A stretch of DNA of 64,000 bases. Source: Myxococcales bacterium (GTDB taxonomy: Bacteria; Myxococcota_A; Polyangia; Nannocystales; Nannocystaceae). Positions 1-64,000 of the stretch are shown here, piece after piece; position 1 is the first letter of the stretch, and every line of letters starts with the position of its first letter. The translations under genes and the position numbers were made by a program. The notes below the pieces were generated by a model that worked only from the letters and a program-made list of their open reading frames with translations, did no database searches and had not been told where the DNA came from. The stretch is taken from the NCBI GenBank assembly GCA_014240065.1, contig JAAZXR010000003.1, forward strand, positions 1 through 64,000. Direction: 5' to 3'.

Positions 1-51
1 CGTCTCCGTCTCCGTCTCCGTCTCCGTCTCCGTCTCCGTCTCCGTCTCCGT
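1..51. repeat. Hexamer tandem repeat (CGTCTC, coding Gly-Asp on the minus strand)
   Basis: About eight and a half perfect copies of CGTCTC reach the window edge. On the minus strand they encode the Gly-Asp linker of the flanking lipoprotein. Because the unit is six bases, slippage would change linker length without shifting the frame. Confidence 0.9.
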
Positions 52-181
52 CGCCCCCCGTCGATTCCGCATCCCCCGACGAGCTGGAGTCCCCCTCATC
101 CTTCGCGCAGCTGGTGGAAACCAGCGCCAAAGACATCACCAAAAGACAAGACGTGAAGGGGATCAATGTGCGAACCATCAT
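1..181 (-). CDS. Lipoprotein N-terminus with Gly-Asp linker (partial, runs off left edge)
   Basis: Only the first 60 or so residues are in the window; the gene continues past base 1. The start is the first of two adjacent ATGs, and an AGAGG Shine-Dalgarno lies about 6 nt upstream. The product opens with a hydrophobic stretch ending in a lipobox (VSTSC), so it should be cut and lipidated by the lipoprotein pathway. After the Cys come a short acidic/Ser segment and then alternating Gly-Asp residues coded by a perfect hexamer repeat. The same layout recurs in three other lipoproteins of this window, where the linker leads into an enzymatic or repeat domain. The functional domain of this one is outside the window, so its role is unknown. 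Confidence 0.8.
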   Translation of the reverse strand, partial: MMVRTLIPFTSCLLVMSLALVSTSCAKDEGDSSSSGDAESTGGDGDGDGDGDGDGDGDGD

Positions 182-759
182 GCGTACCTCTGAACGGACC
201 CTACCCTAACGATCGGCATCCTCCAAGCCGCCTCAACCTCGCGCGCGGTCGCGCATGAGGGGCGTCAGCGTCGCCCTCCGCAAGTCGCTTAAAACCCACC
301 TGCGGCCGCGATCTCGGCGGAGGCAGCCCCCCCCGGTGGACGCATGGCTCGTGACTTGTCCGCGCCCGGATCGAGCCGCCCAAGGCGGAGGTTCATCCTG
401 GGGTTCCACTCGTAGTTGCCCACCAAAATCCACCGATCGAAACCTAGGACACGTGCGCCCGCCTCTCTCGCGCGGTGCACAGACGCCAGCTGTGGCTTCA
501 AGGACGACTCCGCGTGACCGATGGTGATCCGCGTGCCGCGCAGCGCTCGCCGAGTTCGGATCGCTGGCGTCCGAGTGGTCGGCGCCTCCCCCCCGCATCA
601 GCGCAGCCCGTCCCACGCCTGCGGATCAGCAGCGCGATGGCCATGAGCATCCGCGCGCCCATGGGGTGACCACTTGCGGATCGAGTGGGCCTCATCACGC
701 CGCGAAGCCAGATGGTCGCTTGGACGATCTCTCGCGCCCCGGCGCAGCTCGGCGGCCGC
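182..759. other. Intergenic stretch with no supported gene
   Basis: I find no convincing gene here. Short open frames exist on both strands but none has a recognisable domain or a ribosome site. The left end must hold the promoter of the leftward lipoprotein; the right end is the 3' flank of the arylsulfotransferase-like gene. A minus-strand frame around 330-450 has a somewhat protein-like composition and could be a remnant, but this is weak. Confidence 0.4.
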
Positions 760-2313
760 TCACTGCCCTGGATAGAATGACGAGATCCGCTTCGCGCGAT
801 AGACCACGGACTCGGCGCCGTACGAGACCCGCCAACGCGCGAGCGCGAGCGGATCTGCAGACACCTCAACCACGTCTGCGGGGGGCTCGGGACCGAGCGC
901 CCCCCCCGCGCACACGAGCGCGCCGCCATCCTCCAGCGAAACCGCGTCACCCAAGAAGATCGTGTAGTGCTCGACCGGGTACGACCACACCTGGGTCGCG
1001 ACCATGGCCTCTTCGTCCAGGTGAAACCGCACCGCGCGGGAGTAGGAGTCGGGAGCGTCGGGCCGCTCATTCCCGTTGTCGTACAACAGCATCGTCCCAT
1101 CCTCCTCCATGCTCGGCGCGTGCTGCGAGTAAAACCACTCCGCCGGCGCTCCATCGCCACCGTCGGCGAGCGTGAAGTCTCCTCCGTCGCCGAAGATCCA
1201 CCGCACCTCCCCCGTCTCGCGCGCCACGTCGACCACCCAGTTTTGGTGACGCAGGGATACGAGATAAGAATTCGTGTCTCCGCGATGGAAGAGCCCGTTC
1301 CCGTGGGTCCAATCCAGCGCGCCCGCCCCGAACACCGAGGCGGTAGTGGACAGCGGACCTGGAAAACGATCCACGTCCAGGTGATCGAACGACGACCACT
1401 GCCAGACCACATTCCCCGCGGCGTCCCACTCGAGCAGCCCGTCCCCCGACAAGAGCACCTCCCCCCCTTGCGAGGGCGCCTGGACCAGACGGTCCTCTCT
1501 CGTCAGCGACAAGTAGCCCCCGGAGGGCAGTAAAATGTTGTCGTGATGAAGGATCAAGTCCGGGTCCGGCGAGGTGAACGTCAATACCTCACGCCCCGCG
1601 ATGTCGATCAGCCGAAGGCCGTTTGGGACGTTGACCATGAGCGTACCGTCCGGCTTCTGCTTCACATCTCGCTCGATAAAATAGTTCGGGATCGTCGCGT
1701 CCGCGTAGTACCAGACGACCTCACCGTCGCCGTCGAGGGCGTAGACCAGCGGCTCGCTTGTTTCGGGCGGAGGGTCAAAGTCGGGTCGCCTGCCAGGCCC
1801 CATGAGCGTATACGAGCTGCGATACGCGCCGTTCGCCACGTCGACGCTGACGGGGAGCCTCGTATCTGGGGGGAGTGAGCCCGTCTCGAACACCCGCGAC
1901 TCTCGCCCCACCTCGACGCCGTCGTCACCTGGTGAGGTCCGCGCGATCACCTCGAGCTCATAGCTCTGATTCGCCCGCATCCCCACCACCGTCAGCTCGT
2001 GCGCGAGGCCGATCTCCGACCAGCCGGTGTGCCGAACAAATCCCATCGAATCAGTGAACTCCACCGCGACCCGTACCGGCGTCGTCGTCGTGGCCTCGAC
2101 CATGGCGCTCAACGTGCTCCGCGGGTTCGATGTCACGACAACCTCATCCCACACAGGCGCGGAGTCGCAGCACGGGTCGCCGTCGCCGCTGGCGCCCCCG
2201 CAGCCTGCGAGTGCCGCGGCTCCGCCGAGGAGCACCCCGAGCAGCGCCCTCACCGGGAGGAAGGGGAGCGCGGACTCGGCGGCAAAAACTCTGCGTTGAT
2301 TGGGGAGCGTCAT
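760..2313 (-). CDS. Arylsulfotransferase-family (ASST-like) lipoprotein
   Basis: The chosen ATG gives 517 residues with a signal peptide and a lipobox (ALAGC, Cys38). An in-frame start 48 codons upstream would put an unlikely Arg/Pro-rich tail before the signal. The mature part starts with a fibronectin-like beta region (about 50-150). It continues as a beta-propeller-like domain with the pattern 'LHHDNILLPSGGYLSL' (His256-His257) and 'DWTHGNGL', typical of the bacterial arylsulfotransferase families that move sulfate between phenolic compounds without PAPS. Family membership is clear from these motifs; the substrate is not. Being lipid-anchored, it should act in the periplasm or at the surface. 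No Dsb partner gene is adjacent. No clear Shine-Dalgarno was seen, so the start is moderately sure. Confidence 0.8.
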   Translation of the reverse strand: MTLPNQRRVFAAESALPFLPVRALLGVLLGGAAALAGCGGASGDGDPCCDSAPVWDEVVVTSNPRSTLSAMVEATTTTPVRVAVEFTDSMGFVRHTGWSEIGLAHELTVVGMRANQSYELEVIARTSPGDDGVEVGRESRVFETGSLPPDTRLPVSVDVANGAYRSSYTLMGPGRRPDFDPPPETSEPLVYALDGDGEVVWYYADATIPNYFIERDVKQKPDGTLMVNVPNGLRLIDIAGREVLTFTSPDPDLILHHDNILLPSGGYLSLTREDRLVQAPSQGGEVLLSGDGLLEWDAAGNVVWQWSSFDHLDVDRFPGPLSTTASVFGAGALDWTHGNGLFHRGDTNSYLVSLRHQNWVVDVARETGEVRWIFGDGGDFTLADGGDGAPAEWFYSQHAPSMEEDGTMLLYDNGNERPDAPDSYSRAVRFHLDEEAMVATQVWSYPVEHYTIFLGDAVSLEDGGALVCAGGALGPEPPADVVEVSADPLALARWRVSYGAESVVYRAKRISSFYPGQ

Positions 2314-2464
2314 CGTCGGAGGGGGAGGAGCCAAGAGCTTCGGACGCGCGTGAGGAGAACCCTGCACACGCGGAACCATACGCTGATTTCCGGGCGAACT
2401 CTCCGTTCCTGATGTCGGCATCCGCACGCGCACGGCGGCGCGTTCGCGTCCTCGCAACGGCGGG

Positions 2465-2779
2465 TCAAGGAGCGGCTACCTCTTCGTCAAAGCTGCTCGG
2501 AGGCGACCACGCGAGGCGGCGTTGTACGCCCGAGAGCTTCTTAATCGAGGCCTCAATCTGCTGGGCGCGGCCGCGGCCCGCGTACGGCCCTAGCAAGCGC
2601 CCCACCCGCCACGGACGCCCTCCTCGAGTAGACTTCGCCCCGCCGGGGACTTCTCCGTTGTGCTGCAACAGCCTGCGCTCGGGATCGGTCGAGATGCCGA
2701 CGTACGACCGCGTCGCGCCCCCGTCCGGGCCGCTCCCCGAGAGCAGCACATAGACAAACCACTGGGGCTCATCATCCAT
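2465..2779 (-). CDS. GIY-YIG nuclease domain protein (YhbQ/UPF0213-like)
   Basis: A 104-residue single-domain protein. The two signature strands appear in variant form as VYVLL (residues 9-13) and YVGI (26-29), followed by the helix 'DPERRLLQHN' and the 'KSTRGGRPWR' segment usual in stand-alone GIY-YIG proteins of the UPF0213/SLX1-like group. Members cut or bind branched or damaged DNA; the job of the small bacterial versions is poorly defined. The C-terminus is slightly extended and acidic. It lies between two lipoprotein/envelope genes on the same strand with gaps of more than 30 bases, so cotranscription is possible but not shown. Confidence 0.85.
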   Translation of the reverse strand: MDDEPQWFVYVLLSGSGPDGGATRSYVGISTDPERRLLQHNGEVPGGAKSTRGGRPWRVGRLLGPYAGRGRAQQIEASIKKLSGVQRRLAWSPPSSFDEEVAAP

Positions 2780-2811
2780 GAGCCGATACTACGTGATCCT
2801 CGTGACGGGGC

Positions 2812-3417
2812 TTAAAAATAGTACCGAAACCCAATCGCGAGGTCGCCGCTCGCCAGCGCCGCGAACGTGTTCCCCGGCGAGAATCCGATCCCCGGAGACC
2901 ACGAGCCTTCGATGAAGGTGTCGAACGGCATGGGCTTCCAGTGGAACGTGAAGCCCACCACGGGGGTGCGGAAGAGGATGCCGCCGCACGTCCCCCCACG
3001 ATCCCACCTTCCATTTCCATCATTCCACCTCTTCCAGCAAGAACCGACCAGCCCGAAGACACCCACACCCACGTACGGGATCAGGTCAAACACATCGTCC
3101 ACGGTCGCGATCGTCGCGATGTGATACGTCCAATCTCCCCCAAGACGGAAGCCATGACCGGCGCCTCCCTTCGGCATCACCCCGCCATACGCCAAGTGAA
3201 ATTGCACCGCGTTGTGGGCGTCGAAGAAGTACTTCCCCGTGGCCCCCATGGGGTCGATGAGCGACAGGCCGATCCCAAAATTCCCGCCGCCTCCCTTCGC
3301 CTTCCCCTGCGCCTTGGATGGGCTCGGCGCGGCGGTCGCGGAGACGGGCGCCAACGCCAAAACAGAGGTCATCGCAACAGCCGAGAGAATCGAGTGGCTC
3401 TTGTGAAAGCGAATCAT
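2812..3417 (-). CDS. Small exported beta-barrel-like protein, unknown function
   Basis: A 201-residue protein with a clear Sec signal peptide (cleavage near 'ATAA', about residue 30), a Lys/Gly-rich linker and then alternating hydrophobic/polar strands rich in Gly, Phe, Tyr and Trp. It ends in Tyr-Tyr-Phe, the aromatic end typical of outer-membrane barrel proteins. This suggests an 8-strand barrel in the outer membrane. There are two Cys residues near the middle. I do not recognise the family. The start ATG follows directly on the signal peptide and has no competing start. Confidence 0.7.
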   Translation of the reverse strand: MIRFHKSHSILSAVAMTSVLALAPVSATAAPSPSKAQGKAKGGGGNFGIGLSLIDPMGATGKYFFDAHNAVQFHLAYGGVMPKGGAGHGFRLGGDWTYHIATIATVDDVFDLIPYVGVGVFGLVGSCWKRWNDGNGRWDRGGTCGGILFRTPVVGFTFHWKPMPFDTFIEGSWSPGIGFSPGNTFAALASGDLAIGFRYYF

Positions 3418-3718
3418 GTGGTGGACGATATCTTACATTCGCAGGGTTCGCAGTCGCATTTCTTCCCGAGATCGACTCGCCGCACCTGCAGACCCCATCG
3501 GCCGATCCCCGGAGCCTACGAACGGCTGCTGCGCGGGGCTCGAACAACCAGCGCCGCGGTCGAGGACACCGCACGCCGCACGGAACAAACCGAAATGCCG
3601 GCCCCGCAGGCCAGTTTTCGGGGCGCTGCCACCGATATTTGGCGGCGTGTGAAACAGCCTGCCCCATGCGCGAGCGGCGGACCACATTCACCCCTTCAGG
3701 CTCTCGCGCGCTCGGTCG
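3418..3718. other. Divergent intergenic region with no supported gene
   Basis: About 300 bases separate the start of the leftward barrel protein from the rightward response regulator, so it should hold both promoters. I saw no good sigma-70 boxes, no RNA gene and no strong hairpin. Confidence 0.4.
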
Positions 3719-4141
3719 ATGTCCTCTCCGATGTCCAGTGCCCAGCCAGACGAGCGTCTCAAGATCTTGGTGGTGGATGACGCGGCCGCCGTTGTTGACC
3801 AGCTCTCCGAGACCCTCCGCAGCGGCGGCTACGATGTCGTGACCGCTCATGATGGGCTGGAAGCCAAGCACCGACTGCGCGAGCACCCCAGCACCAAGCT
3901 GGCGATCGTCGATCTGCATATGCCTCGCATGGGGGGCCAAGAACTGCTCGAGCACATCCGCCAAATCGAGGGACTCGAAGACCTCCCGATCGTTATCTTG
4001 ACCACCGACAAAGCGCCCGCCAATCTGGGTAAAGCGATGAGCAAGGGGGCGACGGGATGGATCCTGAAGCCCCACGATCCGGAGCGTCTGCTTCAGGCCA
4101 TCGACAGGATCCTCGGCGCAGCGCAGCCTCCAGGTTCATAG
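3719..4141 (+). CDS. Single-domain response regulator (CheY-like receiver)
   Basis: A 140-residue protein made of a receiver domain alone. The acidic pair is Asp20-Asp21, the phospho-acceptor is Asp65 in 'IVDLHMP', the switch Thr is Thr95 and the conserved Lys is Lys117 in 'ILKPHDP'. A second ATG four codons in could also be the start. There is no output domain, so it must act by protein contact, as CheY or a phosphorelay shuttle does. No kinase is directly adjacent; the nearest is the CHASE/CheA-like kinase about 5 kb downstream, and pairing is only a guess. It is convergent with the Cys-rich peptide gene. Confidence 0.9.
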   Translation: MSSPMSSAQPDERLKILVVDDAAAVVDQLSETLRSGGYDVVTAHDGLEAKHRLREHPSTKLAIVDLHMPRMGGQELLEHIRQIEGLEDLPIVILTTDKAPANLGKAMSKGATGWILKPHDPERLLQAIDRILGAAQPPGS

Positions 4142-4211
4142 CCTCCGAGGCTGCGGTCCCCCCTCGCCCCGCGCGCGCCATCGGCACGCGGCGCGATCGC
4201 CTCTCACGGCG

Positions 4212-4526
4212 CTACGCGCAGCGCTTCTCGCCGCACAGCATCTCGACCTCTTCCTCGTCTGCCGGGGTCGGGGTCTTCGCGTCGGCGGCAGCGGCAGCGT
4301 CGTCGCTGGTGGCGGTGTCATTGGACGCCGTGGTCACGGTCTCCTTGTCCTTGCTCTTGCTGCAGCTGGCCTCTGCTTTCGCGGAGCCGCCGCAGCTGCC
4401 TTGCCCTCCGCCCGCGGTGCGAGCTTTGGGTACCTCGGAGGAGTCGCCCCCACCACTCGCGCACCCGGCGGAGAGCGTCCCGCTCCCCAGCAGAGCGAGC
4501 GTCGCGAAAATTGTTTTTGCGTTCAT
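4212..4526 (-). CDS. Short Cys-rich exported peptide, candidate MNIO-type RiPP precursor
   Basis: A 104-residue protein. The ATG is preceded by AGAGGA at good spacing. It has a signal peptide with a possible lipobox (LSAGC, Cys21) followed by low-complexity sequence with no predicted fold: a GSCGG motif, then SCSKSK, a long Ala/Asp/Thr spacer, and the end 'MLCGEKRCA'. Known substrates of DUF692 enzymes of the Buf/Hvf type are exported, Cys-repeat peptides with EGKCG-like motifs; the C-terminal CGEKRC here resembles these. The gene is divergent from an MNIO enzyme fused to its partner domain. Alternative: a plain Cys-rich lipoprotein for metal or redox defence. The RiPP role is inference from motif and context. 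Confidence 0.75.
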   Translation of the reverse strand: MNAKTIFATLALLGSGTLSAGCASGGGDSSEVPKARTAGGGQGSCGGSAKAEASCSKSKDKETVTTASNDTATSDDAAAAADAKTPTPADEEEVEMLCGEKRCA

Positions 4527-4812
4527 CACGTACAGTTTCCTCTCTTGCGTATCAGGGCCCACTTCGGGACCATCAAAATCATCACGACCCGAGCTCGCTC
4601 TCACGATGAGAACGCCACGTCGTGCTCCCCTCCAGACCAACGAATCCAGGGTGCCGGAGGTTACAGCCGGAACTTCTCCGGTACTGTCCGCGGTCGGGGC
4701 GCGAAGTTCGCGCCGTCGCCAGGACCCGTTGCAGCCTCGTGGTGCTCACGCCCTGCTCATCGACCATCCCCGGCCACACTGTAATGTTGGGCGCGTCTCG
4801 TGCGATGTTTCT
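4527..4812. promoter_or_regulatory. Divergent promoter region of Cys-peptide and MNIO genes
   Basis: The 286-base gap between two divergent starts must contain both promoters. The leftward gene has a clear AGAGGA ribosome site; the rightward MNIO gene has none that I can see. I found no convincing -35/-10 pair or operator palindrome. Confidence 0.4.
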
Positions 4813-6585
4813 ATGGTGAGCAGGCCTCCATGGACGAAGGACACCCACACCCCACATGGGGTTGGTTTGGGACTGCGGTGGGCGTTCCTCGACGAGGTCC
4901 TCGCCGGGCGGTCACCTCCCTCCATTCGATTCTTTGAGGTGTCACCGGAGAACTACATGCGGCGCGGCGGATTTTATCCTGAAGCGCTCCGAGAGATCGC
5001 CGAGACCCACCCCGTGCTGACCCACGGGCTCATGCTCAATATTGGGTCCACCGCCGCCCTCGACGAGGGGTATCTCGCGACGCTCCGGCGATTCCTTGAG
5101 CGCATGGGCGCGACGAGGCACTCCGACCACCTGTGCTGGAACGGCGCCGACGGACGAATCCTCCACGACCTCCTCCCGCTCTCGGCGTGCGCGGCGACGG
5201 TCGAGCACGTCGTCGACCGAGTCAAGCGCGTCCAAGATACGCTGGGGATGCCGCTCGCGCTGGAGAACATCTCGTACTATATGCTGCCGGGATCGACGAT
5301 GCCCGAGCGAGAGATGATCGCGGAGGTGCTCGAGCGCGCCGATTGCAACCTGCTCCTCGACGTCAACAACGTCTGGGTGAACGCGCGCAACCACAGCTTC
5401 GATCCCATCGAGTACATGGCGTCGCTCCCCCTCGATCGGGTCGTCCACATGCACGTCGCGGGCGGAGAGCGGCTCCATGACTATGACGACCTCATCATCG
5501 ACACGCACGGGACGGACGTCTCACCGGAGGTCGCTGATTTGATGGCCTGGGTGATCGAGCGCGTCGGCCCTCGCCCCGTCCTCTACGAGCGAGACCACGA
5601 CATCCCCGAGCTTGACGAGCTTGGGCGCCAGGTCGCCCACCTCAACGAGCGCTATGACGCCGCGCTCGATCGGTGGGAGAGGTCCCAGTCCTCGCCAAGC
5701 CCGCCCCAGCTCCATGACCTGCGAACGCGAGGCCCCGCGCGTCACCTCGACAACGCGGGCTCGCCACCGTCGCTACTCTCGGACCTCCAACGCGGCGTGA
5801 GCGACATGATCCTCCATCGCGAGCCGCCTTCGGCGAGCCTAGAAGATGTCGTCTCTCCCCTCGTCGACGGGGCCCAGCGAGCGCTCCATGCGATCCCTCC
5901 CGCGCGACATGAGGTGTACCGAAAGCTGGTCCGCAACGGCATCTCGGGGACGATCTATGCGTTCATGCCTCGAACCCGCGCCCGCCGCGGCGCCCGCGAC
6001 TTCGACGATGACATCGCCGCGTGGCTCAGCGAGGAGGGCCCCCGCTCTCCGTACATCCGCGACCTCCCCGATGAGTTCGCGTCGTGGATCTCGGCGCGAT
6101 GGCGCGACGACGAGTCCATCCCCGAGTACCTCGTGGAGATCGGGCGCTACGAGCTGATGGAGATGCGGGTGAAGGCCGATCCCGACGCCACGCGCCCGAC
6201 AGCGACGCCTCCTCCGCTCTCGCTCGACGCCATCCTCGATTTTCATGGCAGCGTGTGCCTCGGCGCGTTCTCACACAAGGTCCACCTCTTGACGAGAAGC
6301 AAGGAGGACGCCAACGCCCCGCTGGAGGGCGACGCGAGGCTCCTCGGCTACCGCGACGAATCACATGAGGTCCGGTTCCTCGAGTTGAGCCCCTTGGGCT
6401 ACGAGGTGGTCTCAGGGCTCCTGGGGGGCGCTCGCTTCGGCGACTCCGTTCAAGCCGGCACCGCCCGCGCAGGCGAAGCGCTCTCCGACGAATCCCTGGC
6501 GCGCGTGGGGGTCGTGATCTCGGACATGGTGGACCGCGGAATTATCCTCGGCGTGCGTCCACCCGCCTCACCCGGCGACAAATAA
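4813..6585 (+). CDS. MNIO (DUF692) oxidative enzyme fused to DUF2063/HvfC-like partner domain
   Basis: The ATG at the window position given starts a 590-residue protein just before the conserved DUF692 opening 'GVGLGLRW'; the open frame upstream is non-coding in character. Residues 15-285 are the iron enzyme. The expected metal ligands are present: His71 (THGLML), His106 (SDHLCW), Glu151 (LALEN), Asp183/Asn186/His194 (LLDVNNVWVN..H), His214, Asp230/His232 (IDTHGT) and Glu259 (YERDHD). Residues 360-455 match DUF2063 proteins (YRKLV, RSPYIRDLP, YLVEIGRYE). Residues 470-580 resemble the winged-helix end of HvfC/BufC. MNIO enzymes oxidise Cys or Asp residues of precursor peptides, and the partner binds the leader. 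Having both in one chain, next to a Cys-rich peptide gene, predicts peptide modification. The substrate assignment is inference. Confidence 0.9.
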   Translation: MVSRPPWTKDTHTPHGVGLGLRWAFLDEVLAGRSPPSIRFFEVSPENYMRRGGFYPEALREIAETHPVLTHGLMLNIGSTAALDEGYLATLRRFLERMGATRHSDHLCWNGADGRILHDLLPLSACAATVEHVVDRVKRVQDTLGMPLALENISYYMLPGSTMPEREMIAEVLERADCNLLLDVNNVWVNARNHSFDPIEYMASLPLDRVVHMHVAGGERLHDYDDLIIDTHGTDVSPEVADLMAWVIERVGPRPVLYERDHDIPELDELGRQVAHLNERYDAALDRWERSQSSPSPPQLHDLRTRGPARHLDNAGSPPSLLSDLQRGVSDMILHREPPSASLEDVVSPLVDGAQRALHAIPPARHEVYRKLVRNGISGTIYAFMPRTRARRGARDFDDDIAAWLSEEGPRSPYIRDLPDEFASWISARWRDDESIPEYLVEIGRYELMEMRVKADPDATRPTATPPPLSLDAILDFHGSVCLGAFSHKVHLLTRSKEDANAPLEGDARLLGYRDESHEVRFLELSPLGYEVVSGLLGGARFGDSVQAGTARAGEALSDESLARVGVVISDMVDRGIILGVRPPASPGDK

Positions 6586-6625
6586 CCACCGGCCAGCGAC
6601 GCGAGGGAGCGCGTGCAGCGGCCGC

Positions 6626-7330
6626 TCAGAAGCTCCCTACCCAGGCGTAGAGCTCGGGGAATGCCTGGAGCACCTTCGCCTCGTACCTCTTGTCGCGCTT
6701 GCTGATCACCGCCGCGCTGAGCAACATGATCGACAGACCCAGCGCGACCGTGGCGCCATAATGAAATCGCGCCCGCGCCCGCCGCGTGCCTGACGCCCAG
6801 GTCGCCACGTACGCGAGCACCACCACGGGCATCATGCTCGCGGCTCCAAACACGAACAGCTTGGCCCCCGCGACGGCCGCCGTCTCCCCCACCTGCGCGA
6901 GCTCCAAAATTCCGCCGAGCGTCGGCCCCGCGCACGGTGACCAGAGCGGCGAGACCATGAACCCGGTGAGTCCAGCGACCGCGAGATCAAACCAGTGCAC
7001 CCAGCGCGGTCGGGTCTCGTCCACGCCGACCTTGTCGAGCAGCGCGCCCCACGGGGCCAGGTACAGCGCGCCCAGGCCGACCAGACAGTAGCTGGCATAT
7101 TTCTTGAGCTTCCTCGGACTCAGCGGCAGGTCGACATCGTTGGCGTAGCCGAACTCAAAGTACACGGTGGTCATGGCGTAGGCGAAGGCCATCGACAAGA
7201 ACACGATCGCCGGGAACCACCGCGACCGCTGCAGCCCCACCGCGACCAGCGCCGGGAGCATCAGCAACACGCACGGGCTCAGCGACGTGACGAGCCCCGC
7301 GATGAATGTGTCCCCGATCCCTGGTCCCAA
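6626..7330 (-). CDS. CcdA/DsbD-type transmembrane thiol-redox protein (copy 1)
   Basis: A 234-residue polytopic membrane protein of the CcdA/DsbD-beta family, which passes electrons from cytoplasmic thioredoxin to periplasmic thiols. The redox Cys pair is visible: Cys20 in 'LSPCVLLMLP' and Cys133 in 'SPCAGPTLGG'. The only usable start is a TTG, with GGAG 11 nt upstream. It lies 60 bases downstream of the thioredoxin-like lipoprotein gene on the same strand, so the two probably form an operon. It shares the C-terminal pattern KVLQxFPE..xWVxS with copy 2 at 9.4 kb. Its last base is about 40 bases from the end of the convergent MNIO gene. Possible role: reductant supply to the envelope. Confidence 0.88.
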   Translation of the reverse strand: MGPGIGDTFIAGLVTSLSPCVLLMLPALVAVGLQRSRWFPAIVFLSMAFAYAMTTVYFEFGYANDVDLPLSPRKLKKYASYCLVGLGALYLAPWGALLDKVGVDETRPRWVHWFDLAVAGLTGFMVSPLWSPCAGPTLGGILELAQVGETAAVAGAKLFVFGAASMMPVVVLAYVATWASGTRRARARFHYGATVALGLSIMLLSAAVISKRDKRYEAKVLQAFPELYAWVGSF

Positions 7331-7390
7331 CGTTAGCTACACTCCGTGAAATCCGCCGCGCATCCCGGGCATTTCGCCGTCGCACACGCG

Positions 7391-7963
7391 CTAGCCCTCA
7401 AGAAACTTGATGAGTCGCTCTTTGCCCGTCTCTCCGACAGATCTCGCCTGCTCGGTCCCTTTGACGTAGCGAATGAAGCTGCTTTGGCGTTGTACACGAA
7501 GCTTGCCCTGTAGGTCCTCGGTTTCGTCGTAGTCGTATCGGCAGATCACCGGGCGACCCTTAATTGAACTTCGGGACAGGGGCTCAAGCTCCCGCCGCTG
7601 CTTCTCGCAGCTCGGGCACCAGTCTGCGTGGAACCAGACCACAAACACGTCTTGAGAGGCCTTGTCCGACTCGAAGGACGACTCCTCGCAGTCGTGAATG
7701 AGCTGGTCCCCGTCGAATGATGCCGCCGCCGGCGCCGCGTTCGGATCCGGCACCGCAGCGCCGTCACCCGCAGCGCCGTTTGCGCCCTCCGGCTGCGCCG
7801 CCTCCGCGCCGTTGGGTTTTGCGGCCGCAGCAGCCGGCCCTGCGACGCCGTCACGCTTCGCGGGCTCCCCTCCGTCTTTCCCGCAGCCGAGGGCCAAAAT
7901 CATGAGCGTCCCGGCGAGGGCCGCCGTCTGTCCAACTCGAAGAGTTCGCTTGTCCTCTCGCAT
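7391..7963 (-). CDS. Thioredoxin-like lipoprotein with CPSC active site
   Basis: A 190-residue protein from ATG (a GTG lies one codon upstream). It has a signal peptide with lipobox LALGC (Cys27), then an Ala/Gly/Pro-rich linker of about 60 residues, and a thioredoxin fold whose active site is WFHADWCPSC (Cys116, Cys119). Two further Cys, Cys92 before the fold and Cys141 in 'VICRYDYDETEDLQ', are also present at the same places in the paralogue at 8.3 kb; extra paired Cys are unusual for simple thioredoxins. It is probably anchored in the envelope and kept reduced by the CcdA-type protein encoded just downstream. Promoter boxes are seen 26 bases upstream of the start. Confidence 0.88.
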   Translation of the reverse strand: MREDKRTLRVGQTAALAGTLMILALGCGKDGGEPAKRDGVAGPAAAAAKPNGAEAAQPEGANGAAGDGAAVPDPNAAPAAASFDGDQLIHDCEESSFESDKASQDVFVVWFHADWCPSCEKQRRELEPLSRSSIKGRPVICRYDYDETEDLQGKLRVQRQSSFIRYVKGTEQARSVGETGKERLIKFLEG

Positions 7964-8291
7964 CACCGCGCCGTCGTCGCCCGAGGGGATTTGATGTTAG
8001 TAGGCGGGCCCTGTCAAGTTTGGACCAATGCTCGAGCGTCTGTAGGTAGATCTGCGGCGTGGGGCGCGACGCTGCGTACCCGCTCAACGCTGCCCAGACA
8101 TCACGTGGCCTCAGGCACACACAGCCCTCGCAGATCCGCACCGATAACGCGCCTCTCGGCACCATAAACGGCCCAATTCGCGTCGTCTTGCCGCGCAAAG
8201 CACAACCCCTCCCCGCGACAATGGCGCGTTCGTGCCGCTTCGCACTTAAGAGATTGATGAAAATAGGCGATTGCCAAGTCTAGACTGAATC
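7964..8291. other. Divergent control region between the two thioredoxin/CcdA pairs
   Basis: This region separates the mirror-image pairs. Its left part has a good sigma-70-like promoter for the leftward pair. For the rightward gene I saw only a weak TTGATG and TCTAGA/TAGACT with wrong spacing, and no Shine-Dalgarno. No gene is supported within it. Confidence 0.5.
7989..8017 (-). promoter_or_regulatory. Sigma-70-like promoter for the leftward thioredoxin/CcdA pair
   Basis: Read on the minus strand there is a perfect -35 box TTGACA, a 17-base spacer and a -10 box TCAAAT (4 of 6 consensus bases). The -10 ends 26 bases before the ATG, leaving a very short leader without a clear Shine-Dalgarno. 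A perfect TTGACA at the right distance is rare by chance in DNA this GC-rich. Confidence 0.55.
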
Positions 8292-8696
8292 ATGCGCCGC
8301 ACTTCAAAGTTCATCGTCGCGTTCCTCGTCAGCGTCGCCTGCGTCACGCTGAGTCAGTCCACCAATGCAGCGGGCAAGGCGACAATCAAGAACTGCGAAG
8401 AAGAGGCGCATCCGAAGCGCCTCAAGAAAGAAAAAATCTACGTCGCATGGTTTCACGCCTCGTGGTGTCCGACCTGCGCGGCGCAGCAAGTATCGATCGA
8501 CGAAATCCTCAAGGGCGACGTCGAGGGTAAGCCGTTCATCTGCAAATTCGACTACGACGAGACTGAGGACCTCCAAGAGGAGCTCAACGTGGCGCGGCAA
8601 TCCACATTTATCCGCTACGCCTCAGGCGCCGAGAAGTCGAGAATCGTTGGGAAGACGAGCGTTGAACACATCAAGCGCTTCCTCGAAGGCCGCTGA
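8292..8696 (+). CDS. Periplasmic thioredoxin-like protein with CPTC active site
   Basis: A 134-residue paralogue of the lipoprotein at 7.4-8.0 kb but with a normal Sec signal peptide (cleavage after 'TNAA', about residue 27) and no lipidation Cys or long linker, so it should be free in the periplasm. The active site is WFHASWCPTC (Cys59, Cys62). Cys35 and Cys84, the latter in 'FICKFDYDETEDLQ', match the two extra Cys of the paralogue. Six bases separate its stop from the next CcdA-type gene, which marks an operon. Likely role: a soluble carrier of reducing or oxidising equivalents for an envelope substrate. Confidence 0.88.
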   Translation: MRRTSKFIVAFLVSVACVTLSQSTNAAGKATIKNCEEEAHPKRLKKEKIYVAWFHASWCPTCAAQQVSIDEILKGDVEGKPFICKFDYDETEDLQEELNVARQSTFIRYASGAEKSRIVGKTSVEHIKRFLEGR

Positions 8697-8702
8697 CGTT
8701 CT

Positions 8703-9458
8703 ATGGATGGCCCCATCTCTGAACTCTCAACCGTCAGTTTTGGAGCGGCGTTTGTCGCGGGCCTCGTTACAGTCCTCAGCCCGTGTGTCCTGGTGATGCT
8801 GCCCATCATCATCGGCACCGGACTACAAAAAAAATGGTGGTACCCCCTGATCGTCTCCTGCGGCCTCGCCCTCGGATTCGCGACGGTGGGGATCTTCTTG
8901 AGCCAGCTTGTCGCGAGCCTCGAGCTCCCTCCCCGCTCGCTTGAGCAGCTCACGGTCATCCTCCTCGCCGCGTTCGGGGTCGTCCTCATCGTTGATCGAC
9001 TCTCCGACGGTTTCTCCGCGTTCACCTCGCGAGCCCTCGGCCCCCTGACCTCTAAACTCAGCGGCGCGCCCCCCGAAGACGGTTCCGGCCAGGTCAACGG
9101 TCTCGTCGCCGCGCTCGCGTTGGGGCTTTCGCTCGGTATTATTTGGGCGCCGTGCGCCGGCCCGACGATGGGCGCCATCTTGACGATGGCGGCCACCACC
9201 TCCACCGGCTACGCGTTCGCGCTCATGGGCACCTACGCCCTCGGCAACGCGCTGCCCATGCTCCTCATCGCCTACGGAGGACGCGCCGCGGCGAATCAGC
9301 TGCTGAATCTACGCGGGGTCCAGCACCGAGCTCGCAAGATCCTCGGCGTCTTGCTGCTCGGATTCTCCGCGCTCAACCTGCTCGGGCTCGACAAGGTGTC
9401 CGAGAAAAAAGTGCTGCAATCGTTCCCGGAGTTTTTTGATTGGGTGGCCTCCTATTGA
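8703..9458 (+). CDS. CcdA/DsbD-type transmembrane thiol-redox protein (copy 2)
   Basis: A 251-residue polytopic membrane protein of the CcdA family. The redox pair is Cys28 in 'LSPCVLVMLP' and Cys151 in 'WAPCAGPTMG'. It ends with KVLQSFPEFFDWVASY, closely like the end of copy 1. It is translated right after the periplasmic thioredoxin-like gene. The two thioredoxin/CcdA pairs face away from each other and look like an inverted duplication that has diverged in how the thioredoxin is anchored. Known family members feed cytochrome c maturation or DsbD-like pathways, but no cytochrome or heme genes are nearby, so the client may be the Cys-rich peptide at 4.2-4.5 kb. That is inference. Confidence 0.9.
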   Translation: MDGPISELSTVSFGAAFVAGLVTVLSPCVLVMLPIIIGTGLQKKWWYPLIVSCGLALGFATVGIFLSQLVASLELPPRSLEQLTVILLAAFGVVLIVDRLSDGFSAFTSRALGPLTSKLSGAPPEDGSGQVNGLVAALALGLSLGIIWAPCAGPTMGAILTMAATTSTGYAFALMGTYALGNALPMLLIAYGGRAAANQLLNLRGVQHRARKILGVLLLGFSALNLLGLDKVSEKKVLQSFPEFFDWVASY

Positions 9459-9570
9459 CTGTCCTCGCGTCACCCGCATGACCGAACCCGAGCGCCCCTG
9501 ACGCACAACCTCCTCCATTACCCCACAGACCCCACAGACCGACCCAACACCTCCCTCGACGAGCAAACCC

Positions 9571-12500
9571 ATGGCAGACACCCCACCCGAAGACCCGCAA
9601 CAGGCTCCCGACGCCGAAGGGACGCCGACCGGCGACCCCCCGACCGAGGGCGCAGCTCCTGCGAAGGACAAGGAGATCGATCGGTCACAGGTGCAAGCGA
9701 TCGAACGCGAGGTCCGGCGGTCTCCCTTTTTGTGGCTCACCTACGTGCTCGGCGTCGGGCTCACCGCGCTGCTCATCGTGGGCGCCTGGTACTTCGTTCG
9801 CAACCAGGAGAAACGCAGCTTTGACTTCGTGCTTCGTCAAGCGTCAGCCGAGATCGAACGGAACGCGCGCTCGGTCGAGGCGGTCAGCTATGGGATGCAA
9901 GGGCTGTTTCACTCGGTCGAGAAGGTCGACGGCGACCAGTTCCGCTACTTCTCTGAGCAGGCGGTGAATCGCTACCAATTCGTCACGGAGACGGCCTACT
10001 ACCCAAAAATCCTCACCGCTGATCGCGAGGCCTTCGAAGCGGAGGCCATGGCCGCAGGGCTAGGCGCTGGAATCATCGACCGCGTCGACATCAAAGAGAA
10101 GGTGACCAAGAAGGGCAAGGTGCGCCTCCGGCGTTCGCCCGTGCGCGCTCCGGAGCGCGCGGTCTACTACCCCCTGCTCTACAAGGATCTCGGCTCAGAG
10201 GACCGCACGAGGTTTGGTCTCGACGTCTACGGCCGCGCGGAACAAAAGGCGGCCATCGAGAAATCGATCGCCACAGGGGACCTGGTGGCCATGCCCCCTC
10301 GCGTCAACATCGCCGGCAAGCTCGAGTTTGAAGTCTTCGTTCCGACCTACAAGATCCAGCGGGTCCCGGCCCAGGAGGAGGACCGAATCAAGGAGGCGAA
10401 GGGCGTCGTCGGCGTGTTGATCGACGTGGAGGCGCTCGTCGCCACGCGCCTGGCCAAGGCGGATGACGGCGAGAAGAAAGCGAAGCGGCTCCGCGGCTCC
10501 AAGGCGTTGAAGGCCATCATGGAGCTTGAGGCCGACAACATGCACTTCGCACCTGACGGCATCACGAAAGATGGGGCCGATCCTCACTTCGCGCTCCTCG
10601 CCTCATTCGAAGCGGCGGACCCCGCCGCACGGGCGGGCGACGACGACGCCCCCGTCGGCAGGTTGGAGTCGTTCTTAGAAGGCGCGCTCCGTGGGTTCGC
10701 TGTCGGCGAGCGCACGCGCCCGATGTTTCGGGTCAATAACATCACGGAGGCGGGAGATGTCCCGCTCGGGGCGCTGTTTGGATCCTCCATCGTCCCCTTC
10801 ACGGACGGGCAGCTCCGGCTCCAGATCAACAAGCCGCTCTTCCTGTCCAAGGAGAATATCTGGCCATTTATCTTCGCCGCGCTCAACGGCCTGTTCTTCG
10901 GGTTTTTGGGGGTCCGCATCGTTCGGGCGAGCCTCATTCGATCCCGCATGAACGCGGTGCTCAAGGTGCGCAACGTGGAGTTGACTGAGGCGCGCGGCAA
11001 GCTTGAGGCCTCCTTGGTAGAGATTGAGCGAATCAACGAGGGCCTCGAAGAGACGGTCGCGGAGCGCACCAAAGATCTCCGCGCGGTCAATCAAGAGGTG
11101 TCGGAGATGCTCGATAACCTCGACGCGGGCGTGTTCATGCTCGGCGAAGAGCTTGAGGTCGTGGGTCGTCAAAGCCCCGCCTGTGAGCCCATGTTTGGGA
11201 TCTCCGACATGACCGGGAGCGACATCTCCACGACGCTGTTCGCGGGCGACGCAGACACCAACGAGGCGCTCGCCATGCAGCTGTGCCTGCTCGAGACCCT
11301 CGTGGGCGCAGACGATCTTCAATGGGACCTGGCGGCCTACAACCTGCTTCAAGAGTGGAATTACACGCACCCCTCCCCCAGCGACGAGATGAGCGAAGAC
11401 CGGGTCTTCGGGCTGAAGTACGCCCCCCTGTACGACGAGGACGAGATGATCGAGAAGATCCTCGTGGTCGCGACCGACCTCACAGAGCTCCTCGCGTTGC
11501 GCAAACAAGCCGAGGAGCAGCAAGCGGCCGCCTCACGGAAGACCGCAGCGCTCATGGAGCTCGTCTCCGGAAAGCGCTCGGAGGTCCGGCAAGTCCTCCC
11601 CGATATGGCGGCACGGATCGGCCGCGCCGCCGAGTCTCTCACGCGCTGGCTCGACGGGCGCGACGCTCAAGACGTGGTGGTCATGTGCCGCGAGCTCCAC
11701 ACCATCAAAGGGAACGCGCGGCTCGTGGGGATGCAGTCGATCTCCAAGTACGTCCACGAGCTCGAGAGCAAGTGCATCGTCCTCAAGGAGGCCGACGCGG
11801 AGCACGGCGATGACACGCTCGCGACGATTCAAGAGTCCATGGACGGCGGCGTCGCGTTGATCGGGAGCTACGTCGAGGTCCACGATGAGTTCCTCAGTGA
11901 CAGCGGCGGTGACGACGGATCCACCGTGGATCTGTCCGCGTTCCAACGGCGACTGGAGGCTGTCAAGTCCGTCATTAAGGACGAACCCCAAGCCGCGATC
12001 TCCTCGATCGACGCCATGCTTGAGCTCCTGGGTGCGAGCGCCCGTGAGGAGGTCACGTCCGTCGGGGAGTTGTTCTCGGGCTACGCCACCATGGTCGCCG
12101 AACTCTCTGAGCAGCTCGGCAAGCAGATCGTCCCGCTCGCGGACACCCTCGGTGACAGCGACGTCTTCGTCTCCAAGGAGCTCTCCGGGTTTATCCGTGA
12201 GGCGATGACACACACCATTCGCAACGCGCTCGACCACGGGATCGAGAAGCCCGAGGCACGCGAATCTCTCGGGAAAGATGCGGTCGGGAAGCTGTGGCTG
12301 GAGTTTGAAGACCGCGGAGACGCCATCGTGGTGGCCATTCGCGACGACGGCGGCGGCGTGAACACGGAGAAGGTCCTCGAGCTCGCGCGGGCCAAGGGCG
12401 TGCTCGCTCCGTCCGATCCCGATCCCGACGGACCCGACGCGATCATCGATCTCTTGTTTCACGCGGGATTCTCGACCAAAGAAGAGGCCACCGACGTGAG

Positions 12501-12720
12501 CGGCAGAGGCGTCGGGCTCGACGCTGTTCGAGCGAGCCTGCTCAACTACGACATCGAGACCCGACTCGCGAGTGTGCGGCACGAGGGTTCTCGCTTCTTG
12601 TTGACCATCCCGAAGGCGCGCGTCGCATTCGTTGAGCTTGACGGCTGCATCTCAAAAGTTGGAACACCTCCGCAACCGCTCGCGCCTCCGGTGGTCAAAG
12701 CGCCGGTGCCTGCGCAGTAG
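9571..12720 (+). CDS. CHASE-domain CheA-like sensor histidine kinase
   Basis: A 1049-residue inner-membrane kinase. The order is: a Pro/Glu-rich cytoplasmic start, TM helix (about 52-74), a periplasmic CHASE-type sensor (about 90-410), a second TM (about 430-452), a coiled coil (about 465-510), a PAS-like domain, and an HPt/P1 domain with the phosphorylatable His710 in 'HTIKGN'. It ends with a CheA-type ATPase (N box 'HTIRNALDHGIE', G1 'DDGGG', then 'GRGVGLDAV'). No CheW-binding domain follows the ATPase and no receptor is needed, so the ligand sensor and CheA-type core are in one chain. No response regulator is adjacent; the single receiver at 3.7 kb is a possible partner. CHASE domains bind small ligands, not identified here. 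Confidence 0.88.
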   Translation: MADTPPEDPQQAPDAEGTPTGDPPTEGAAPAKDKEIDRSQVQAIEREVRRSPFLWLTYVLGVGLTALLIVGAWYFVRNQEKRSFDFVLRQASAEIERNARSVEAVSYGMQGLFHSVEKVDGDQFRYFSEQAVNRYQFVTETAYYPKILTADREAFEAEAMAAGLGAGIIDRVDIKEKVTKKGKVRLRRSPVRAPERAVYYPLLYKDLGSEDRTRFGLDVYGRAEQKAAIEKSIATGDLVAMPPRVNIAGKLEFEVFVPTYKIQRVPAQEEDRIKEAKGVVGVLIDVEALVATRLAKADDGEKKAKRLRGSKALKAIMELEADNMHFAPDGITKDGADPHFALLASFEAADPAARAGDDDAPVGRLESFLEGALRGFAVGERTRPMFRVNNITEAGDVPLGALFGSSIVPFTDGQLRLQINKPLFLSKENIWPFIFAALNGLFFGFLGVRIVRASLIRSRMNAVLKVRNVELTEARGKLEASLVEIERINEGLEETVAERTKDLRAVNQEVSEMLDNLDAGVFMLGEELEVVGRQSPACEPMFGISDMTGSDISTTLFAGDADTNEALAMQLCLLETLVGADDLQWDLAAYNLLQEWNYTHPSPSDEMSEDRVFGLKYAPLYDEDEMIEKILVVATDLTELLALRKQAEEQQAAASRKTAALMELVSGKRSEVRQVLPDMAARIGRAAESLTRWLDGRDAQDVVVMCRELHTIKGNARLVGMQSISKYVHELESKCIVLKEADAEHGDDTLATIQESMDGGVALIGSYVEVHDEFLSDSGGDDGSTVDLSAFQRRLEAVKSVIKDEPQAAISSIDAMLELLGASAREEVTSVGELFSGYATMVAELSEQLGKQIVPLADTLGDSDVFVSKELSGFIREAMTHTIRNALDHGIEKPEARESLGKDAVGKLWLEFEDRGDAIVVAIRDDGGGVNTEKVLELARAKGVLAPSDPDPDGPDAIIDLLFHAGFSTKEEATDVSGRGVGLDAVRASLLNYDIETRLASVRHEGSRFLLTIPKARVAFVELDGCISKVGTPPQPLAPPVVKAPVPAQ

Positions 12721-12950
12721 CGGGCGACGACGCGAGCGCGGGCGCGAAGCGTGCGCAGATCTTCCGATGCCGCGAATGGCACTGCACAGTCGCCGTTCCT
12801 GCGCGTTCGCATCGCTCGAATTTGTACTGTAATATCAGGAGCTTGCGCCATCCCCTCTCCGGAGGCGCCCGAGGGAAACGCGAGCGCACGTGGCAGAACC
12901 GTGACGATTTACAAGAGCATTCTCGCGGCGCATTGATTTAGCCTGCGCGC

Positions 12951-13937
12951 ATGTCGGGAGCAAAGTGGCATTCGCCAATCACGCAAATCCACAACCACAC
13001 GGTGCTGTTCCGTGCGCGGGGATTCGTCGTCGCGACCTACGGACCGATGATGGCCATCGCGCTGTTTTTCGGCTTCGCTCAGGGCGCGTGGTTTCTGCAG
13101 TACTCCGGCGGTGACGGAGGGTGGATGGCTCGGTTCTCGCTGCTCGCGGTCTTCCCCGCGGTCGTCATCGGGTGCCGCCTCGCGAGCCTCATGCTCGACC
13201 TCGATGAGCTCCGACGAAATCCCCTGCGCGCCATCCTCAAGCCCGGCTTTATGCTCCAGGGCGGGATCATCGGCGGCGCCTCCGCGATGCTCGTTGGCAG
13301 CAGCATGAAGGGCATCGACCCGCTGCTCCTGCTCGACACCGCGGCCTTCACCATGCCCCTGAGCGAGGCGCTCGGACGACTCGGCTGCCACATCTACGGC
13401 TGCTGTTGGGGGCGCCCTACCCACAGCGTGCCGGGGCTTTGCTACCGTGATCGAGACTCCAAGGTGCTGCGCTGCCGCCCTGAGCTGCACAACGTCCCAC
13501 TCCACGCGGCCCCGTTGTACACGTCCGTCGTCAGCCTCGCCCTCCTCGTCGCGTTTACGATGATGCTGGAGATGCCGCGCAACTTGGGCGTCTACGCCGC
13601 GACCTACCTGTGCGTGCATCCGATTTTACGATTTGGGCTTGAGCACTTCCGCGATGATGATCGCGGCCGCTTCGGTTCTCTCACGCACAGCAAAATTTAT
13701 GCGATCCTGCTGTTTATCGCCGGGTGCACAGTCTTCTACATCTCACAGTCCCACGGCGTCCTCGCCCAGTTTAACCCCTCGGTGTCCTTCTGGACCACCG
13801 CCCGAGAGCAGTTCTGGCCCCTGTTCGGCATCGCCTTCTCGGGCTTCTTTGTGTTCGGCGTTCACCGCGGCAAGGTGGGGACTTGGCTCGGTAACCACGA
13901 CTCCGCAGATTCTGCGGACGAGCCCGAGGCCGGCTAA
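12951..13937 (+). CDS. Lgt-family protein (prolipoprotein diacylglyceryl transferase-like)
   Basis: A 328-residue polytopic membrane protein. Family signatures are the Gly-rich loop 'LQGGIIGGA', the Arg-containing 'EALGRLGCHIYGCCWGRPT', 'HAAPLYTS' and 'RFGLEHFRDDDRGRF'. Lgt moves diacylglycerol from phosphatidylglycerol to the lipobox Cys of prolipoproteins, which fits a genome so rich in lipoproteins. The Cys-rich form of the signature (GCxxxGCCxG) is a known variant subgroup and not the classical GRxGNFxNxExxG, so it may be a second, specialised Lgt or act on another substrate. A short hydrophilic tail ends the protein. It sits alone, with about 230 bases of gene-free sequence upstream. Confidence 0.8.
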   Translation: MSGAKWHSPITQIHNHTVLFRARGFVVATYGPMMAIALFFGFAQGAWFLQYSGGDGGWMARFSLLAVFPAVVIGCRLASLMLDLDELRRNPLRAILKPGFMLQGGIIGGASAMLVGSSMKGIDPLLLLDTAAFTMPLSEALGRLGCHIYGCCWGRPTHSVPGLCYRDRDSKVLRCRPELHNVPLHAAPLYTSVVSLALLVAFTMMLEMPRNLGVYAATYLCVHPILRFGLEHFRDDDRGRFGSLTHSKIYAILLFIAGCTVFYISQSHGVLAQFNPSVSFWTTAREQFWPLFGIAFSGFFVFGVHRGKVGTWLGNHDSADSADEPEAG

Positions 13938-14003
13938 CACCCGCTCCGGTCGCCGCCACGGCGGAGGTTGGCAAAGCGCGTCTATTTTGGGTAGCGTGTG
14001 TCC

Positions 14004-15674
14004 ATGGCTTCGCCCCACTCTCGCGTGATTTCTCCCCTCTGGCTGCCCCTCGGCCTCTCACTGGCGCTCGGCTGCGCGACCGAGGACACGGACGGTAGCG
14101 CGTCTGCGGACGCAGCCGACCTCGGCGAAACTGGCGGCGAAGATGAAGGCGTCGACGACCGCGTGCTCGCGCACGGCGTCCGCATCGGGATGGTGTACGC
14201 GAATCAAGCGGTCCGCGTCACCGTGGGGAACGGCGCCGAGAACGTGCCGATCCACACCGCGCCCCTCGTCAAGGGGAAGAAGACGCTGCTGCGAGGGATG
14301 CTCGAGGTGGAAGAGGGCTGGGTCCCGCGCGAGCTTGAAGCGGAAGTTCGCTTGATCTACGCGGATGACACTGAGGAATCCACCTCCTTCGATCTCATGG
14401 TCAACGGCGACAGCGAAGATGGTGACCCGGGATCGAGCATCTTCGCTCCGATTCCCGGCGAGCTCATCGAACCAGGGATGAAGTATCAGCTGCGCCTGTT
14501 TGACAAGGACGCGAGCATGGAAGGGGAGCCGCTGTTCGGGGCGGTGGAGGCCCCCGCCTCGCCTGCGCTCCTTGGCATCCAACCCGAGGACCTCGGGATC
14601 GATGTGGTCTTGGTGCCCATCTTCCACGATCTCGGGAGCGCGTGCCCCGAGGCCCCCGCTCCGACCGAGCTCGATATGGAGCTCTTGTCTCAGTGGCTGT
14701 TGGCGCACAACCCCGCCGATCACGTCAACATCACGCTCGGCCCCACCCTGACCTACAGCAGCTCCGTCGCCAACGGCTTCGGCTTCATGCTCGATTTTAT
14801 CGCGCAGACCCGCGAAGAAATGAGCGCTCCGGCGGGCGAGTATTGGTACGGCATCATTAAGACCTGTGGCGAGACGCCCATGGTCCCAGGGGTCGGCGCC
14901 ATCGACGGCCAGGCCATCGCGGTTAACGATTTTAACTTCATTGACGACCCCTCGCTGAGGGTCGCAGCTGGTCGCTGGCGAACCGACGTGCTCACAGACG
15001 GCACGGTGCAGGTCGAGAAAAGCGTCCAGGACACGTTCGTGCACGAGATCGGGCACACCCAAGGACGCGCGCACTCACCATGCGACGCGCCGGGCGCCGA
15101 CAACGACTACCCCTACCCCGACGCCGACATCGGGATCTGGGGCTTCGACACCATCAACAACCTCTACTACTCGCCCACGTCTCGCAAGGACTACATGTCC
15201 TATTGCAACCCGGTGTGGGTGTCCGACTACGTCTATCTGCAAGTGTATCCGTTCATCTCAACGATCAGCTCGTGGGATACAGGAGACACGCTCCCACCGG
15301 ACGAGCTGGAGCTCTTGCTCTACGGGACCATCAACACCGCAGGCGAGGTCGCCTGGCGCACCCGCGCAGGGATCCTGCCGAGCATCGACGACGCGGACGT
15401 CTCGGTGCTCTTTGATGGCGCGCCCGCGCCCGCCGTGTTCCTCTCCCCGTCGGAGGCGTACAGCGGCGGCCTCGTGATCGCCCGCGTCCCCGACGCTTGG
15501 AGTCGCGGTTCCGATTCCTCGTTGACCCTCGCCCCAGGGGACGGGGAGCTCGACGTCAGCGTCCCCGGCTTCCAAGGGCACTTCTCAATCGCGGGCGTGC
15601 GCGAACGCGCCGCCGACAGCCGCGCGCGCGCGCAGACCGCCGCGACTCGGGTCCAGAGCCCGGCGCACCCCTAG
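14004..15674 (+). CDS. Zinc metalloprotease lipoprotein (HExxHxxGRxH)
   Basis: From the ATG (a GTG two codons upstream is an alternative) the protein has 556 residues. It opens with a signal peptide and lipobox (LALGC), followed by an acidic linker. A beta-rich region precedes the catalytic site 'HEIGHTQGRAH' (zinc ligands His347, His351 and His357, general base Glu348), a metzincin-like arrangement. About 45 residues later 'YMSYC' can serve as the Met-turn. The segment between is Asp/Tyr-rich and could bind calcium. The C-terminal part (about 430-540) looks like a beta domain. It is probably a surface-anchored endopeptidase; substrate unknown. It resembles M66-type peptidases but I cannot fix the family. 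Confidence 0.82.
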   Translation: MASPHSRVISPLWLPLGLSLALGCATEDTDGSASADAADLGETGGEDEGVDDRVLAHGVRIGMVYANQAVRVTVGNGAENVPIHTAPLVKGKKTLLRGMLEVEEGWVPRELEAEVRLIYADDTEESTSFDLMVNGDSEDGDPGSSIFAPIPGELIEPGMKYQLRLFDKDASMEGEPLFGAVEAPASPALLGIQPEDLGIDVVLVPIFHDLGSACPEAPAPTELDMELLSQWLLAHNPADHVNITLGPTLTYSSSVANGFGFMLDFIAQTREEMSAPAGEYWYGIIKTCGETPMVPGVGAIDGQAIAVNDFNFIDDPSLRVAAGRWRTDVLTDGTVQVEKSVQDTFVHEIGHTQGRAHSPCDAPGADNDYPYPDADIGIWGFDTINNLYYSPTSRKDYMSYCNPVWVSDYVYLQVYPFISTISSWDTGDTLPPDELELLLYGTINTAGEVAWRTRAGILPSIDDADVSVLFDGAPAPAVFLSPSEAYSGGLVIARVPDAWSRGSDSSLTLAPGDGELDVSVPGFQGHFSIAGVRERAADSRARAQTAATRVQSPAHP

Positions 15675-15873
15675 CGGATTGGGGCGCGTATCCGCGGGGC
15701 CTGAACCCCTCGTGGAGGCCGTGGAGCCGCGCACGGACCATCCAACGGCGAGCCGAGTGACGGGCGCGAGAGCCCGCACGAGTCGGGCGACCCGCGCGGG
15801 CACGATTCGCGCTCTGGGTCACTGACGGGGGACCACGAATGGGCTAGTCTGCCGCTTCCCTTCCGAGCGCCCT

Positions 15874-16890
15874 ATGCAATTCGACAACGTTTCCATCGTC
15901 GACGTATCCGCCGTCGATGCTCCCCACCGGGTCACCTCTGCCGAGCTTGAGACGCGGTTGAGCCGAACCATGCAACGCCTCAAGTTGGCGCCCAATCTCC
16001 TCGAGAATCTCTCGGGCATCGTGGCGCGGAGGATGTGGGACATCGACACCCCACCGAGCGCTGCGGCCACGCTCGCCGCGCAGGTCGTCATCGAACGAAG
16101 TGGCGTCGATCCGAACAAGATCGGCGTGGTCATCAACACCTCCGTGTGCCGTGACTTCATCGAGCCGTCGGTCGCGTGCATCGTCCACGGTCAGCTCGGG
16201 CTCGCGTCCGACTGCATCAACTTCGACCTGGGGAACGCGTGCCTCGGATTCATGAGCGGCATGGAAGTCGTCGGGAATATGATCGAACGTGGACAGATCG
16301 ACTACGGCCTCGTGGTGGACGGCGAGAACAGTCGCTTCGTCGTGGATTCGACCATCGCGCGGCTCAGCGCGCCCGACGTCACCGAGGCCATGTTCCGAGC
16401 CAACTTCGCGACGCTCACGTTGGGCTCGGGAGGCGCCGCGATGCTGCTCGCGCGCGGCGACCTCGCCCCCTCCGGTCACCGTTTCCTCGGCGGCGTCTCG
16501 GCCGCGGCGACGGAGCACCACGGCCTCTGCAAAGGACAAGTGGACGGCATGATCACCGACACGCGCGCGCTCCTCATCGCGGGGATCCAGCTCGCCGTTC
16601 AGACCTACCGCCGAGCGGGTGATTCCCTCGGCTGGACCGGTGACTCGCTCGACGAGCTGGTGCTGCACCAGGTCAGCAAGGCGCACACGGAGAAACTCGC
16701 GCAAGCGCTCGAACTCGATCTCGCCAAGGTCCATCGGCTGTATCCTGAGTACGGGAACGTCGGCCCCGCCGCCGTCCCCATGGTGCTCGCCAAGGCCGTC
16801 GAGGCGGGTCGAATCAACGCTGGTGCTCGCGTGGGCATGATGGGAATCGGGAGCGGCCTCAACTGCGCCATGGCCGAAATCGTGTGGTGA
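15874..16890 (+). CDS. oleA: OleA: thiolase-fold acyl-CoA condensing enzyme
   Basis: OleA joins two fatty acyl-CoAs head to head by non-decarboxylative Claisen condensation to a beta-keto acid, the first step of long-chain olefin synthesis. The 338-residue protein has the catalytic Cys123 in 'GNACLGFMSG', His265 in 'LVLHQVSKAH' and Asn295 in 'YGNVGP', the triad of OleA/FabH-like thiolases. It is first in a four-gene cluster in the order A-B-C-D. The stop overlaps the GTG start of oleB, which implies translational coupling. No good promoter was picked out in the 199 bases upstream. The identity is well supported by the full cluster. Confidence 0.95.
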   Translation: MQFDNVSIVDVSAVDAPHRVTSAELETRLSRTMQRLKLAPNLLENLSGIVARRMWDIDTPPSAAATLAAQVVIERSGVDPNKIGVVINTSVCRDFIEPSVACIVHGQLGLASDCINFDLGNACLGFMSGMEVVGNMIERGQIDYGLVVDGENSRFVVDSTIARLSAPDVTEAMFRANFATLTLGSGGAAMLLARGDLAPSGHRFLGGVSAAATEHHGLCKGQVDGMITDTRALLIAGIQLAVQTYRRAGDSLGWTGDSLDELVLHQVSKAHTEKLAQALELDLAKVHRLYPEYGNVGPAAVPMVLAKAVEAGRINAGARVGMMGIGSGLNCAMAEIVW

Positions 16891-17792
16891 GAGCCGTCCC
16901 CAAACATATCTACCCGTTCGCGTCGAACTTTCTCAAGCTCGACAGAGGGCTTCAGTACCACTACCTCGACGAAGGGAGCGGACCGCCCGTCGTCATGGTG
17001 CACGGCAACCCAACGTGGTCGCTGTACTACCGCCGATTGGTGACGCTGCTCCGCGACCGCCATCGATGCATCGTGCCCGACCACATCGGTTGCGGTCTCT
17101 CGGACAAACCCGACGACAGCCGCTACGAATACTCGCTGGCCCAGCGCGCCGACGACCTGGCTCGTCTCATCGACACCCTCGGCCTCGAGAAGGTGCATCT
17201 GGTCATGCACGACTGGGGGGGGATGATCGGCATGACGTGGGCGAGCCGACACCCCGCCCAGGTCGACAAGATCGTCTTGTTGAACACCGCGGCCTTCCAT
17301 CTCCCCGCGTCCAAACCCTTCCCCCCCGCGCTAGGGCTCGCGCGAAACAGCCGCCTCGGCGCGTTCCTCGTCCGGAGGTTTAACGCCTTCTCACGGGCGG
17401 CCGCCTCCGTCGCTTGCACCCGCAACCCGATGTCGAAGGAGTTGAAGGACGCGTACACGGCCCCCTACGACTCCTGGGAGCACCGCATCGCGACGCTTCG
17501 TTTTGTCCAAGACATCCCCTTGAGCGCAGGCGATCGCGGCTACGACATCGTCTCCGAAGTCGCGGCGTCGATCCCGTCGTTCGATGATCGCGAGATCTTC
17601 ATCGGATGGGGTCTGAAAGATTTCGTCTTCGACCACCACTTCCTGCGCGAGTGGGAGCGACTCCTCCCAAGCGCCATGGTGCGGCGTTACGAAGACGCGG
17701 GGCACTATATCCTTGAAGACGCGTGGGACGACCTGCGACCACAACTGGACGCTTTCTTCGGAGGGGACGCGCCGCCCCCTCCGCACACCTGA
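16884..17792 (+). CDS. oleB: OleB: alpha/beta hydrolase, beta-lactone decarboxylase
   Basis: OleB converts the beta-lactone made by OleC to a cis-olefin and carbon dioxide. The 302-residue alpha/beta hydrolase is of the haloalkane-dehalogenase type. It has the oxyanion motif 'HGNPTW', a nucleophile Asp110 in 'MHDWGG' where most hydrolases use Ser, and the catalytic His274 in 'AGHYILED'. The start is one of two adjacent GTG codons that overlap the oleA stop. Here oleB is a separate gene, not fused to oleC as in some Gram-positive clusters. Only 7 bases separate its stop from the oleC start. Confidence 0.94.
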   Translation: MVRAVPKHIYPFASNFLKLDRGLQYHYLDEGSGPPVVMVHGNPTWSLYYRRLVTLLRDRHRCIVPDHIGCGLSDKPDDSRYEYSLAQRADDLARLIDTLGLEKVHLVMHDWGGMIGMTWASRHPAQVDKIVLLNTAAFHLPASKPFPPALGLARNSRLGAFLVRRFNAFSRAAASVACTRNPMSKELKDAYTAPYDSWEHRIATLRFVQDIPLSAGDRGYDIVSEVAASIPSFDDREIFIGWGLKDFVFDHHFLREWERLLPSAMVRRYEDAGHYILEDAWDDLRPQLDAFFGGDAPPPPHT

Positions 17793-17799
17793 GGACGAG

Positions 17800-19512
17800 A
17801 TGGAAGAATCCATGAGCCTCGCCTCCTCGCCCGCGCCAACGCTCGAAACCGGTCCGTCGGCGAATATCGCCTCCGTGCTGCCCACCATGGCGACGCAACA
17901 GCCCGACCGAACCGCGATCTATTATCCGAGCGGTCGGGACGCCGATGGCAGGCGAACCTACGCCGCGATGACGTACGCGCAGCTCGATGCCCAGAGCGAT
18001 CACATCGCCCAAGCGTTGACCGCGTACGGTGTCGGCCGAGGGGTCCGCACCGTCTTGATGGTGAAGCCCAGCCTCGAATTCTTCGCCCTGACCTTTGGGA
18101 TGTTCAAGGCGGGAGCGGTGCCCGTCATGATCGACCCAGGGATCGGGGTGAGCAATATCAAGAAGTGCCTCGCCCAAGCCAAGCCAGCGGCGTTCATTGG
18201 GATCCCGGCGGCCCACGCCGCCCGCGTCCTCCTGCGGTGGGGGCGACGCTGCCTCAAGCATCTCATCACCGTTGGCCCAAAGCGCGGTTGGGGCGGGGCC
18301 ACCCTGGACGGGCTGAAGACGGAGACGAAGCCGGACGCCGAATGGCGGATGGTCGACACGCGGCGCGAAGAAACCGCGGCCATCTTGTTCACGAGCGGCA
18401 GCACCGGCACCCCCAAAGGCGTGGTCTACAAGCATGGCACCTTCCTCGCGCAGGTGTCCGCCATCCGCGAGCTGTACGGGATTCAACCGGGGGAGATCGA
18501 CCTCCCGACCTTCCCATTGTTCGCGCTCTTCGATCCCGCCCTCGGCATGACGACCGTGATCCCTGAGATGAACTTCAGCAAGCCGGCCACCATCGATCCC
18601 ACGGTCGTGCGCGACGCCGTGGAGACCTTTGGCATCACCAATATGTTTGGTTCGCCCGCGGTGCTCAACACCATCAGCCGTTGGGCAGAGGCGAACGAGG
18701 TCACCTTCCACTCCCTGCGCAGAGTCATCTCGGCCGGGGCCCCCGTCCCTGCCACCACCCTCGCGCGCATGCGACGGTGCCTGCCGCCCGACGCAGATGT
18801 CGTCACCCCCTACGGCGCGACGGAGTCGCTCCCGGTGGCGAGCGTGGAGAGCCGACAAGTCTTGGAACAGACCGCGACGCTGACCGACGCTGGCGCGGGC
18901 GTCTGCGTCGGGCCGCCGGTGCCGACGATTCGAGCGAAGATCATCAAGATCACCGACGCGCCTATCACCTCGCTTGAGGCGACCCACGAATGCGAGCCCG
19001 GTGAGGTGGGGGAGATCATCGTGAGCGGCGCGGTGGTCACGGAGACCTACTTCGACCAACCGCAGGCCACCGCGCTCGCGAAGGTCCACGACGCGAGCGG
19101 GACCCTCTGGCATCGAATGGGTGACGTCGGATACCTCGACGAGGGGGGCAACCTGTGGTTCTGCGGGCGCAAGTCGCACCGAGTCCGCGCGTCCGCGGGG
19201 ACGCTCTACTCCGTCCCTGTCGAGGGGATATTCAACACCCACCCGGACGTCTTCCGCACCGCGTTGGTCGCGATTCCAGGTGACACGCCCGACGAGCGGC
19301 GGCCCGCGCTGTGCGTGGAACTGGAGCCTGCGACGCCCGACCACCGGCGCCGATCCATCTGCGCGGAGCTCCGCGCGATGGCACAGCGACAGCCGGGTAC
19401 GGCCCCGATTCATGACATCCTCCTCCACCCGGCCTTCCCCGTGGACATTCGACACAACGCCAAGATTGATCGCCCGGCCCTGTCCCGGTGGGCCACGAGG
19501 ATGATCGGATGA
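17800..19512 (+). CDS. oleC: OleC: AMP-dependent beta-lactone synthetase
   Basis: OleC closes the beta-hydroxy acid made by OleD to a beta-lactone using ATP. The 570-residue protein belongs to the ANL (acyl-CoA synthetase) family: phosphate loop 'TSGSTGTPKG', 'YGATESLP', and a C-terminal hinge with 'GRKSHRV'. The chosen ATG lies 7 bases after the oleB stop and follows GAGGACGAG, a good ribosome site; longer frames reach back into oleB and are unlikely. Its stop overlaps the oleD start by the sequence ATGA. It lacks a recognisable CoA-transfer role, as expected for OleC. Confidence 0.95.
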   Translation: MEESMSLASSPAPTLETGPSANIASVLPTMATQQPDRTAIYYPSGRDADGRRTYAAMTYAQLDAQSDHIAQALTAYGVGRGVRTVLMVKPSLEFFALTFGMFKAGAVPVMIDPGIGVSNIKKCLAQAKPAAFIGIPAAHAARVLLRWGRRCLKHLITVGPKRGWGGATLDGLKTETKPDAEWRMVDTRREETAAILFTSGSTGTPKGVVYKHGTFLAQVSAIRELYGIQPGEIDLPTFPLFALFDPALGMTTVIPEMNFSKPATIDPTVVRDAVETFGITNMFGSPAVLNTISRWAEANEVTFHSLRRVISAGAPVPATTLARMRRCLPPDADVVTPYGATESLPVASVESRQVLEQTATLTDAGAGVCVGPPVPTIRAKIIKITDAPITSLEATHECEPGEVGEIIVSGAVVTETYFDQPQATALAKVHDASGTLWHRMGDVGYLDEGGNLWFCGRKSHRVRASAGTLYSVPVEGIFNTHPDVFRTALVAIPGDTPDERRPALCVELEPATPDHRRRSICAELRAMAQRQPGTAPIHDILLHPAFPVDIRHNAKIDRPALSRWATRMIG

Positions 19513-20522
19513 AGGTCCTCGTCACCGGCGGCTCTGGATTTCTGGGGAAGGCGCTCGTCTTCCGCCTCCTCGCCGATGGCCACGAAGTGGTCACGTTCTG
19601 TCGAGGCCGCTACGACGATCTCGAGCGCTCCGGCGCCCTGAACATCCGCGGTGACATCGGCGATCAAGCCGCCGTGCGCGACGCGGCGCGCGGCTGCGAC
19701 GCGGTGCTTCACACTGCCGCCAAGGTCGGCGCCCATGTGCGCGCCGCCGAGTTCGAGCGCGCCAACGTCCTCGGCACACAACATGTGATCGAGGCGTGCC
19801 TCTTTGAGCGCGTCGGACGCCTCGTCTACACGAGCACGCCCTCCGTGGTGCACGCCGGCGGCGACATCGAAGGCGCCAACGAGTCCCTCCCCTACGCGCC
19901 CTCGTTTCACGCCCACTATCCGCGAACAAAGGCGGTCGCAGAGCGGGCGGTCCTCGCCGCCAACGGCGACCAGCTCGCCACCGTGGCCTTGCGCCCACAC
20001 CTCATCTGGGGCCCTGGGGACACAAACCTCGTCCCCCGCGTCCTCGCGAAGGCCAAGGCTGGTCGCCTGCGATTCGTGGGGAAGACCTCGAAGCTGGTGG
20101 ACACCACCTATATCGACAACGCCGTCGACGCCCATCTTTGCGCGCTTCGAACGCTCGACAACGACGCCGCCTGCGCGGGGAAGGCCTATTTCATCGCCAA
20201 CGGTGAGCCCGTCCCGCAACAAACCATCATCAACGGGATCCTCAAGGCTGGCGGACTCGCTCCCATCGATCAACACATCAGCGCCGCCGCTGCCCGCGCC
20301 ATCGGTGGGGTTTTGGAAGCGGCCTATTGGCTCTTTCGACTCCCCGGCGAACCCCCGATGACCCGGTTCCTGGCGGAACAGTTGAGCACCGCCCATTGGT
20401 ACGATCTCTCCGCGGCGAAGCGCGAGCTCGGCTACTGCCCCAAAGTCGGCCTTGAAGAGGGCCTCCGCCGCCTCGCGCTCTCTCTCAATCGTGAGGCGAA
20501 GGCCCACGCGTCACCACGCTGA
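19509..20522 (+). CDS. oleD: OleD: NAD(P)H-dependent 2-alkyl-3-keto acid reductase
   Basis: OleD reduces the OleA product to a 2-alkyl-3-hydroxy acid. The 337-residue extended short-chain dehydrogenase (3-beta-HSD type) begins with the nucleotide-binding motif 'VTGGSGFLG' and has the catalytic pair Tyr137/Lys141 (YPRTK). The ATG overlaps the oleC stop (ATGA), so the four genes form one coupled operon. The last strand contains 'GYCPKVGLEEGLRR', usual in this family. With oleA, oleB and oleC, the pathway to a long-chain cis-olefin is complete in this window. Olefins of this kind end up in membranes. Confidence 0.95.
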   Translation: MKVLVTGGSGFLGKALVFRLLADGHEVVTFCRGRYDDLERSGALNIRGDIGDQAAVRDAARGCDAVLHTAAKVGAHVRAAEFERANVLGTQHVIEACLFERVGRLVYTSTPSVVHAGGDIEGANESLPYAPSFHAHYPRTKAVAERAVLAANGDQLATVALRPHLIWGPGDTNLVPRVLAKAKAGRLRFVGKTSKLVDTTYIDNAVDAHLCALRTLDNDAACAGKAYFIANGEPVPQQTIINGILKAGGLAPIDQHISAAAARAIGGVLEAAYWLFRLPGEPPMTRFLAEQLSTAHWYDLSAAKRELGYCPKVGLEEGLRRLALSLNREAKAHASPR

Positions 20523-20791
20523 TTCGAGCGTCCCCGAATGAACCTTCGTTGGCTCTAGCCGTCGCGTCGGTCGCGGGAACATCGTGGCGGCCCCCGATTT
20601 TCGGTGCGAGAGGCGGGCGTTTCTCGGCGAGTGGTTTCGCCCCTTCTCTCTACGCTCTCCACGCGGCCGTGCTATCTTGAGGTCGCGGGCGAATACGGCC
20701 GCGAGCGCGACGTCCCGATCACATCCGTTTAAACTTCCCTGGTAGCTGCCACCGCGCGACGGACCACATCTTTTATCCAAAGCGATCCCGC

Positions 20792-21673
20792 ATGCCCCCC
20801 CCCCAGGATCACGCCTCCCAAGCGACGTCTAACTTTGACCAGGTTGACTGCGTCTTCTGCGCGGGCCGTGAAGGCGAGGTCACCCTGAAGCGACCCAAGT
20901 TCGTGGTGCGCCGATGCCCGCAATGTGCGGTGATGTGGTGTGACCCCCTCCGTTTCTCCGACGCGTTTAACCCGGATGACGAGGCCGCCTACATCGAGAC
21001 CCCCGACGCCCTCGACGGTGAGAATGAGGATCGCGTCGCGATCTTAACGCACGCGGCTCCGCCAGCGACACACCCGAAGGTGCTAGAGGTCGGCTGCATG
21101 CACGGTGACTTCCTCCTGCGCGCGGCGAAGGAGGGATACGAAGGCAGGGGCCTCGATCTCAGCCAGACCGCCGTCGATCACGCGGCCAAGGTTTCGCCTG
21201 GACTCGTCAGCTACGGGACCCTCGACGCCCACGTGCCTGACGCATCAGTGAACGTCGTGGCAGCCTTCAATGTCATCGAGCACATGGACGCGCCGCACGA
21301 GTTCTTATCGCACGCCCGCCGCGTGCTCCGACCCGGGGGCATTCTCATCCTAGAGACACCTCGCCAAGAGAGCATTTACCATCACGTCATGTTCGGTCGC
21401 GGGAGAGTGTTCGCGAACAAGCGCGCCGTCGACATCGGGATCTATCCAGGCACCCATATCTTTAAGTTTGGGAACCGCGCGTGGCGACGAATCCTCGCCG
21501 ACCGTAAATTCGAGGTCACCTCATCGCGCGGGAAGTCCACCCCGCTCTCGCAGCTGTTCGCGAAGCGCCGGCCGTCATTCGTAGAGCGCGCTGCGATCGT
21601 CTCTTTTGGTCTGCTCGCGAAGATGACGCGACTGGAAAATCGTCTCATCCTCACCGCTCGGCGCACGCCCTAA
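20792..21673 (+). CDS. Class I SAM-dependent methyltransferase with N-terminal zinc ribbon
   Basis: A 293-residue protein. The N-terminal 'CVFC...CPQC' quartet (about residues 20-50) is a zinc ribbon common in methyltransferases acting on sugars or polyketide-like groups. The SAM-binding motif I is 'VLEVGCMHG', followed by 'GLDLS' and 'AFNVIEHM', and a post-motif 'LRPGGILILETP'. The C-terminal third (helical, basic) is typical of the methyltransferase type 11/23 group. It stands alone between the ole operon and the disulfide-repeat lipoprotein, 13 bases upstream of the latter. The substrate cannot be read from the sequence; surface sugar or lipid methylation is possible. Confidence 0.85.
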   Translation: MPPPQDHASQATSNFDQVDCVFCAGREGEVTLKRPKFVVRRCPQCAVMWCDPLRFSDAFNPDDEAAYIETPDALDGENEDRVAILTHAAPPATHPKVLEVGCMHGDFLLRAAKEGYEGRGLDLSQTAVDHAAKVSPGLVSYGTLDAHVPDASVNVVAAFNVIEHMDAPHEFLSHARRVLRPGGILILETPRQESIYHHVMFGRGRVFANKRAVDIGIYPGTHIFKFGNRAWRRILADRKFEVTSSRGKSTPLSQLFAKRRPSFVERAAIVSFGLLAKMTRLENRLILTARRTP

Positions 21674-21686
21674 CCTTGGTGCAATT

Positions 21687-24844
<3,158 letters not shown>

Positions 24845-24845
<1 letters not shown>

Positions 24846-24859
24846 TTCAGCGGCTGAAT
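24845..24859 (+). terminator. Short hairpin at the stop codon of the repeat lipoprotein
   Basis: ATTCAG-CGG-CTGAAT forms a perfect 6-bp stem with a 3-base loop starting in the stop codon. No T-run follows beyond TGTT, so its role as a terminator is weak. Confidence 0.3.
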
Positions 24860-24990
24860 TGTTCGTGGACGGTCGAGTGCGTCGGGGATCTTTGAATTTT
24901 GTGGCGACACCGTGCGCGCCGGACAAATGCTGAGATCGCCTCCGGCACGTCGTCGATGGTTCGAGGTATACTCTCGACCGCGGGCATTGT

Positions 24991-27402
24991 ATGGGTACTC
25001 AAACAGGTGATCGACGACGAAACCGCGCGACGATCGCAGCGAACACCGCCGCAATCTTCGCGCCAACGCTGTGGATCGGTGGCGTTCCGTTTGCGGCGCA
25101 ATGGACCTTCGCGATCCTCGCCTGCGTTGCGGCGTGGACCACCCTGGGCTCACCGCACCTCGGACTCACGAGCGGGCGCGGCGCCCCGACCATGAGGCGG
25201 GTGTCTCTTCGTCTCCCGAGGGGGCTCTTGTTCGTCGCTGTCTTGAGCGCGTTGACGACGCTCTGGGTGCTCCCGATGCCCCCGGCCTTCCACAGCTTTT
25301 TTCTCCCGCAGCTGACGGCGCTCCGCGCGGAGCTGCTCCCGCCGGAGACGCTGCAAGAGTGGGCACCCATCAGCCTCGCGCCTGGCCAAACGCTGGCGGA
25401 GGCCGCCCGCGTGGCGGCGCTAGGGCTGCTCTTCTACAGCTGCCGACAAGTTCCACGCGCCTCGGTGTGGGCTGCCCTCGTGTTGTCTGCGAGCCTGTGC
25501 GCGGTCATTGGGCTGATCCAGTTCACCCTCGACATCGACGAGCTGCTCGGTTTCTACGTCCCGATGGACCAACCCCCCCAAGAGTTCCGTCCCGTCAAGG
25601 TGCTCATGAGCACCTTCGTGAACCCGAACCACCAGGCTGGTTACTTTCTCCTCGCGGTCGGGACGGGCGCCGCCTTGATACGCCGCCTGCTCAATCGATT
25701 GGCCGCCGGCCACGCAAGCTCCGACAGGCGCCTCTCGGAGCTTGCGCTGCTCAGCCTCCTCGTGTCGCTGCTCTCCGTGGCGCTCATGCTCACCTACTCT
25801 CGCGCCGCGATGGTCATGCTGGCCGCGCTGCTCGTGATCACGGTGTACTCCGTCGTCACCTCTGGAGCGCTCAAGGGCTCCACAATTTGGGTGTTGTGCC
25901 TGCCGCTGGTCACCTTGGTCTCGCTGTTCGCGTGGTCGAGAGTCACCTTCGCGGTGTCCTGGAGCGAATTGTGGAGCCTCACGACGCTCGAAGGACACGA
26001 CAAGCTGCGCATCCTGAGCGAACACCGGAACCTGCTGCCGTTCTCCCGCGTGATCGGTCTCGGGAGAGGCTCCGCGAGCGACCTGCTCCCGCTCATGTCT
26101 ACGACCCCGTCCGGTCGTACGATAACCCACGTCGAGTCCATGCCGCTCGTGCTGCTCCTCGAGTACGGCGCAGTGATCGGCGCCATCCTGATCGCGGCCA
26201 TCGCCGCGTGGTTCGTGCACGCGTTTCGGCGCCGACGCGATCCCGCGAGTACGATCATCCTCGCGACCCTCGTGGCCTTGTGCTGCCAGAACCTCGTCGA
26301 CTTCAACCTCGAATTTAGCGGCGTCGCGGCTCCCGCGGTCGCGTTAGCCTCCACCGTCGCTCCAGCGAGCGCGGTCAAGCTGGAGCGAACCACCGCTCGA
26401 AGATGGATGACGGCCTGCACCCTCTTTGTCCTGGCGCTCCTCGCTCTCTCCCGGTGGCAAGGTGGCAGCTGGGCCTCTCAGCGCGAGCTTGTCGCCCGCG
26501 TGCAGCGCGGGTTCATCGACCTCGACCAGGCGCTGCGCCGGCACCCGTTCGACGCGCGACTGCACCTGTACGCCTCAAGGTCTGCGATCAAAGGAGGTGA
26601 CCTCCTAGGGGCCAAGCGAGCCGCCAACTCCGCGCGACGACTCGAACCAGCCGCGGTTGAACCGCACCTCCTCGTCGCTCAGATTGAGCAGCGCGCGGGC
26701 AACGAGCGCGCCGCCCGCGTCGCGTACGAGGCCGCCCTCTCCCAGATCGCGTTCACTCCCTCCGCCGAGTTCACGGCCTACCTCGTGACTGTACTGGACG
26801 CGGAGCAGCTCGCCGCTGTCGCCCCGAGCGACGACGACGCGTTTTTCACGCTCGCGCGCGCGCTGCTCGACAGGTCTCCGCGCCACGTGCTGAGCATGAC
26901 CCGAAGCCGAGCGTTTCAAGCCAAGCCAGACCCAGAGGCGCTGGTGCTCCGGATCCGCGCGGCGACGCTGCTCGCAGACTCCTTGCTCGCGACGACCGAG
27001 GCGCTGCATCTGATCCGTATCCAGCCCACCGAATCCAGATCCTACCAGCTCTACGCGCGCGCAATTCGATCGGACTTGAGCATCGTCCGCGAGCGGGAGC
27101 TGCAGGAAATGCTCGCAGATGTCTTGCGCCGACCCAACATCCCGGAGGAGCAAAGGCTCGCGCTCCTGCTGCTGGAGAGCGCGATCCAGACTCACGACGT
27201 CGCGCTCGTTCGGTCCACGCTCGACCGCTTCCGCCGGGCCGCCCCGCCTCCGAACCCCCGAGCTCGGCAGGCTGTCCGCTGGCGAACGCAGCTTCTCAAG
27301 CGCGCGGAGCGGCTGCTTGGGGAGCCCGCTGTGACGGACCGCCGGCCGACGTTGCGACAACCCGACATCGAGTCAGACCCCGACAATGGAGCGCGCCCAT
27401 GA
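24991..27402 (+). CDS. O-antigen polymerase/ligase-like membrane protein with helical repeat domain
   Basis: An 803-residue protein. Residues about 15-480 hold roughly a dozen TM helices with the Wzy/WaaL (O-antigen ligase) pattern, including 'NPNHQAGYFLL' and 'YSRAAMVMLAALLV' and a large loop before 'HVESMPLVLLLEYGA'. The soluble C-terminal 300 residues are helical with TPR-like spacing (for example 'AKRAANSARRLEPAAVEPHLLVAQIE'), probably a protein-binding platform in the periplasm. A TATACT box 18 bases before the ATG may be the -10. The stop overlaps the start of a second polymerase-like gene by ATGA. Likely role: polymerising or transferring a surface polysaccharide. Confidence 0.8.
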   Translation: MGTQTGDRRRNRATIAANTAAIFAPTLWIGGVPFAAQWTFAILACVAAWTTLGSPHLGLTSGRGAPTMRRVSLRLPRGLLFVAVLSALTTLWVLPMPPAFHSFFLPQLTALRAELLPPETLQEWAPISLAPGQTLAEAARVAALGLLFYSCRQVPRASVWAALVLSASLCAVIGLIQFTLDIDELLGFYVPMDQPPQEFRPVKVLMSTFVNPNHQAGYFLLAVGTGAALIRRLLNRLAAGHASSDRRLSELALLSLLVSLLSVALMLTYSRAAMVMLAALLVITVYSVVTSGALKGSTIWVLCLPLVTLVSLFAWSRVTFAVSWSELWSLTTLEGHDKLRILSEHRNLLPFSRVIGLGRGSASDLLPLMSTTPSGRTITHVESMPLVLLLEYGAVIGAILIAAIAAWFVHAFRRRRDPASTIILATLVALCCQNLVDFNLEFSGVAAPAVALASTVAPASAVKLERTTARRWMTACTLFVLALLALSRWQGGSWASQRELVARVQRGFIDLDQALRRHPFDARLHLYASRSAIKGGDLLGAKRAANSARRLEPAAVEPHLLVAQIEQRAGNERAARVAYEAALSQIAFTPSAEFTAYLVTVLDAEQLAAVAPSDDDAFFTLARALLDRSPRHVLSMTRSRAFQAKPDPEALVLRIRAATLLADSLLATTEALHLIRIQPTESRSYQLYARAIRSDLSIVRERELQEMLADVLRRPNIPEEQRLALLLLESAIQTHDVALVRSTLDRFRRAAPPPNPRARQAVRWRTQLLKRAERLLGEPAVTDRRPTLRQPDIESDPDNGARP

Positions 27403-28634
27403 GCGGCGCGAGCGTCGGTCTGCTCTCGCGCGGTGAGGTGCCTCGCGTCGTCGGGGCGGTGCTCCTGCTCGCGATGCTCACCTCCTGCTTCGCGCGCATC
27501 GAACCCGCCCCGTTCGACGTCATCATCTGCGGGTGGTTCTGCCTCAGCTTCCTCGTCACGGGCTTCGCCTACCACCCTCGCATCCGACTCCCCACGATCG
27601 GCGTCGCGCTGTTCATCATCACGACCTTCGCGACGCTCCCAGGCACGCAAATGTCGGGCTTTAACCTGCGGTTCGCGGCCGTCAGTCTCTACCTCGGCGT
27701 GCTGTGGTTCTTCTTGACCCAGTTCATCCTTCGATTTGGCGCGCGCGCCAAGGACCTGCTCGTTAACGGATGGGCTATCTCGGCGGTCGCGGGGACGGCG
27801 ATCACGCTCCTCATTTATTTCGCTCGACTCCCAGGTTTCGACATCATCTCGAGGCAAGGGCGAGTGTTTGGGTTCTTTAAGGATCCGAACGTCTATTCCG
27901 CGTACCTCGTGTTCCCGTTTATTTTGTGCCTGTCGCGATATCTTCGCGGCCGCAACCTGCAGAAGCTCGTGTGGGGGACGGCCCTGCTGATCATCACCAC
28001 CGGCCTGATGGTGTGCTACTCGCGCGCGGCCTGGGGAGCGAGCTTTTTGAGCATCGCCGCCTACGCCGGGATCGGAATCTTGAGCAAGTCGAGGCGCGGA
28101 TCAAGTGGCAAGGGGATCTTTATCTTCGCGTTCGTCATGGTCGTCGCTGGCGCGCTGCTCCAGTACCTCCTCCAGTACGAGGAAATCGCGACCATGTTCT
28201 CGCACCGAACGAAGATCCAGCGCTACGACGACGACCGGTTCTTGACCCAATTGGAGGCGCTGCGGACGTCGTTCGAGAATCCCCTCGGGATCGGGCCGGG
28301 GGTGTCCGAGATGGCCTTCACCCGAGCCGTCCACAACCTCTACATCCGCGCGCTGGTCGAGAATGGCGTGATCGGTTTCTTGAGCATCGGCCTCATCCTC
28401 GGAACGACGCTTGTCGTCTCCACGATAACGGCGATCCAGAGGAGACACCTGGATCCTCGGGCGGACGCGGCGGTCGTCGCGGCCGCCCTGTGGGCGGTCA
28501 CCATCCAAAGCTTCGTCATCGACACAGTCCACTGGCGTCATTTTTGGATATTGCTCGCGCTCGGATGGTGGCTCCCGGTGCCCTCGCCGGGAGATGGCAG
28601 CGCGAGCACCAAAAAGAACACGACGAGCCGGTAG
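27399..28634 (+). CDS. O-antigen polymerase (Wzy/WaaL-like) membrane protein
   Basis: A 411-residue polytopic protein with about 10-12 TM helices, the conserved 'FGFFKDPNVYSAYLVFPF' and 'CYSRAAWGASFLS' segments, and a periplasmic loop with 'ENPLGIGPGVSE' and 'HNLYIRALVENGVIGF'. This is the O-antigen ligase/polymerase signature. It is coupled to the longer polymerase-like gene upstream through an ATGA overlap. Its 3' end overlaps the convergent flippase gene by 97 bases; that part codes its last TM and a polar tail. It is probably the polysaccharide polymerase, the upstream protein being a ligase or helper, but which is which cannot be told from sequence. Confidence 0.82.
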   Translation: MSGASVGLLSRGEVPRVVGAVLLLAMLTSCFARIEPAPFDVIICGWFCLSFLVTGFAYHPRIRLPTIGVALFIITTFATLPGTQMSGFNLRFAAVSLYLGVLWFFLTQFILRFGARAKDLLVNGWAISAVAGTAITLLIYFARLPGFDIISRQGRVFGFFKDPNVYSAYLVFPFILCLSRYLRGRNLQKLVWGTALLIITTGLMVCYSRAAWGASFLSIAAYAGIGILSKSRRGSSGKGIFIFAFVMVVAGALLQYLLQYEEIATMFSHRTKIQRYDDDRFLTQLEALRTSFENPLGIGPGVSEMAFTRAVHNLYIRALVENGVIGFLSIGLILGTTLVVSTITAIQRRHLDPRADAAVVAAALWAVTIQSFVIDTVHWRHFWILLALGWWLPVPSPGDGSASTKKNTTSR

Positions 28635-29845
28635 ATCCCCACTCCGAGATGAACAAAGACCGCCCCCAACACCCCGTGGGCTGGGATGAGGACGAACGCC
28701 CCCGCGCCGACACAGAGGACCCCGAGCGTGTTCACGGCGAGCTGAGTCCTGAAGCGGCGCATCGCCATGATCGTCTGCGACATAATATTCCCCACTCCCG
28801 CGACGAGCCCAGCCACAGCCACCCAGATCAGCGCCCCATGAAGATGAACGTAGTCCGGCGAGTACACCTTCGAGAGGTAGAGGTCTCCCGCGAAGACCAC
28901 CGCGACGATCAGCCCCCCGTGCAACAACGCGATCCCGCCGCTCAAGCGCGCCAAAAATGGGAGATGAGATCGGTCGCCGCGGCCGTACAAACTGGCGAGG
29001 GTGCGGATCGTCGCTCCCCCAACGATCACGTTCAGCATGCTCCCGATGGCTGCGATGGAGAGCGCCGCCGTAAGGAAGCCAACCTCTCGGACCTCCCGAA
29101 CCGCCTCGAGGACGTAGGCAGGAACCCCAAGCGTCAGACTCAATATGCCCGCAGCGACGCCGGCCGGGGCTGTCCAGCGGACGAGGCGGACCATGCGCGA
29201 CCACGAGATCCGCGGCCGCGCTGTCGCAAATCGCCGCGCTGTCTCGCGATCGTACACCACGCTCAAGACGAGGGTGAGCGAACAACCCAACCAGATCGAC
29301 CAAACTACGGAGAGGCCTACCCCGTGCCCGATGACGATCCCCACGAGGAGCAGCGCGCCGCGGAGCCCACGAGAGATCCCGTAGCGCCGCAGTCGATTAA
29401 CGCGCTGGGCCGGCGCGATGAGGATGTCGCCAAGTCCCTCGGCCAGTCGATACAGCAACACCGCGAAGACCACGCTGGCGATCTCCGGCGTGAATCCCAT
29501 GGCGGAGATCGTGAACACCCCGGCGACGACCGCCACAACCAGCGAGGTCAGCCGCAGTCCCAAATAGTCCGCGAATTTCCAGTCCCCGGTTTCATCGACG
29601 ACGTAGACGGGTCGCAGATGTAGGTTGGTGAACAAAATGACCGGCGTCGCGATCGCGAATCCGAGCCCGAACGCCCCCAACATCGAGACCCCCCCAAGCC
29701 GCGCCACCAACACCTGCGCGATCCACAAGCACGCCGCCCCACCGATTTCGCCCGCCGCCGTGCTCCCCAGGCGTTGACGCAACGACTGCGCCCTCGAATG
29801 CCCCGAGGAGGCCGCCGCTGCCGCGGATGTTGCCCTCGCCTCCAT
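28538..29845 (-). CDS. Wzx-like polysaccharide flippase (MOP/MATE superfamily)
   Basis: A 435-residue polytopic protein with about 12 TM helices and no enzyme motif, in the style of polysaccharide transporters that flip undecaprenyl-linked repeat units. The ATG used follows a polar upstream frame and precedes a 30-residue Ala/Ser/Arg tail before the first TM. Its C-terminal TM and tail are coded on the strand opposite the end of the polymerase gene. It is convergent with the polymerases and divergent from the Wzc-like kinase gene, so the export set is split into several transcripts. Assignment rests on topology and context and is less certain than the neighbours. Confidence 0.75.
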   Translation of the reverse strand: MEARATSAAAAASSGHSRAQSLRQRLGSTAAGEIGGAACLWIAQVLVARLGGVSMLGAFGLGFAIATPVILFTNLHLRPVYVVDETGDWKFADYLGLRLTSLVVAVVAGVFTISAMGFTPEIASVVFAVLLYRLAEGLGDILIAPAQRVNRLRRYGISRGLRGALLLVGIVIGHGVGLSVVWSIWLGCSLTLVLSVVYDRETARRFATARPRISWSRMVRLVRWTAPAGVAAGILSLTLGVPAYVLEAVREVREVGFLTAALSIAAIGSMLNVIVGGATIRTLASLYGRGDRSHLPFLARLSGGIALLHGGLIVAVVFAGDLYLSKVYSPDYVHLHGALIWVAVAGLVAGVGNIMSQTIMAMRRFRTQLAVNTLGVLCVGAGAFVLIPAHGVLGAVFVHLGVGIYRLVVFFLVLALPSPGEGTGSHHPSASNIQK

Positions 29846-30105
29846 GACGTTCGTGGAGACTACCAGGATGCGCCCTACGCACCGTAGTTTCGGGCTGCGG
29901 GAGACTCCACGGTCGTTTTTCGGGGGCGCGCGACGATCGCTCCTGGCAGAATTACCAGCAGGATCCGCACGGTTTTCAGGCTGCACCTGCACACAATTCT
30001 AGGTTCCGGCCGCATCCAGACGCTCGAATCCCGATTTTGTCCCACTCTGAGGTCGGAGACTTCTGGTGGAAGCGGGTCCGTCGGCGTACCCTTTGAAGGC
30101 CCCAC

Positions 30106-32376
30106 GTGCCTGCGACAAGCCATAACACCGGGCGAGCCTCGGAGACCGAGCCGGAGGTCCTGCAAGATCCCATCGACTCGCTCATGCGCGCGATCGCCGT
30201 CCTCCGGTATCGGTGGCTCGTGCTGCTCGTCTGCACCATCATCTCGGTCCTCGTCGGGGTGCTCACCATCGGCGCCATGCGGCCCTATTGGCGGGCTACC
30301 GTGACCCTCGTCGTCAACTCGTCATCGCTGCAGGTCCTCGACTCGGTCCAAGGCCTCCACGATGACGAGCGGAACCAGGGTATCGACTACCTGAGATACG
30401 CCGCCACGCAGCGGGAGATCATCAAGAGCCGGCGAATCGCAGAGGCGAGCCTCAAACAGCTCGGGTTGGAAGACGATCCTGTGTTCTTGGGCGTCGACAG
30501 AATCGACAATCTCGCCGAGCGCCAGGCGGAGATCGAAAACATCGATCCGGCGGAGCGCTTGTCTTCATTCATCGACGTCACAGAGATCAGCGGATCGCGC
30601 CTCATTCGGCTCTCGGCAGAATACCCCGACGCGGGGGTCGCGAAGGAGATCGCGGACGTCGTGACCAGCTCTTACCTGGACTACATCTCGCGTTCACGCG
30701 AGGAGAGCGGTCAAGACGCGAAGCTCACCGTCGCAGATGAGCGATCACGGGCGCGCACCACCCTCGAACAGAACGAGGCGAAGCTCGATAAATTCAAGCA
30801 AGATCACCGCATCACCTCGATCTCCTTGGCGGACCGCCAGAACCTCATCACGCAGAGCATCTCCACGCTCACCGAGAAAACGAAGCGAGCCGAGGCGGAG
30901 CTCTACGCCATCGACTCTATCTATGAAGAAGCGAAGCAGCTCCGGGCCTCCGGCAAGTGGGCGACGGCCTCGCTCGTGGAGTCTGACCAACGCGTGACGT
31001 TTGACGGGCTCGTTGATCTCCATGAGAAGGCGCTCCAACACCAGCAAGAGCTCAACGCGCGGTACGGCCCCCGCCACCCCGAGATGATCGCCGCGAATGG
31101 GCGGGTCGAGCTGATCGAGCGGCGGCTCGACAGCCTGAGCCAATCCCTGTTGGAGGGGCTCAGGGCCAAGCGCGACGCAGCCCGACGAACCGAGGCCAAG
31201 CTGAGGAGCAGCCTCGCCCGCGAAAATGAGCGCGCGCTCAAGTTGGGGCGACTAGAGCCCGAATATCGCGCGCTTGAGCGGGAGGCGACCACCGCGGCCT
31301 CGACCTACGAGGTGCTCGCGAGGCGTGATGCCGAGCTCGGCGTGTCCAACCGAGTCGAACGTGAGAGCAAGCCCCCGGTCGAGCTCCTCGACAGCGCGAC
31401 GGTGACGAAGGAGCCTGTTCGACCGCGGAAGCTCCTCATTTTGATCGCGGCCCTGCTCACCGGGCTCGTCGTAGGTTCCGTCATCGCCCTGAGCATGGAC
31501 CTGCGAGATCAGCGGATCCGCGGGACCTCCGATCTCAGGCGCGTCCTCGATCCATTCGGGATGCAGATGCTCGGGCATGTCCCGGTGATCCAAGCGAACC
31601 CGGAGTTCGCTCCGGGAAATATGCGGGCTCAAAAGCGATTCCGGGACCTCTACACCTACTATCGGCCGCAGTCCCACATCGCGGAGAGGTGCCGCGCGAT
31701 CCGGACCTCCATCACGTTCAGCGTCGGCGCCGCTCAGTGCCCGGTGTTGCTCATCACGTCACCGGCCTCCGGCGACGGGAAGAGCTCGTTCGCGGTCAAT
31801 CTGGCCACGAGCTTCACCCAAGCGAAGAAGTCCGTCCTGATCCTCGGGGCCGACATGCGAAGGCCGAGGTTGCACTCTCTCTTCCCGCCAGAGCAGCACC
31901 AAGAAAACTTGGGCTTGTCCTCTGTCCTCTCGGGAGCCTCCTCGACCGACGAGGCCCTGCGGCACCGGCTCACTGAATGTCCAGAGCGTCTCTCTCTCCT
32001 CACCTGCGGGCCGATCCCGGAGAACCCAGCCGAGCTGCTTGAGAGCGCCGCGTTCCGTGAGACCTTGGCGACCCTCCGTCGGCGATTCGACGTCATCATC
32101 ATCGACTCGCCGCCCGTCCTCCCGGTGGTCGATCCGGTGGTCATCGCCGGTGTGGCCGACGCCGTCATCGTCGTCGCTCGCTGCCGAACCACGACGCGCG
32201 AGCAGCTTCGGGTCGCCCTCACCGAACTCCGACAGGTCGACACCAATATCCTCGGCGTGGTGCTCAACGATCTCTCCGACTCGGATCGCGAAGGCGGATA
32301 CACCTACGCGCAAAGCTACTATCGCGACAACGACGCGTCGCTGATCGAGGAGCCTGCCAGCACCACGACGTCTTGA
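30106..32376 (+). CDS. Wzc-like polysaccharide co-polymerase with BY-kinase domain
   Basis: A 756-residue protein from GTG, with GAAGG about 9 bases upstream. TM1 (about 40-62) and TM2 (about 445-465) frame a long periplasmic domain with coiled coils (about 205-420), the chain-length-determinant layout. The cytoplasmic domain has Walker A 'SPASGDGKSS' (Lys559), Walker A' 'ILGADMRRP', Walker B 'VIIIDSPP', and a Tyr cluster near the end (YTYAQSYY) for autophosphorylation. Having kinase and membrane part in one chain is the proteobacterial type. It sets chain length and couples export with the polymerase and flippase encoded nearby. No phosphatase or outer-membrane exporter gene is adjacent. Confidence 0.92.
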   Translation: MPATSHNTGRASETEPEVLQDPIDSLMRAIAVLRYRWLVLLVCTIISVLVGVLTIGAMRPYWRATVTLVVNSSSLQVLDSVQGLHDDERNQGIDYLRYAATQREIIKSRRIAEASLKQLGLEDDPVFLGVDRIDNLAERQAEIENIDPAERLSSFIDVTEISGSRLIRLSAEYPDAGVAKEIADVVTSSYLDYISRSREESGQDAKLTVADERSRARTTLEQNEAKLDKFKQDHRITSISLADRQNLITQSISTLTEKTKRAEAELYAIDSIYEEAKQLRASGKWATASLVESDQRVTFDGLVDLHEKALQHQQELNARYGPRHPEMIAANGRVELIERRLDSLSQSLLEGLRAKRDAARRTEAKLRSSLARENERALKLGRLEPEYRALEREATTAASTYEVLARRDAELGVSNRVERESKPPVELLDSATVTKEPVRPRKLLILIAALLTGLVVGSVIALSMDLRDQRIRGTSDLRRVLDPFGMQMLGHVPVIQANPEFAPGNMRAQKRFRDLYTYYRPQSHIAERCRAIRTSITFSVGAAQCPVLLITSPASGDGKSSFAVNLATSFTQAKKSVLILGADMRRPRLHSLFPPEQHQENLGLSSVLSGASSTDEALRHRLTECPERLSLLTCGPIPENPAELLESAAFRETLATLRRRFDVIIIDSPPVLPVVDPVVIAGVADAVIVVARCRTTTREQLRVALTELRQVDTNILGVVLNDLSDSDREGGYTYAQSYYRDNDASLIEEPASTTTS

Positions 32377-32545
32377 CCGAGCGCACCTCGCCGAGAGGGG
32401 ATCCCCCGCCGAGTCAGCCGCCGGCCATGGGCGCCGCTCGGCCGCCGACCGCAGCGTCGCCCGGTGCTCCACGGGGACCTAATTTGCGCTGCGCGTGGCT
32501 CTGACGGCAGGAACAAGCCACGGGGTACATGCGTTCCTTCTCGAG

Positions 32546-33742
32546 ATGGCTGAGAGTACACTCCTGAGCATGGCTGCCCGTGGCCCAGACGCGTTGCAAC
32601 CGGGATTCGTTCGGACCCCGGCGACCACCGCGTGCGTGCGACCCACCGTGGCCCGCGTGGACCCGACCGCCCTCATCGACAACATGCGATCGATCCGCAG
32701 GCTCGTCGGCGATGACGTCCGGGTCCTCGGTGTCGTGAAGGCCGATGGCTATGGGCACGGCGCGGTGCAGACCGCCAGGTGCGCGCTCGAGGCGGGCGCG
32801 TGGGGACTCGCGGTCAGCCTCGTCGAGGAGGGGGTCGAGCTGCGCAGCGCCGGCGTCACCGCGCCCATCGTCGTGCTTGGTGGTCCCTTCCCTGGAAGCG
32901 AGCCGCTCGTGGTCGCGTGCGGGCTTCGGCCCGTGGTGTGGGACGTCGAGCACCTCCGGCGGCTCGCCAGCGCCGCGCGCGCGGCGGGAGGGCGATGCGC
33001 GGTGCACCTGAAGATCGACACGGGGATGTCCCGACTAGGGTGTCTTTGTGACGAGCTCCCCGCGCTCCTCGACTGCTTCTCCACGGAGTGCGCGGACGTC
33101 CTCGATCTTGAAGGTGCGATGACCCATCTCGCGTGCGCGGATGAGCGCGACGAGGCGCCCACCGTGCGCCAGCTCGACGCGTTCACCGCGGCGCTCTCGA
33201 CGTTCGAGGGACGCGGGCTCCGCCCCGCCATTCGTCACGTGTGCAATAGCGCCGGGCTCTCGCGCTTTCCGAACGCTCGCTACGACATGGTCCGCCCTGG
33301 GATCGCCATGTACGGGAGCGCTGGGCACACCGCCTACCTCCTCGACGGCATCCGGCCGGCGCTCACCGTCGCGTCCCGAGTGTTCGGGCTGCGCACGCTC
33401 CCGCCGGGTGCGCAGGTGTCCTACGGGCACACCACCACGCTCCAGCGCGAGTCGGTCATCGCGATCGTCCCTGTCGGCTACGAAGACGGCTACCCAGCGA
33501 ACCTCTCCGGCAAGGCGCATGTGCTGATCCAAGGTCGGCGATGCCCGGTCGTCGGTCGCGTCACCATGGACACTTCGCTCATCGACGTCACCGATCTTCC
33601 GCAGGTGCGGGTGGGTGACGAGGTCATTTTACTTGGGCGCCAAGACAGCGAACAGATCGCGGCGCACGACCTCGCCTCGTGGTCTGGCATCACGACCTAC
33701 GAGGTGTTTTGTGGCATCTCTAAACGTGTGCCCCGCTCCTAG
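32546..33742 (+). CDS. alr: Alanine racemase
   Basis: Interconverts L- and D-alanine for peptidoglycan; PLP-dependent. From the chosen ATG it has 398 residues; a GTG 17 codons upstream and an ATG 8 codons downstream are also possible, and no start has a clear Shine-Dalgarno. The PLP lysine is Lys65 in 'VVKADGYGHGA' and the opposing catalytic Tyr is Tyr293 in 'SYGHTTT'. 'LKIDTGMSRLG' and 'VGRVTMDTSLIDVT' are further family marks. About 30 residues come before the usual start 'RPTVARVD', suggesting a disordered N-terminal tail. No signal peptide is seen. The gene is not obviously in an operon. Confidence 0.93.
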   Translation: MAESTLLSMAARGPDALQPGFVRTPATTACVRPTVARVDPTALIDNMRSIRRLVGDDVRVLGVVKADGYGHGAVQTARCALEAGAWGLAVSLVEEGVELRSAGVTAPIVVLGGPFPGSEPLVVACGLRPVVWDVEHLRRLASAARAAGGRCAVHLKIDTGMSRLGCLCDELPALLDCFSTECADVLDLEGAMTHLACADERDEAPTVRQLDAFTAALSTFEGRGLRPAIRHVCNSAGLSRFPNARYDMVRPGIAMYGSAGHTAYLLDGIRPALTVASRVFGLRTLPPGAQVSYGHTTTLQRESVIAIVPVGYEDGYPANLSGKAHVLIQGRRCPVVGRVTMDTSLIDVTDLPQVRVGDEVILLGRQDSEQIAAHDLASWSGITTYEVFCGISKRVPRS

Positions 33743-33765
33743 ATCCCGAGCGGAGGAGCCCCCGC

Positions 33766-36240
33766 TCAAGGCGCCGGCATGGGATTCTCGGTCCATTCCG
33801 GAAACGCCGCCATGGCGGTCAACGCTGCGGGCGAAAGTGGCCACCCCCATGAGGTGAAGAACGGACCAAGGTCGCGCTGTACCGCCTGGGAGAAAGCGAC
33901 CGCGTACTCGGAGGCGCGCGTCTCCGTGTCCCACGAGGTGTTCGACGGCAGCGGTTGATAGAAGTCTCCAAACAAGGAGATGTGGGGCTGCCAGCCGAAC
34001 CCCTCCTCGAGCTGCAGGTAGGTCTCGAGGCAGGTCCACACGCTCCAGTCTTGCTCAAAGTTGGCGCCGCCGGCGATGTACGCGTCGGTGCGAGCCTGCC
34101 GATCGGCGGGCGTCAGCGCCGAATGAGCCACGTCGCGCGAAATTCCGAGCACCTCTTCGGAGGCGTAGACCGACCACAAATTGACTGTGCACTCGGTCGC
34201 CCCGGGGAGCTGCATCAGACTCCACTGGTGGTTGTGCCCGAGCTCGTGCAGCACGCCCCACTCCCCGCTCGTCTGCAGATTCGCGAGATCCACAAAATTG
34301 GGGGACGCGTCGATGTTCGCCATGATCGGATAGCCCGAGTGCATCCACCCCGCGCTGATCTGCCGATCTGCCACGACCATCTCGGCCCGTGGACGATCCA
34401 ACGGGATCGCCGAGAGCGTGGCGTCTGCGTCGAGGATCTCGTCCCACACGGACATCAGCGCGGTCGGCCCCTCGAGCGTGCGGATCAACGTGGACGGGAC
34501 GAAAAACACCAGCTTGGGGGTCTCGAAGGACGCCCACGGCGCAGGGGCCTCTCGCGCGGTGAGCCACTCCTCATCCGTCGTCTCCCCGGCGACAAATCGA
34601 GGCGCCTCGTAGGCCCCCTCGATGGAGACCTCCACCGAGCCGGCGTCCACACCCACCGGCACGCGGAGCACCACCGGGCCGCCAAATCCACTCGCCAACT
34701 CGACGGTCGCGGAATCGATGGACCTGCTGACCGGCATCTCGGGGATACGCTCCCATTCGTTGAGGCTCCACAGAAGATCCGCGTGGACACCGATCTGCGC
34801 GGAGAGCCCCACGCCGACGCCATCCGCCGAGGTCGTCACTCGAATCGCCTCTCCCGCCTTCGCGTAGAGGCCCGTCGTACGCCACACATCGGCTTGGGCG
34901 CCCGCGTAGAGATAGCGAGGGTCTCGCCCCTCGTAGCTGGCGTCGATCGTCACGCTCTCGGTCTTGGGGCTCGCGCCGGCCAGCACCGCGCCCGGATAGT
35001 CAGGGACCGACTCGTGCGCCTCCACGAGCTCGGGGGCTCGCTCCGCTTGCAGCTTCATGTCGATCCTCAAGGCCAACGCGCGATCCGGCTCCTCAAACTC
35101 GTTGACCGGATCGGCGCGGGTCGGGATGACGTCGCCGTAGGCGTCGGCGAAGGCCTCGGCGCGACAGAAAAAACCCTCAAACGTCGTGACCAAGAGCTCG
35201 TCGAGCCCGACCTGCCCGGCCGCCCGAGCCAGGCTCGCGTCCTCCTCGCTGAGCGCCTGATCGTTCAAATACAGATCCGCCAGCGCCTGGAACCCGGTGG
35301 ACGCGTTGAGCACGTCGCGCGGCGTCTCACTCGTCACGAGGTCGACGCCTCCCACGCTCTGCTGCACCGCCACGATCCCGCCTTCGTAGGTGACCCCATT
35401 CGCCGCGAGCCCCCATGCGCCTGTCGTCATCGCCTCCGCCGCGATCAACAGACCGCCACCTCCCTTCGCGAACGCGAGGAGCGCCTCCACCTCCGCGCCG
35501 GAGATCGCGGGCGCGTCCGGGACATATGCGTCGAGGTCGGAGAGATCCTCTAGCTCGCCTTGGACCACCTCAAGCCCCCCCGCCATCAGCGCCGCGGCCA
35601 ACGCGTCGAGCCCGGGCGCGACCCCGACGCGCGCCGTCGCGCCGCCGCCGCCAGCCCACGCGGCGGCGTTTTGTAGCAGCCGCGTTGTGTCGAGGTTCGC
35701 GAGCTCGCCGGCGACATAGGCAGGATGTCCCATGACGAACAGTCGCCCCAGCCCGAGATAGCTGATCGCCGCTACGACGCTGCCACCAGACGTCAGCACC
35801 GGCTTCGCGCGGTCGTCGAACAACACCAGCGCGGACGCATTCGGTGGCCCCACGAACCCCGGGATCTCATTCACGCCGGCCGTGATGGCGGCGTACGCCT
35901 CCGAGGCGTCCCAGGCGCACGTGGGCGGAGAACCGAGTCTGTTGATGCAGGTGAAGACCCCCGCGTCGCCACAGAGGCTCGGCCGCCGCGCGCACTCGTC
36001 GATGTCCACGTAGTCCGCGCCGTCCCATGACAGGTAGGGCGCGCACGCGTGCGGCGGTCCGTCTCCGTCTCCGTCTCCGTCTCCCGCGTCTTCACCCCCC
36101 GTGCTGTCCGCGCTGTCCGTGCTCCCCGCGCCGTCGTCGGCGAGCGATCCATCGCCCCCTCCACCGCCTCCGCAGCCGAGGGAAGCCGACAACAGCCCGA
36201 GCGCGACCAAGCCACACCAATCAATTGCGGAGCGATCCAT
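33766..36240 (-). CDS. M60-family metallopeptidase lipoprotein with EGF-like module
   Basis: An 824-residue lipoprotein: lipobox LGC (Cys23), a Gly/Asp linker with a short Gly-Asp hexamer run, then a Cys-rich EGF-like module with the calcium-binding type 'YVDIDECA'. A long alpha/beta region (about 120-430) follows, and then the peptidase domain. The zinc site is 'HELGHNHQ' (His665, Glu666, His669), followed by the family's 'CTVNLWSVYASEEV'. M60 peptidases (enhancin, StcE-related, mucinase types) cut glycosylated proteins. Together with the PNGase F-like lipoprotein at 45 kb it points to surface attack on glycoproteins, which is inference. It is convergent with alr and lies 30 bases upstream of nothing on its own strand. 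Confidence 0.88.
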   Translation of the reverse strand: MDRSAIDWCGLVALGLLSASLGCGGGGGGDGSLADDGAGSTDSADSTGGEDAGDGDGDGDGPPHACAPYLSWDGADYVDIDECARRPSLCGDAGVFTCINRLGSPPTCAWDASEAYAAITAGVNEIPGFVGPPNASALVLFDDRAKPVLTSGGSVVAAISYLGLGRLFVMGHPAYVAGELANLDTTRLLQNAAAWAGGGGATARVGVAPGLDALAAALMAGGLEVVQGELEDLSDLDAYVPDAPAISGAEVEALLAFAKGGGGLLIAAEAMTTGAWGLAANGVTYEGGIVAVQQSVGGVDLVTSETPRDVLNASTGFQALADLYLNDQALSEEDASLARAAGQVGLDELLVTTFEGFFCRAEAFADAYGDVIPTRADPVNEFEEPDRALALRIDMKLQAERAPELVEAHESVPDYPGAVLAGASPKTESVTIDASYEGRDPRYLYAGAQADVWRTTGLYAKAGEAIRVTTSADGVGVGLSAQIGVHADLLWSLNEWERIPEMPVSRSIDSATVELASGFGGPVVLRVPVGVDAGSVEVSIEGAYEAPRFVAGETTDEEWLTAREAPAPWASFETPKLVFFVPSTLIRTLEGPTALMSVWDEILDADATLSAIPLDRPRAEMVVADRQISAGWMHSGYPIMANIDASPNFVDLANLQTSGEWGVLHELGHNHQWSLMQLPGATECTVNLWSVYASEEVLGISRDVAHSALTPADRQARTDAYIAGGANFEQDWSVWTCLETYLQLEEGFGWQPHISLFGDFYQPLPSNTSWDTETRASEYAVAFSQAVQRDLGPFFTSWGWPLSPAALTAMAAFPEWTENPMPAP

Positions 36241-36270
36241 GACCTACTTTCGAAAAGCGGCCACAAAAAG

Positions 36271-37590
36271 TCAACACGCGCTCGCAGATTCACCGTCGGC
36301 GAGCGCGAATCCGGCGAATCCACCGCCGCGGACGGACGAGGGCCGGTCTTTGCTCTCCGCCGCTCCATCGACGCCACCCACGACCGCGCGCAGTCGCGGC
36401 GCGATATGCGTCTCACAATGTTCACCCGACTCGATCATGATCCAGTCGCGACCCAGCTTGTGCGCCACCGCACCGGTCGTCCCGGAGCCTGCGAACGCGT
36501 CCAATATTAGGTCTCCCGGTTCGCTACACATCTCGATCACCCTCGCCAACAGCGCCTCAGGCTTCTTTCCGTTGACGAACTCGGCCCCCCCCTCCTTGTT
36601 GAGGTTAATGGTGCTGATGTCAGTCCAGAGATCGCCGAGCGTCTCGTGCATGTGGTCCTTCAAAAACAACATCTCTTTCCCCTCCCACCAGACGTAGCGA
36701 ATGCCCGTGGGCGACACCACCTCCTTGAGCGCGCGGTCCGATGTGATCGATGACATGAGCTTGCTGTTGGTGCGGTACACGACGCGATGGGCCTCCTTGA
36801 GCTTGAAGGCGCGCACGCTGTCCGAATCAGCCGCCTCTCCTGCGCGCTTCAAATACTCACGAATGGAGACGATCTCCCACGCCTCAACCGGCGCGGTCGG
36901 ATCGACGATCATCTTGCCGTAGTATTTGAGGTAGCGCTCAAACTTCTCGCCGGTCTTGAGCACGCGCGGAGCGTGGATCCGAACGTCACCGCCGCCCCCG
37001 TAGATGAGCAGCGACTCCTTGATCTTCGGGAGGCGCCGATCCACGTGCGTCATCTTCACGCCGCTGAGCTCGCTCATCTTTACCGTGATGGTGTTCACGC
37101 GATTGGCCCGACCGAAGACCTCGTCCATCAAGATCTGCAAGTAGGCCATCTCTGCGTCATCGATCTGCACGCAGATGAGCCCCTCGGGGCTCAAGAGCGG
37201 CTTGATCGCGCGGAGGCGGGCCTCCATAAAATCGAGCCACTGCTGGTGTCCCCGCCGGTCCGCGTAATGTTGATTGCCGCTGCGGATATTGTACGGGGGG
37301 TCGAGGTAGACACACTTGATCTGTCCCTCAAGATCATGCCCGAGCGCGCCCAGCACTCCCAGGTTGTCTCCGCGCCACAGCTCCCCACGTGGCGCCCCAT
37401 CTCCGGATGTCGCCGCGACCTCATGTGAGAGCGCGGGCACCTTCACCGCGACTCGATGTCGAGACCTCGCGCCGGCGCGAAGCCCACTCGCCGGCGGCGA
37501 GCCCGTCGAAGGGACCGGAGGACGCGACCTCTCCCCGGATCGCGCCGCGGTGTCCCCACCGGTCCCTGTTGTCGGCTCGTGGTGCGTCAC
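36271..37590 (-). CDS. Site-specific DNA methyltransferase (N4/N6, beta class), orphan
   Basis: A 439-residue enzyme from GTG. Motif IV 'VYLDPPYN' comes before motif I 'DAFAGSGTTGAVA' (about residue 385), the beta-class order found in type III Mod and many solitary adenine methyltransferases. 'ELWRGDNLGVL' is the usual pre-motif. The target-recognition part lies between them (about 190-350). The first 70 residues are Arg/Pro-rich and may be non-coding if translation begins later. No restriction nuclease gene is nearby, so it may be regulatory or a remnant of a restriction system. It is on the same strand as the ABC operon, 59 bases downstream of it. Confidence 0.88.
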   Translation of the reverse strand: MTHHEPTTGTGGDTAARSGERSRPPVPSTGSPPASGLRAGARSRHRVAVKVPALSHEVAATSGDGAPRGELWRGDNLGVLGALGHDLEGQIKCVYLDPPYNIRSGNQHYADRRGHQQWLDFMEARLRAIKPLLSPEGLICVQIDDAEMAYLQILMDEVFGRANRVNTITVKMSELSGVKMTHVDRRLPKIKESLLIYGGGGDVRIHAPRVLKTGEKFERYLKYYGKMIVDPTAPVEAWEIVSIREYLKRAGEAADSDSVRAFKLKEAHRVVYRTNSKLMSSITSDRALKEVVSPTGIRYVWWEGKEMLFLKDHMHETLGDLWTDISTINLNKEGGAEFVNGKKPEALLARVIEMCSEPGDLILDAFAGSGTTGAVAHKLGRDWIMIESGEHCETHIAPRLRAVVGGVDGAAESKDRPSSVRGGGFAGFALADGESASAC

Positions 37591-37649
37591 TCATCGAAGT
37601 GTACTACACGGGCGCCCGGCTGCATCGGCGCTCATGACCCTCACGGCGC

Positions 37650-38822
37650 CTAGCTCCCGCCGAAAATCACGCGTTCTTTTCCGAGCAAAATGATCGTTCC
37701 CCAGGCGGCGACGAGCCCCAACGCCACCGCGACGAGCCCCGCCATGGCGACATAGGCCCACGGGACGTCCTGCCCAGCCATCAGCTCGGTGATGAGGAGA
37801 TACTGGCCAAGCAGCGGGACCGGGGCCATCCACGCGGTCAGGGCTGGCGCCTTCACCGACAAAAACATGACGGGAAACACCGGCAGCAGCATGAACAAGG
37901 ACAGATAGGTCTGCGCCTCCTTGATGGTGCGAGCGAAGGTCGCCACGAACACTTGCGCCGCCGTCGCCGTCACCGCTAGCGGCGCCATGAGCAGCAAAAT
38001 CACCCACGCCACCTCTGGACCGATCGACAGCGAGAGGCCCATGGTCTCCAACGGCAGCTGTCCAAAAGCGAAGACGCATCCCACGAGGGTGAGGGAAGAT
38101 CCGGCGAGCGCGAACACCAGCGCCGCGCCCAGTTTCCCGAACACCAACATGCGCAGGTCACTCGCGGTGAGGAGCAGTGGCTCCAACGACCCGCGTTCGC
38201 GCTCTCCCGACGTCACGTCCATCGCCACATACATCCCCGACATGAAGCACGCGAACAACACGAGCATCGGGATAAAGTTCATGACCTCGGCCGCCCGCGC
38301 CTTCGACGATGACAGGTCGACGGTCGTCATTTGAATCGACTGCGACATCGCCGGCGACACGCCCGTCGACACCAACCGGAGCGCTCCCACGGTCCCGCTG
38401 TACCCCGCGATCACTCGGCGAATACGTGACGCCGTTCGTCGGTTGCGCCTCGAGGCCCCGTCTTCGTAGAAGAAGACGGTCGCCGGCCATCCTCCGCGAA
38501 AGCGCTCGCCGTAGCTCGCTGGAATGTCGAGCGCCGCCGGGACATCGCCCGCTCGCACCGCGTCGGCGAGCGCCCCTTGTTCCATCTCCTCGAGTTCGAT
38601 GTCGTTCGAGCGCAGCTCTTGCACGAGGCCGGGAGCGTTCGCCACGCCGGCGACCGCCAGGCGCATCTCCGGGGGATTCTCCAATTCGTTGGCGGCTACC
38701 TGAAAGATGATGACGATGAGCAGCGGGGTCAACACGGGATAGATGAGCGCGGAGAGGACGGAGCGACGATCTCTCATGGCGTCGCGCAGCTCCTTTCGAA
38801 ATACGACCAGAAACTGATTCAT
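37650..38822 (-). CDS. ABC transporter permease, NatB/ABC-2 type
   Basis: A 390-residue permease: N-terminal TM (about 24-45), a large external domain (about 50-190), then five or six TM helices with 'SGERERGSLEPLL', a coupling motif of ABC-2 exporters. Its ATG overlaps the ATPase gene's stop by four bases (ATGA), so subunits should be made together. Homologues export sodium, drugs or lipids; the substrate here is unknown. Last of a three-gene operon with the ATPase and a lipoprotein hydrolase. Confidence 0.9.
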   Translation of the reverse strand: MNQFLVVFRKELRDAMRDRRSVLSALIYPVLTPLLIVIIFQVAANELENPPEMRLAVAGVANAPGLVQELRSNDIELEEMEQGALADAVRAGDVPAALDIPASYGERFRGGWPATVFFYEDGASRRNRRTASRIRRVIAGYSGTVGALRLVSTGVSPAMSQSIQMTTVDLSSSKARAAEVMNFIPMLVLFACFMSGMYVAMDVTSGERERGSLEPLLLTASDLRMLVFGKLGAALVFALAGSSLTLVGCVFAFGQLPLETMGLSLSIGPEVAWVILLLMAPLAVTATAAQVFVATFARTIKEAQTYLSLFMLLPVFPVMFLSVKAPALTAWMAPVPLLGQYLLITELMAGQDVPWAYVAMAGLVAVALGLVAAWGTIILLGKERVIFGGS

Positions 38823-39544
38823 GTGGGCTCCTTGGTTGAGAGCGCGACGAAGGCGTCTTCAAGCGACGCCGCGCTCGTCTTCGCGAGGAGCTCCTCCTCG
38901 GTGCCGCGCGCGACCACCTCTCCGTCCGAGATGATGACGATGACGTCGCACAGCGCCGAGACCTCCTGCATGATATGAGACGAGAACACGACGCACCGCC
39001 CCTCGTCTCTCAATCGCCGCACCAAGGTTCGCATGGCGCGAGTGCTCATGACGTCGAGCCCATTCGTGGGTTCGTCGAGCAGGATGTTCTGAGGGTGATG
39101 AATAATCGCGCGCGAGATCGCGATCTTGGCGCGCTCTCCCTGTGAGAACCCCTCCACCCGTCGCTTGAGCAGGTCGCCCATGTCGAGCTGCTCCGCCAGT
39201 GGATCGAGTCGCGCGGTCACCTCTGCGCTGGAGAGACCGCGCAGGTTCCCAAAATACTCGACGTTCTCTCGCCCCGTGAGGCGAGGATACAAGCCGCGCG
39301 AGTCGGGGAGCATGCCGAGCCGCGTCCGCGCCCGCGCCTTGTCGCGAGCGATGTCCACGTCGTCCACCCGCACCTCACCACGATCCGGCGCCACCAGCCC
39401 GCAGATCATGCGGAGAGTCGTAGTCTTCCCGGCCCCGTTTGAACCCAGCAGGCCCGTGATCCTGCCGTCGGCGGCGTCAAAGGTGACGTCGGAGACGGCC
39501 GTCACCTTCTTGAAGGACTTCGACAGCTGATGGACCGCGAGCAT
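38819..39544 (-). CDS. ABC transporter ATPase, NatA type
   Basis: A 241-residue ATPase. Walker A 'GSNGAGKTT', signature 'FSQGERAKI' and Walker B 'NILLDEPTNGLD' are all present. The start was set at the ATG that shares one base with the TGA of the upstream hydrolase gene (TGATG); a longer frame would begin inside that gene. It should pair with the permease encoded next. 'MLPDSRGLYPRLTGREN' is the pattern of the NatA/ABC-2 drug and lipid exporters. Confidence 0.93.
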   Translation of the reverse strand: MLAVHQLSKSFKKVTAVSDVTFDAADGRITGLLGSNGAGKTTTLRMICGLVAPDRGEVRVDDVDIARDKARARTRLGMLPDSRGLYPRLTGRENVEYFGNLRGLSSAEVTARLDPLAEQLDMGDLLKRRVEGFSQGERAKIAISRAIIHHPQNILLDEPTNGLDVMSTRAMRTLVRRLRDEGRCVVFSSHIMQEVSALCDVIVIISDGEVVARGTEEELLAKTSAASLEDAFVALSTKEPT

Positions 39545-41085
39545 CAGTGGGCCGGCCCTTTCGCGTCGATAAAAAACTGCGGGCGGCGTAGCATGTCGAG
39601 GCACTCCGTCGACTCCGAGGAGACCTCAGCGGTGTCGATAAAATCGGCGGCGAGCGCCATGACGCACGGCTTGGCGAGCGTCCCGTGCCCGCTGCCCTCC
39701 ACGACGAGGTGGGTGGCCCCCTCGAGGGTCTTCGCGGCCTCGTCAGCCCATCGCGCCGGCGTCACAGGATCGAGCACCCCCGAGAGGAGCAAGGTGGGGG
39801 TCGAGACGCGCACGGCCGCGGCCGCTGACGCGGGCGCCGTGTCCACGGGCCATCGCGCGCAGCCACCGGCGAACAGGTCATACATCGACGACCCCAAGAA
39901 CGTCCGCTCCCAACGCTCCGCGTACTCCTTGGGATCGATCCGCGGGAGGTCTTCTGCGCACAGCACTGACAGCATCAAGCCCGGGTCCATCATCTGCTCG
40001 GGCGCGTCTCCGAGCGCGACGAGCAGGTTAAGGTACGGCACAAAGTCTCCTTCGGCCGCGCGCTCGATGACCATCGGGAGGAGCGCCGAGAGCTCCGGAG
40101 AGTACAAGATGCCTCGAACGCCGCTGACAAAGAGCGTCCTCGTCAGCGGCACCTCCAACGTCTCACCAGTGCGCGGATGCGCGAACGTGACCGGCGCCTC
40201 CATCGCTCCACTCCGTTGGATCGCGACACCAAATCTGGCTCGCAGCTTGGGGAACTCCTTCGCGCAGCTCGCCGATCCTTGGCAGTCGTCGAACAGCCTG
40301 TCGAGCGCGGCCTGTCCGTCCTCGGCGAAGCTGCTGGGCAACGCCATCTGCGGTGGCGCGACCCCGTCGAGGACCATGGTCCTCACATTGGCCTCGTAGA
40401 GCCGCGCGTACACCAGCGCGAGCCGAGTGCCATACGAACCGCCGAGGAGGTTGAGGCGTGGGTACCCGAGCGTCGCTCGGATGTGCTCGAGATCGTGGGC
40501 GGCCGCTTCGGTGGTGAAATTGTTCGGGTCATGAGGCCATGACTTCGCGCATTTCTCGAGCGCGTCCATATCGAACTCCACCTTCGCCTGGGCGCCGAAG
40601 TCATCGTCGAGCTCGCAGCCCAACGCGGAGGACCGTCCGGTACCCCGCTGGTCGACGATGAGGAGATCGCGCGAGGGGAGCGCGCCTCGAAGCTGCTCCG
40701 CGAAGGCCGGGTACGCGAGCGAGCCTGCCTGCCCGGGACCGCCGGCGAGCAGCACGACGGGGTCCGGCTCTCGAACATCGCCGTCCGACGCGATCTTCAT
40801 CACGAAGAGGGAGACGGTGCCACCACCCGGACCCTCCGGGACCTCAAGATCGACGCACGCGGCCTCGACCGTCAGCATCGGCGCCACGCAAGGGCGCCAC
40901 TCGATCTCCGCGAGCGTCGCTCCACGCGGGTGCTCGCGGTCTGTCCCTGCGGACGTCTCCGACGCCGCTCCCGGGGCGGGGACGCCTCCGCAGCCCCCCA
41001 CCAGCACGGTCGCGCCTAGCAACACGGCGGCGGCGCGATGTCTGTGCGCGGTCGGAGGCGAGCTGTGATTTGTGATCCGAGTCAT
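39544..41085 (-). CDS. Secreted alpha/beta hydrolase lipoprotein with TAP-like domain
   Basis: A 513-residue protein from ATG. It has a signal peptide with lipobox (VGGC), an alpha/beta hydrolase core with nucleophile motif 'GGSYGT' and oxyanion 'LAGGPGQAG', a lid region rich in Cys, and a C-terminal TAP-like part with 'SGVLDPVTP' (Asp) and 'GSGHGTL' (catalytic His). This is the tripeptidyl/proline aminopeptidase-like group seen in Streptomyces SlpD/TAP. Likely an envelope peptidase or esterase. Its stop shares a base with the start of the ABC ATPase gene, so it belongs to the same operon; it may process what the transporter handles, which is inference. Confidence 0.88.
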   Translation of the reverse strand: MTRITNHSSPPTAHRHRAAAVLLGATVLVGGCGGVPAPGAASETSAGTDREHPRGATLAEIEWRPCVAPMLTVEAACVDLEVPEGPGGGTVSLFVMKIASDGDVREPDPVVLLAGGPGQAGSLAYPAFAEQLRGALPSRDLLIVDQRGTGRSSALGCELDDDFGAQAKVEFDMDALEKCAKSWPHDPNNFTTEAAAHDLEHIRATLGYPRLNLLGGSYGTRLALVYARLYEANVRTMVLDGVAPPQMALPSSFAEDGQAALDRLFDDCQGSASCAKEFPKLRARFGVAIQRSGAMEAPVTFAHPRTGETLEVPLTRTLFVSGVRGILYSPELSALLPMVIERAAEGDFVPYLNLLVALGDAPEQMMDPGLMLSVLCAEDLPRIDPKEYAERWERTFLGSSMYDLFAGGCARWPVDTAPASAAAAVRVSTPTLLLSGVLDPVTPARWADEAAKTLEGATHLVVEGSGHGTLAKPCVMALAADFIDTAEVSSESTECLDMLRRPQFFIDAKGPAH

Positions 41086-41288
41086 CGTGGGTCCCGCGGA
41101 GCGTCCCACAGCTGCGCGTGGGGTCGCAACCGGCGATCCCGAGTCTGTTTTGTGCACCATTCCACGCCGGCAACCCTGAGACGAAGTCGTCTATTCCCGG
41201 CCCAGATGACACCTTCCTCACCTCGCGATCGTCCGCCGCCACTGGAGTCGGTCGCCCATCTCCTCCATACTTGGGAGCAGACAGCCCC

Positions 41289-41915
41289 ATGAAAGACCGA
41301 AGACTCACTGAAGACGCCAAGAGCGCGCTCCTCGCGGCTGTCCAGCGGATCGAAGCGAAGAGCTCCGCGGAGGTGGTGGTGTCCGTTCGCAAGCGCGCCT
41401 CCTCCTATCTGGGCATCTACCTCCTCTGGGGCTTGGCGCTCATCTACGGCGTGTTGCTGTATCAACTCTACGCGCCCCAAGAGTTCGCCCTGCATTGGAT
41501 CCTCGTGAACCCGCTGCTGGTCGTGGCGGGATGGTTCATCTTGTTGCGGGTCTCCCCGCCCCTCGCCCGGGCGTGCGTCCCCGCCAAGATCCGCCAACAG
41601 GCCACCCGCGACGCCGCTCGGGGTCTGTTCTTCGACCGCGGCGTACGGCTCACCTCGGAACGAATTGGGCTCCTCATCGTGTTCTATCAGCTCGAGCGCG
41701 AGCTTGAGATCCTCGTCGACAAGGGGATCGTCGACAATGTCCCTGAGGAGCAGCTCGCCTCGACCCTCGCCGCCATCCGCCTGCCCTACGCGAGCGACCA
41801 GGGATTTTTGGCGACCGCGGCGGCTATCGAACGCGCCGCCGACATGTTCTCGACGCATCTCCCGGTCGGTGACGACGACATCAATGAACTCAGCGATGAG
41901 GTCGATCATGACTAG
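41289..41915 (+). CDS. TPM-domain membrane protein (YgcG-like)
   Basis: A 208-residue protein. A TPM-type domain starts with 'LTEDAKSALLAAVQRIEAKSSAEVVVSV', is interrupted by a hairpin of two TM helices (about 40-90), and resumes with 'FFDRGVRLTSERIGLLIVFYQLERELEILVDKG'. The family is found in proteins linked to photosystem repair, acid phosphatases and membrane stress, and its exact activity in bacteria is unclear. The ATG has GGGAG about 13 bases upstream. Its stop codon lies 8 bases inside the start of the next gene, so both are translated together. Confidence 0.75.
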   Translation: MKDRRLTEDAKSALLAAVQRIEAKSSAEVVVSVRKRASSYLGIYLLWGLALIYGVLLYQLYAPQEFALHWILVNPLLVVAGWFILLRVSPPLARACVPAKIRQQATRDAARGLFFDRGVRLTSERIGLLIVFYQLERELEILVDKGIVDNVPEEQLASTLAAIRLPYASDQGFLATAAAIERAADMFSTHLPVGDDDINELSDEVDHD

Positions 41916-43482
41916 CGCGCTGCGACAGCTGCTTCGGCGCGGGCGCCCCTGGGGAGCCCTCGCCATCACGGGGGCCGTCACGGGGGCCGTCGCGATCACC
42001 GCCCTCATGTTCGCCGACGAGGCGTGGGCGCGACCCGGCGGCGGACAATCCTACAGCGGGCGGTCCTCCGGATCATTCGGCGGCGGCGGCGGCGGCGGCG
42101 GCGGCGACTCTTTTTTGATCTACCTCCTCTTCCGGCTGATCTTCTCGCATCCGGTGATCGGAATCCCCGTCGCGATCCTGGTGATCTATTTCGCCTACGC
42201 CAACAAGAAAAATCAGCTCTCCGATTGGGGGGGAGGCGCTCAAACTCGCGAGCACGCCCACCCACCGTTCGACATGCAGCGTTCACCGACGGGCCAAGAC
42301 CGCGCCGCCACAGTCGCGTCGCTGCGAGCCCTGGACCCCGACTTCAGCGAGATCGTCACTCGGGACTTCGTCTACCGGCTCTACGCGACGTTGCACGGGG
42401 CCCGCGGCGACGACCGCACCATGGCGGGGCTGCGGCCCTACATCTCTGAGGCCGCCCTCGCCACGCTCCTCGCTCGCGATCCGACCCCCGCGCGGGTCGA
42501 GGGGGTCGTGATCGGCAGCATGAAGTTTTTGGGGGCGAACATCCTCGCGCCGAGTCCCGAGGCGGAGGGCGCGGTGGAGCTCTCGTTTCGCTTTGAGTCC
42601 AACATGACCCTCCACTTCCCGGACGGGGCGACGCGCGGGGCCTTCGTCACCGAACAATGGACCCTCTCGCGCTCGGCCTCCGCGAAGAGCCGCGCGCCCG
42701 ACCAGGTCGACGCCCTCGGTTGTCCCAACTGCGGGGCGCCGTTCGAGTCCTCCGACAACCGCCAGTGCGAATTCTGCGGAGAGGTGGTCGCAGACGGACG
42801 CTTCGACTGGCAGGTCCAGTCCATCCAGCTCTTCGAACAGCAGTTTCGACCGCCGGCGCTCGGCGGATATGCGGAGGAGGTCGGCACCTTCGATCCCCTG
42901 ATCAAAGACCACGACCTCGACCGCATGTGGGGCGGGTTAACCACCGCCGACCCCGCGTTTAACGCCGAGCAATTTAACGATCGCGTCAAGCTGATCTTCC
43001 ATCGACTCAATGAGAGCTGGTCCGAGCTGGATCTGGACAGAGCCCGCCCGTTCATCTCGGAGGGGATGTTCGACTATTTGAGGTATTGGACAGACGCGTA
43101 CCAGGCGCGAGGGATGCAAAACAAGCTCGAGCGCACCTCCGTGGACGCGATCGCGTTCGCCAAGATCACGCGCGACAAGTTCTTCGACGCGATCACCGTC
43201 CGTATTTGGGCGTCTGGGCTGGACTATACGGTCAACGCGGAATCCGGCAAGTTGCTCGGCGGCAACCGCAAGGTCGCGCGCAAATACTCGGAGTACTGGA
43301 CCCTCGTGCGCTCAAGCTCTGTCCGTGGACCCGCACGCAGTGACGGCTCATGCCCCAACTGTGGCGCCGGGCTCGTGGTGGGCATGGGCGGCGCGTGCAA
43401 CTACTGCGGGGCTCACGTCACCAACGGCGAATTCGATTGGGTGCTCGCCACCATCGAACAAGACGAAGCCTACACGGGCTGA
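41908..43482 (+). CDS. Membrane protein with two Tim44-like domains, each followed by a zinc ribbon
   Basis: A 524-residue protein from the ATG after GAGG. It has a signal-type TM (about 17-38), a Gly-rich stretch (GGGGGGGGG), a second TM (about 70-93), and then two copies of a Tim44-like alpha/beta domain (about 120-260 and 330-460). Each copy is followed by a zinc ribbon: 'CPNCG...CEFCG' and 'CPNCG...CNYCG'. Tim44-like domains in bacteria bind membrane or protein partners. The duplicated architecture is visible in the sequence. It overlaps the TPM protein gene by 8 bases, which suggests a joint complex in the membrane. Confidence 0.8.
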   Translation: MTSALRQLLRRGRPWGALAITGAVTGAVAITALMFADEAWARPGGGQSYSGRSSGSFGGGGGGGGGDSFLIYLLFRLIFSHPVIGIPVAILVIYFAYANKKNQLSDWGGGAQTREHAHPPFDMQRSPTGQDRAATVASLRALDPDFSEIVTRDFVYRLYATLHGARGDDRTMAGLRPYISEAALATLLARDPTPARVEGVVIGSMKFLGANILAPSPEAEGAVELSFRFESNMTLHFPDGATRGAFVTEQWTLSRSASAKSRAPDQVDALGCPNCGAPFESSDNRQCEFCGEVVADGRFDWQVQSIQLFEQQFRPPALGGYAEEVGTFDPLIKDHDLDRMWGGLTTADPAFNAEQFNDRVKLIFHRLNESWSELDLDRARPFISEGMFDYLRYWTDAYQARGMQNKLERTSVDAIAFAKITRDKFFDAITVRIWASGLDYTVNAESGKLLGGNRKVARKYSEYWTLVRSSSVRGPARSDGSCPNCGAGLVVGMGGACNYCGAHVTNGEFDWVLATIEQDEAYTG

Positions 43483-43517
43483 GCCCGCGAACCGGGGCGG
43501 CAATTTCCACAGGAAAT

Positions 43518-44915
43518 ATGGGACCATGCGTGAGCATGGGCGCCCGGAAACTCATTTTCTTCACCCTCGGACAGGTCGGGATGATGATGCTGGCGCGGTT
43601 CTTCTTTCAGTGGATTTTGGATTTCGCCGCCGCCCCTGGTGGCGGCTCGAACGAGGCGCTCTTCCCTGCGGCGACCGTCGGGGCGGTGCTGCTGGGGTTT
43701 CGGATCTTTGATGGCGTGACGGACCCCGTCGCTGGCCTGCTGGGCGACCGATGGGTCCGGAACGGGCGACCGCGGCAGCAGCTGTTGTGGACCGCCTTCC
43801 TCATCCCATCGGTGGGCCTCGCGTTGACCTTCGCGCCGACGCACGCGATGCCGGAGCTGACGAGGTGGCTGTTCTTGCTCGCGGGGATGTTCGTCTTCTT
43901 CGTGGGTTACACCTTCTACGCCATCCCCTACTGGAGCCTCGTGGACGATTACGCCGGGGACGACCCGGAGGCTCGGACGCGCCTCTCCAACCTCTTGGGG
44001 GCGGGCCTCCTCATCGCGACGGGCCTCGGTTTCGTGGGGAGCCCGATTCTGGTGGAGCTGCTCGGATACCGAGACGCGGGGCTCGTCTTCGCCGTGACCG
44101 CGATCCCGTTGATGACGCTGCCGTACTTCGCGGCCCCCGACGACACCGACGCCTCGAGCGCTGCGGACGACGCCGACGCCGACGCGGGAGCCGGCGGCGA
44201 CGCGGGGGCCGACGCCGACGCCCCACCGCGCCCCCCATCCCCCGCGACTCCCACGGGGCTTGAGCCCCTCAAGCTCGCCCTCACCGACGCCCGCTTCCTC
44301 GCGGTCATCGTGCTGTTCGGCGGCTCCCAGATGTCACTCACCATCATGACCGCCGCGGCGCCCTTCATCGCCGTCGACCTCCTCGGCGGAAGCTCGGGCG
44401 ACGTGGCCTTGTTGCTCGGTCCTCTGCTTGCGACCGCGCTGCCGCTCATGCTCTTCACCCCGGCCCTCTCGAGGCGGTGGGGGTGGCGTCGCGCTGTCGT
44501 CGCCGCGACCGCCGCGCTGGCCGTGATCTACGGAGGCACCGGAATCCTCGGAGGCACCCTCTTGGTCAGCCCGCTCGTCACCGCCGCGCTGCTGTTCGCC
44601 TGCGGGGGTCCGATGATCGCGGTGCTCCTCGGCCTCGAAGGCGAGGCGATCACGGAGTGCGCGCGTCAACGCTCCCCCGGGGTCGTCAGCATGTATTTCG
44701 GCGTGTACAACTTCGTCGTCAAGGCGCTCAACGGCGTCGCGATCTTCGTGGCCGGTTATCTCGCGCAGCAGGCCCGCGGTGCGTGGGGAGTCGACGCCAT
44801 TCGTGCGATGTCGGCGACCGCAGGGGCCGCCCTCCTCGTGGGCTTCGCGGCGTATCTCCTGGCGCAGCGAGCGATTCCGGCCGCGCCGAGGTCCGCCTCC
44901 ACCCCCGCGCCGTAA
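43518..44915 (+). CDS. MFS transporter of the GPH/MelB type
   Basis: A 465-residue transporter with about 12 TM helices and a long Ala/Asp-rich central loop (about 215-250). 'RIFDGVTDPVAGLLGDRW' and 'YTFYAIPYWSLVDDY' are signatures of the glycoside-pentoside-hexuronide:cation symporter family. The ATG follows AGGAAAT. GPH members import sugars or sugar conjugates with sodium or protons; the substrate cannot be read here. It follows the Tim44-like gene by 35 bases, so it may be in the same transcript. Confidence 0.85.
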   Translation: MGPCVSMGARKLIFFTLGQVGMMMLARFFFQWILDFAAAPGGGSNEALFPAATVGAVLLGFRIFDGVTDPVAGLLGDRWVRNGRPRQQLLWTAFLIPSVGLALTFAPTHAMPELTRWLFLLAGMFVFFVGYTFYAIPYWSLVDDYAGDDPEARTRLSNLLGAGLLIATGLGFVGSPILVELLGYRDAGLVFAVTAIPLMTLPYFAAPDDTDASSAADDADADAGAGGDAGADADAPPRPPSPATPTGLEPLKLALTDARFLAVIVLFGGSQMSLTIMTAAAPFIAVDLLGGSSGDVALLLGPLLATALPLMLFTPALSRRWGWRRAVVAATAALAVIYGGTGILGGTLLVSPLVTAALLFACGGPMIAVLLGLEGEAITECARQRSPGVVSMYFGVYNFVVKALNGVAIFVAGYLAQQARGAWGVDAIRAMSATAGAALLVGFAAYLLAQRAIPAAPRSASTPAP

Positions 44916-45037
44916 CCCCCCGCCTGTCACGTTGGGATGGCCCGCGCTCGCTCAGGTCTCGTCCCAGGTTGACGGCGCCTCCCTCATCCGCCACCGGGCC
45001 GGTTTGATGTTCTCCATGGCCGGCGTATGATGACGCC

Positions 45038-46741
<1,704 letters not shown>

Positions 46742-46775
46742 GAGGCGTCACGGCGGGGCGTCGCGAGCGAACTCG

Positions 46776-48065
46776 CTAGGCGAACATCCGCATCGGATGC
46801 TCAAGATTGTCCCTGAACGACCCGAGGAACCGAGCGCCCACCGCCCCGTCGATGACCCGGTGATCCGACGACAGCGTCACCTTCATTCGCCGGCAACGGG
46901 TCACCGCGCCGTCCTCATCGAGGGCGAGCTCCTCGCGCACGGCGCCGATCGCCATGATCGCGCCCTCCCCCGGGTTGATCACCGCCGTAAACTCGTCGAT
47001 CCCGAACATGCCGAGGTTGGAGACGGTGAAGGTCCCCCCCTGCATCTCCTCGCCGCGGAGCTCCTTGTTCTTGGCCCGCTTTCCGAGGCTGCGAATCTCC
47101 TGAGAGATGGCGGTGAGGGTCTTTTGCTCGGCGTGTCGAACTACGGGGACGACGAGCCCATCGTCGATAGCCACCGCGACGCCAATATTGATGTCACCAT
47201 GCTCCACGATGCCTTGCTCGGTGTAGGCCGAGTTCACGCGCGCGTGAGAGCGGAGGGCTCTCGCCGCCGCCGCCACCACCAGATCATTGAACGAGATTTT
47301 TGTGCCGGTGATCGACATATTACACTCGCTGCGAAACTTCGCCGCCGCGTCCATCTGAATGTCCATCGTCAAGTAAAAGTGCGGCGCGCTGAACTTGCTC
47401 GCGGTCATGCTGCGAACGATGGCCTTGCGCATCTGCGAGATCCGATGTGTCACGTCTCCGCGCGCGGCGTAGGGGCGACCAAACTCGTCCTTGTCGGCGC
47501 TGAGGGTCGCGTGGGTCGCCGAATTTGATGGGTCGGCGGCGTGCCCTTCCACGTCCGCTTTGACGATTCGACCGTGCGGTCCCGAACCCGACACGACGCG
47601 CAGATCGATGCCCGCCTCCCGGGCGATCAACCGCGCCACCGGCGACGCGGGGATCCGGCGCTCATCCTCAGACACTGAGACGGCCGCCGGCGAGGACACC
47701 TCGACCGCAGGCGCCCGCGTGGGCGCGGGGCTGGCTGGCGCCGCCGCAGGAGCGGCCTCCTCGGTCGGGGCAGGCGCGCTCGCTGCGGCGCTGGTCGCAG
47801 ACGCCAGCGCAGAGGACGGGTCCTCTCCGGCCTTGCCAAGCACGGCGATGGGCGAGCCGAGGGCGAGCGTCTCTCCCTCTCCCGCGACCAGCTTCAACAC
47901 GGTGCCTGCGTCGAAGGACTCAAATTCCATCGTCGCTTTGTCGGTCTCGATCTCGGCGATGACTTGGCCGCGCTTGACCTTGTCCCCCTCCTTGATCAGC
48001 CATTTGGCGACCACTCCTTCTTCCATGGTGTCACTCAAGCGGGGAAGTTCGACGACTACTGGCAT
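46776..48065 (-). CDS. Pyruvate dehydrogenase E2: dihydrolipoamide acetyltransferase
   Basis: A 429-residue protein with one N-terminal lipoyl domain (lipoyl Lys43 in 'EIETDKATME'), an Ala/Pro linker (about 80-130), a peripheral subunit-binding domain (about 135-170, 'ASPVARLIAREAGIDL'), and the catalytic domain ending with 'SDHRVIDGAVGARFL' that carries the His and Asp of acetyl transfer. The ATG follows CAGGAGC. It is last in the operon E1-alpha, E1-beta, E2. An E3 gene is not present here and must be elsewhere. Confidence 0.94.
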   Translation of the reverse strand: MPVVVELPRLSDTMEEGVVAKWLIKEGDKVKRGQVIAEIETDKATMEFESFDAGTVLKLVAGEGETLALGSPIAVLGKAGEDPSSALASATSAAASAPAPTEEAAPAAAPASPAPTRAPAVEVSSPAAVSVSEDERRIPASPVARLIAREAGIDLRVVSGSGPHGRIVKADVEGHAADPSNSATHATLSADKDEFGRPYAARGDVTHRISQMRKAIVRSMTASKFSAPHFYLTMDIQMDAAAKFRSECNMSITGTKISFNDLVVAAAARALRSHARVNSAYTEQGIVEHGDINIGVAVAIDDGLVVPVVRHAEQKTLTAISQEIRSLGKRAKNKELRGEEMQGGTFTVSNLGMFGIDEFTAVINPGEGAIMAIGAVREELALDEDGAVTRCRRMKVTLSSDHRVIDGAVGARFLGSFRDNLEHPMRMFA

Positions 48066-48116
48066 TGCAATTCGCTCCTGTGGTTCTGTTCGCGGGTGGG
48101 CTCGTGCTCGACCATC

Positions 48117-49097
48117 TTAGCTCCGATAGGTCACCTGTTCGAGCGCCTCGAGGACCCGAGATGGCTGCGGAATGGTGAGATGTTCCAAATTCTCAGCGTA
48201 GGACATGGGGAGATCCTCGTAGGCGACCTTGAGCACCGGGGCGTCGAGGGCGTCGAAGCACTCTTCTTGAATTCGAGCGATCAGATGCGAGCCGACGCCG
48301 CCGTAGGGCCAGCCGTGCTCCACGACGACCGCGCGGTTGGTCCTGCGGACCGAGTCAAAGATGGTCTGTTCGTCGAGGGGTCTCAGACTGCGAAGATCGA
48401 TGACCTCCACGTCCACGCCCTTTTGCTCCGCGAGCTCGGCCGCCGCGAGCGCGATCGCGACGGATTGCCCCCAACACAACAAGGTGACATCTGCACCAGC
48501 GCGCTTCGTATCCGCGACACCAAACTCGATCAGGTACTCCTCGTCTGGGACCTCTCCTTTGATGCCGTATTGCACCTCGCTCTCAAAGAAGATCACGGGG
48601 TTCGGGTCGCGGATCGCCGTCTTGAGCAGGCCCTTCGCGTCCTTGGGTGTGGCCACAGAGACGACCTTCAACCCGGGGATGTGCGTGTAGAACGTGTCGA
48701 ACGCCTGGCTGTGAGTCGAGCCGAGCATGTGCGCCGCCGCGTTCGGGCCACGAAACACCATGGGCACGTGGAACTGCCCCCCGGTCATGTGGTGGATTTT
48801 CGCGGCGTTGTTGATGATTTGATCGAACGCTACCGCGGAGAAGTTGAAGGTCATGAACTCGATGATCGGGCGCAACCCGCACATCGCGGCGCCAATCCCC
48901 ACACCCGCGAACCCGGTCTCGGTGATGGGCGTGTCGACGACCCGCTTCTCGCCGAACTCCTTGAGGAGCCCTTGGCTACACTTGTAGGCGCCTTCGTAGT
49001 GACCGACCTCTTCACCCATGAGAAACACTCGGTCATCTCGGAGCATCTCCTCACGCATCGCGTCGCGAATTGCCTCTCGAATCTGCAAAACAGCCAT
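48117..49097 (-). CDS. Pyruvate dehydrogenase E1 component, beta subunit
   Basis: A 326-residue transketolase-like subunit that, with the alpha subunit, forms the thiamine-diphosphate E1 decarboxylase. Typical segments are 'MGEEVGHYEGAYKCSQGL', 'DTPITETGFAGVGIGAAM', 'GQFHVPMVFRGPNAA' and 'EVIDLRSLRPLD'. The ATG follows GGAGG in the end of the alpha gene and lies 3 bases after that gene's stop, so the two are coupled. The E2 gene follows 51 bases on. Confidence 0.95.
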   Translation of the reverse strand: MAVLQIREAIRDAMREEMLRDDRVFLMGEEVGHYEGAYKCSQGLLKEFGEKRVVDTPITETGFAGVGIGAAMCGLRPIIEFMTFNFSAVAFDQIINNAAKIHHMTGGQFHVPMVFRGPNAAAHMLGSTHSQAFDTFYTHIPGLKVVSVATPKDAKGLLKTAIRDPNPVIFFESEVQYGIKGEVPDEEYLIEFGVADTKRAGADVTLLCWGQSVAIALAAAELAEQKGVDVEVIDLRSLRPLDEQTIFDSVRRTNRAVVVEHGWPYGGVGSHLIARIQEECFDALDAPVLKVAYEDLPMSYAENLEHLTIPQPSRVLEALEQVTYRS

Positions 49098-49100
49098 GTT

Positions 49101-50111
49101 CTAGTCCTCCACGTATACGTTCTTGAAGCGGTGCTCCGGCTCCGGTTGGGGCGACGCGTCCGCGAACTCCGTCGCCGCGTCCATCTCCTCGATCACGCCC
49201 TCGTCGACCGCCTCGAGGGCGTCCTCGCTGACGCCGTGAAGCTCGATCAGCGCGCGTCGGGTCATCTCCATGGGGTCGCGGCTCCGGAACCCGTCGAGCT
49301 CCGCCTTCGTGCGGTACTTGCCTGGATCGCTCATGGAGTGGCCGCGGAAGCGATAGGTGAGCAGCTCGATCAGCGTGGGTTTGGATTCCTCCCGCGCGCG
49401 GTCGACCGCCACCTTGAGTCTGTCTTTGACCTGGAAGGGATCGGTCACTTCAAAGCGGTCGCTCTCCATCCCATAGCCCCGCGCGCGGAGCGTGATGTCT
49501 TCTACCGGGAGCGTCCGACCGAGCGGCGTCCCCATCGAGTAGCGGTTGTTCTCCACCACGAACACCACCGGCAGCCCCCACAGGCCGGCCAAGGTCATCC
49601 CCTCGTGCGTCGGGCCGATCCCCACCGCGCCGTCTCCGAGGAAGCAGATCGTCACCTTGCCGTCGGATAAATACTTCGCCGCGAAGGCGTGCCCCGCCGC
49701 GAGCGGCACGTGGTTGCCGATGATGGCGTAGCCGCCCCACATCCCCTTGTCACGGTCGAAGAAGTGCATCGAGCCGCCGACGCCGCCGACGAGGCCTCCG
49801 CTGCGTCCAAACAGCTCCGCCATGCACGCGCCCGGCTCACACCCCTGGGCGAGGGCGAATCCGTGGTCACGATAGGTCGCCACGATTCGATCCCCCTCCC
49901 GCATCGCCAAATTCGTGCCAATGGCGATGGCTTCTTGGCCGATATATAGGTGCAAAAAGCCGCTGATCTTCCCGCGCGTATAGGCGCGGGTGGCGTTCTC
50001 TTCAAAACGCCGAATTCTCAGCATCTCCTTGAACGCGTGGGCGAGCTCGTCGTGGGTCGCGGCCTTCAATCCCTCGGTCAACGGGGGCAGGTCTGGGGTC
50101 TGTACGTCCAT
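49101..50111 (-). CDS. Pyruvate dehydrogenase E1 component, alpha subunit
   Basis: A 336-residue subunit. The thiamine-diphosphate motif runs from 'GDGAVGIGPTHE' to 'VVFVVENN', and the phosphorylation-loop region 'RFRGHSMSDPGKYR' is present. The ATG used follows GAGGAGC by 11 bases; a longer frame extends through the divergent biotin synthase gene and is not credible. First gene of the three-gene operon. About 170 bases separate it from biotin synthase, and the divergent promoters must lie there. The position next to bioB is natural only in that both make or use enzyme-bound cofactors (lipoyl, biotin) for acetyl-CoA metabolism. Confidence 0.95.
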   Translation of the reverse strand: MDVQTPDLPPLTEGLKAATHDELAHAFKEMLRIRRFEENATRAYTRGKISGFLHLYIGQEAIAIGTNLAMREGDRIVATYRDHGFALAQGCEPGACMAELFGRSGGLVGGVGGSMHFFDRDKGMWGGYAIIGNHVPLAAGHAFAAKYLSDGKVTICFLGDGAVGIGPTHEGMTLAGLWGLPVVFVVENNRYSMGTPLGRTLPVEDITLRARGYGMESDRFEVTDPFQVKDRLKVAVDRAREESKPTLIELLTYRFRGHSMSDPGKYRTKAELDGFRSRDPMEMTRRALIELHGVSEDALEAVDEGVIEEMDAATEFADASPQPEPEHRFKNVYVED

Positions 50112-50279
50112 GATTGGGGCGCTCCTCGGCTGGAGCCTACACGATGCCATGCCCAGGTTGAACCGCCGGGCGACGGTCCAAATCAGGATCAGGTGCGAAT
50201 ACAAATGCGCGCCACAATCCGACGCCAAGTACGCTTGAGAGGGCTTCCGGCCCGACGTCCATTTGCTATGGTCCCCCCA

Positions 50280-51368
50280 ATGTCGGAGTTGAGCCCCCTC
50301 TCCCCCCACGCCCTGGCGGACCGCATCCTCGCGGGCGAAAATGACGCCGCGGACCTTCCAACCCTCACCCGCCTGTTCGCAGGGGAGGTGGACACGTGGG
50401 AGTTGATGGCCGCCGCAGATCGCATTCGCCGCTCCCACTTCGCCGACGAGGTGCACCTGTGCTCCATCGTCAACGCGAAGCAAGGCGGCTGCCCCGAGGA
50501 CTGCGGCTTTTGTTCGCAGTCCAAGCACTTCTCCACCCACGTCAGCGCCGAACGGTTTCTGGCTCCCGAGGAGGTCGTGGAGGCCAGCGCGAAGGCACAA
50601 GCCCAACACGCCTCGGCGCTCGGGCTCGTCACCGCCACCCGCGGCCTCGAGGACGACAGCGTGGCGCTCGACAAAATGGTCGACGGCGTGAGAGCTGTCC
50701 GAGATGCCGGGCACACCGAGGCCCACGGTTCATTCGGATTTGTCTCGCGCGACGGCCTCGCCCGTCTCAAGGACGCCGGGCTCACCGAGCTCAACCACAA
50801 CCTCGAGACGGGGCGCGGCTACTTCGACAGCGTCGTGAGCTCTCACTCCTACGACGAGCGAATCCAGACCATCAAGAACGCCAAGGAGCTCGGGCTCCGA
50901 ACGTGCAGCGGCGGCATCGTCGGCATGGGTGAAGCGCCGGTCCACCGCGCTGAGTTGGCGGTCGCCCTCCGGGACCTCGACGTCGACGAGGTCCCGATCA
51001 ACTTCCTCGTGAGCATCGAGGGCACGAAGCTGGAGAAGATCGAGCCCATGACCCCGCTCGAGATGCTCCACGCCATCGCGTGCTTCCGGCTGGCCCTCCC
51101 TAGACAAAATATCTTCATCGCCGCTGGGCGCATGCACCTCGGCCAGCTCACGCCCCTGATGTTCGCCGCGGGCGCCTCCGGCATGATGGTGGGCGACTTT
51201 TTGACCACGGCCAACCGCTCGGTCGAAGACGACCTGCGCATGCTGGAGCAGCTCGGCCTGCGCGGTCGCAGCTGCGGCGCCGAGCGCCCAGAGATGAGCC
51301 GGCCCGCGGCGCCCCCGGTCGTCCGCTCCACGGACAGCGGGCGCCCCAAGCTGCGCGTCTTGAACTAG
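50280..51368 (+). CDS. bioB: Biotin synthase
   Basis: A radical-SAM enzyme that inserts sulfur into dethiobiotin. The 362-residue protein has the 4Fe-4S/SAM motif CxxxCxxC (Cys71, Cys75, Cys78 in 'CPEDCGFC'), 'ATRG', 'HNLET' and 'SGGIVGMGE', and the C-terminal 'GAGASGMMVGDFLT' region with slight variation. The ATG four codons further upstream is an equally possible start; neither has a strong ribosome site. The tail beyond residue 330 is Pro/Arg-rich. No other bio genes are next to it. Confidence 0.94.
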   Translation: MSELSPLSPHALADRILAGENDAADLPTLTRLFAGEVDTWELMAAADRIRRSHFADEVHLCSIVNAKQGGCPEDCGFCSQSKHFSTHVSAERFLAPEEVVEASAKAQAQHASALGLVTATRGLEDDSVALDKMVDGVRAVRDAGHTEAHGSFGFVSRDGLARLKDAGLTELNHNLETGRGYFDSVVSSHSYDERIQTIKNAKELGLRTCSGGIVGMGEAPVHRAELAVALRDLDVDEVPINFLVSIEGTKLEKIEPMTPLEMLHAIACFRLALPRQNIFIAAGRMHLGQLTPLMFAAGASGMMVGDFLTTANRSVEDDLRMLEQLGLRGRSCGAERPEMSRPAAPPVVRSTDSGRPKLRVLN

Positions 51369-51399
51369 CCGGCCGCGCCCTTCGTCAAAGCGCCTCGGG

Positions 51400-51915
51400 T
51401 CAGGGCAGGTGCTCGCTCAGCACGTCGCCAAGGTCGGGCACGGCGTCCCGCACGTGCTCGTGGGCCGCGCCTCGCATGCGCCGATACGCCGACTGAACCG
51501 CTGGCCGCGCGTCGGAGATCTTCTCGTCCGTCACCCCCAAGAGCGCGTCCGCGACGGCGCTGTCTCGCGCGCCTAAAAATCCGCCGAGCTCCCGCGCCCC
51601 TGCGCCGTTGTGTTTGAGTTCGCTAAAGAACGGCTCGAGCGCGCCCACGAAGTCAGGGAGCAAGCTCGACACCGCGTCCTCCACAAAGGTCGGGCTGACC
51701 CTCTTCACGACCCCGAGACCGCCCCGCGCGGCCATGCCCGCCACCCCCTTGGTGGCTGCGACACGCCTACCGACGAGGTCCACGGTGCTTGCGATGACGG
51801 CGCTTCGGCGCTCCCCAGACAAGAGGATCTCTTTGAGTGTCTCCACGAGGCCCGCATGATCCAATATCTGACCGCAGATGCAACATCGTTTTGCCCCGCG
51901 GTCGATGGACACCAC
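51400..51915 (-). CDS. Unrecognised 171-residue protein with N-terminal Cys cluster
   Basis: The only starts are two adjacent GTGs; the frame continues further upstream but that part runs antisense through the helicase gene and is not credible. The protein begins with 'CCICGQ', a possible metal knuckle, then helices rich in Ala, Val and Glu, a Gly/Ala segment and an acidic, Arg-rich C-terminal helix. No TM or signal peptide. I do not recognise the family. It is divergent from the helicase, with about 30 bases between, so the two might share control, and convergent with bioB. The evidence for being coding is its amino-acid composition and the tight fit between flanking genes. Confidence 0.6.
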   Translation of the reverse strand: MVSIDRGAKRCCICGQILDHAGLVETLKEILLSGERRSAVIASTVDLVGRRVAATKGVAGMAARGGLGVVKRVSPTFVEDAVSSLLPDFVGALEPFFSELKHNGAGARELGGFLGARDSAVADALLGVTDEKISDARPAVQSAYRRMRGAAHEHVRDAVPDLGDVLSEHLP

Positions 51916-51945
51916 GAGCGAGCGCTGCGACCATGGACGTGCTCG

Positions 51946-53982
51946 TTGAAGTACGTCATCAAACGCACCGGACCTGCGAGGGTCCCCTTTGATCTGGACA
52001 AAGATCTCAACCCGGAGCAGCGCCGTGTGGTCGAGGCGCCCGCCCAGCGGCTCCTGGTGCTCGCCGGCGCGGGGACTGGGAAGACGCGCACGCTGACATA
52101 CCGAGTGGCGAGGCTCGTGGCCATGGGCTGTCCGCCCGAACGGCTCATGCTCGTCACGTTCACCAACCGCGCGGCGAAAGACATGACCGCGCGGGTGGAG
52201 GGCCTCATCGCGATGGACATGGGTCGGGCCGCCGCGGGGACCTTTCACCACGTGGGCAACAAGGTCTTGCGTACGCACGCAGAGCGGCTCGGGCTGACCC
52301 CGGACTTTGGCATCCTCGATCCAGAAGACGCGCGCGGTCTTCTGTCGAGCGTGATCGCGGAGCTTGGCGCCACGCTCCTCACCTCGCGACGGTTCCCGAG
52401 CCCCAAGGTGCTGTCGAGCATCACCAGCCTCCGGCGCGGCATGCAGTGCTCCTTGCAAGCGACGCTGGAGGCGCGGTTCCCCAAGTTCCTCGACCACGCG
52501 CGGAGCATTGAGAGGGTCGCCAATCGTTTTGAGACCCGCAAGCGACAGCTGAACGTGTGCGACTTCGATGACCTGCTCACCGGGTGGTATCAGCTCCTCA
52601 CAGACCCCTCCTTGCGCGACGTCGGCGACGCGATGCGCGAGACCTACCGGCACGTCCTGGTGGACGAGTACCAAGATATCAACGCGCTCCAGGGGGCCAT
52701 CGTGGACGAGGTCTCCGCGGCGCACGGCAGCCTCACCTGCGTCGGCGATGACGCGCAATCGATCTACTCTTTCCGTGGCGCCGACTTCTCGAAGATCTTT
52801 CAGTTCGACGCGCGGCATCCGGGCTCGGAGGTCATGAAGCTGACCATCAACTATCGCTCGACGCCGGAGATCCTCGCGCTCGCCAATCGCAGCATCGACT
52901 ACAACCGCAAGCAGCACCGCAAAGAGCTCCGCGCCGTCCGACAGGGGGGGCCAAAACCCGCGCTGCTGCGGCTGCGTGACCCCTACCAGCAGGCAGAATT
53001 TGTCGCGCAGCGGGTGCTGGAGCTCCATCACGATCAGCAGATCCCGCTGAGGAAGATCGCGGTGCTCTATCGGAACCACGCGCACAGCTTGGAATTGCAG
53101 GTGGAGCTCACCCGCCGGCAGATCCCCTACGCGATTCGCAGCGGCATCCGCTTCTTTGAGCAAGCCCACGTCAAGGACGTCGTCGCCTACCTCCGAGCCC
53201 GCGAGAACCCCCGCGACGAGCTCGCCTGGATGCGGTTGCTTAAGCTGTGGCCCGGGGTCGGACAACAGACCGCTCAAGAGGTCATGGACGCGCTCGTGGG
53301 TGATGAGGAGGTCCCCCCTCCCCCTTCCGCGTCCACGCTGCGGGCGCGGTCCGCCATGGGCTCGGCGCGCAGCAAGTCCTCCCTCGGGCACCTCGCCACC
53401 TTGTGGGAGGCCATCGAAGCGCCTGAGCACCGGTCGCCCGCGGCGGTCATCCGCGCGGTCGTCGAGGGACAGTACGGCGAGTACGTCGACCGGGCATTCC
53501 CCAACGCCAAAGACCGCCGCGAGGATCTCGAGAACCTGGCCGCGTTCGCCCAACGCTACGAAGACGCCTCGTCGTTCCTCGCCGAGCTCGCCTTGATCTC
53601 GGGTATCTCCGCGAGCCAAGTGCTCGCCACCGACGCGCCCGATGACAAGCTCGTCCTCACCACCATTCATCAGGCAAAGGGGCTCGAGTGGCCGATCTGC
53701 TTCCTCATTCATCTCGCCGAGGGCAAGTTCCCTTCGCCCATGTCGGCCAAGGTCCCCTCCGAGGTCGAGGAGGAGCGGCGCCTGTTTTATGTGGCGGTGA
53801 CCCGCGCCGCGGACGAGCTGTATTTGACCTACCCCACCATCGAAGAGGCCGCGGCGGGCCCGGCGCGCTTGCTTCGGCCGTCCCGCTTCATCTCGGAGAT
53901 CGAGTACGAGCCGGACGTGTTTGAGCGCTGGGAGGTGGAAGAGGCCCCCATGGACGAAGGCCCCGCGCCTTCGAGCGGCTGA
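51946..53982 (+). CDS. UvrD/Rep/PcrA-family ATP-dependent DNA helicase
   Basis: A 678-residue superfamily-1A helicase. The TTG start gives 'LKYVIKRTG...LNPEQRRVVEA', which fits the family; longer frames reach through the neighbouring gene. Motif Ia/I 'LVLAGAGTGKTRTL', motif II 'VLVDEYQD', motif III 'VGDDAQSIYSFRGA', motif IV 'INYRSTPEI', motif V 'TIHQAKGLEW' and motif VI 'FYVAVTRAADEL' are all present, so the enzyme should be active. The C-terminal tail is acidic and short, lacking the usual Tudor-like end of PcrA. Role: DNA repair or replication restart. Confidence 0.93.
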   Translation: MKYVIKRTGPARVPFDLDKDLNPEQRRVVEAPAQRLLVLAGAGTGKTRTLTYRVARLVAMGCPPERLMLVTFTNRAAKDMTARVEGLIAMDMGRAAAGTFHHVGNKVLRTHAERLGLTPDFGILDPEDARGLLSSVIAELGATLLTSRRFPSPKVLSSITSLRRGMQCSLQATLEARFPKFLDHARSIERVANRFETRKRQLNVCDFDDLLTGWYQLLTDPSLRDVGDAMRETYRHVLVDEYQDINALQGAIVDEVSAAHGSLTCVGDDAQSIYSFRGADFSKIFQFDARHPGSEVMKLTINYRSTPEILALANRSIDYNRKQHRKELRAVRQGGPKPALLRLRDPYQQAEFVAQRVLELHHDQQIPLRKIAVLYRNHAHSLELQVELTRRQIPYAIRSGIRFFEQAHVKDVVAYLRARENPRDELAWMRLLKLWPGVGQQTAQEVMDALVGDEEVPPPPSASTLRARSAMGSARSKSSLGHLATLWEAIEAPEHRSPAAVIRAVVEGQYGEYVDRAFPNAKDRREDLENLAAFAQRYEDASSFLAELALISGISASQVLATDAPDDKLVLTTIHQAKGLEWPICFLIHLAEGKFPSPMSAKVPSEVEEERRLFYVAVTRAADELYLTYPTIEEAAAGPARLLRPSRFISEIEYEPDVFERWEVEEAPMDEGPAPSSG

Positions 53983-54000
53983 GCCCCGCGGTCTCCTCGC

Positions 54001-55755
54001 TCAGCCGCGCGGCCGCAGGCGAAAACAGTGGTGCGCCTTGCGTTGTCGCGTGAAGTCAGCGGGGAGGCTCCACTCGGTGACATCCTCCACCGTCATGGTG
54101 TCGCTCAACGATTCAGCGAGTCGGAAGCGACGGCGATTTGTGGAGAACACGATCTCGCCACCAGGCGCGCACAGGCGCGCCACCTGCGACAAGAGCTGCT
54201 CGTGGTCTCTCTGGACGTCGAAGGTCCCCTCCATTCGCTTGGAATTGGAGAAGGTGGGTGGGTCGACGAACAGCAGATCCCAGCGCTCCTCGCGTTCGAT
54301 GGCCGTGTCCATCCACTCCATCGCGTCCGCGCGAATGAGGGCGTTCGTGCGCGGGCTGCAACGATTGAGCCGCAGGTTGTCGGCGGCCCAGTCCAAGTAT
54401 CGCGAGGAGAGGTCCACGCTGGTCGTGGTCCTCGCGCCGCCGATGGCCGCGTGCACCGTGGCGACGCCGGTGTAGCAGAACAGGTTGAGGAACCTTTTGT
54501 CGCGCGCGTTCTCAAACAACCACCTCCGGATCGGCCTGTGGTCCAAGAACAAGCCGGTGTCGAGGTAGTCACGGAGATTGACGAGGATCTTCGCGGCGCC
54601 TTCCATCACCTGCAGGCGCTCACCCGCGCGCTCCATGCGTTCATATTGCGCGTCCCCACGCTGTCGCCTCCGCCGCTTGACCACGACCTCCTCTACCGGG
54701 AGATCAAAAATCTTCGCGGCGGCGCGCACGACCGCGTCCAAGCGCGCGCTGGACTTCGCGCGCGACACCTCGGCGGGCGCCTCGTACTCGAACACCACGA
54801 CCGCGCCTGGGTAGCGGTCGATGGCCGCGTTGAACTCGGGGATGTCGGCGTCGTAGACTCGATAGCAGTCCGGCGACTCTTTGCCGATCCATGACTTGAG
54901 CCGTCGAAGGTTCTTGCGAATGCGATTCTCTACGGGCTCCTCATCCACCGTCTCCTGCCACTGAGCACGCCTGGCCTTCGCACCGTCGACGAGCTCTTGG
55001 CTGATTTCAAAGTGCAACAGGTCGCACTTGATCGGCCCGTTATGTACGACATTCTTACGATCCGCTCGTATCCCAAGCCGGACGCCGAGCCCGCGATCCC
55101 CCGCCAGCACGCTCGCCTTCCAACCCACGAACGACCGACGGAGCGTCTCGCCGAGCACACCAAACGTCTCCAGGGCCTCTGCCTCTTCGCCGAGCCGCGC
55201 GCCGTAGGGAGGATTGACCACCAGCAAGCCCCCGCTCGCCTGCGGTACGACGTGCTCGATGGAGGACCGCTGCAATCGCACCTGCGTCTCCAAGCCTGCC
55301 CGCTCAAGGTTGTCTCGCGCGATGTCCAGCACCTCCTCATCTGCGTCAAAGCCCTCGAAGGTGCAGCGGCACGCAGCGGCACCTGACGCGGCCCGCTCTC
55401 GCGCCGCAGTCACCACCCGCGTCCAGGCCGCGGCGTCGTGCTTGCGCCAGTGGGCCCACCCCCATGAATCCCGCAGCAGCCCCGGCGCCACGTCCATCGC
55501 CATCCACGCGCCTTCCACCAGCAGCGTGCCCGCGCCGCACATGGGATCGAGCAGCGTCGCCCCTTCCCGCGCCATCGCGGGCCAACGCGCGCGCATGAGC
55601 ACCGCGCTCGCGACGGTCTCGCGCAGCGGCGCTGGCCCCGCCGCGGTTCGGTACCCCCGTCGATGCAGCGGTGGACCGCTCACGTCGATATAGATCGCCA
55701 CGTGCCCGCGGTGAATACGAGCGCGAATGGAGCACATGGGCGCCTCCGCGTCCAC
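54001..55755 (-). CDS. rlmL: rlmL/rlmKL-type 23S rRNA methyltransferase, catalytic part (downstream of in-frame TGA)
   Basis: This is the larger part of an RlmKL-like gene. A GTG allows separate translation as 584 residues. The first methyltransferase (RlmL part, about 1-330) has 'GATLLDPMCGAGTLLVEGA' and 'LLVVNPPYGARLGE', an N2-guanine methyltransferase NPPY-type site. The second (RlmK part, about 370-584) has 'FLNLFCYTGVATVHAAIGGA' and 'WDLLFVDPPTFSNS'. Together they normally methylate G2445 and G2069 of 23S rRNA. The N-terminal THUMP domain is coded just upstream in the same frame, interrupted by a single TGA. Without THUMP, RNA binding should be poor. The whole would be 712 residues, close to the 702 of E. 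coli RlmKL. Confidence 0.85.
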   Translation of the reverse strand: MDAEAPMCSIRARIHRGHVAIYIDVSGPPLHRRGYRTAAGPAPLRETVASAVLMRARWPAMAREGATLLDPMCGAGTLLVEGAWMAMDVAPGLLRDSWGWAHWRKHDAAAWTRVVTAARERAASGAAACRCTFEGFDADEEVLDIARDNLERAGLETQVRLQRSSIEHVVPQASGGLLVVNPPYGARLGEEAEALETFGVLGETLRRSFVGWKASVLAGDRGLGVRLGIRADRKNVVHNGPIKCDLLHFEISQELVDGAKARRAQWQETVDEEPVENRIRKNLRRLKSWIGKESPDCYRVYDADIPEFNAAIDRYPGAVVVFEYEAPAEVSRAKSSARLDAVVRAAAKIFDLPVEEVVVKRRRRQRGDAQYERMERAGERLQVMEGAAKILVNLRDYLDTGLFLDHRPIRRWLFENARDKRFLNLFCYTGVATVHAAIGGARTTTSVDLSSRYLDWAADNLRLNRCSPRTNALIRADAMEWMDTAIEREERWDLLFVDPPTFSNSKRMEGTFDVQRDHEQLLSQVARLCAPGGEIVFSTNRRRFRLAESLSDTMTVEDVTEWSLPADFTRQRKAHHCFRLRPRG

Positions 55756-55776
55756 GCTGGGCCGAGCCCCGACCCG

Positions 55777-56139
55777 TCAGCGGAACTGGTCCACGATGGC
55801 GTCCTTGATTTTCAGCCCTGAGAACCGCTCATCTTTGAGCTCTCCGTAGGTGCCGGTCACCGAGACCGCGAAGCTGTCTTCCACGCCAAAGTGCTCCGAC
55901 CACACAACGCCACCCGCCCCCGCGTACAACTTGTCCGGTGTGTCCGCGCTGAAGCTCGCGATTCGCACCAGCACGCGGCTCCCCGTGCGAATCCACAGAC
56001 ACGCCTCGTACGCCTGCGCGAGCGTGCCGTCGAATTTTACGCCGCCGCGTGTGCGAGACACGTCCTCGATGCCGAGCGCCGTGAGCTCCTCGTGAACGAG
56101 CTCTTCGTGCCCCGCGGGCGTTGTGACAAAGCACTGCAT
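55777..56139 (-). CDS. THUMP-domain N-terminus of rlmL, ended by in-frame TGA
   Basis: A 120-residue product from ATG. It contains the THUMP RNA-binding domain ('CFVTTPAGHEELVHEEL', 'WSEHFGVEDSFAVSV') and ends with '...KIKDAIVDQFR' at a TGA. The following codons read on in the same frame as 'RVGARPSVD', as expected in an intact RlmL. A single base change such as CGA to TGA explains the break. It may be a sequencing error, a real nonsense mutation, or a recoded stop. The hairpin in the next few bases is short. Confidence 0.75.
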   Translation of the reverse strand: MQCFVTTPAGHEELVHEELTALGIEDVSRTRGGVKFDGTLAQAYEACLWIRTGSRVLVRIASFSADTPDKLYAGAGGVVWSEHFGVEDSFAVSVTGTYGELKDERFSGLKIKDAIVDQFR

Positions 56140-56148
56140 CAAATCGGA

Positions 56149-56174
56149 AAGAGCCGCCCCAAAGGACGGCTCTT
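56149..56174 (-). terminator. Hairpin terminator-like element after the histone gene
   Basis: AAGAGCCG and CGGCTCTT form an 8-bp perfect stem, extended past one mismatch by two more pairs, with a short loop. Read on the minus strand it follows the histone stop by about 22 bases and is followed by TTTCC. It also lies directly upstream of the rlmL start. A T-run is short, so efficiency is uncertain. Confidence 0.55.
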
Positions 56175-56196
56175 GTAGTTGCGTGACAAAGACGAC

Positions 56197-56391
56197 CTAG
56201 AGGTCGTGGGGTCGAACCGTGCTGCGACCGTTCTCTTTGCAGCGGGTGACCGCTTCTGCAAGCATTTGGTGGACCTTGTCCGACACAGCCGCCACGAGGC
56301 CGCCGTCACTTCGCAGGCCTGCGTCTCGGATCACGTCCTTGACCTTGGAGCCTACCACCACGATTTCTTTGGATTTGTTCGCTTTCGCCAT
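56197..56391 (-). CDS. Bacterial histone-fold DNA-binding protein
   Basis: A 64-residue protein with a strong ribosome site (AAAGGAC). It reads as a single histone fold: a Lys-rich tail of about 10 residues, helix 1 'SKVKDVIRDAG' (15-25), helix 2 (about 31-55, 'AAVSDKVHQMLAEAVTRCKENG'), loop 'RSTV' and a truncated helix 3 'RPHDL'. The RxTVxxxD pair (Arg56, Asp63) is the salt-bridge seen in histone folds. It resembles the small bacterial histones such as Bdellovibrio Bd0055, which bind DNA as dimers. It differs from HU in every respect. It likely coats or bends DNA. One Cys (Cys51) is unusual. The gene is monocistronic, with about 230 bases of leader/promoter region. Confidence 0.88.
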   Translation of the reverse strand: MAKANKSKEIVVVGSKVKDVIRDAGLRSDGGLVAAVSDKVHQMLAEAVTRCKENGRSTVRPHDL

Positions 56392-56620
56392 CGTTCGATT
56401 GTCCTTTGTTCTCTTGTTCTGTTGCCGTTAAACCTCTCGGTGAGGCACCGAGCCTCCAAAGCATAAACCCCTCGGGGCCTCCTCGGACGAAAAATTAGGC
56501 CGAAAAACGGCAGCTATGGCCATCTATCGCCTTATCGCCAGCGAGTCGCTGCGCCGTTCGAGTCGCTGAAACCTTAGAAACCGTTGCAATTACAAATGTT
56601 TACAGTTCAAACTCTCGCCG
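56392..56620 (-). promoter_or_regulatory. Promoter and leader region of the histone gene
   Basis: This 229-base gap is more AT-rich than its surroundings. It contains a perfect hairpin CTCGGTG-CCT-CACCGAG (56436-56452 on the minus strand) about 45 bases before the ATG, in what should be the 5' leader. An AT-rich stretch near 56485-56500 could be promoter DNA. No clear -35/-10 pair was identified. Confidence 0.45.
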
Positions 56621-57097
56621 CTACGGAGGCCATCCTTCGCTCCAAGACACCCCTCGAGTCACCGTGATCTCGCGCAAATCGGTGACGTTTTTTGGTCTGT
56701 TCAAGTGGATGCGTAGCGCGGACAACGGAGGCGCCGCCCATAATTCGGCCCACTCGACCACCGTGACCGCCCCGGCGCGGCCCACGGCGGCGTCGTCGAG
56801 ACCGAGGGCTTCGAACGCCGCCGAGAGGCCCCCGGCGTGCCCCTCCTCGCCGAGTCGAAACAAATCGACGTGCACCAAATCAACGCGACCCGTGTGCTCC
56901 ATGCACACGGTGAAGGTTGGGCTCCGCACCTCTTCCACAGCCACGATCCCAAGCCCGCGCGCGAGCCCCCGCGTCCACGTCGTCTTCCCCGCCCCCATCG
57001 CGCCGTCGAGCAAGATGACCTCGCCGCCACGGCAGCGACGACCGAGCTCCTCGGCCGCCGCGACAAGCTCCTCTTCCGTCAGCAATCGCCCGGTCAC
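56621..57097 (-). CDS. tsaE: tRNA threonylcarbamoyladenosine biosynthesis ATPase TsaE
   Basis: A 158-residue protein from GTG with GAGAGGT upstream. Walker A 'GAMGAGKTT', then 'VRSPTFTV' and 'LVHVDLFRL', then Walker B 'VTVVEWAELW' are the TsaE (YjeE) set. TsaE is the ATPase that helps TsaB/TsaD make the t6A base at position 37 of ANN-decoding tRNAs. No other t6A genes are here. Divergent from the M1-type peptidase gene, with 55 bases in between. Confidence 0.93.
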   Translation of the reverse strand: MTGRLLTEEELVAAAEELGRRCRGGEVILLDGAMGAGKTTWTRGLARGLGIVAVEEVRSPTFTVCMEHTGRVDLVHVDLFRLGEEGHAGGLSAAFEALGLDDAAVGRAGAVTVVEWAELWAAPPLSALRIHLNRPKNVTDLREITVTRGVSWSEGWPP

Positions 57098-57152
57098 GGA
57101 GCGAGTCTACCTCTCCGCTCACGACTTAGGAAGACGGTGGTAGCATCCGGCG

Positions 57153-59378
57153 ATGGTTTCTGACAACGCGCGTGAACGAATTCGGCTGCGTCGATTCAGT
57201 CGTTCATCCGTCGCCGCAGCGCTCCTGCACGTCGGAGTCTTGGGGTGCGACGCCACGGTCGGGGTGCCGCCCTCATCACCCGTGGAAGAGCCGACCTCCG
57301 CCCTCCGCCCGGAGGCGACGCGCGGATCGGTCCCTGCGGACGCGCGCGTCGTGGACTTTTTAATCGACGCTCGCCTCGACGCCGACGCCCACGAGATCGC
57401 CGGCACCGTGACGATGCGCTGGACGAACCGGACCCAACGCACCGTCGATTTCATGCCGTTTCACCTGTACATGAACGCCTTCCGCGCCTCCGACACCCGG
57501 TGGATGTCTGCGGGCCGGGGTTCGTTTCGGGGTGACGAGCTCGGCGAAGACGCGTGGGGATATATCGACATCGCCGAGGTCCGCGCCATGAGCACCGAGG
57601 GCGTCGGTGATCTCGAGGGCGGGCGGGGCCCTGGCACCGTGCTGGCGTGGTCGGAGCTGGAAGACCCCTCCCTCATGTCCGTCACCCTCCCGCGACCCGT
57701 GGGACCCGGCGAAGACATCACCCTCGAGCTCGACTTCACCACCAAGCTCCCCCGCGTGTTCGCGCGCACCGGCTACGCCGACGACTTTCATTTCGCGGGG
57801 CAGTGGTTCCCAAAGCCGGGCGTGCTCTCGGAGGAGGAGGGCTGGCAAGCCCACGAGTTTACGGCGTGGAGCGAGTTCTTCGCGGACTTCGGCGACTACG
57901 AGGTCCACCTCGACGTGCCCGAGGAGATGGTGGTGGGCGCCACGGGCATCCTCACCGACACCCGCGTCGAGGACGGACGCAGCCACTACACCTATCAAGC
58001 GGAGATGGTGCACGACTTCGCGTGGGTCGCCGATCCAGACCTCGTCGAACACTGGGGGGACTACGAGGGCATCCGCATCCGCCAGCTCCTCGCCCCGGAA
58101 TACGCCCGCGACGCGGAGGTCCATATGGACGCCCAGATCTGGACCTTGAAATCGATGGAGGCGCGCTTCGGTCCGTATCCCTGGTCCACCATCACCATCG
58201 TGCATCCGCCTGCCAAAGCCTCCGGCGCCGGCGGGATGGAATACCCCACGCTCTACACCACGGGCGGACGCGCGACGCGACCCGGCGCCCCCCCCACGTG
58301 GTTGCTCGAAGAGCGCTTCACCGGCATCTTCGTCACGGTCCACGAGTTCGGGCACCAGTTCTTCCAAGGGCTCGTCGCCTCCAACGAGCACGATCAGCCG
58401 TGGCTCGACGAGGGCGTGAACACCTTCGCCAACTACCTCGCCTACGAGGACGCCTACGGCCCGAACCCCTGGGTCGCGCGCATCGCCGGTCACCCCATCA
58501 CCGTCAGGGACTTTGGCCGCCTCTCCAACGCCGGACCCGCGGATCGCGAAGAGGTCGACAAGCCCGCCTCTGAATTCGGCGCCAGCGGGCGGGGCTACGG
58601 GGCGACCGCGTACGGCAAGGCCGCCGCGGTGCTCTACACCCTCCGCGCCGTCGTGGGCGCGGGGCCCTTCGATCGCGGAATGCGCCGCTACGTCGACGAG
58701 ACCCGCTTCCGTCACCCCACGGGGAAGAAACTCGAGGACATCCTCGTCGATGAGGTGGGCGCGAGGGTCCCACTCACCGAGGGGCCGGACGCGGTCCACT
58801 TCGACGTCCGCGCCTACCTCGACCAGGCGCTGCGATCCACCAGGACCGTGAACTTCTTGGTCGCCAGCATCAAGACCCAGCGCAAGATCAAAAAAGACGG
58901 CTTCTACCGTCACGAACACGACGGCCAGAGCACGCTCCACCGCCACTACGGCTCCGCCGCCAGCCACGATCCTCCGGAGGGCGCCGAGGACGGGGCCGGA
59001 GATTCCGGTGAGGAGGGGAAGAGTGCGAAGAAAACACCGGTCTCCAAGCTCCCCGTGGAGGACGTGGAGAGCGTGGTCAAAATCGTGCGGGACGGCGACT
59101 TTCAGCTCCCGGTGGAGGTGCTCGTGGAATTCCGCGACGCCGATCCAGAGCTCGTCATCTGGGACGGACAAGCCCGGGTCACGGAGCTGGTCTTCGCCGA
59201 GCGCAGGGTGGACCGGGTCACCCTCGATCCCGCAGGGAAGCTGTTGATCGAACGAATCCGCCACGACAATATCCGCTGGGGACCGCGCGAGGAAACCCGC
59301 GAGGACGGCCTCAGCGCGCCCTGGGGTCGGGTCATCGAGGGGCTCGCCACCGCCCTCTTGAACGGGGGGCTGCTGTGA
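57153..59378 (+). CDS. M1-family (gluzincin) metallopeptidase lipoprotein
   Basis: A 741-residue lipoprotein (lipobox VLGC, Cys32). An N-terminal beta saddle domain (about 60-270) precedes the peptidase domain with 'GGMEYPTLY', then HExxH-18-E: His397, Glu398, His401 and Glu420 ('HEFGHQFFQG...WLDEG'). Tyr residues of the M1 family follow in the helical domain. The C-terminal part (about 560-741) has an acidic spacer and a beta domain. It is probably an envelope aminopeptidase-like enzyme. The stop overlaps the GTG of a membrane-protein gene by one codon (GTGA). Confidence 0.9.
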   Translation: MVSDNARERIRLRRFSRSSVAAALLHVGVLGCDATVGVPPSSPVEEPTSALRPEATRGSVPADARVVDFLIDARLDADAHEIAGTVTMRWTNRTQRTVDFMPFHLYMNAFRASDTRWMSAGRGSFRGDELGEDAWGYIDIAEVRAMSTEGVGDLEGGRGPGTVLAWSELEDPSLMSVTLPRPVGPGEDITLELDFTTKLPRVFARTGYADDFHFAGQWFPKPGVLSEEEGWQAHEFTAWSEFFADFGDYEVHLDVPEEMVVGATGILTDTRVEDGRSHYTYQAEMVHDFAWVADPDLVEHWGDYEGIRIRQLLAPEYARDAEVHMDAQIWTLKSMEARFGPYPWSTITIVHPPAKASGAGGMEYPTLYTTGGRATRPGAPPTWLLEERFTGIFVTVHEFGHQFFQGLVASNEHDQPWLDEGVNTFANYLAYEDAYGPNPWVARIAGHPITVRDFGRLSNAGPADREEVDKPASEFGASGRGYGATAYGKAAAVLYTLRAVVGAGPFDRGMRRYVDETRFRHPTGKKLEDILVDEVGARVPLTEGPDAVHFDVRAYLDQALRSTRTVNFLVASIKTQRKIKKDGFYRHEHDGQSTLHRHYGSAASHDPPEGAEDGAGDSGEEGKSAKKTPVSKLPVEDVESVVKIVRDGDFQLPVEVLVEFRDADPELVIWDGQARVTELVFAERRVDRVTLDPAGKLLIERIRHDNIRWGPREETREDGLSAPWGRVIEGLATALLNGGLL

Positions 59379-60127
59379 AACTCTCGACGGCGTTGCGCAG
59401 GGGCGCGTGGTGCATCCTCGGCGTCGCGGTCGTGAGGATGGGGCTCGCGGCGTTCGCCGGGAAGCTCGGGAGTGCCGGCGTGGCCGTCGCCATGCGTGGG
59501 TACACGCGCGGCGCGGAGGGGTTCTTCCCGGCCCTGTTCAGCGTCCTGGGAGAGAGCCCGGCGGCCGTCGCAGGCATCGCCACCCTCCTCACCACCGCCC
59601 TGATTCTCGGGACGCTCGCGAACGTGATCACCGTGGGCGGCGTCCTCGCCCACCTGCGAGCGCCGGGCTCCATCGGCGCCTTCGTCAACCACGCGATTCG
59701 CTGGGCCCCCGCCATGCTGACCAGCGCGATCTGGGTGAGCGTGCTGCGACTGCTACTCGCGATCCCGTGCGCGCTGGTCGGCGCGGGTATGGGGCGGTCC
59801 GCAGGCTTCCTCGTCGGCGCCGCGCTGTGGGCCTTGACCATGCCGATCCATGATCACGCCCGCGCCATGATCGTCGACGGTCGAGCGACCCGCCGCTACG
59901 GTCCGCGCCCGCTGCTCGCCGCCCTGGCGCAATCGCGGCGGCGCCTGCTCCCGCTCACCTTGGGGGCGGTGGCGTGGATCGGGACCATCGCGTGTTCCCT
60001 GGGGGCCGCCGCCGTGGGGCTCGCCTTCGCCGATCACGCCGCGAGCGCGTGGGCGATCCGTGGGCTCGGGCTGTTCGCCGTCACCCTCACGGTCTTGCGC
60101 ATCAGCCTCGCTGTGGACGAGGACTGA
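59375..60127 (+). CDS. Polytopic membrane protein, unknown
   Basis: A 250-residue protein with about six TM helices and no recognised family motif. GTG start overlapping the M1 peptidase stop (GTGA) implies translational coupling, so it may work with that lipoprotein. A cytoplasmic basic stretch 'GRATRRYGPRPLL' sits between TM pairs. Convergent with the kinase gene. Confidence 0.75.
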   Translation: MKLSTALRRGAWCILGVAVVRMGLAAFAGKLGSAGVAVAMRGYTRGAEGFFPALFSVLGESPAAVAGIATLLTTALILGTLANVITVGGVLAHLRAPGSIGAFVNHAIRWAPAMLTSAIWVSVLRLLLAIPCALVGAGMGRSAGFLVGAALWALTMPIHDHARAMIVDGRATRRYGPRPLLAALAQSRRRLLPLTLGAVAWIGTIACSLGAAAVGLAFADHAASAWAIRGLGLFAVTLTVLRISLAVDED

Positions 60128-60148
60128 GCGTCGGCGCCCCGCCCCGCA

Positions 60149-61087
60149 TCAGCGCGGGAGCTCGCACATCCGCACAAACTGCTCGAAGCGGCTCGCGATG
60201 GCGCTCTCTTCCAGCCCGCGGAGCTGATCGTAGGAGAAGCCCTCCACGCAGAAGCTCGCCATCACCGAACCCCACATCATCGCGGTGCGAAGGTTGGCGG
60301 AGGTGAGCCCCGTCCCCTGCTTGGCGAGGTAGCCCATGAAGCCCCCCGCGAAACAATCGCCGGCGCCCGTGGGATCGACCACCTTGGCGAGCGGCATCGC
60401 TGGGACCGAGAAAATATCCTCGTCCTTGGGTCCGAACAACATGGCGCCATACTCGCCCCGCTTGATAATGAGGGTGCTCGGACCCATCGCGCGCACGCTC
60501 TTGGCGGCCGCGAGCAGGCTGTCTTCGCCCGAGAGCTGGCGGGCCTCCTCTTCGTTGATCATCAAGATGTCGACCTGCTTGAGCACCTTGAGCAGGTCCT
60601 CGTTGGCGATGTCGATCCACAGATTCATGGTGTCGAGGCCGACCACCGCGGGCCGCTCGGCCATGGCGTCCAACACCTGCAGCTGCAGGCTGGGCTGGAT
60701 ATTCGCGAGGAACAGATGCGCGGTGTTCTTGTAGGTCTCGGGCAGCTTGGGGCTGAAGTGCTCGAAGCAGTTGAGGTGCGTCTCCAGCGTGTCGCGGTCG
60801 TTCATATTCTCGTGATAGCGGCCCTTCCACCGGAAGGTGAGCCCCCCGTCGATGGTCTCGAGCCCGTCGACGTCCACGCCGCGCGCCTCGAGATCAGCGA
60901 CGGCCTCGCGAGGGAAGTCTTCTCCGACCACACCCACGAGCTGGATCGGCGCGAGGCCTCCTCCGGCCATCGCGAAATAAGTCGCCGAGCCGCCGACGCT
61001 CTCCTCTCGCTCAGCCTCGGGGGTGATGATCCAGTCGATGGCGACGCTTCCGACGACCAATAGATGATTCGATGTTGAGTTGGACAT
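60149..61087 (-). CDS. PfkB-family sugar/nucleoside kinase
   Basis: A 312-residue kinase. 'GSVAIDWI' and 'GGSATYFAMA' are the N-terminal substrate-binding parts, and 'DPTGAGDCFAGGF' is the C-terminal PfkB signature with catalytic Asp and anion hole. Its sequence is nearer to adenosine or ribokinase-like kinases than to fructokinase, but the substrate cannot be fixed. It is 24 bases downstream of MTA phosphorylase on the same strand, so it may take part in methylthioadenosine/nucleoside salvage. No regulator is visible. Confidence 0.9.
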   Translation of the reverse strand: MSNSTSNHLLVVGSVAIDWIITPEAEREESVGGSATYFAMAGGGLAPIQLVGVVGEDFPREAVADLEARGVDVDGLETIDGGLTFRWKGRYHENMNDRDTLETHLNCFEHFSPKLPETYKNTAHLFLANIQPSLQLQVLDAMAERPAVVGLDTMNLWIDIANEDLLKVLKQVDILMINEEEARQLSGEDSLLAAAKSVRAMGPSTLIIKRGEYGAMLFGPKDEDIFSVPAMPLAKVVDPTGAGDCFAGGFMGYLAKQGTGLTSANLRTAMMWGSVMASFCVEGFSYDQLRGLEESAIASRFEQFVRMCELPR

Positions 61088-61111
61088 GAGATTCCCTGTG
61101 CTTCGTGTGCT

Positions 61112-62041
61112 TCAGTCGTTGGTTTCTGCGAGGTGGTGACCGCAGATCAGATCGAGCGCGGCGCGGCGCTCCGCGGAGACGAGGTTCGGGGCCGTCATGA
61201 TCGCGTTGTCCAGCGCGCGCGGATACGGCAGCGACGCGACGTCCTCGGGGAGCGCGCGCGCGAGCGCGGCCACCGTTCGTTGCGCCAGCGCGACGTTGGC
61301 GCGCAAGACGGCGAGCACCGCCTCCACGGTGACCTCCTCCTCCTCCTCGTGCCAGCAATCGTAGTCCGTGCTCGTGGCGAGGATCGCGTACGCGAGCTCC
61401 GCCTCGCGGGCCAGCTTCGCCTCGGGCAACGCCGTCATCCCGATGATGTCGGCGCCCCACGAGCGGTAGAGCAGCGACTCCGCCTTGGTAGAGAACGCCG
61501 GCCCCTCCATCACGATCATCGTCTTGTCGTCGTGCACTCGCACCTGCTCTTTTGCGAGCGCCTGCTTGAGCGAGGTCGCGAGCCCGTCATCGATGGGATG
61601 ACCGAACTGCACATGGGCGACGACGCCGTCCCCAAAGAACGTGGACGGCCGCCCCTTGGTGCGGTCGATGAACTGACGCGGGATCACCACGTCGCCCGGG
61701 GGAATCTCTTCTTGTAGGGAGCCCACCGCGCTCACGCTCAGCACATGGGTGACGCCGAGCTGCTTGAGCGCGTGAATATTGGCGCGCGCGTTGATCTCAC
61801 CGGGCAACAGGACGTGCCCGACCCCGTGCCGAGGGACGAACACCACCTTGAGCGGAGCCGCTCCTCCGCCTCGTGGCAGCTCGCCCACAGTGAGCGGCCC
61901 TGAGGGCTCACCAAACGGGGTCGTCAGCGCCCGTGTCTCCACCCGCTCGAGGCCAGGCATGGCGTACAAGCCGGAGCCACCGATCACGCCCAAGACGATC
62001 GTCGTGCGCGCTTCGGGCGAGGCTGGATGCGGGGTCGACAT
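61112..62041 (-). CDS. mtnP: S-methyl-5'-thioadenosine phosphorylase (MTAP/PNP family)
   Basis: A 309-residue phosphorylase. It splits methylthioadenosine into adenine and methylthioribose-1-phosphate. 'GVIGGSGLY', 'FVPRHGVGH', 'LPGEINARANIHAL', 'MEGPAFSTKAES' and 'GMTALPEAKLAREAELAYA' are the family's phosphate and substrate sites. A few extra N-terminal residues precede the usual start. It lies upstream of a PfkB-family kinase in a likely operon. Pro/Glu-rich regions are absent, and the C-terminal tail is short. Confidence 0.93.
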   Translation of the reverse strand: MSTPHPASPEARTTIVLGVIGGSGLYAMPGLERVETRALTTPFGEPSGPLTVGELPRGGGAAPLKVVFVPRHGVGHVLLPGEINARANIHALKQLGVTHVLSVSAVGSLQEEIPPGDVVIPRQFIDRTKGRPSTFFGDGVVAHVQFGHPIDDGLATSLKQALAKEQVRVHDDKTMIVMEGPAFSTKAESLLYRSWGADIIGMTALPEAKLAREAELAYAILATSTDYDCWHEEEEEVTVEAVLAVLRANVALAQRTVAALARALPEDVASLPYPRALDNAIMTAPNLVSAERRAALDLICGHHLAETND

Positions 62042-62105
62042 CGGCGGAACCTTAGCCGAGCGCGGCGCTCAACCCAAGCACAGATTGGCCGCCCGCCGCT
62101 CGCCC

Positions 62106-63854
62106 TCAGTGGCGAGCTTTGAGCACTACGAGCGCGAATTGACCTGCGCGCGGGCCGCTCTCTACCCGGCTCACCGCGAGCCCCCACGCCTCGTTGAGCG
62201 CCACCTGGACGCCGACAAAGTCGGCCATGGCCAACGCCTCATATTCGCTCGCGAAGGCGCGGTGAAGCGCGATCTCAGCGAAGCCGAGGTTGAACGCCGC
62301 CTGTTCGTATCCGCCCAACGAGTCCTCGCCACCTGCGATCCGCGCCGCCAACTCCGTCGCGATTCCAGTGAGCGCGCCGTTCACCCTGACGTTCGCGAGG
62401 CCGCGCTTGGCCCGCGTCGAGCTCACCGCCGAGAGGACGCTCGCGGTGAGGTCGCCCGCGGGTCCAGCCCCCGACTCCCGGTAGAAGTTCTGGGTGACAT
62501 AGATCGGCACCGGCGCGATCTCGGCGGGCGTCTCCGGCGGGCTGAGCACCACACCGATCCCGAGGTGGGTCACGTCGTCCGCCAAAATATTGGCCCGGTG
62601 ACTCGGGCTGTCCATCAGGCTCCGATGGATCTCATGCGGTCCGTATCCCCGCGCGACGTTCTCGCGAATCACAGCGCCGCGGAGCTGTGCCCCGGCGAAC
62701 CTCTCTATCGCGCTCCCAGATCGCGGAGAGATGTGTCCGACGTAGCGGTGCTCGACCATATCTTCGCTGTGCGAGCTCGCGACTCTCGCGGCTTCCTCGC
62801 TCCACTGGAGTCGAGCAAGACCCGCCTCCGCGCGCACTTCATTGGCGAGTTCGTAGAGTCGGCGCGCGAGCTGCTGCGTCGAAGCGTACTCGGCCGGGCG
62901 CTCCCGGAGATAGCTGACCGCGTCCGGGAGTTGTTCACCGCACGCCACCGGAAAATTCGCGGCCACCTCCACCCCGTGGCTGCCCTCGCATAACACCTCC
63001 ACCTGCACCACGCCGGGCTCGCTCGGGCACACAAAGGAGGCGTCAAAGCTGCCGTCGCTCCCGAGCACCGCGGGGAGTCGTTGCAAGCTCCCGCGGCCGT
63101 CGACCACTTCGACTCGCGGGGCTCGCCGCCGCCCAAGAAGCACGCCGCGAATCGGCACGCGGGCGTTGAGCGCCGCCGCGCGAGGCACAGGCCGCAGATC
63201 CACCGCCCGCTTGAGGTAGCTGATGATGAGGCGTGAGCGCCCCTCGTCGGTGGTCGCCACGCCCACGCCAAACAGCGCCCCCTCGCCTTCCGGGAGCGAC
63301 GAGCTCGCCTCTCGCACGAGCGCGTCCATCGAGGCCCCACACGCCTCGTGAGACGGGTCGCGCGCGCACGTCGCGTGGTCCGCCTCCACCACGAACACCG
63401 AGGGCGGAGGATCCGGGAGCCCGTGCCACGCGAGCAGACCGGAGACCAGGCCCGCGGGGAATTCTCCGGCGCTCGGCGCACCGACAGCCAAGGAGCGAGC
63501 CATGGCGCTCAACGCGGGGTCGTGGATACGCGCCTCGTTGGAGAGCACAGCGAGCAGGGAGCGCTCCGCGGCGTTGGGCCGAAACATCGAGGTTTCGCCA
63601 TATTGGATCGCCGCCTCCTCGGACGGATGAAATTCCCGGCGCTCCAAGCCGGCTCCTGGATCATCGACCGCGCGACCCGAGTTCGCCGGAGCCTGCGTCG
63701 CCTCGCCAGGCCGCCCGCACCCTACGAGCGCGAACGAGGCGAGCAGCCCGCGCCGCAGCCGCCGACACCACGCTCGCCGAAGTGGACCGGCTACGGATCC
63801 GCGACCAATCGAACCGTCGCGGCGGCGCTGGCGAGGTGGAAATCGGCGCTCCAC
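62106..63854 (-). CDS. CAP-domain (SCP/PR-1-like) lipoprotein
   Basis: From GTG the product has 582 residues; the basic N-region and hydrophobic run end in a lipobox (LVGC, about residue 45). No ATG lies between the previous gene's stop and this signal, so the start overlaps the upstream gene end by 64 bases; this makes the start uncertain. The middle region is beta-rich. The CAP domain (about 335-450) has 'LYELANEVRAEAGL', 'HSEDMVEHRYVGHISP' and 'HRANILADDVTHLGIGV', with the usual His/Glu/His cavity. CAP proteins act as secreted binding or lytic proteins of unknown mechanism. A C-terminal helical domain follows. Confidence 0.82.
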   Translation of the reverse strand: MERRFPPRQRRRDGSIGRGSVAGPLRRAWCRRLRRGLLASFALVGCGRPGEATQAPANSGRAVDDPGAGLERREFHPSEEAAIQYGETSMFRPNAAERSLLAVLSNEARIHDPALSAMARSLAVGAPSAGEFPAGLVSGLLAWHGLPDPPPSVFVVEADHATCARDPSHEACGASMDALVREASSSLPEGEGALFGVGVATTDEGRSRLIISYLKRAVDLRPVPRAAALNARVPIRGVLLGRRRAPRVEVVDGRGSLQRLPAVLGSDGSFDASFVCPSEPGVVQVEVLCEGSHGVEVAANFPVACGEQLPDAVSYLRERPAEYASTQQLARRLYELANEVRAEAGLARLQWSEEAARVASSHSEDMVEHRYVGHISPRSGSAIERFAGAQLRGAVIRENVARGYGPHEIHRSLMDSPSHRANILADDVTHLGIGVVLSPPETPAEIAPVPIYVTQNFYRESGAGPAGDLTASVLSAVSSTRAKRGLANVRVNGALTGIATELAARIAGGEDSLGGYEQAAFNLGFAEIALHRAFASEYEALAMADFVGVQVALNEAWGLAVSRVESGPRAGQFALVVLKARH

Positions 63855-64000
63855 GTGGGCGCCAACGCGCTGCCAAACGATCGCCCCCCCCGGCTCTTGT
63901 CGATCCGGAATACGTTGACCTTGATGGTTTGGTTGGGCGCGGGCGAACATGGTGCGTCCGTGTGAGCACACACGTCGCGCCAGGGTAGCGCGAACTCGAC
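63791..64000 (-). CDS. C-terminal end of a carbohydrate-binding (CBM9-like) protein (partial)
   Basis: An open frame runs from the right edge to a TGA and encodes about 69 residues. The pattern 'VEFALPWRDV...IKVNVFRIDKS' and a final beta strand match the end of CBM9-like domains found in extracellular enzymes and outer-membrane proteins. The start is outside the window. It overlaps the N-terminus of the CAP-domain lipoprotein by about 64 bases. Confidence 0.6.
   Translation of the reverse strand, partial: VEFALPWRDVCAHTDAPCSPAPNQTIKVNVFRIDKSRGGRSFGSALAPTWSADFHLASAAATVRLVADP

Follow-up and report, generated by a model that had tools for sequence, protein, structure and literature searches.

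A Natural One-Chain Fusion of an MNIO Enzyme with Its PME1 Partner, and the Cysteine-Bearing Putative Lipoprotein Encoded Beside It, in Polyangia

Organization of the Locus

The window analyzed in this work is a stretch of 64,000 nucleotides from a member of the Nannocystaceae, whose genome is a 4.7-Mb draft of 235 contigs that is 97.7% complete. Within it, two genes diverge from each other (Table 1): one encodes a single chain in which an MNIO (DUF692) domain is followed by DUF2063 and a winged-helix-like end, while the other encodes a small cysteine-bearing peptide, considered here as the candidate precursor. Both had been proposed by a sequence-only reading of this DNA, and both were confirmed: the Pfam, NCBIfam, and fold matches of the enzyme fall within one open reading frame, and the peptide gene lies across the 286 bases that separate its start from the enzyme ATG. 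Since this ATG is not kept in the sister species when the starts are compared, the true start of the enzyme may be the GTG three bases further on. As for the divergent layout, it holds for the window and for the sister species, which carries the same pair, but it is confined to the genus; in other genera, precursor and enzyme mostly share a strand, with the precursor gene immediately before that of the enzyme.

Table 1. Features of the locus, in window coordinates
Feature	Position	Strand	Remarks
Precursor lipoprotein gene (putative)	4212..4526	-	104 aa
C-terminal CGEKRC pair (CxxxxC)	4218..4235	-	probable modification and metal site; C98, G99, C103 invariant
D..EV(P) motif	4428..4445	-	residues 28-33, just past lipobox; D28, E31, V32 invariant (n = 11)
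Signal peptide / putative leader	4461..4526	-	22 residues, ends at lipobox Cys22
Divergent intergenic region	4527..4812		286 bases; recognizable in sister species
MNIO-PME1 fusion gene	4813..6585	+	590 aa; alternative start GTG 4816
MNIO (DUF692) catalytic TIM-barrel	4858..5646	+	residues 16-278; PF05114 E = 1.7e-89
Low-confidence linker, enzyme to partner	5683..5757	+	residues ~291-315; pLDDT ~54-75
DUF2063 helical domain	5884..6090	+	residues 358-426; PF09836 34.4 bits, cut-off 27.2
RRE-like winged-helix domain	6220..6558	+	residues ~470-582; HvfC model, 3dee fold

Regarding the surrounding genes, the window also encodes an arylsulfotransferase (ASST) family protein (763-2457) and two pairs, each made of a DsbD/CcdA-like membrane protein and a thioredoxin-like CPxC protein, that form a near-duplicate cassette (6629-9455). 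The DsbD/CcdA-like and thioredoxin-like genes (6626-9458) were considered as part of the system and rejected, as they are absent from all other loci. The response regulator at 3719-4138 was likewise discarded as a cognate regulator: it is present in the sister species too, but elsewhere its homology cluster consists of generic signaling proteins. No copper gene adjoins the window pair, and neither DoxX nor Lactamase_B_2 domains occur among the Pfam-scanned window neighbors. In about one-third of the Polyangia MNIO loci, a YceI-like lipoprotein gene lies directly upstream of the precursor (e.g., L102:9067-9984), and an FGE-sulfatase-like gene stands beside the MNIO locus in 20 of 71 (e.g., L034:3263-4309 and L140:8640-9440); some true FGEs are copper enzymes.

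Domains, Residues, and Fold of the Fusion Protein

The Pfam family MbnB_TglH_ChrH (PF05114) matches the whole of the first domain with 300 bits, against a cut-off of 25, and Foldseek pairs the predicted barrel with 3bww, an MNIO close to HvfB (TM 0.88). Nine residues, namely H71, H106, E151, D183, N186, H214, D230, H232, and E259, are invariant in all 71 relatives and are polar, as would be expected in and around the iron sites. In HvfB, N175, D242, and H244 are essential (PMC13419390), and from an alignment with 3bww and with the residues reported in that paper we infer that N186, D230, and H232 are their equivalents.

For the second half of the chain, the NCBIfam model of the partner HvfC spans residues 355-580 (E = 4e-25, under its curated cut-off), while the Pfam match to NGO1945_C at residues 490-553 is sub-threshold. 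HvfB and HvfC are the best-matching NCBIfam models, and the fusion does not reach the curated HvfB, BufB, or HvfC cut-offs. A profile of the C-terminal half retrieves PDB 3DEE, a solved PME1 protein, with E = 2e-15. The AlphaFold model of the whole chain, built with family alignments, has a pLDDT of 92.3 and a pTM of 0.90; in Foldseek, the remainder of this chain matches 3dee (TM 0.72) and TglI, and the RRE-like domain has a weak fold match to the RRE of TbiB1. By sequence and predicted fold, then, the C-terminal half is a complete PME1 (DUF2063 + RRE). This partner is a separate protein in PME1 systems, whereas here it shares a frame with the enzyme. The 97.7%-complete window genome yielded no further DUF2063, and the only other MNIO found in it is a distant one, encoded elsewhere.

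Anatomy of the Precursor Peptide

The window peptide opens with a hydrophobic N-terminus leading to Cys22, proceeds through SCGG and SCSK stretches, and ends in the tail MLCGEKRCA. It has no convincing match in Pfam, NCBIfam, or PHROGs, it lacks EGKCG repeats, and the HvfA model does not match it. Among the 11 members of the precursor family, this model matches one, weakly (E = 0.006), and Pfam detects the DUF2282 (bufferin 1) signature in none. Besides the residues listed in Table 1, the 11 fused-type precursors share M1, T5, I6, L10, G14, C22, and E95 (window numbering).

The gene product had been described as a short, exported, Cys-rich peptide and as the Cys target of the enzyme. That it carries cysteines stands; with an invariant Cys22 placed after the hydrophobic segment, however, it looks like a lipoprotein, probably lipidated at this residue, and not like a free exported peptide. 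The Ser at position -3 of the window lipobox is unusual. Moreover, what is best conserved is the C-terminal CxxxxC pair and not a general richness in cysteine. Its usual form is CGEGTC, the pattern of the relatives is CG[AEQP]G[TS]C, and the CGEKRC of the window is the most divergent version; peptide and variant tail are kept in the sister species (83% identity). Several precursors, including five that lie beside fusions, have this pair as their only cysteines apart from the putative lipid anchor, which leaves no other Cys that could be the target; such precursors occur in more than one fusion lineage.

The N-terminal segment is equally constrained. The signal peptide measures 22 residues in the ten family members compared, and its mean pairwise identity across genera is 60%, against 59% for the MNIO domain. 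By comparison, the signals of the YceI-like neighbor lipoprotein that several of these genomes encode have a mean identity of 36% and lengths of 18 to 30 residues. Export by itself hardly accounts for a signal of such fixed length that matches the catalytic domain in conservation; recognition by the partner domain would be in keeping with it.

Pairing of Precursor and Enzyme across Loci

A profile built from the adjacent peptides was searched against 15,674 ORFs, and its homologues adjoin MNIO genes at many loci. According to automatic calling, the nearest precursor ends in a CxxxxC tail at 14 of 16 fused-type and 23 of 35 split-type loci; at the two fused exceptions (L093 and L095), a tandem second precursor copy has such a tail. 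When the sister-species locus, cut by a contig end, is added, a homologous precursor adjoins 17 of the 20 fused loci, so that the conservation of the peptide next to fusion orthologues, on which the proposal of a modification system depended, is borne out. All 17 have a precursor copy with a C-terminal CG..C, a type of tail that, among 97 other ORFs with a signal used as controls, occurs in just 2. The three remaining fused loci have no recognizable adjacent precursor; the genome of one of them (L096) has unlinked ones, and the other two (L100 and L101) are distant Nannocystaceae MNIO-PME1 fusions. In several Nannocystaceae genomes, a split paralogue is retained separately as well; its precursor has SCGG-type repeats and lacks the CxxxxC tail. 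No relative of the precursor was found in viral contigs.

Other precursors lie away from any such enzyme. The window genome encodes an unlinked second one (L164; contig C210, 12858-13334), with the same type of leader and the tail CGEGTCA, that is conserved in the congener, as expected of a leader-guided enzyme, and similar scattered copies exist in other genomes. Also in the window genome, L165 (contig C98, 13373-13600) encodes a leader-like lipoprotein whose tail is an E/A/P repeat and which has no cysteine past the lipobox; it amounts to a leader without a core. At L172:4073-4600, a leader, an EVP motif, and a short Cys stretch are fused to a further domain with a weak GOLD-like match. Its neighborhood includes a metal P-type ATPase that carries HMBD (heavy-metal-binding) and YHS domains, the single hint of metal biology.

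Taken with the complete PME1, the 17/20 pairing, and the lack of any other DUF2063 found in the window genome, these data support the proposal of a compact peptide-modification system that would combine the enzyme and its leader-binding partner in a single chain.

Distribution and Origin of the Fusion

Searches of the genomes of the family, the class, and the phylum returned 19 complete fusions and one that is cut by a contig end, while in most of the other Polyangia relatives examined MNIO and PME1 are adjacent but separate genes. In the tree of the MNIO domain, the fused state needs four changes, compared to 17.5 in shuffles, and a single origin of the fusion in one clade is rejected by the AU test (p = 1e-5), from which two long-branched fusions were left out. 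Because this one-clade origin is rejected, the tree indicates that the fusion arose repeatedly in Polyangia; the fusions of the Nannocystaceae and at least three more in a second family (f11), whose named relatives are mostly Polyangiaceae, look independent.

Relation to Known Systems

All of the modules described here are known, from the MNIO/PME1 RiPPs to the lipidated RiPPs and the engineered HvfBC fusion. HvfB needs HvfC, a partner required for the MNIO to reach its active iron state, and joining the two artificially in one chain gives higher activity than co-expressing them; in addition, HvfBC prefers the full-length precursor, and a dual role as signal and leader is cited for bufferin (PMC13419390). 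The engineered protein and the window fusion both have the MNIO followed by PME1 in one chain, yet the former is man-made and without a linker, whereas the latter is natural, has a linker, and belongs to an architecture that appears to have evolved repeatedly. In MovX, too, an MNIO is naturally fused to a recognition domain, although only an RRE-type C-terminal winged-helix is fused there (PMC13419390), in contrast with the entire PME1 (DUF2063 + RRE) found here.

As for the precursors, MNIO-PME1 pairs install 5-thiooxazoles with a preference for Cys-Gly (PMC13097082), which matches the C-G contexts of the window precursor family. HvfABC and FonABC (oxazolin/fontiphorin = captophorin) share with it the MNIO and PME1, a signal-bearing Cys precursor, and the Cys-Gly contexts, but the window system is a single chain and its precursor, without EGKCG repeats, has the C-terminal CxxxxC as its hallmark. 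The bufferins (BufABC) have the same Sec-type signal, a PME1 partner, and a proposed copper role, while the precursor described here lacks DUF2282. NedA, a lipidated oxazolin modified by NedBC, is a precursor that is both modified and acylated, and CxxxxC lipoprotein precursors have been noted as uncharacterized (cluster X) (PMC12636315). By their description, these DAG-RiPPs (lipo-NedABC and cluster X) have in common with the window system the lipobox, CxxxxC as likely target, and MNIO plus PME1, and the window precursor family may overlap the uncharacterized CxxxxC lipoproteins. The motif is also common to the CxxxxC family of PMC12452194, again compared by description; in the portion of that study available, a Lactamase_B_2 neighbor is given for 54% of the clusters, which is not seen in the window.

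The same 2025 landscape study gives other MNIO fusions, and no MNIO-PME1 fusion was found in its available portion. In the literature searched, earlier notice of the architecture was found only in the paper on the NGO1945 structure, which mentions one DUF692-DUF2063 protein, recorded in Pfam in 2009 (PMC2954202). Its domains follow the order seen here, with DUF692 at the N-terminus, and neither a precursor nor a function or distribution was given for it. Apparently new are the repeated occurrence of the fusion in nature, its pairing with two-Cys lipoprotein tails, the strongly conserved signal/leader, and the unlinked precursors that share it.

Proposed Mechanism and Alternatives

Our preferred reading, to which we assign a probability of roughly 70%, is that the fusion is a self-contained maturase that puts Cys-derived rings, probably 5-thiooxazoles, on the lipoprotein tail before export, yielding a membrane-tethered Cu(I) buffer. 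In the cytoplasm, the DUF2063-RRE half would bind the signal peptide of the pre-lipoprotein, and perhaps the D..EV motif as well, and would bring the disordered tail to the MNIO barrel of the same chain. There, a mixed-valent iron cluster would oxidize both members of the C-terminal CxxxxC pair, and probably also those cysteines that lie in additional SCGG-type contexts, with 5-thiooxazoles (-4 Da each) as the likeliest product. After Sec export and lipidation at Cys22, a flexible spacer would tether the modified product to the membrane, and the anchored tail would there bind Cu(I) or a similar soft metal.

The alternative that deserves most attention, though we judge it improbable, is that the fusion does modify lipoprotein cysteines but yields something other than a thiooxazole copper buffer: the two tail cysteines could form a different linkage, such as the macrocycle or thiohemiaminal of the ChrH group, or could have signaling or surface roles. 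The fixed CxxxxC spacing suggests a paired product, MNIOs of the ChrH group join two Cys of CPxCGxG tails to each other and also act on lipoproteins (PMC12636315), and the recurrent neighbors are the YceI-like and FGE-sulfatase-like genes and not copper genes. The enzyme, however, falls on the HvfB/BufB side and not with ChrH, and all characterized MNIO-PME1 pairs install 5-thiooxazole (PMC13097082). Less probable again is that the adjacent peptide is a decaying copy, with the fusion mainly serving unlinked precursors. This would suit the canonical tail of the unlinked L164 precursor, kept in the congener, next to the variant tail of the window; yet the retention of the window peptide in the sister species, variant tail included, argues for selection, and the adjacency of precursor and enzyme persists across genera.

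Two further explanations bear on the chain itself. Transcriptional regulation was put forward in the paper on the 3DEE structure (PMC2954202), and the DUF2063-RRE half might accordingly be a tethered DNA-binding regulator, as first proposed for NGO1945; we find this very unlikely, as later biochemistry has PME1 proteins as required partners of MNIOs (PMC13419390) and the C-terminal domain is confidently arranged with the barrel in the model. That the fused frame is an artefact of assembly or annotation might be suspected in a 235-contig draft, but the uninterrupted frame recurs at 18 other loci, among them loci of near-complete genomes (G040 and G205), and at several separate positions of the tree, for which reason chance or assembly error can be dismissed.

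Implications

The fusion that was only recently built by hand thus has a natural counterpart, and such naturally evolved one-chain enzymes could serve to study the partner's influence on the iron cluster and to produce peptides with thiooxazoles. With a minimum of two Cys, the lipoprotein tail would be a less complex substrate than the precursors known so far, and a signal that is constant and conserved, together with unlinked precursors that share it, offers a clean test of whether one Sec signal can also act as a RiPP leader. For the Polyangia as a whole, we tentatively put forward a wider picture, somewhat short of even odds, in which these bacteria have repeatedly fused the MNIO and its partner into a leader-guided maturase that would act in trans on scattered lipoproteins sharing the 22-residue signal/leader; the products would be two-ring (CxxxxC), membrane-tethered metal buffers, and the fusion would be a natural answer to the weak binding of enzyme to partner observed with HvfB and HvfC.
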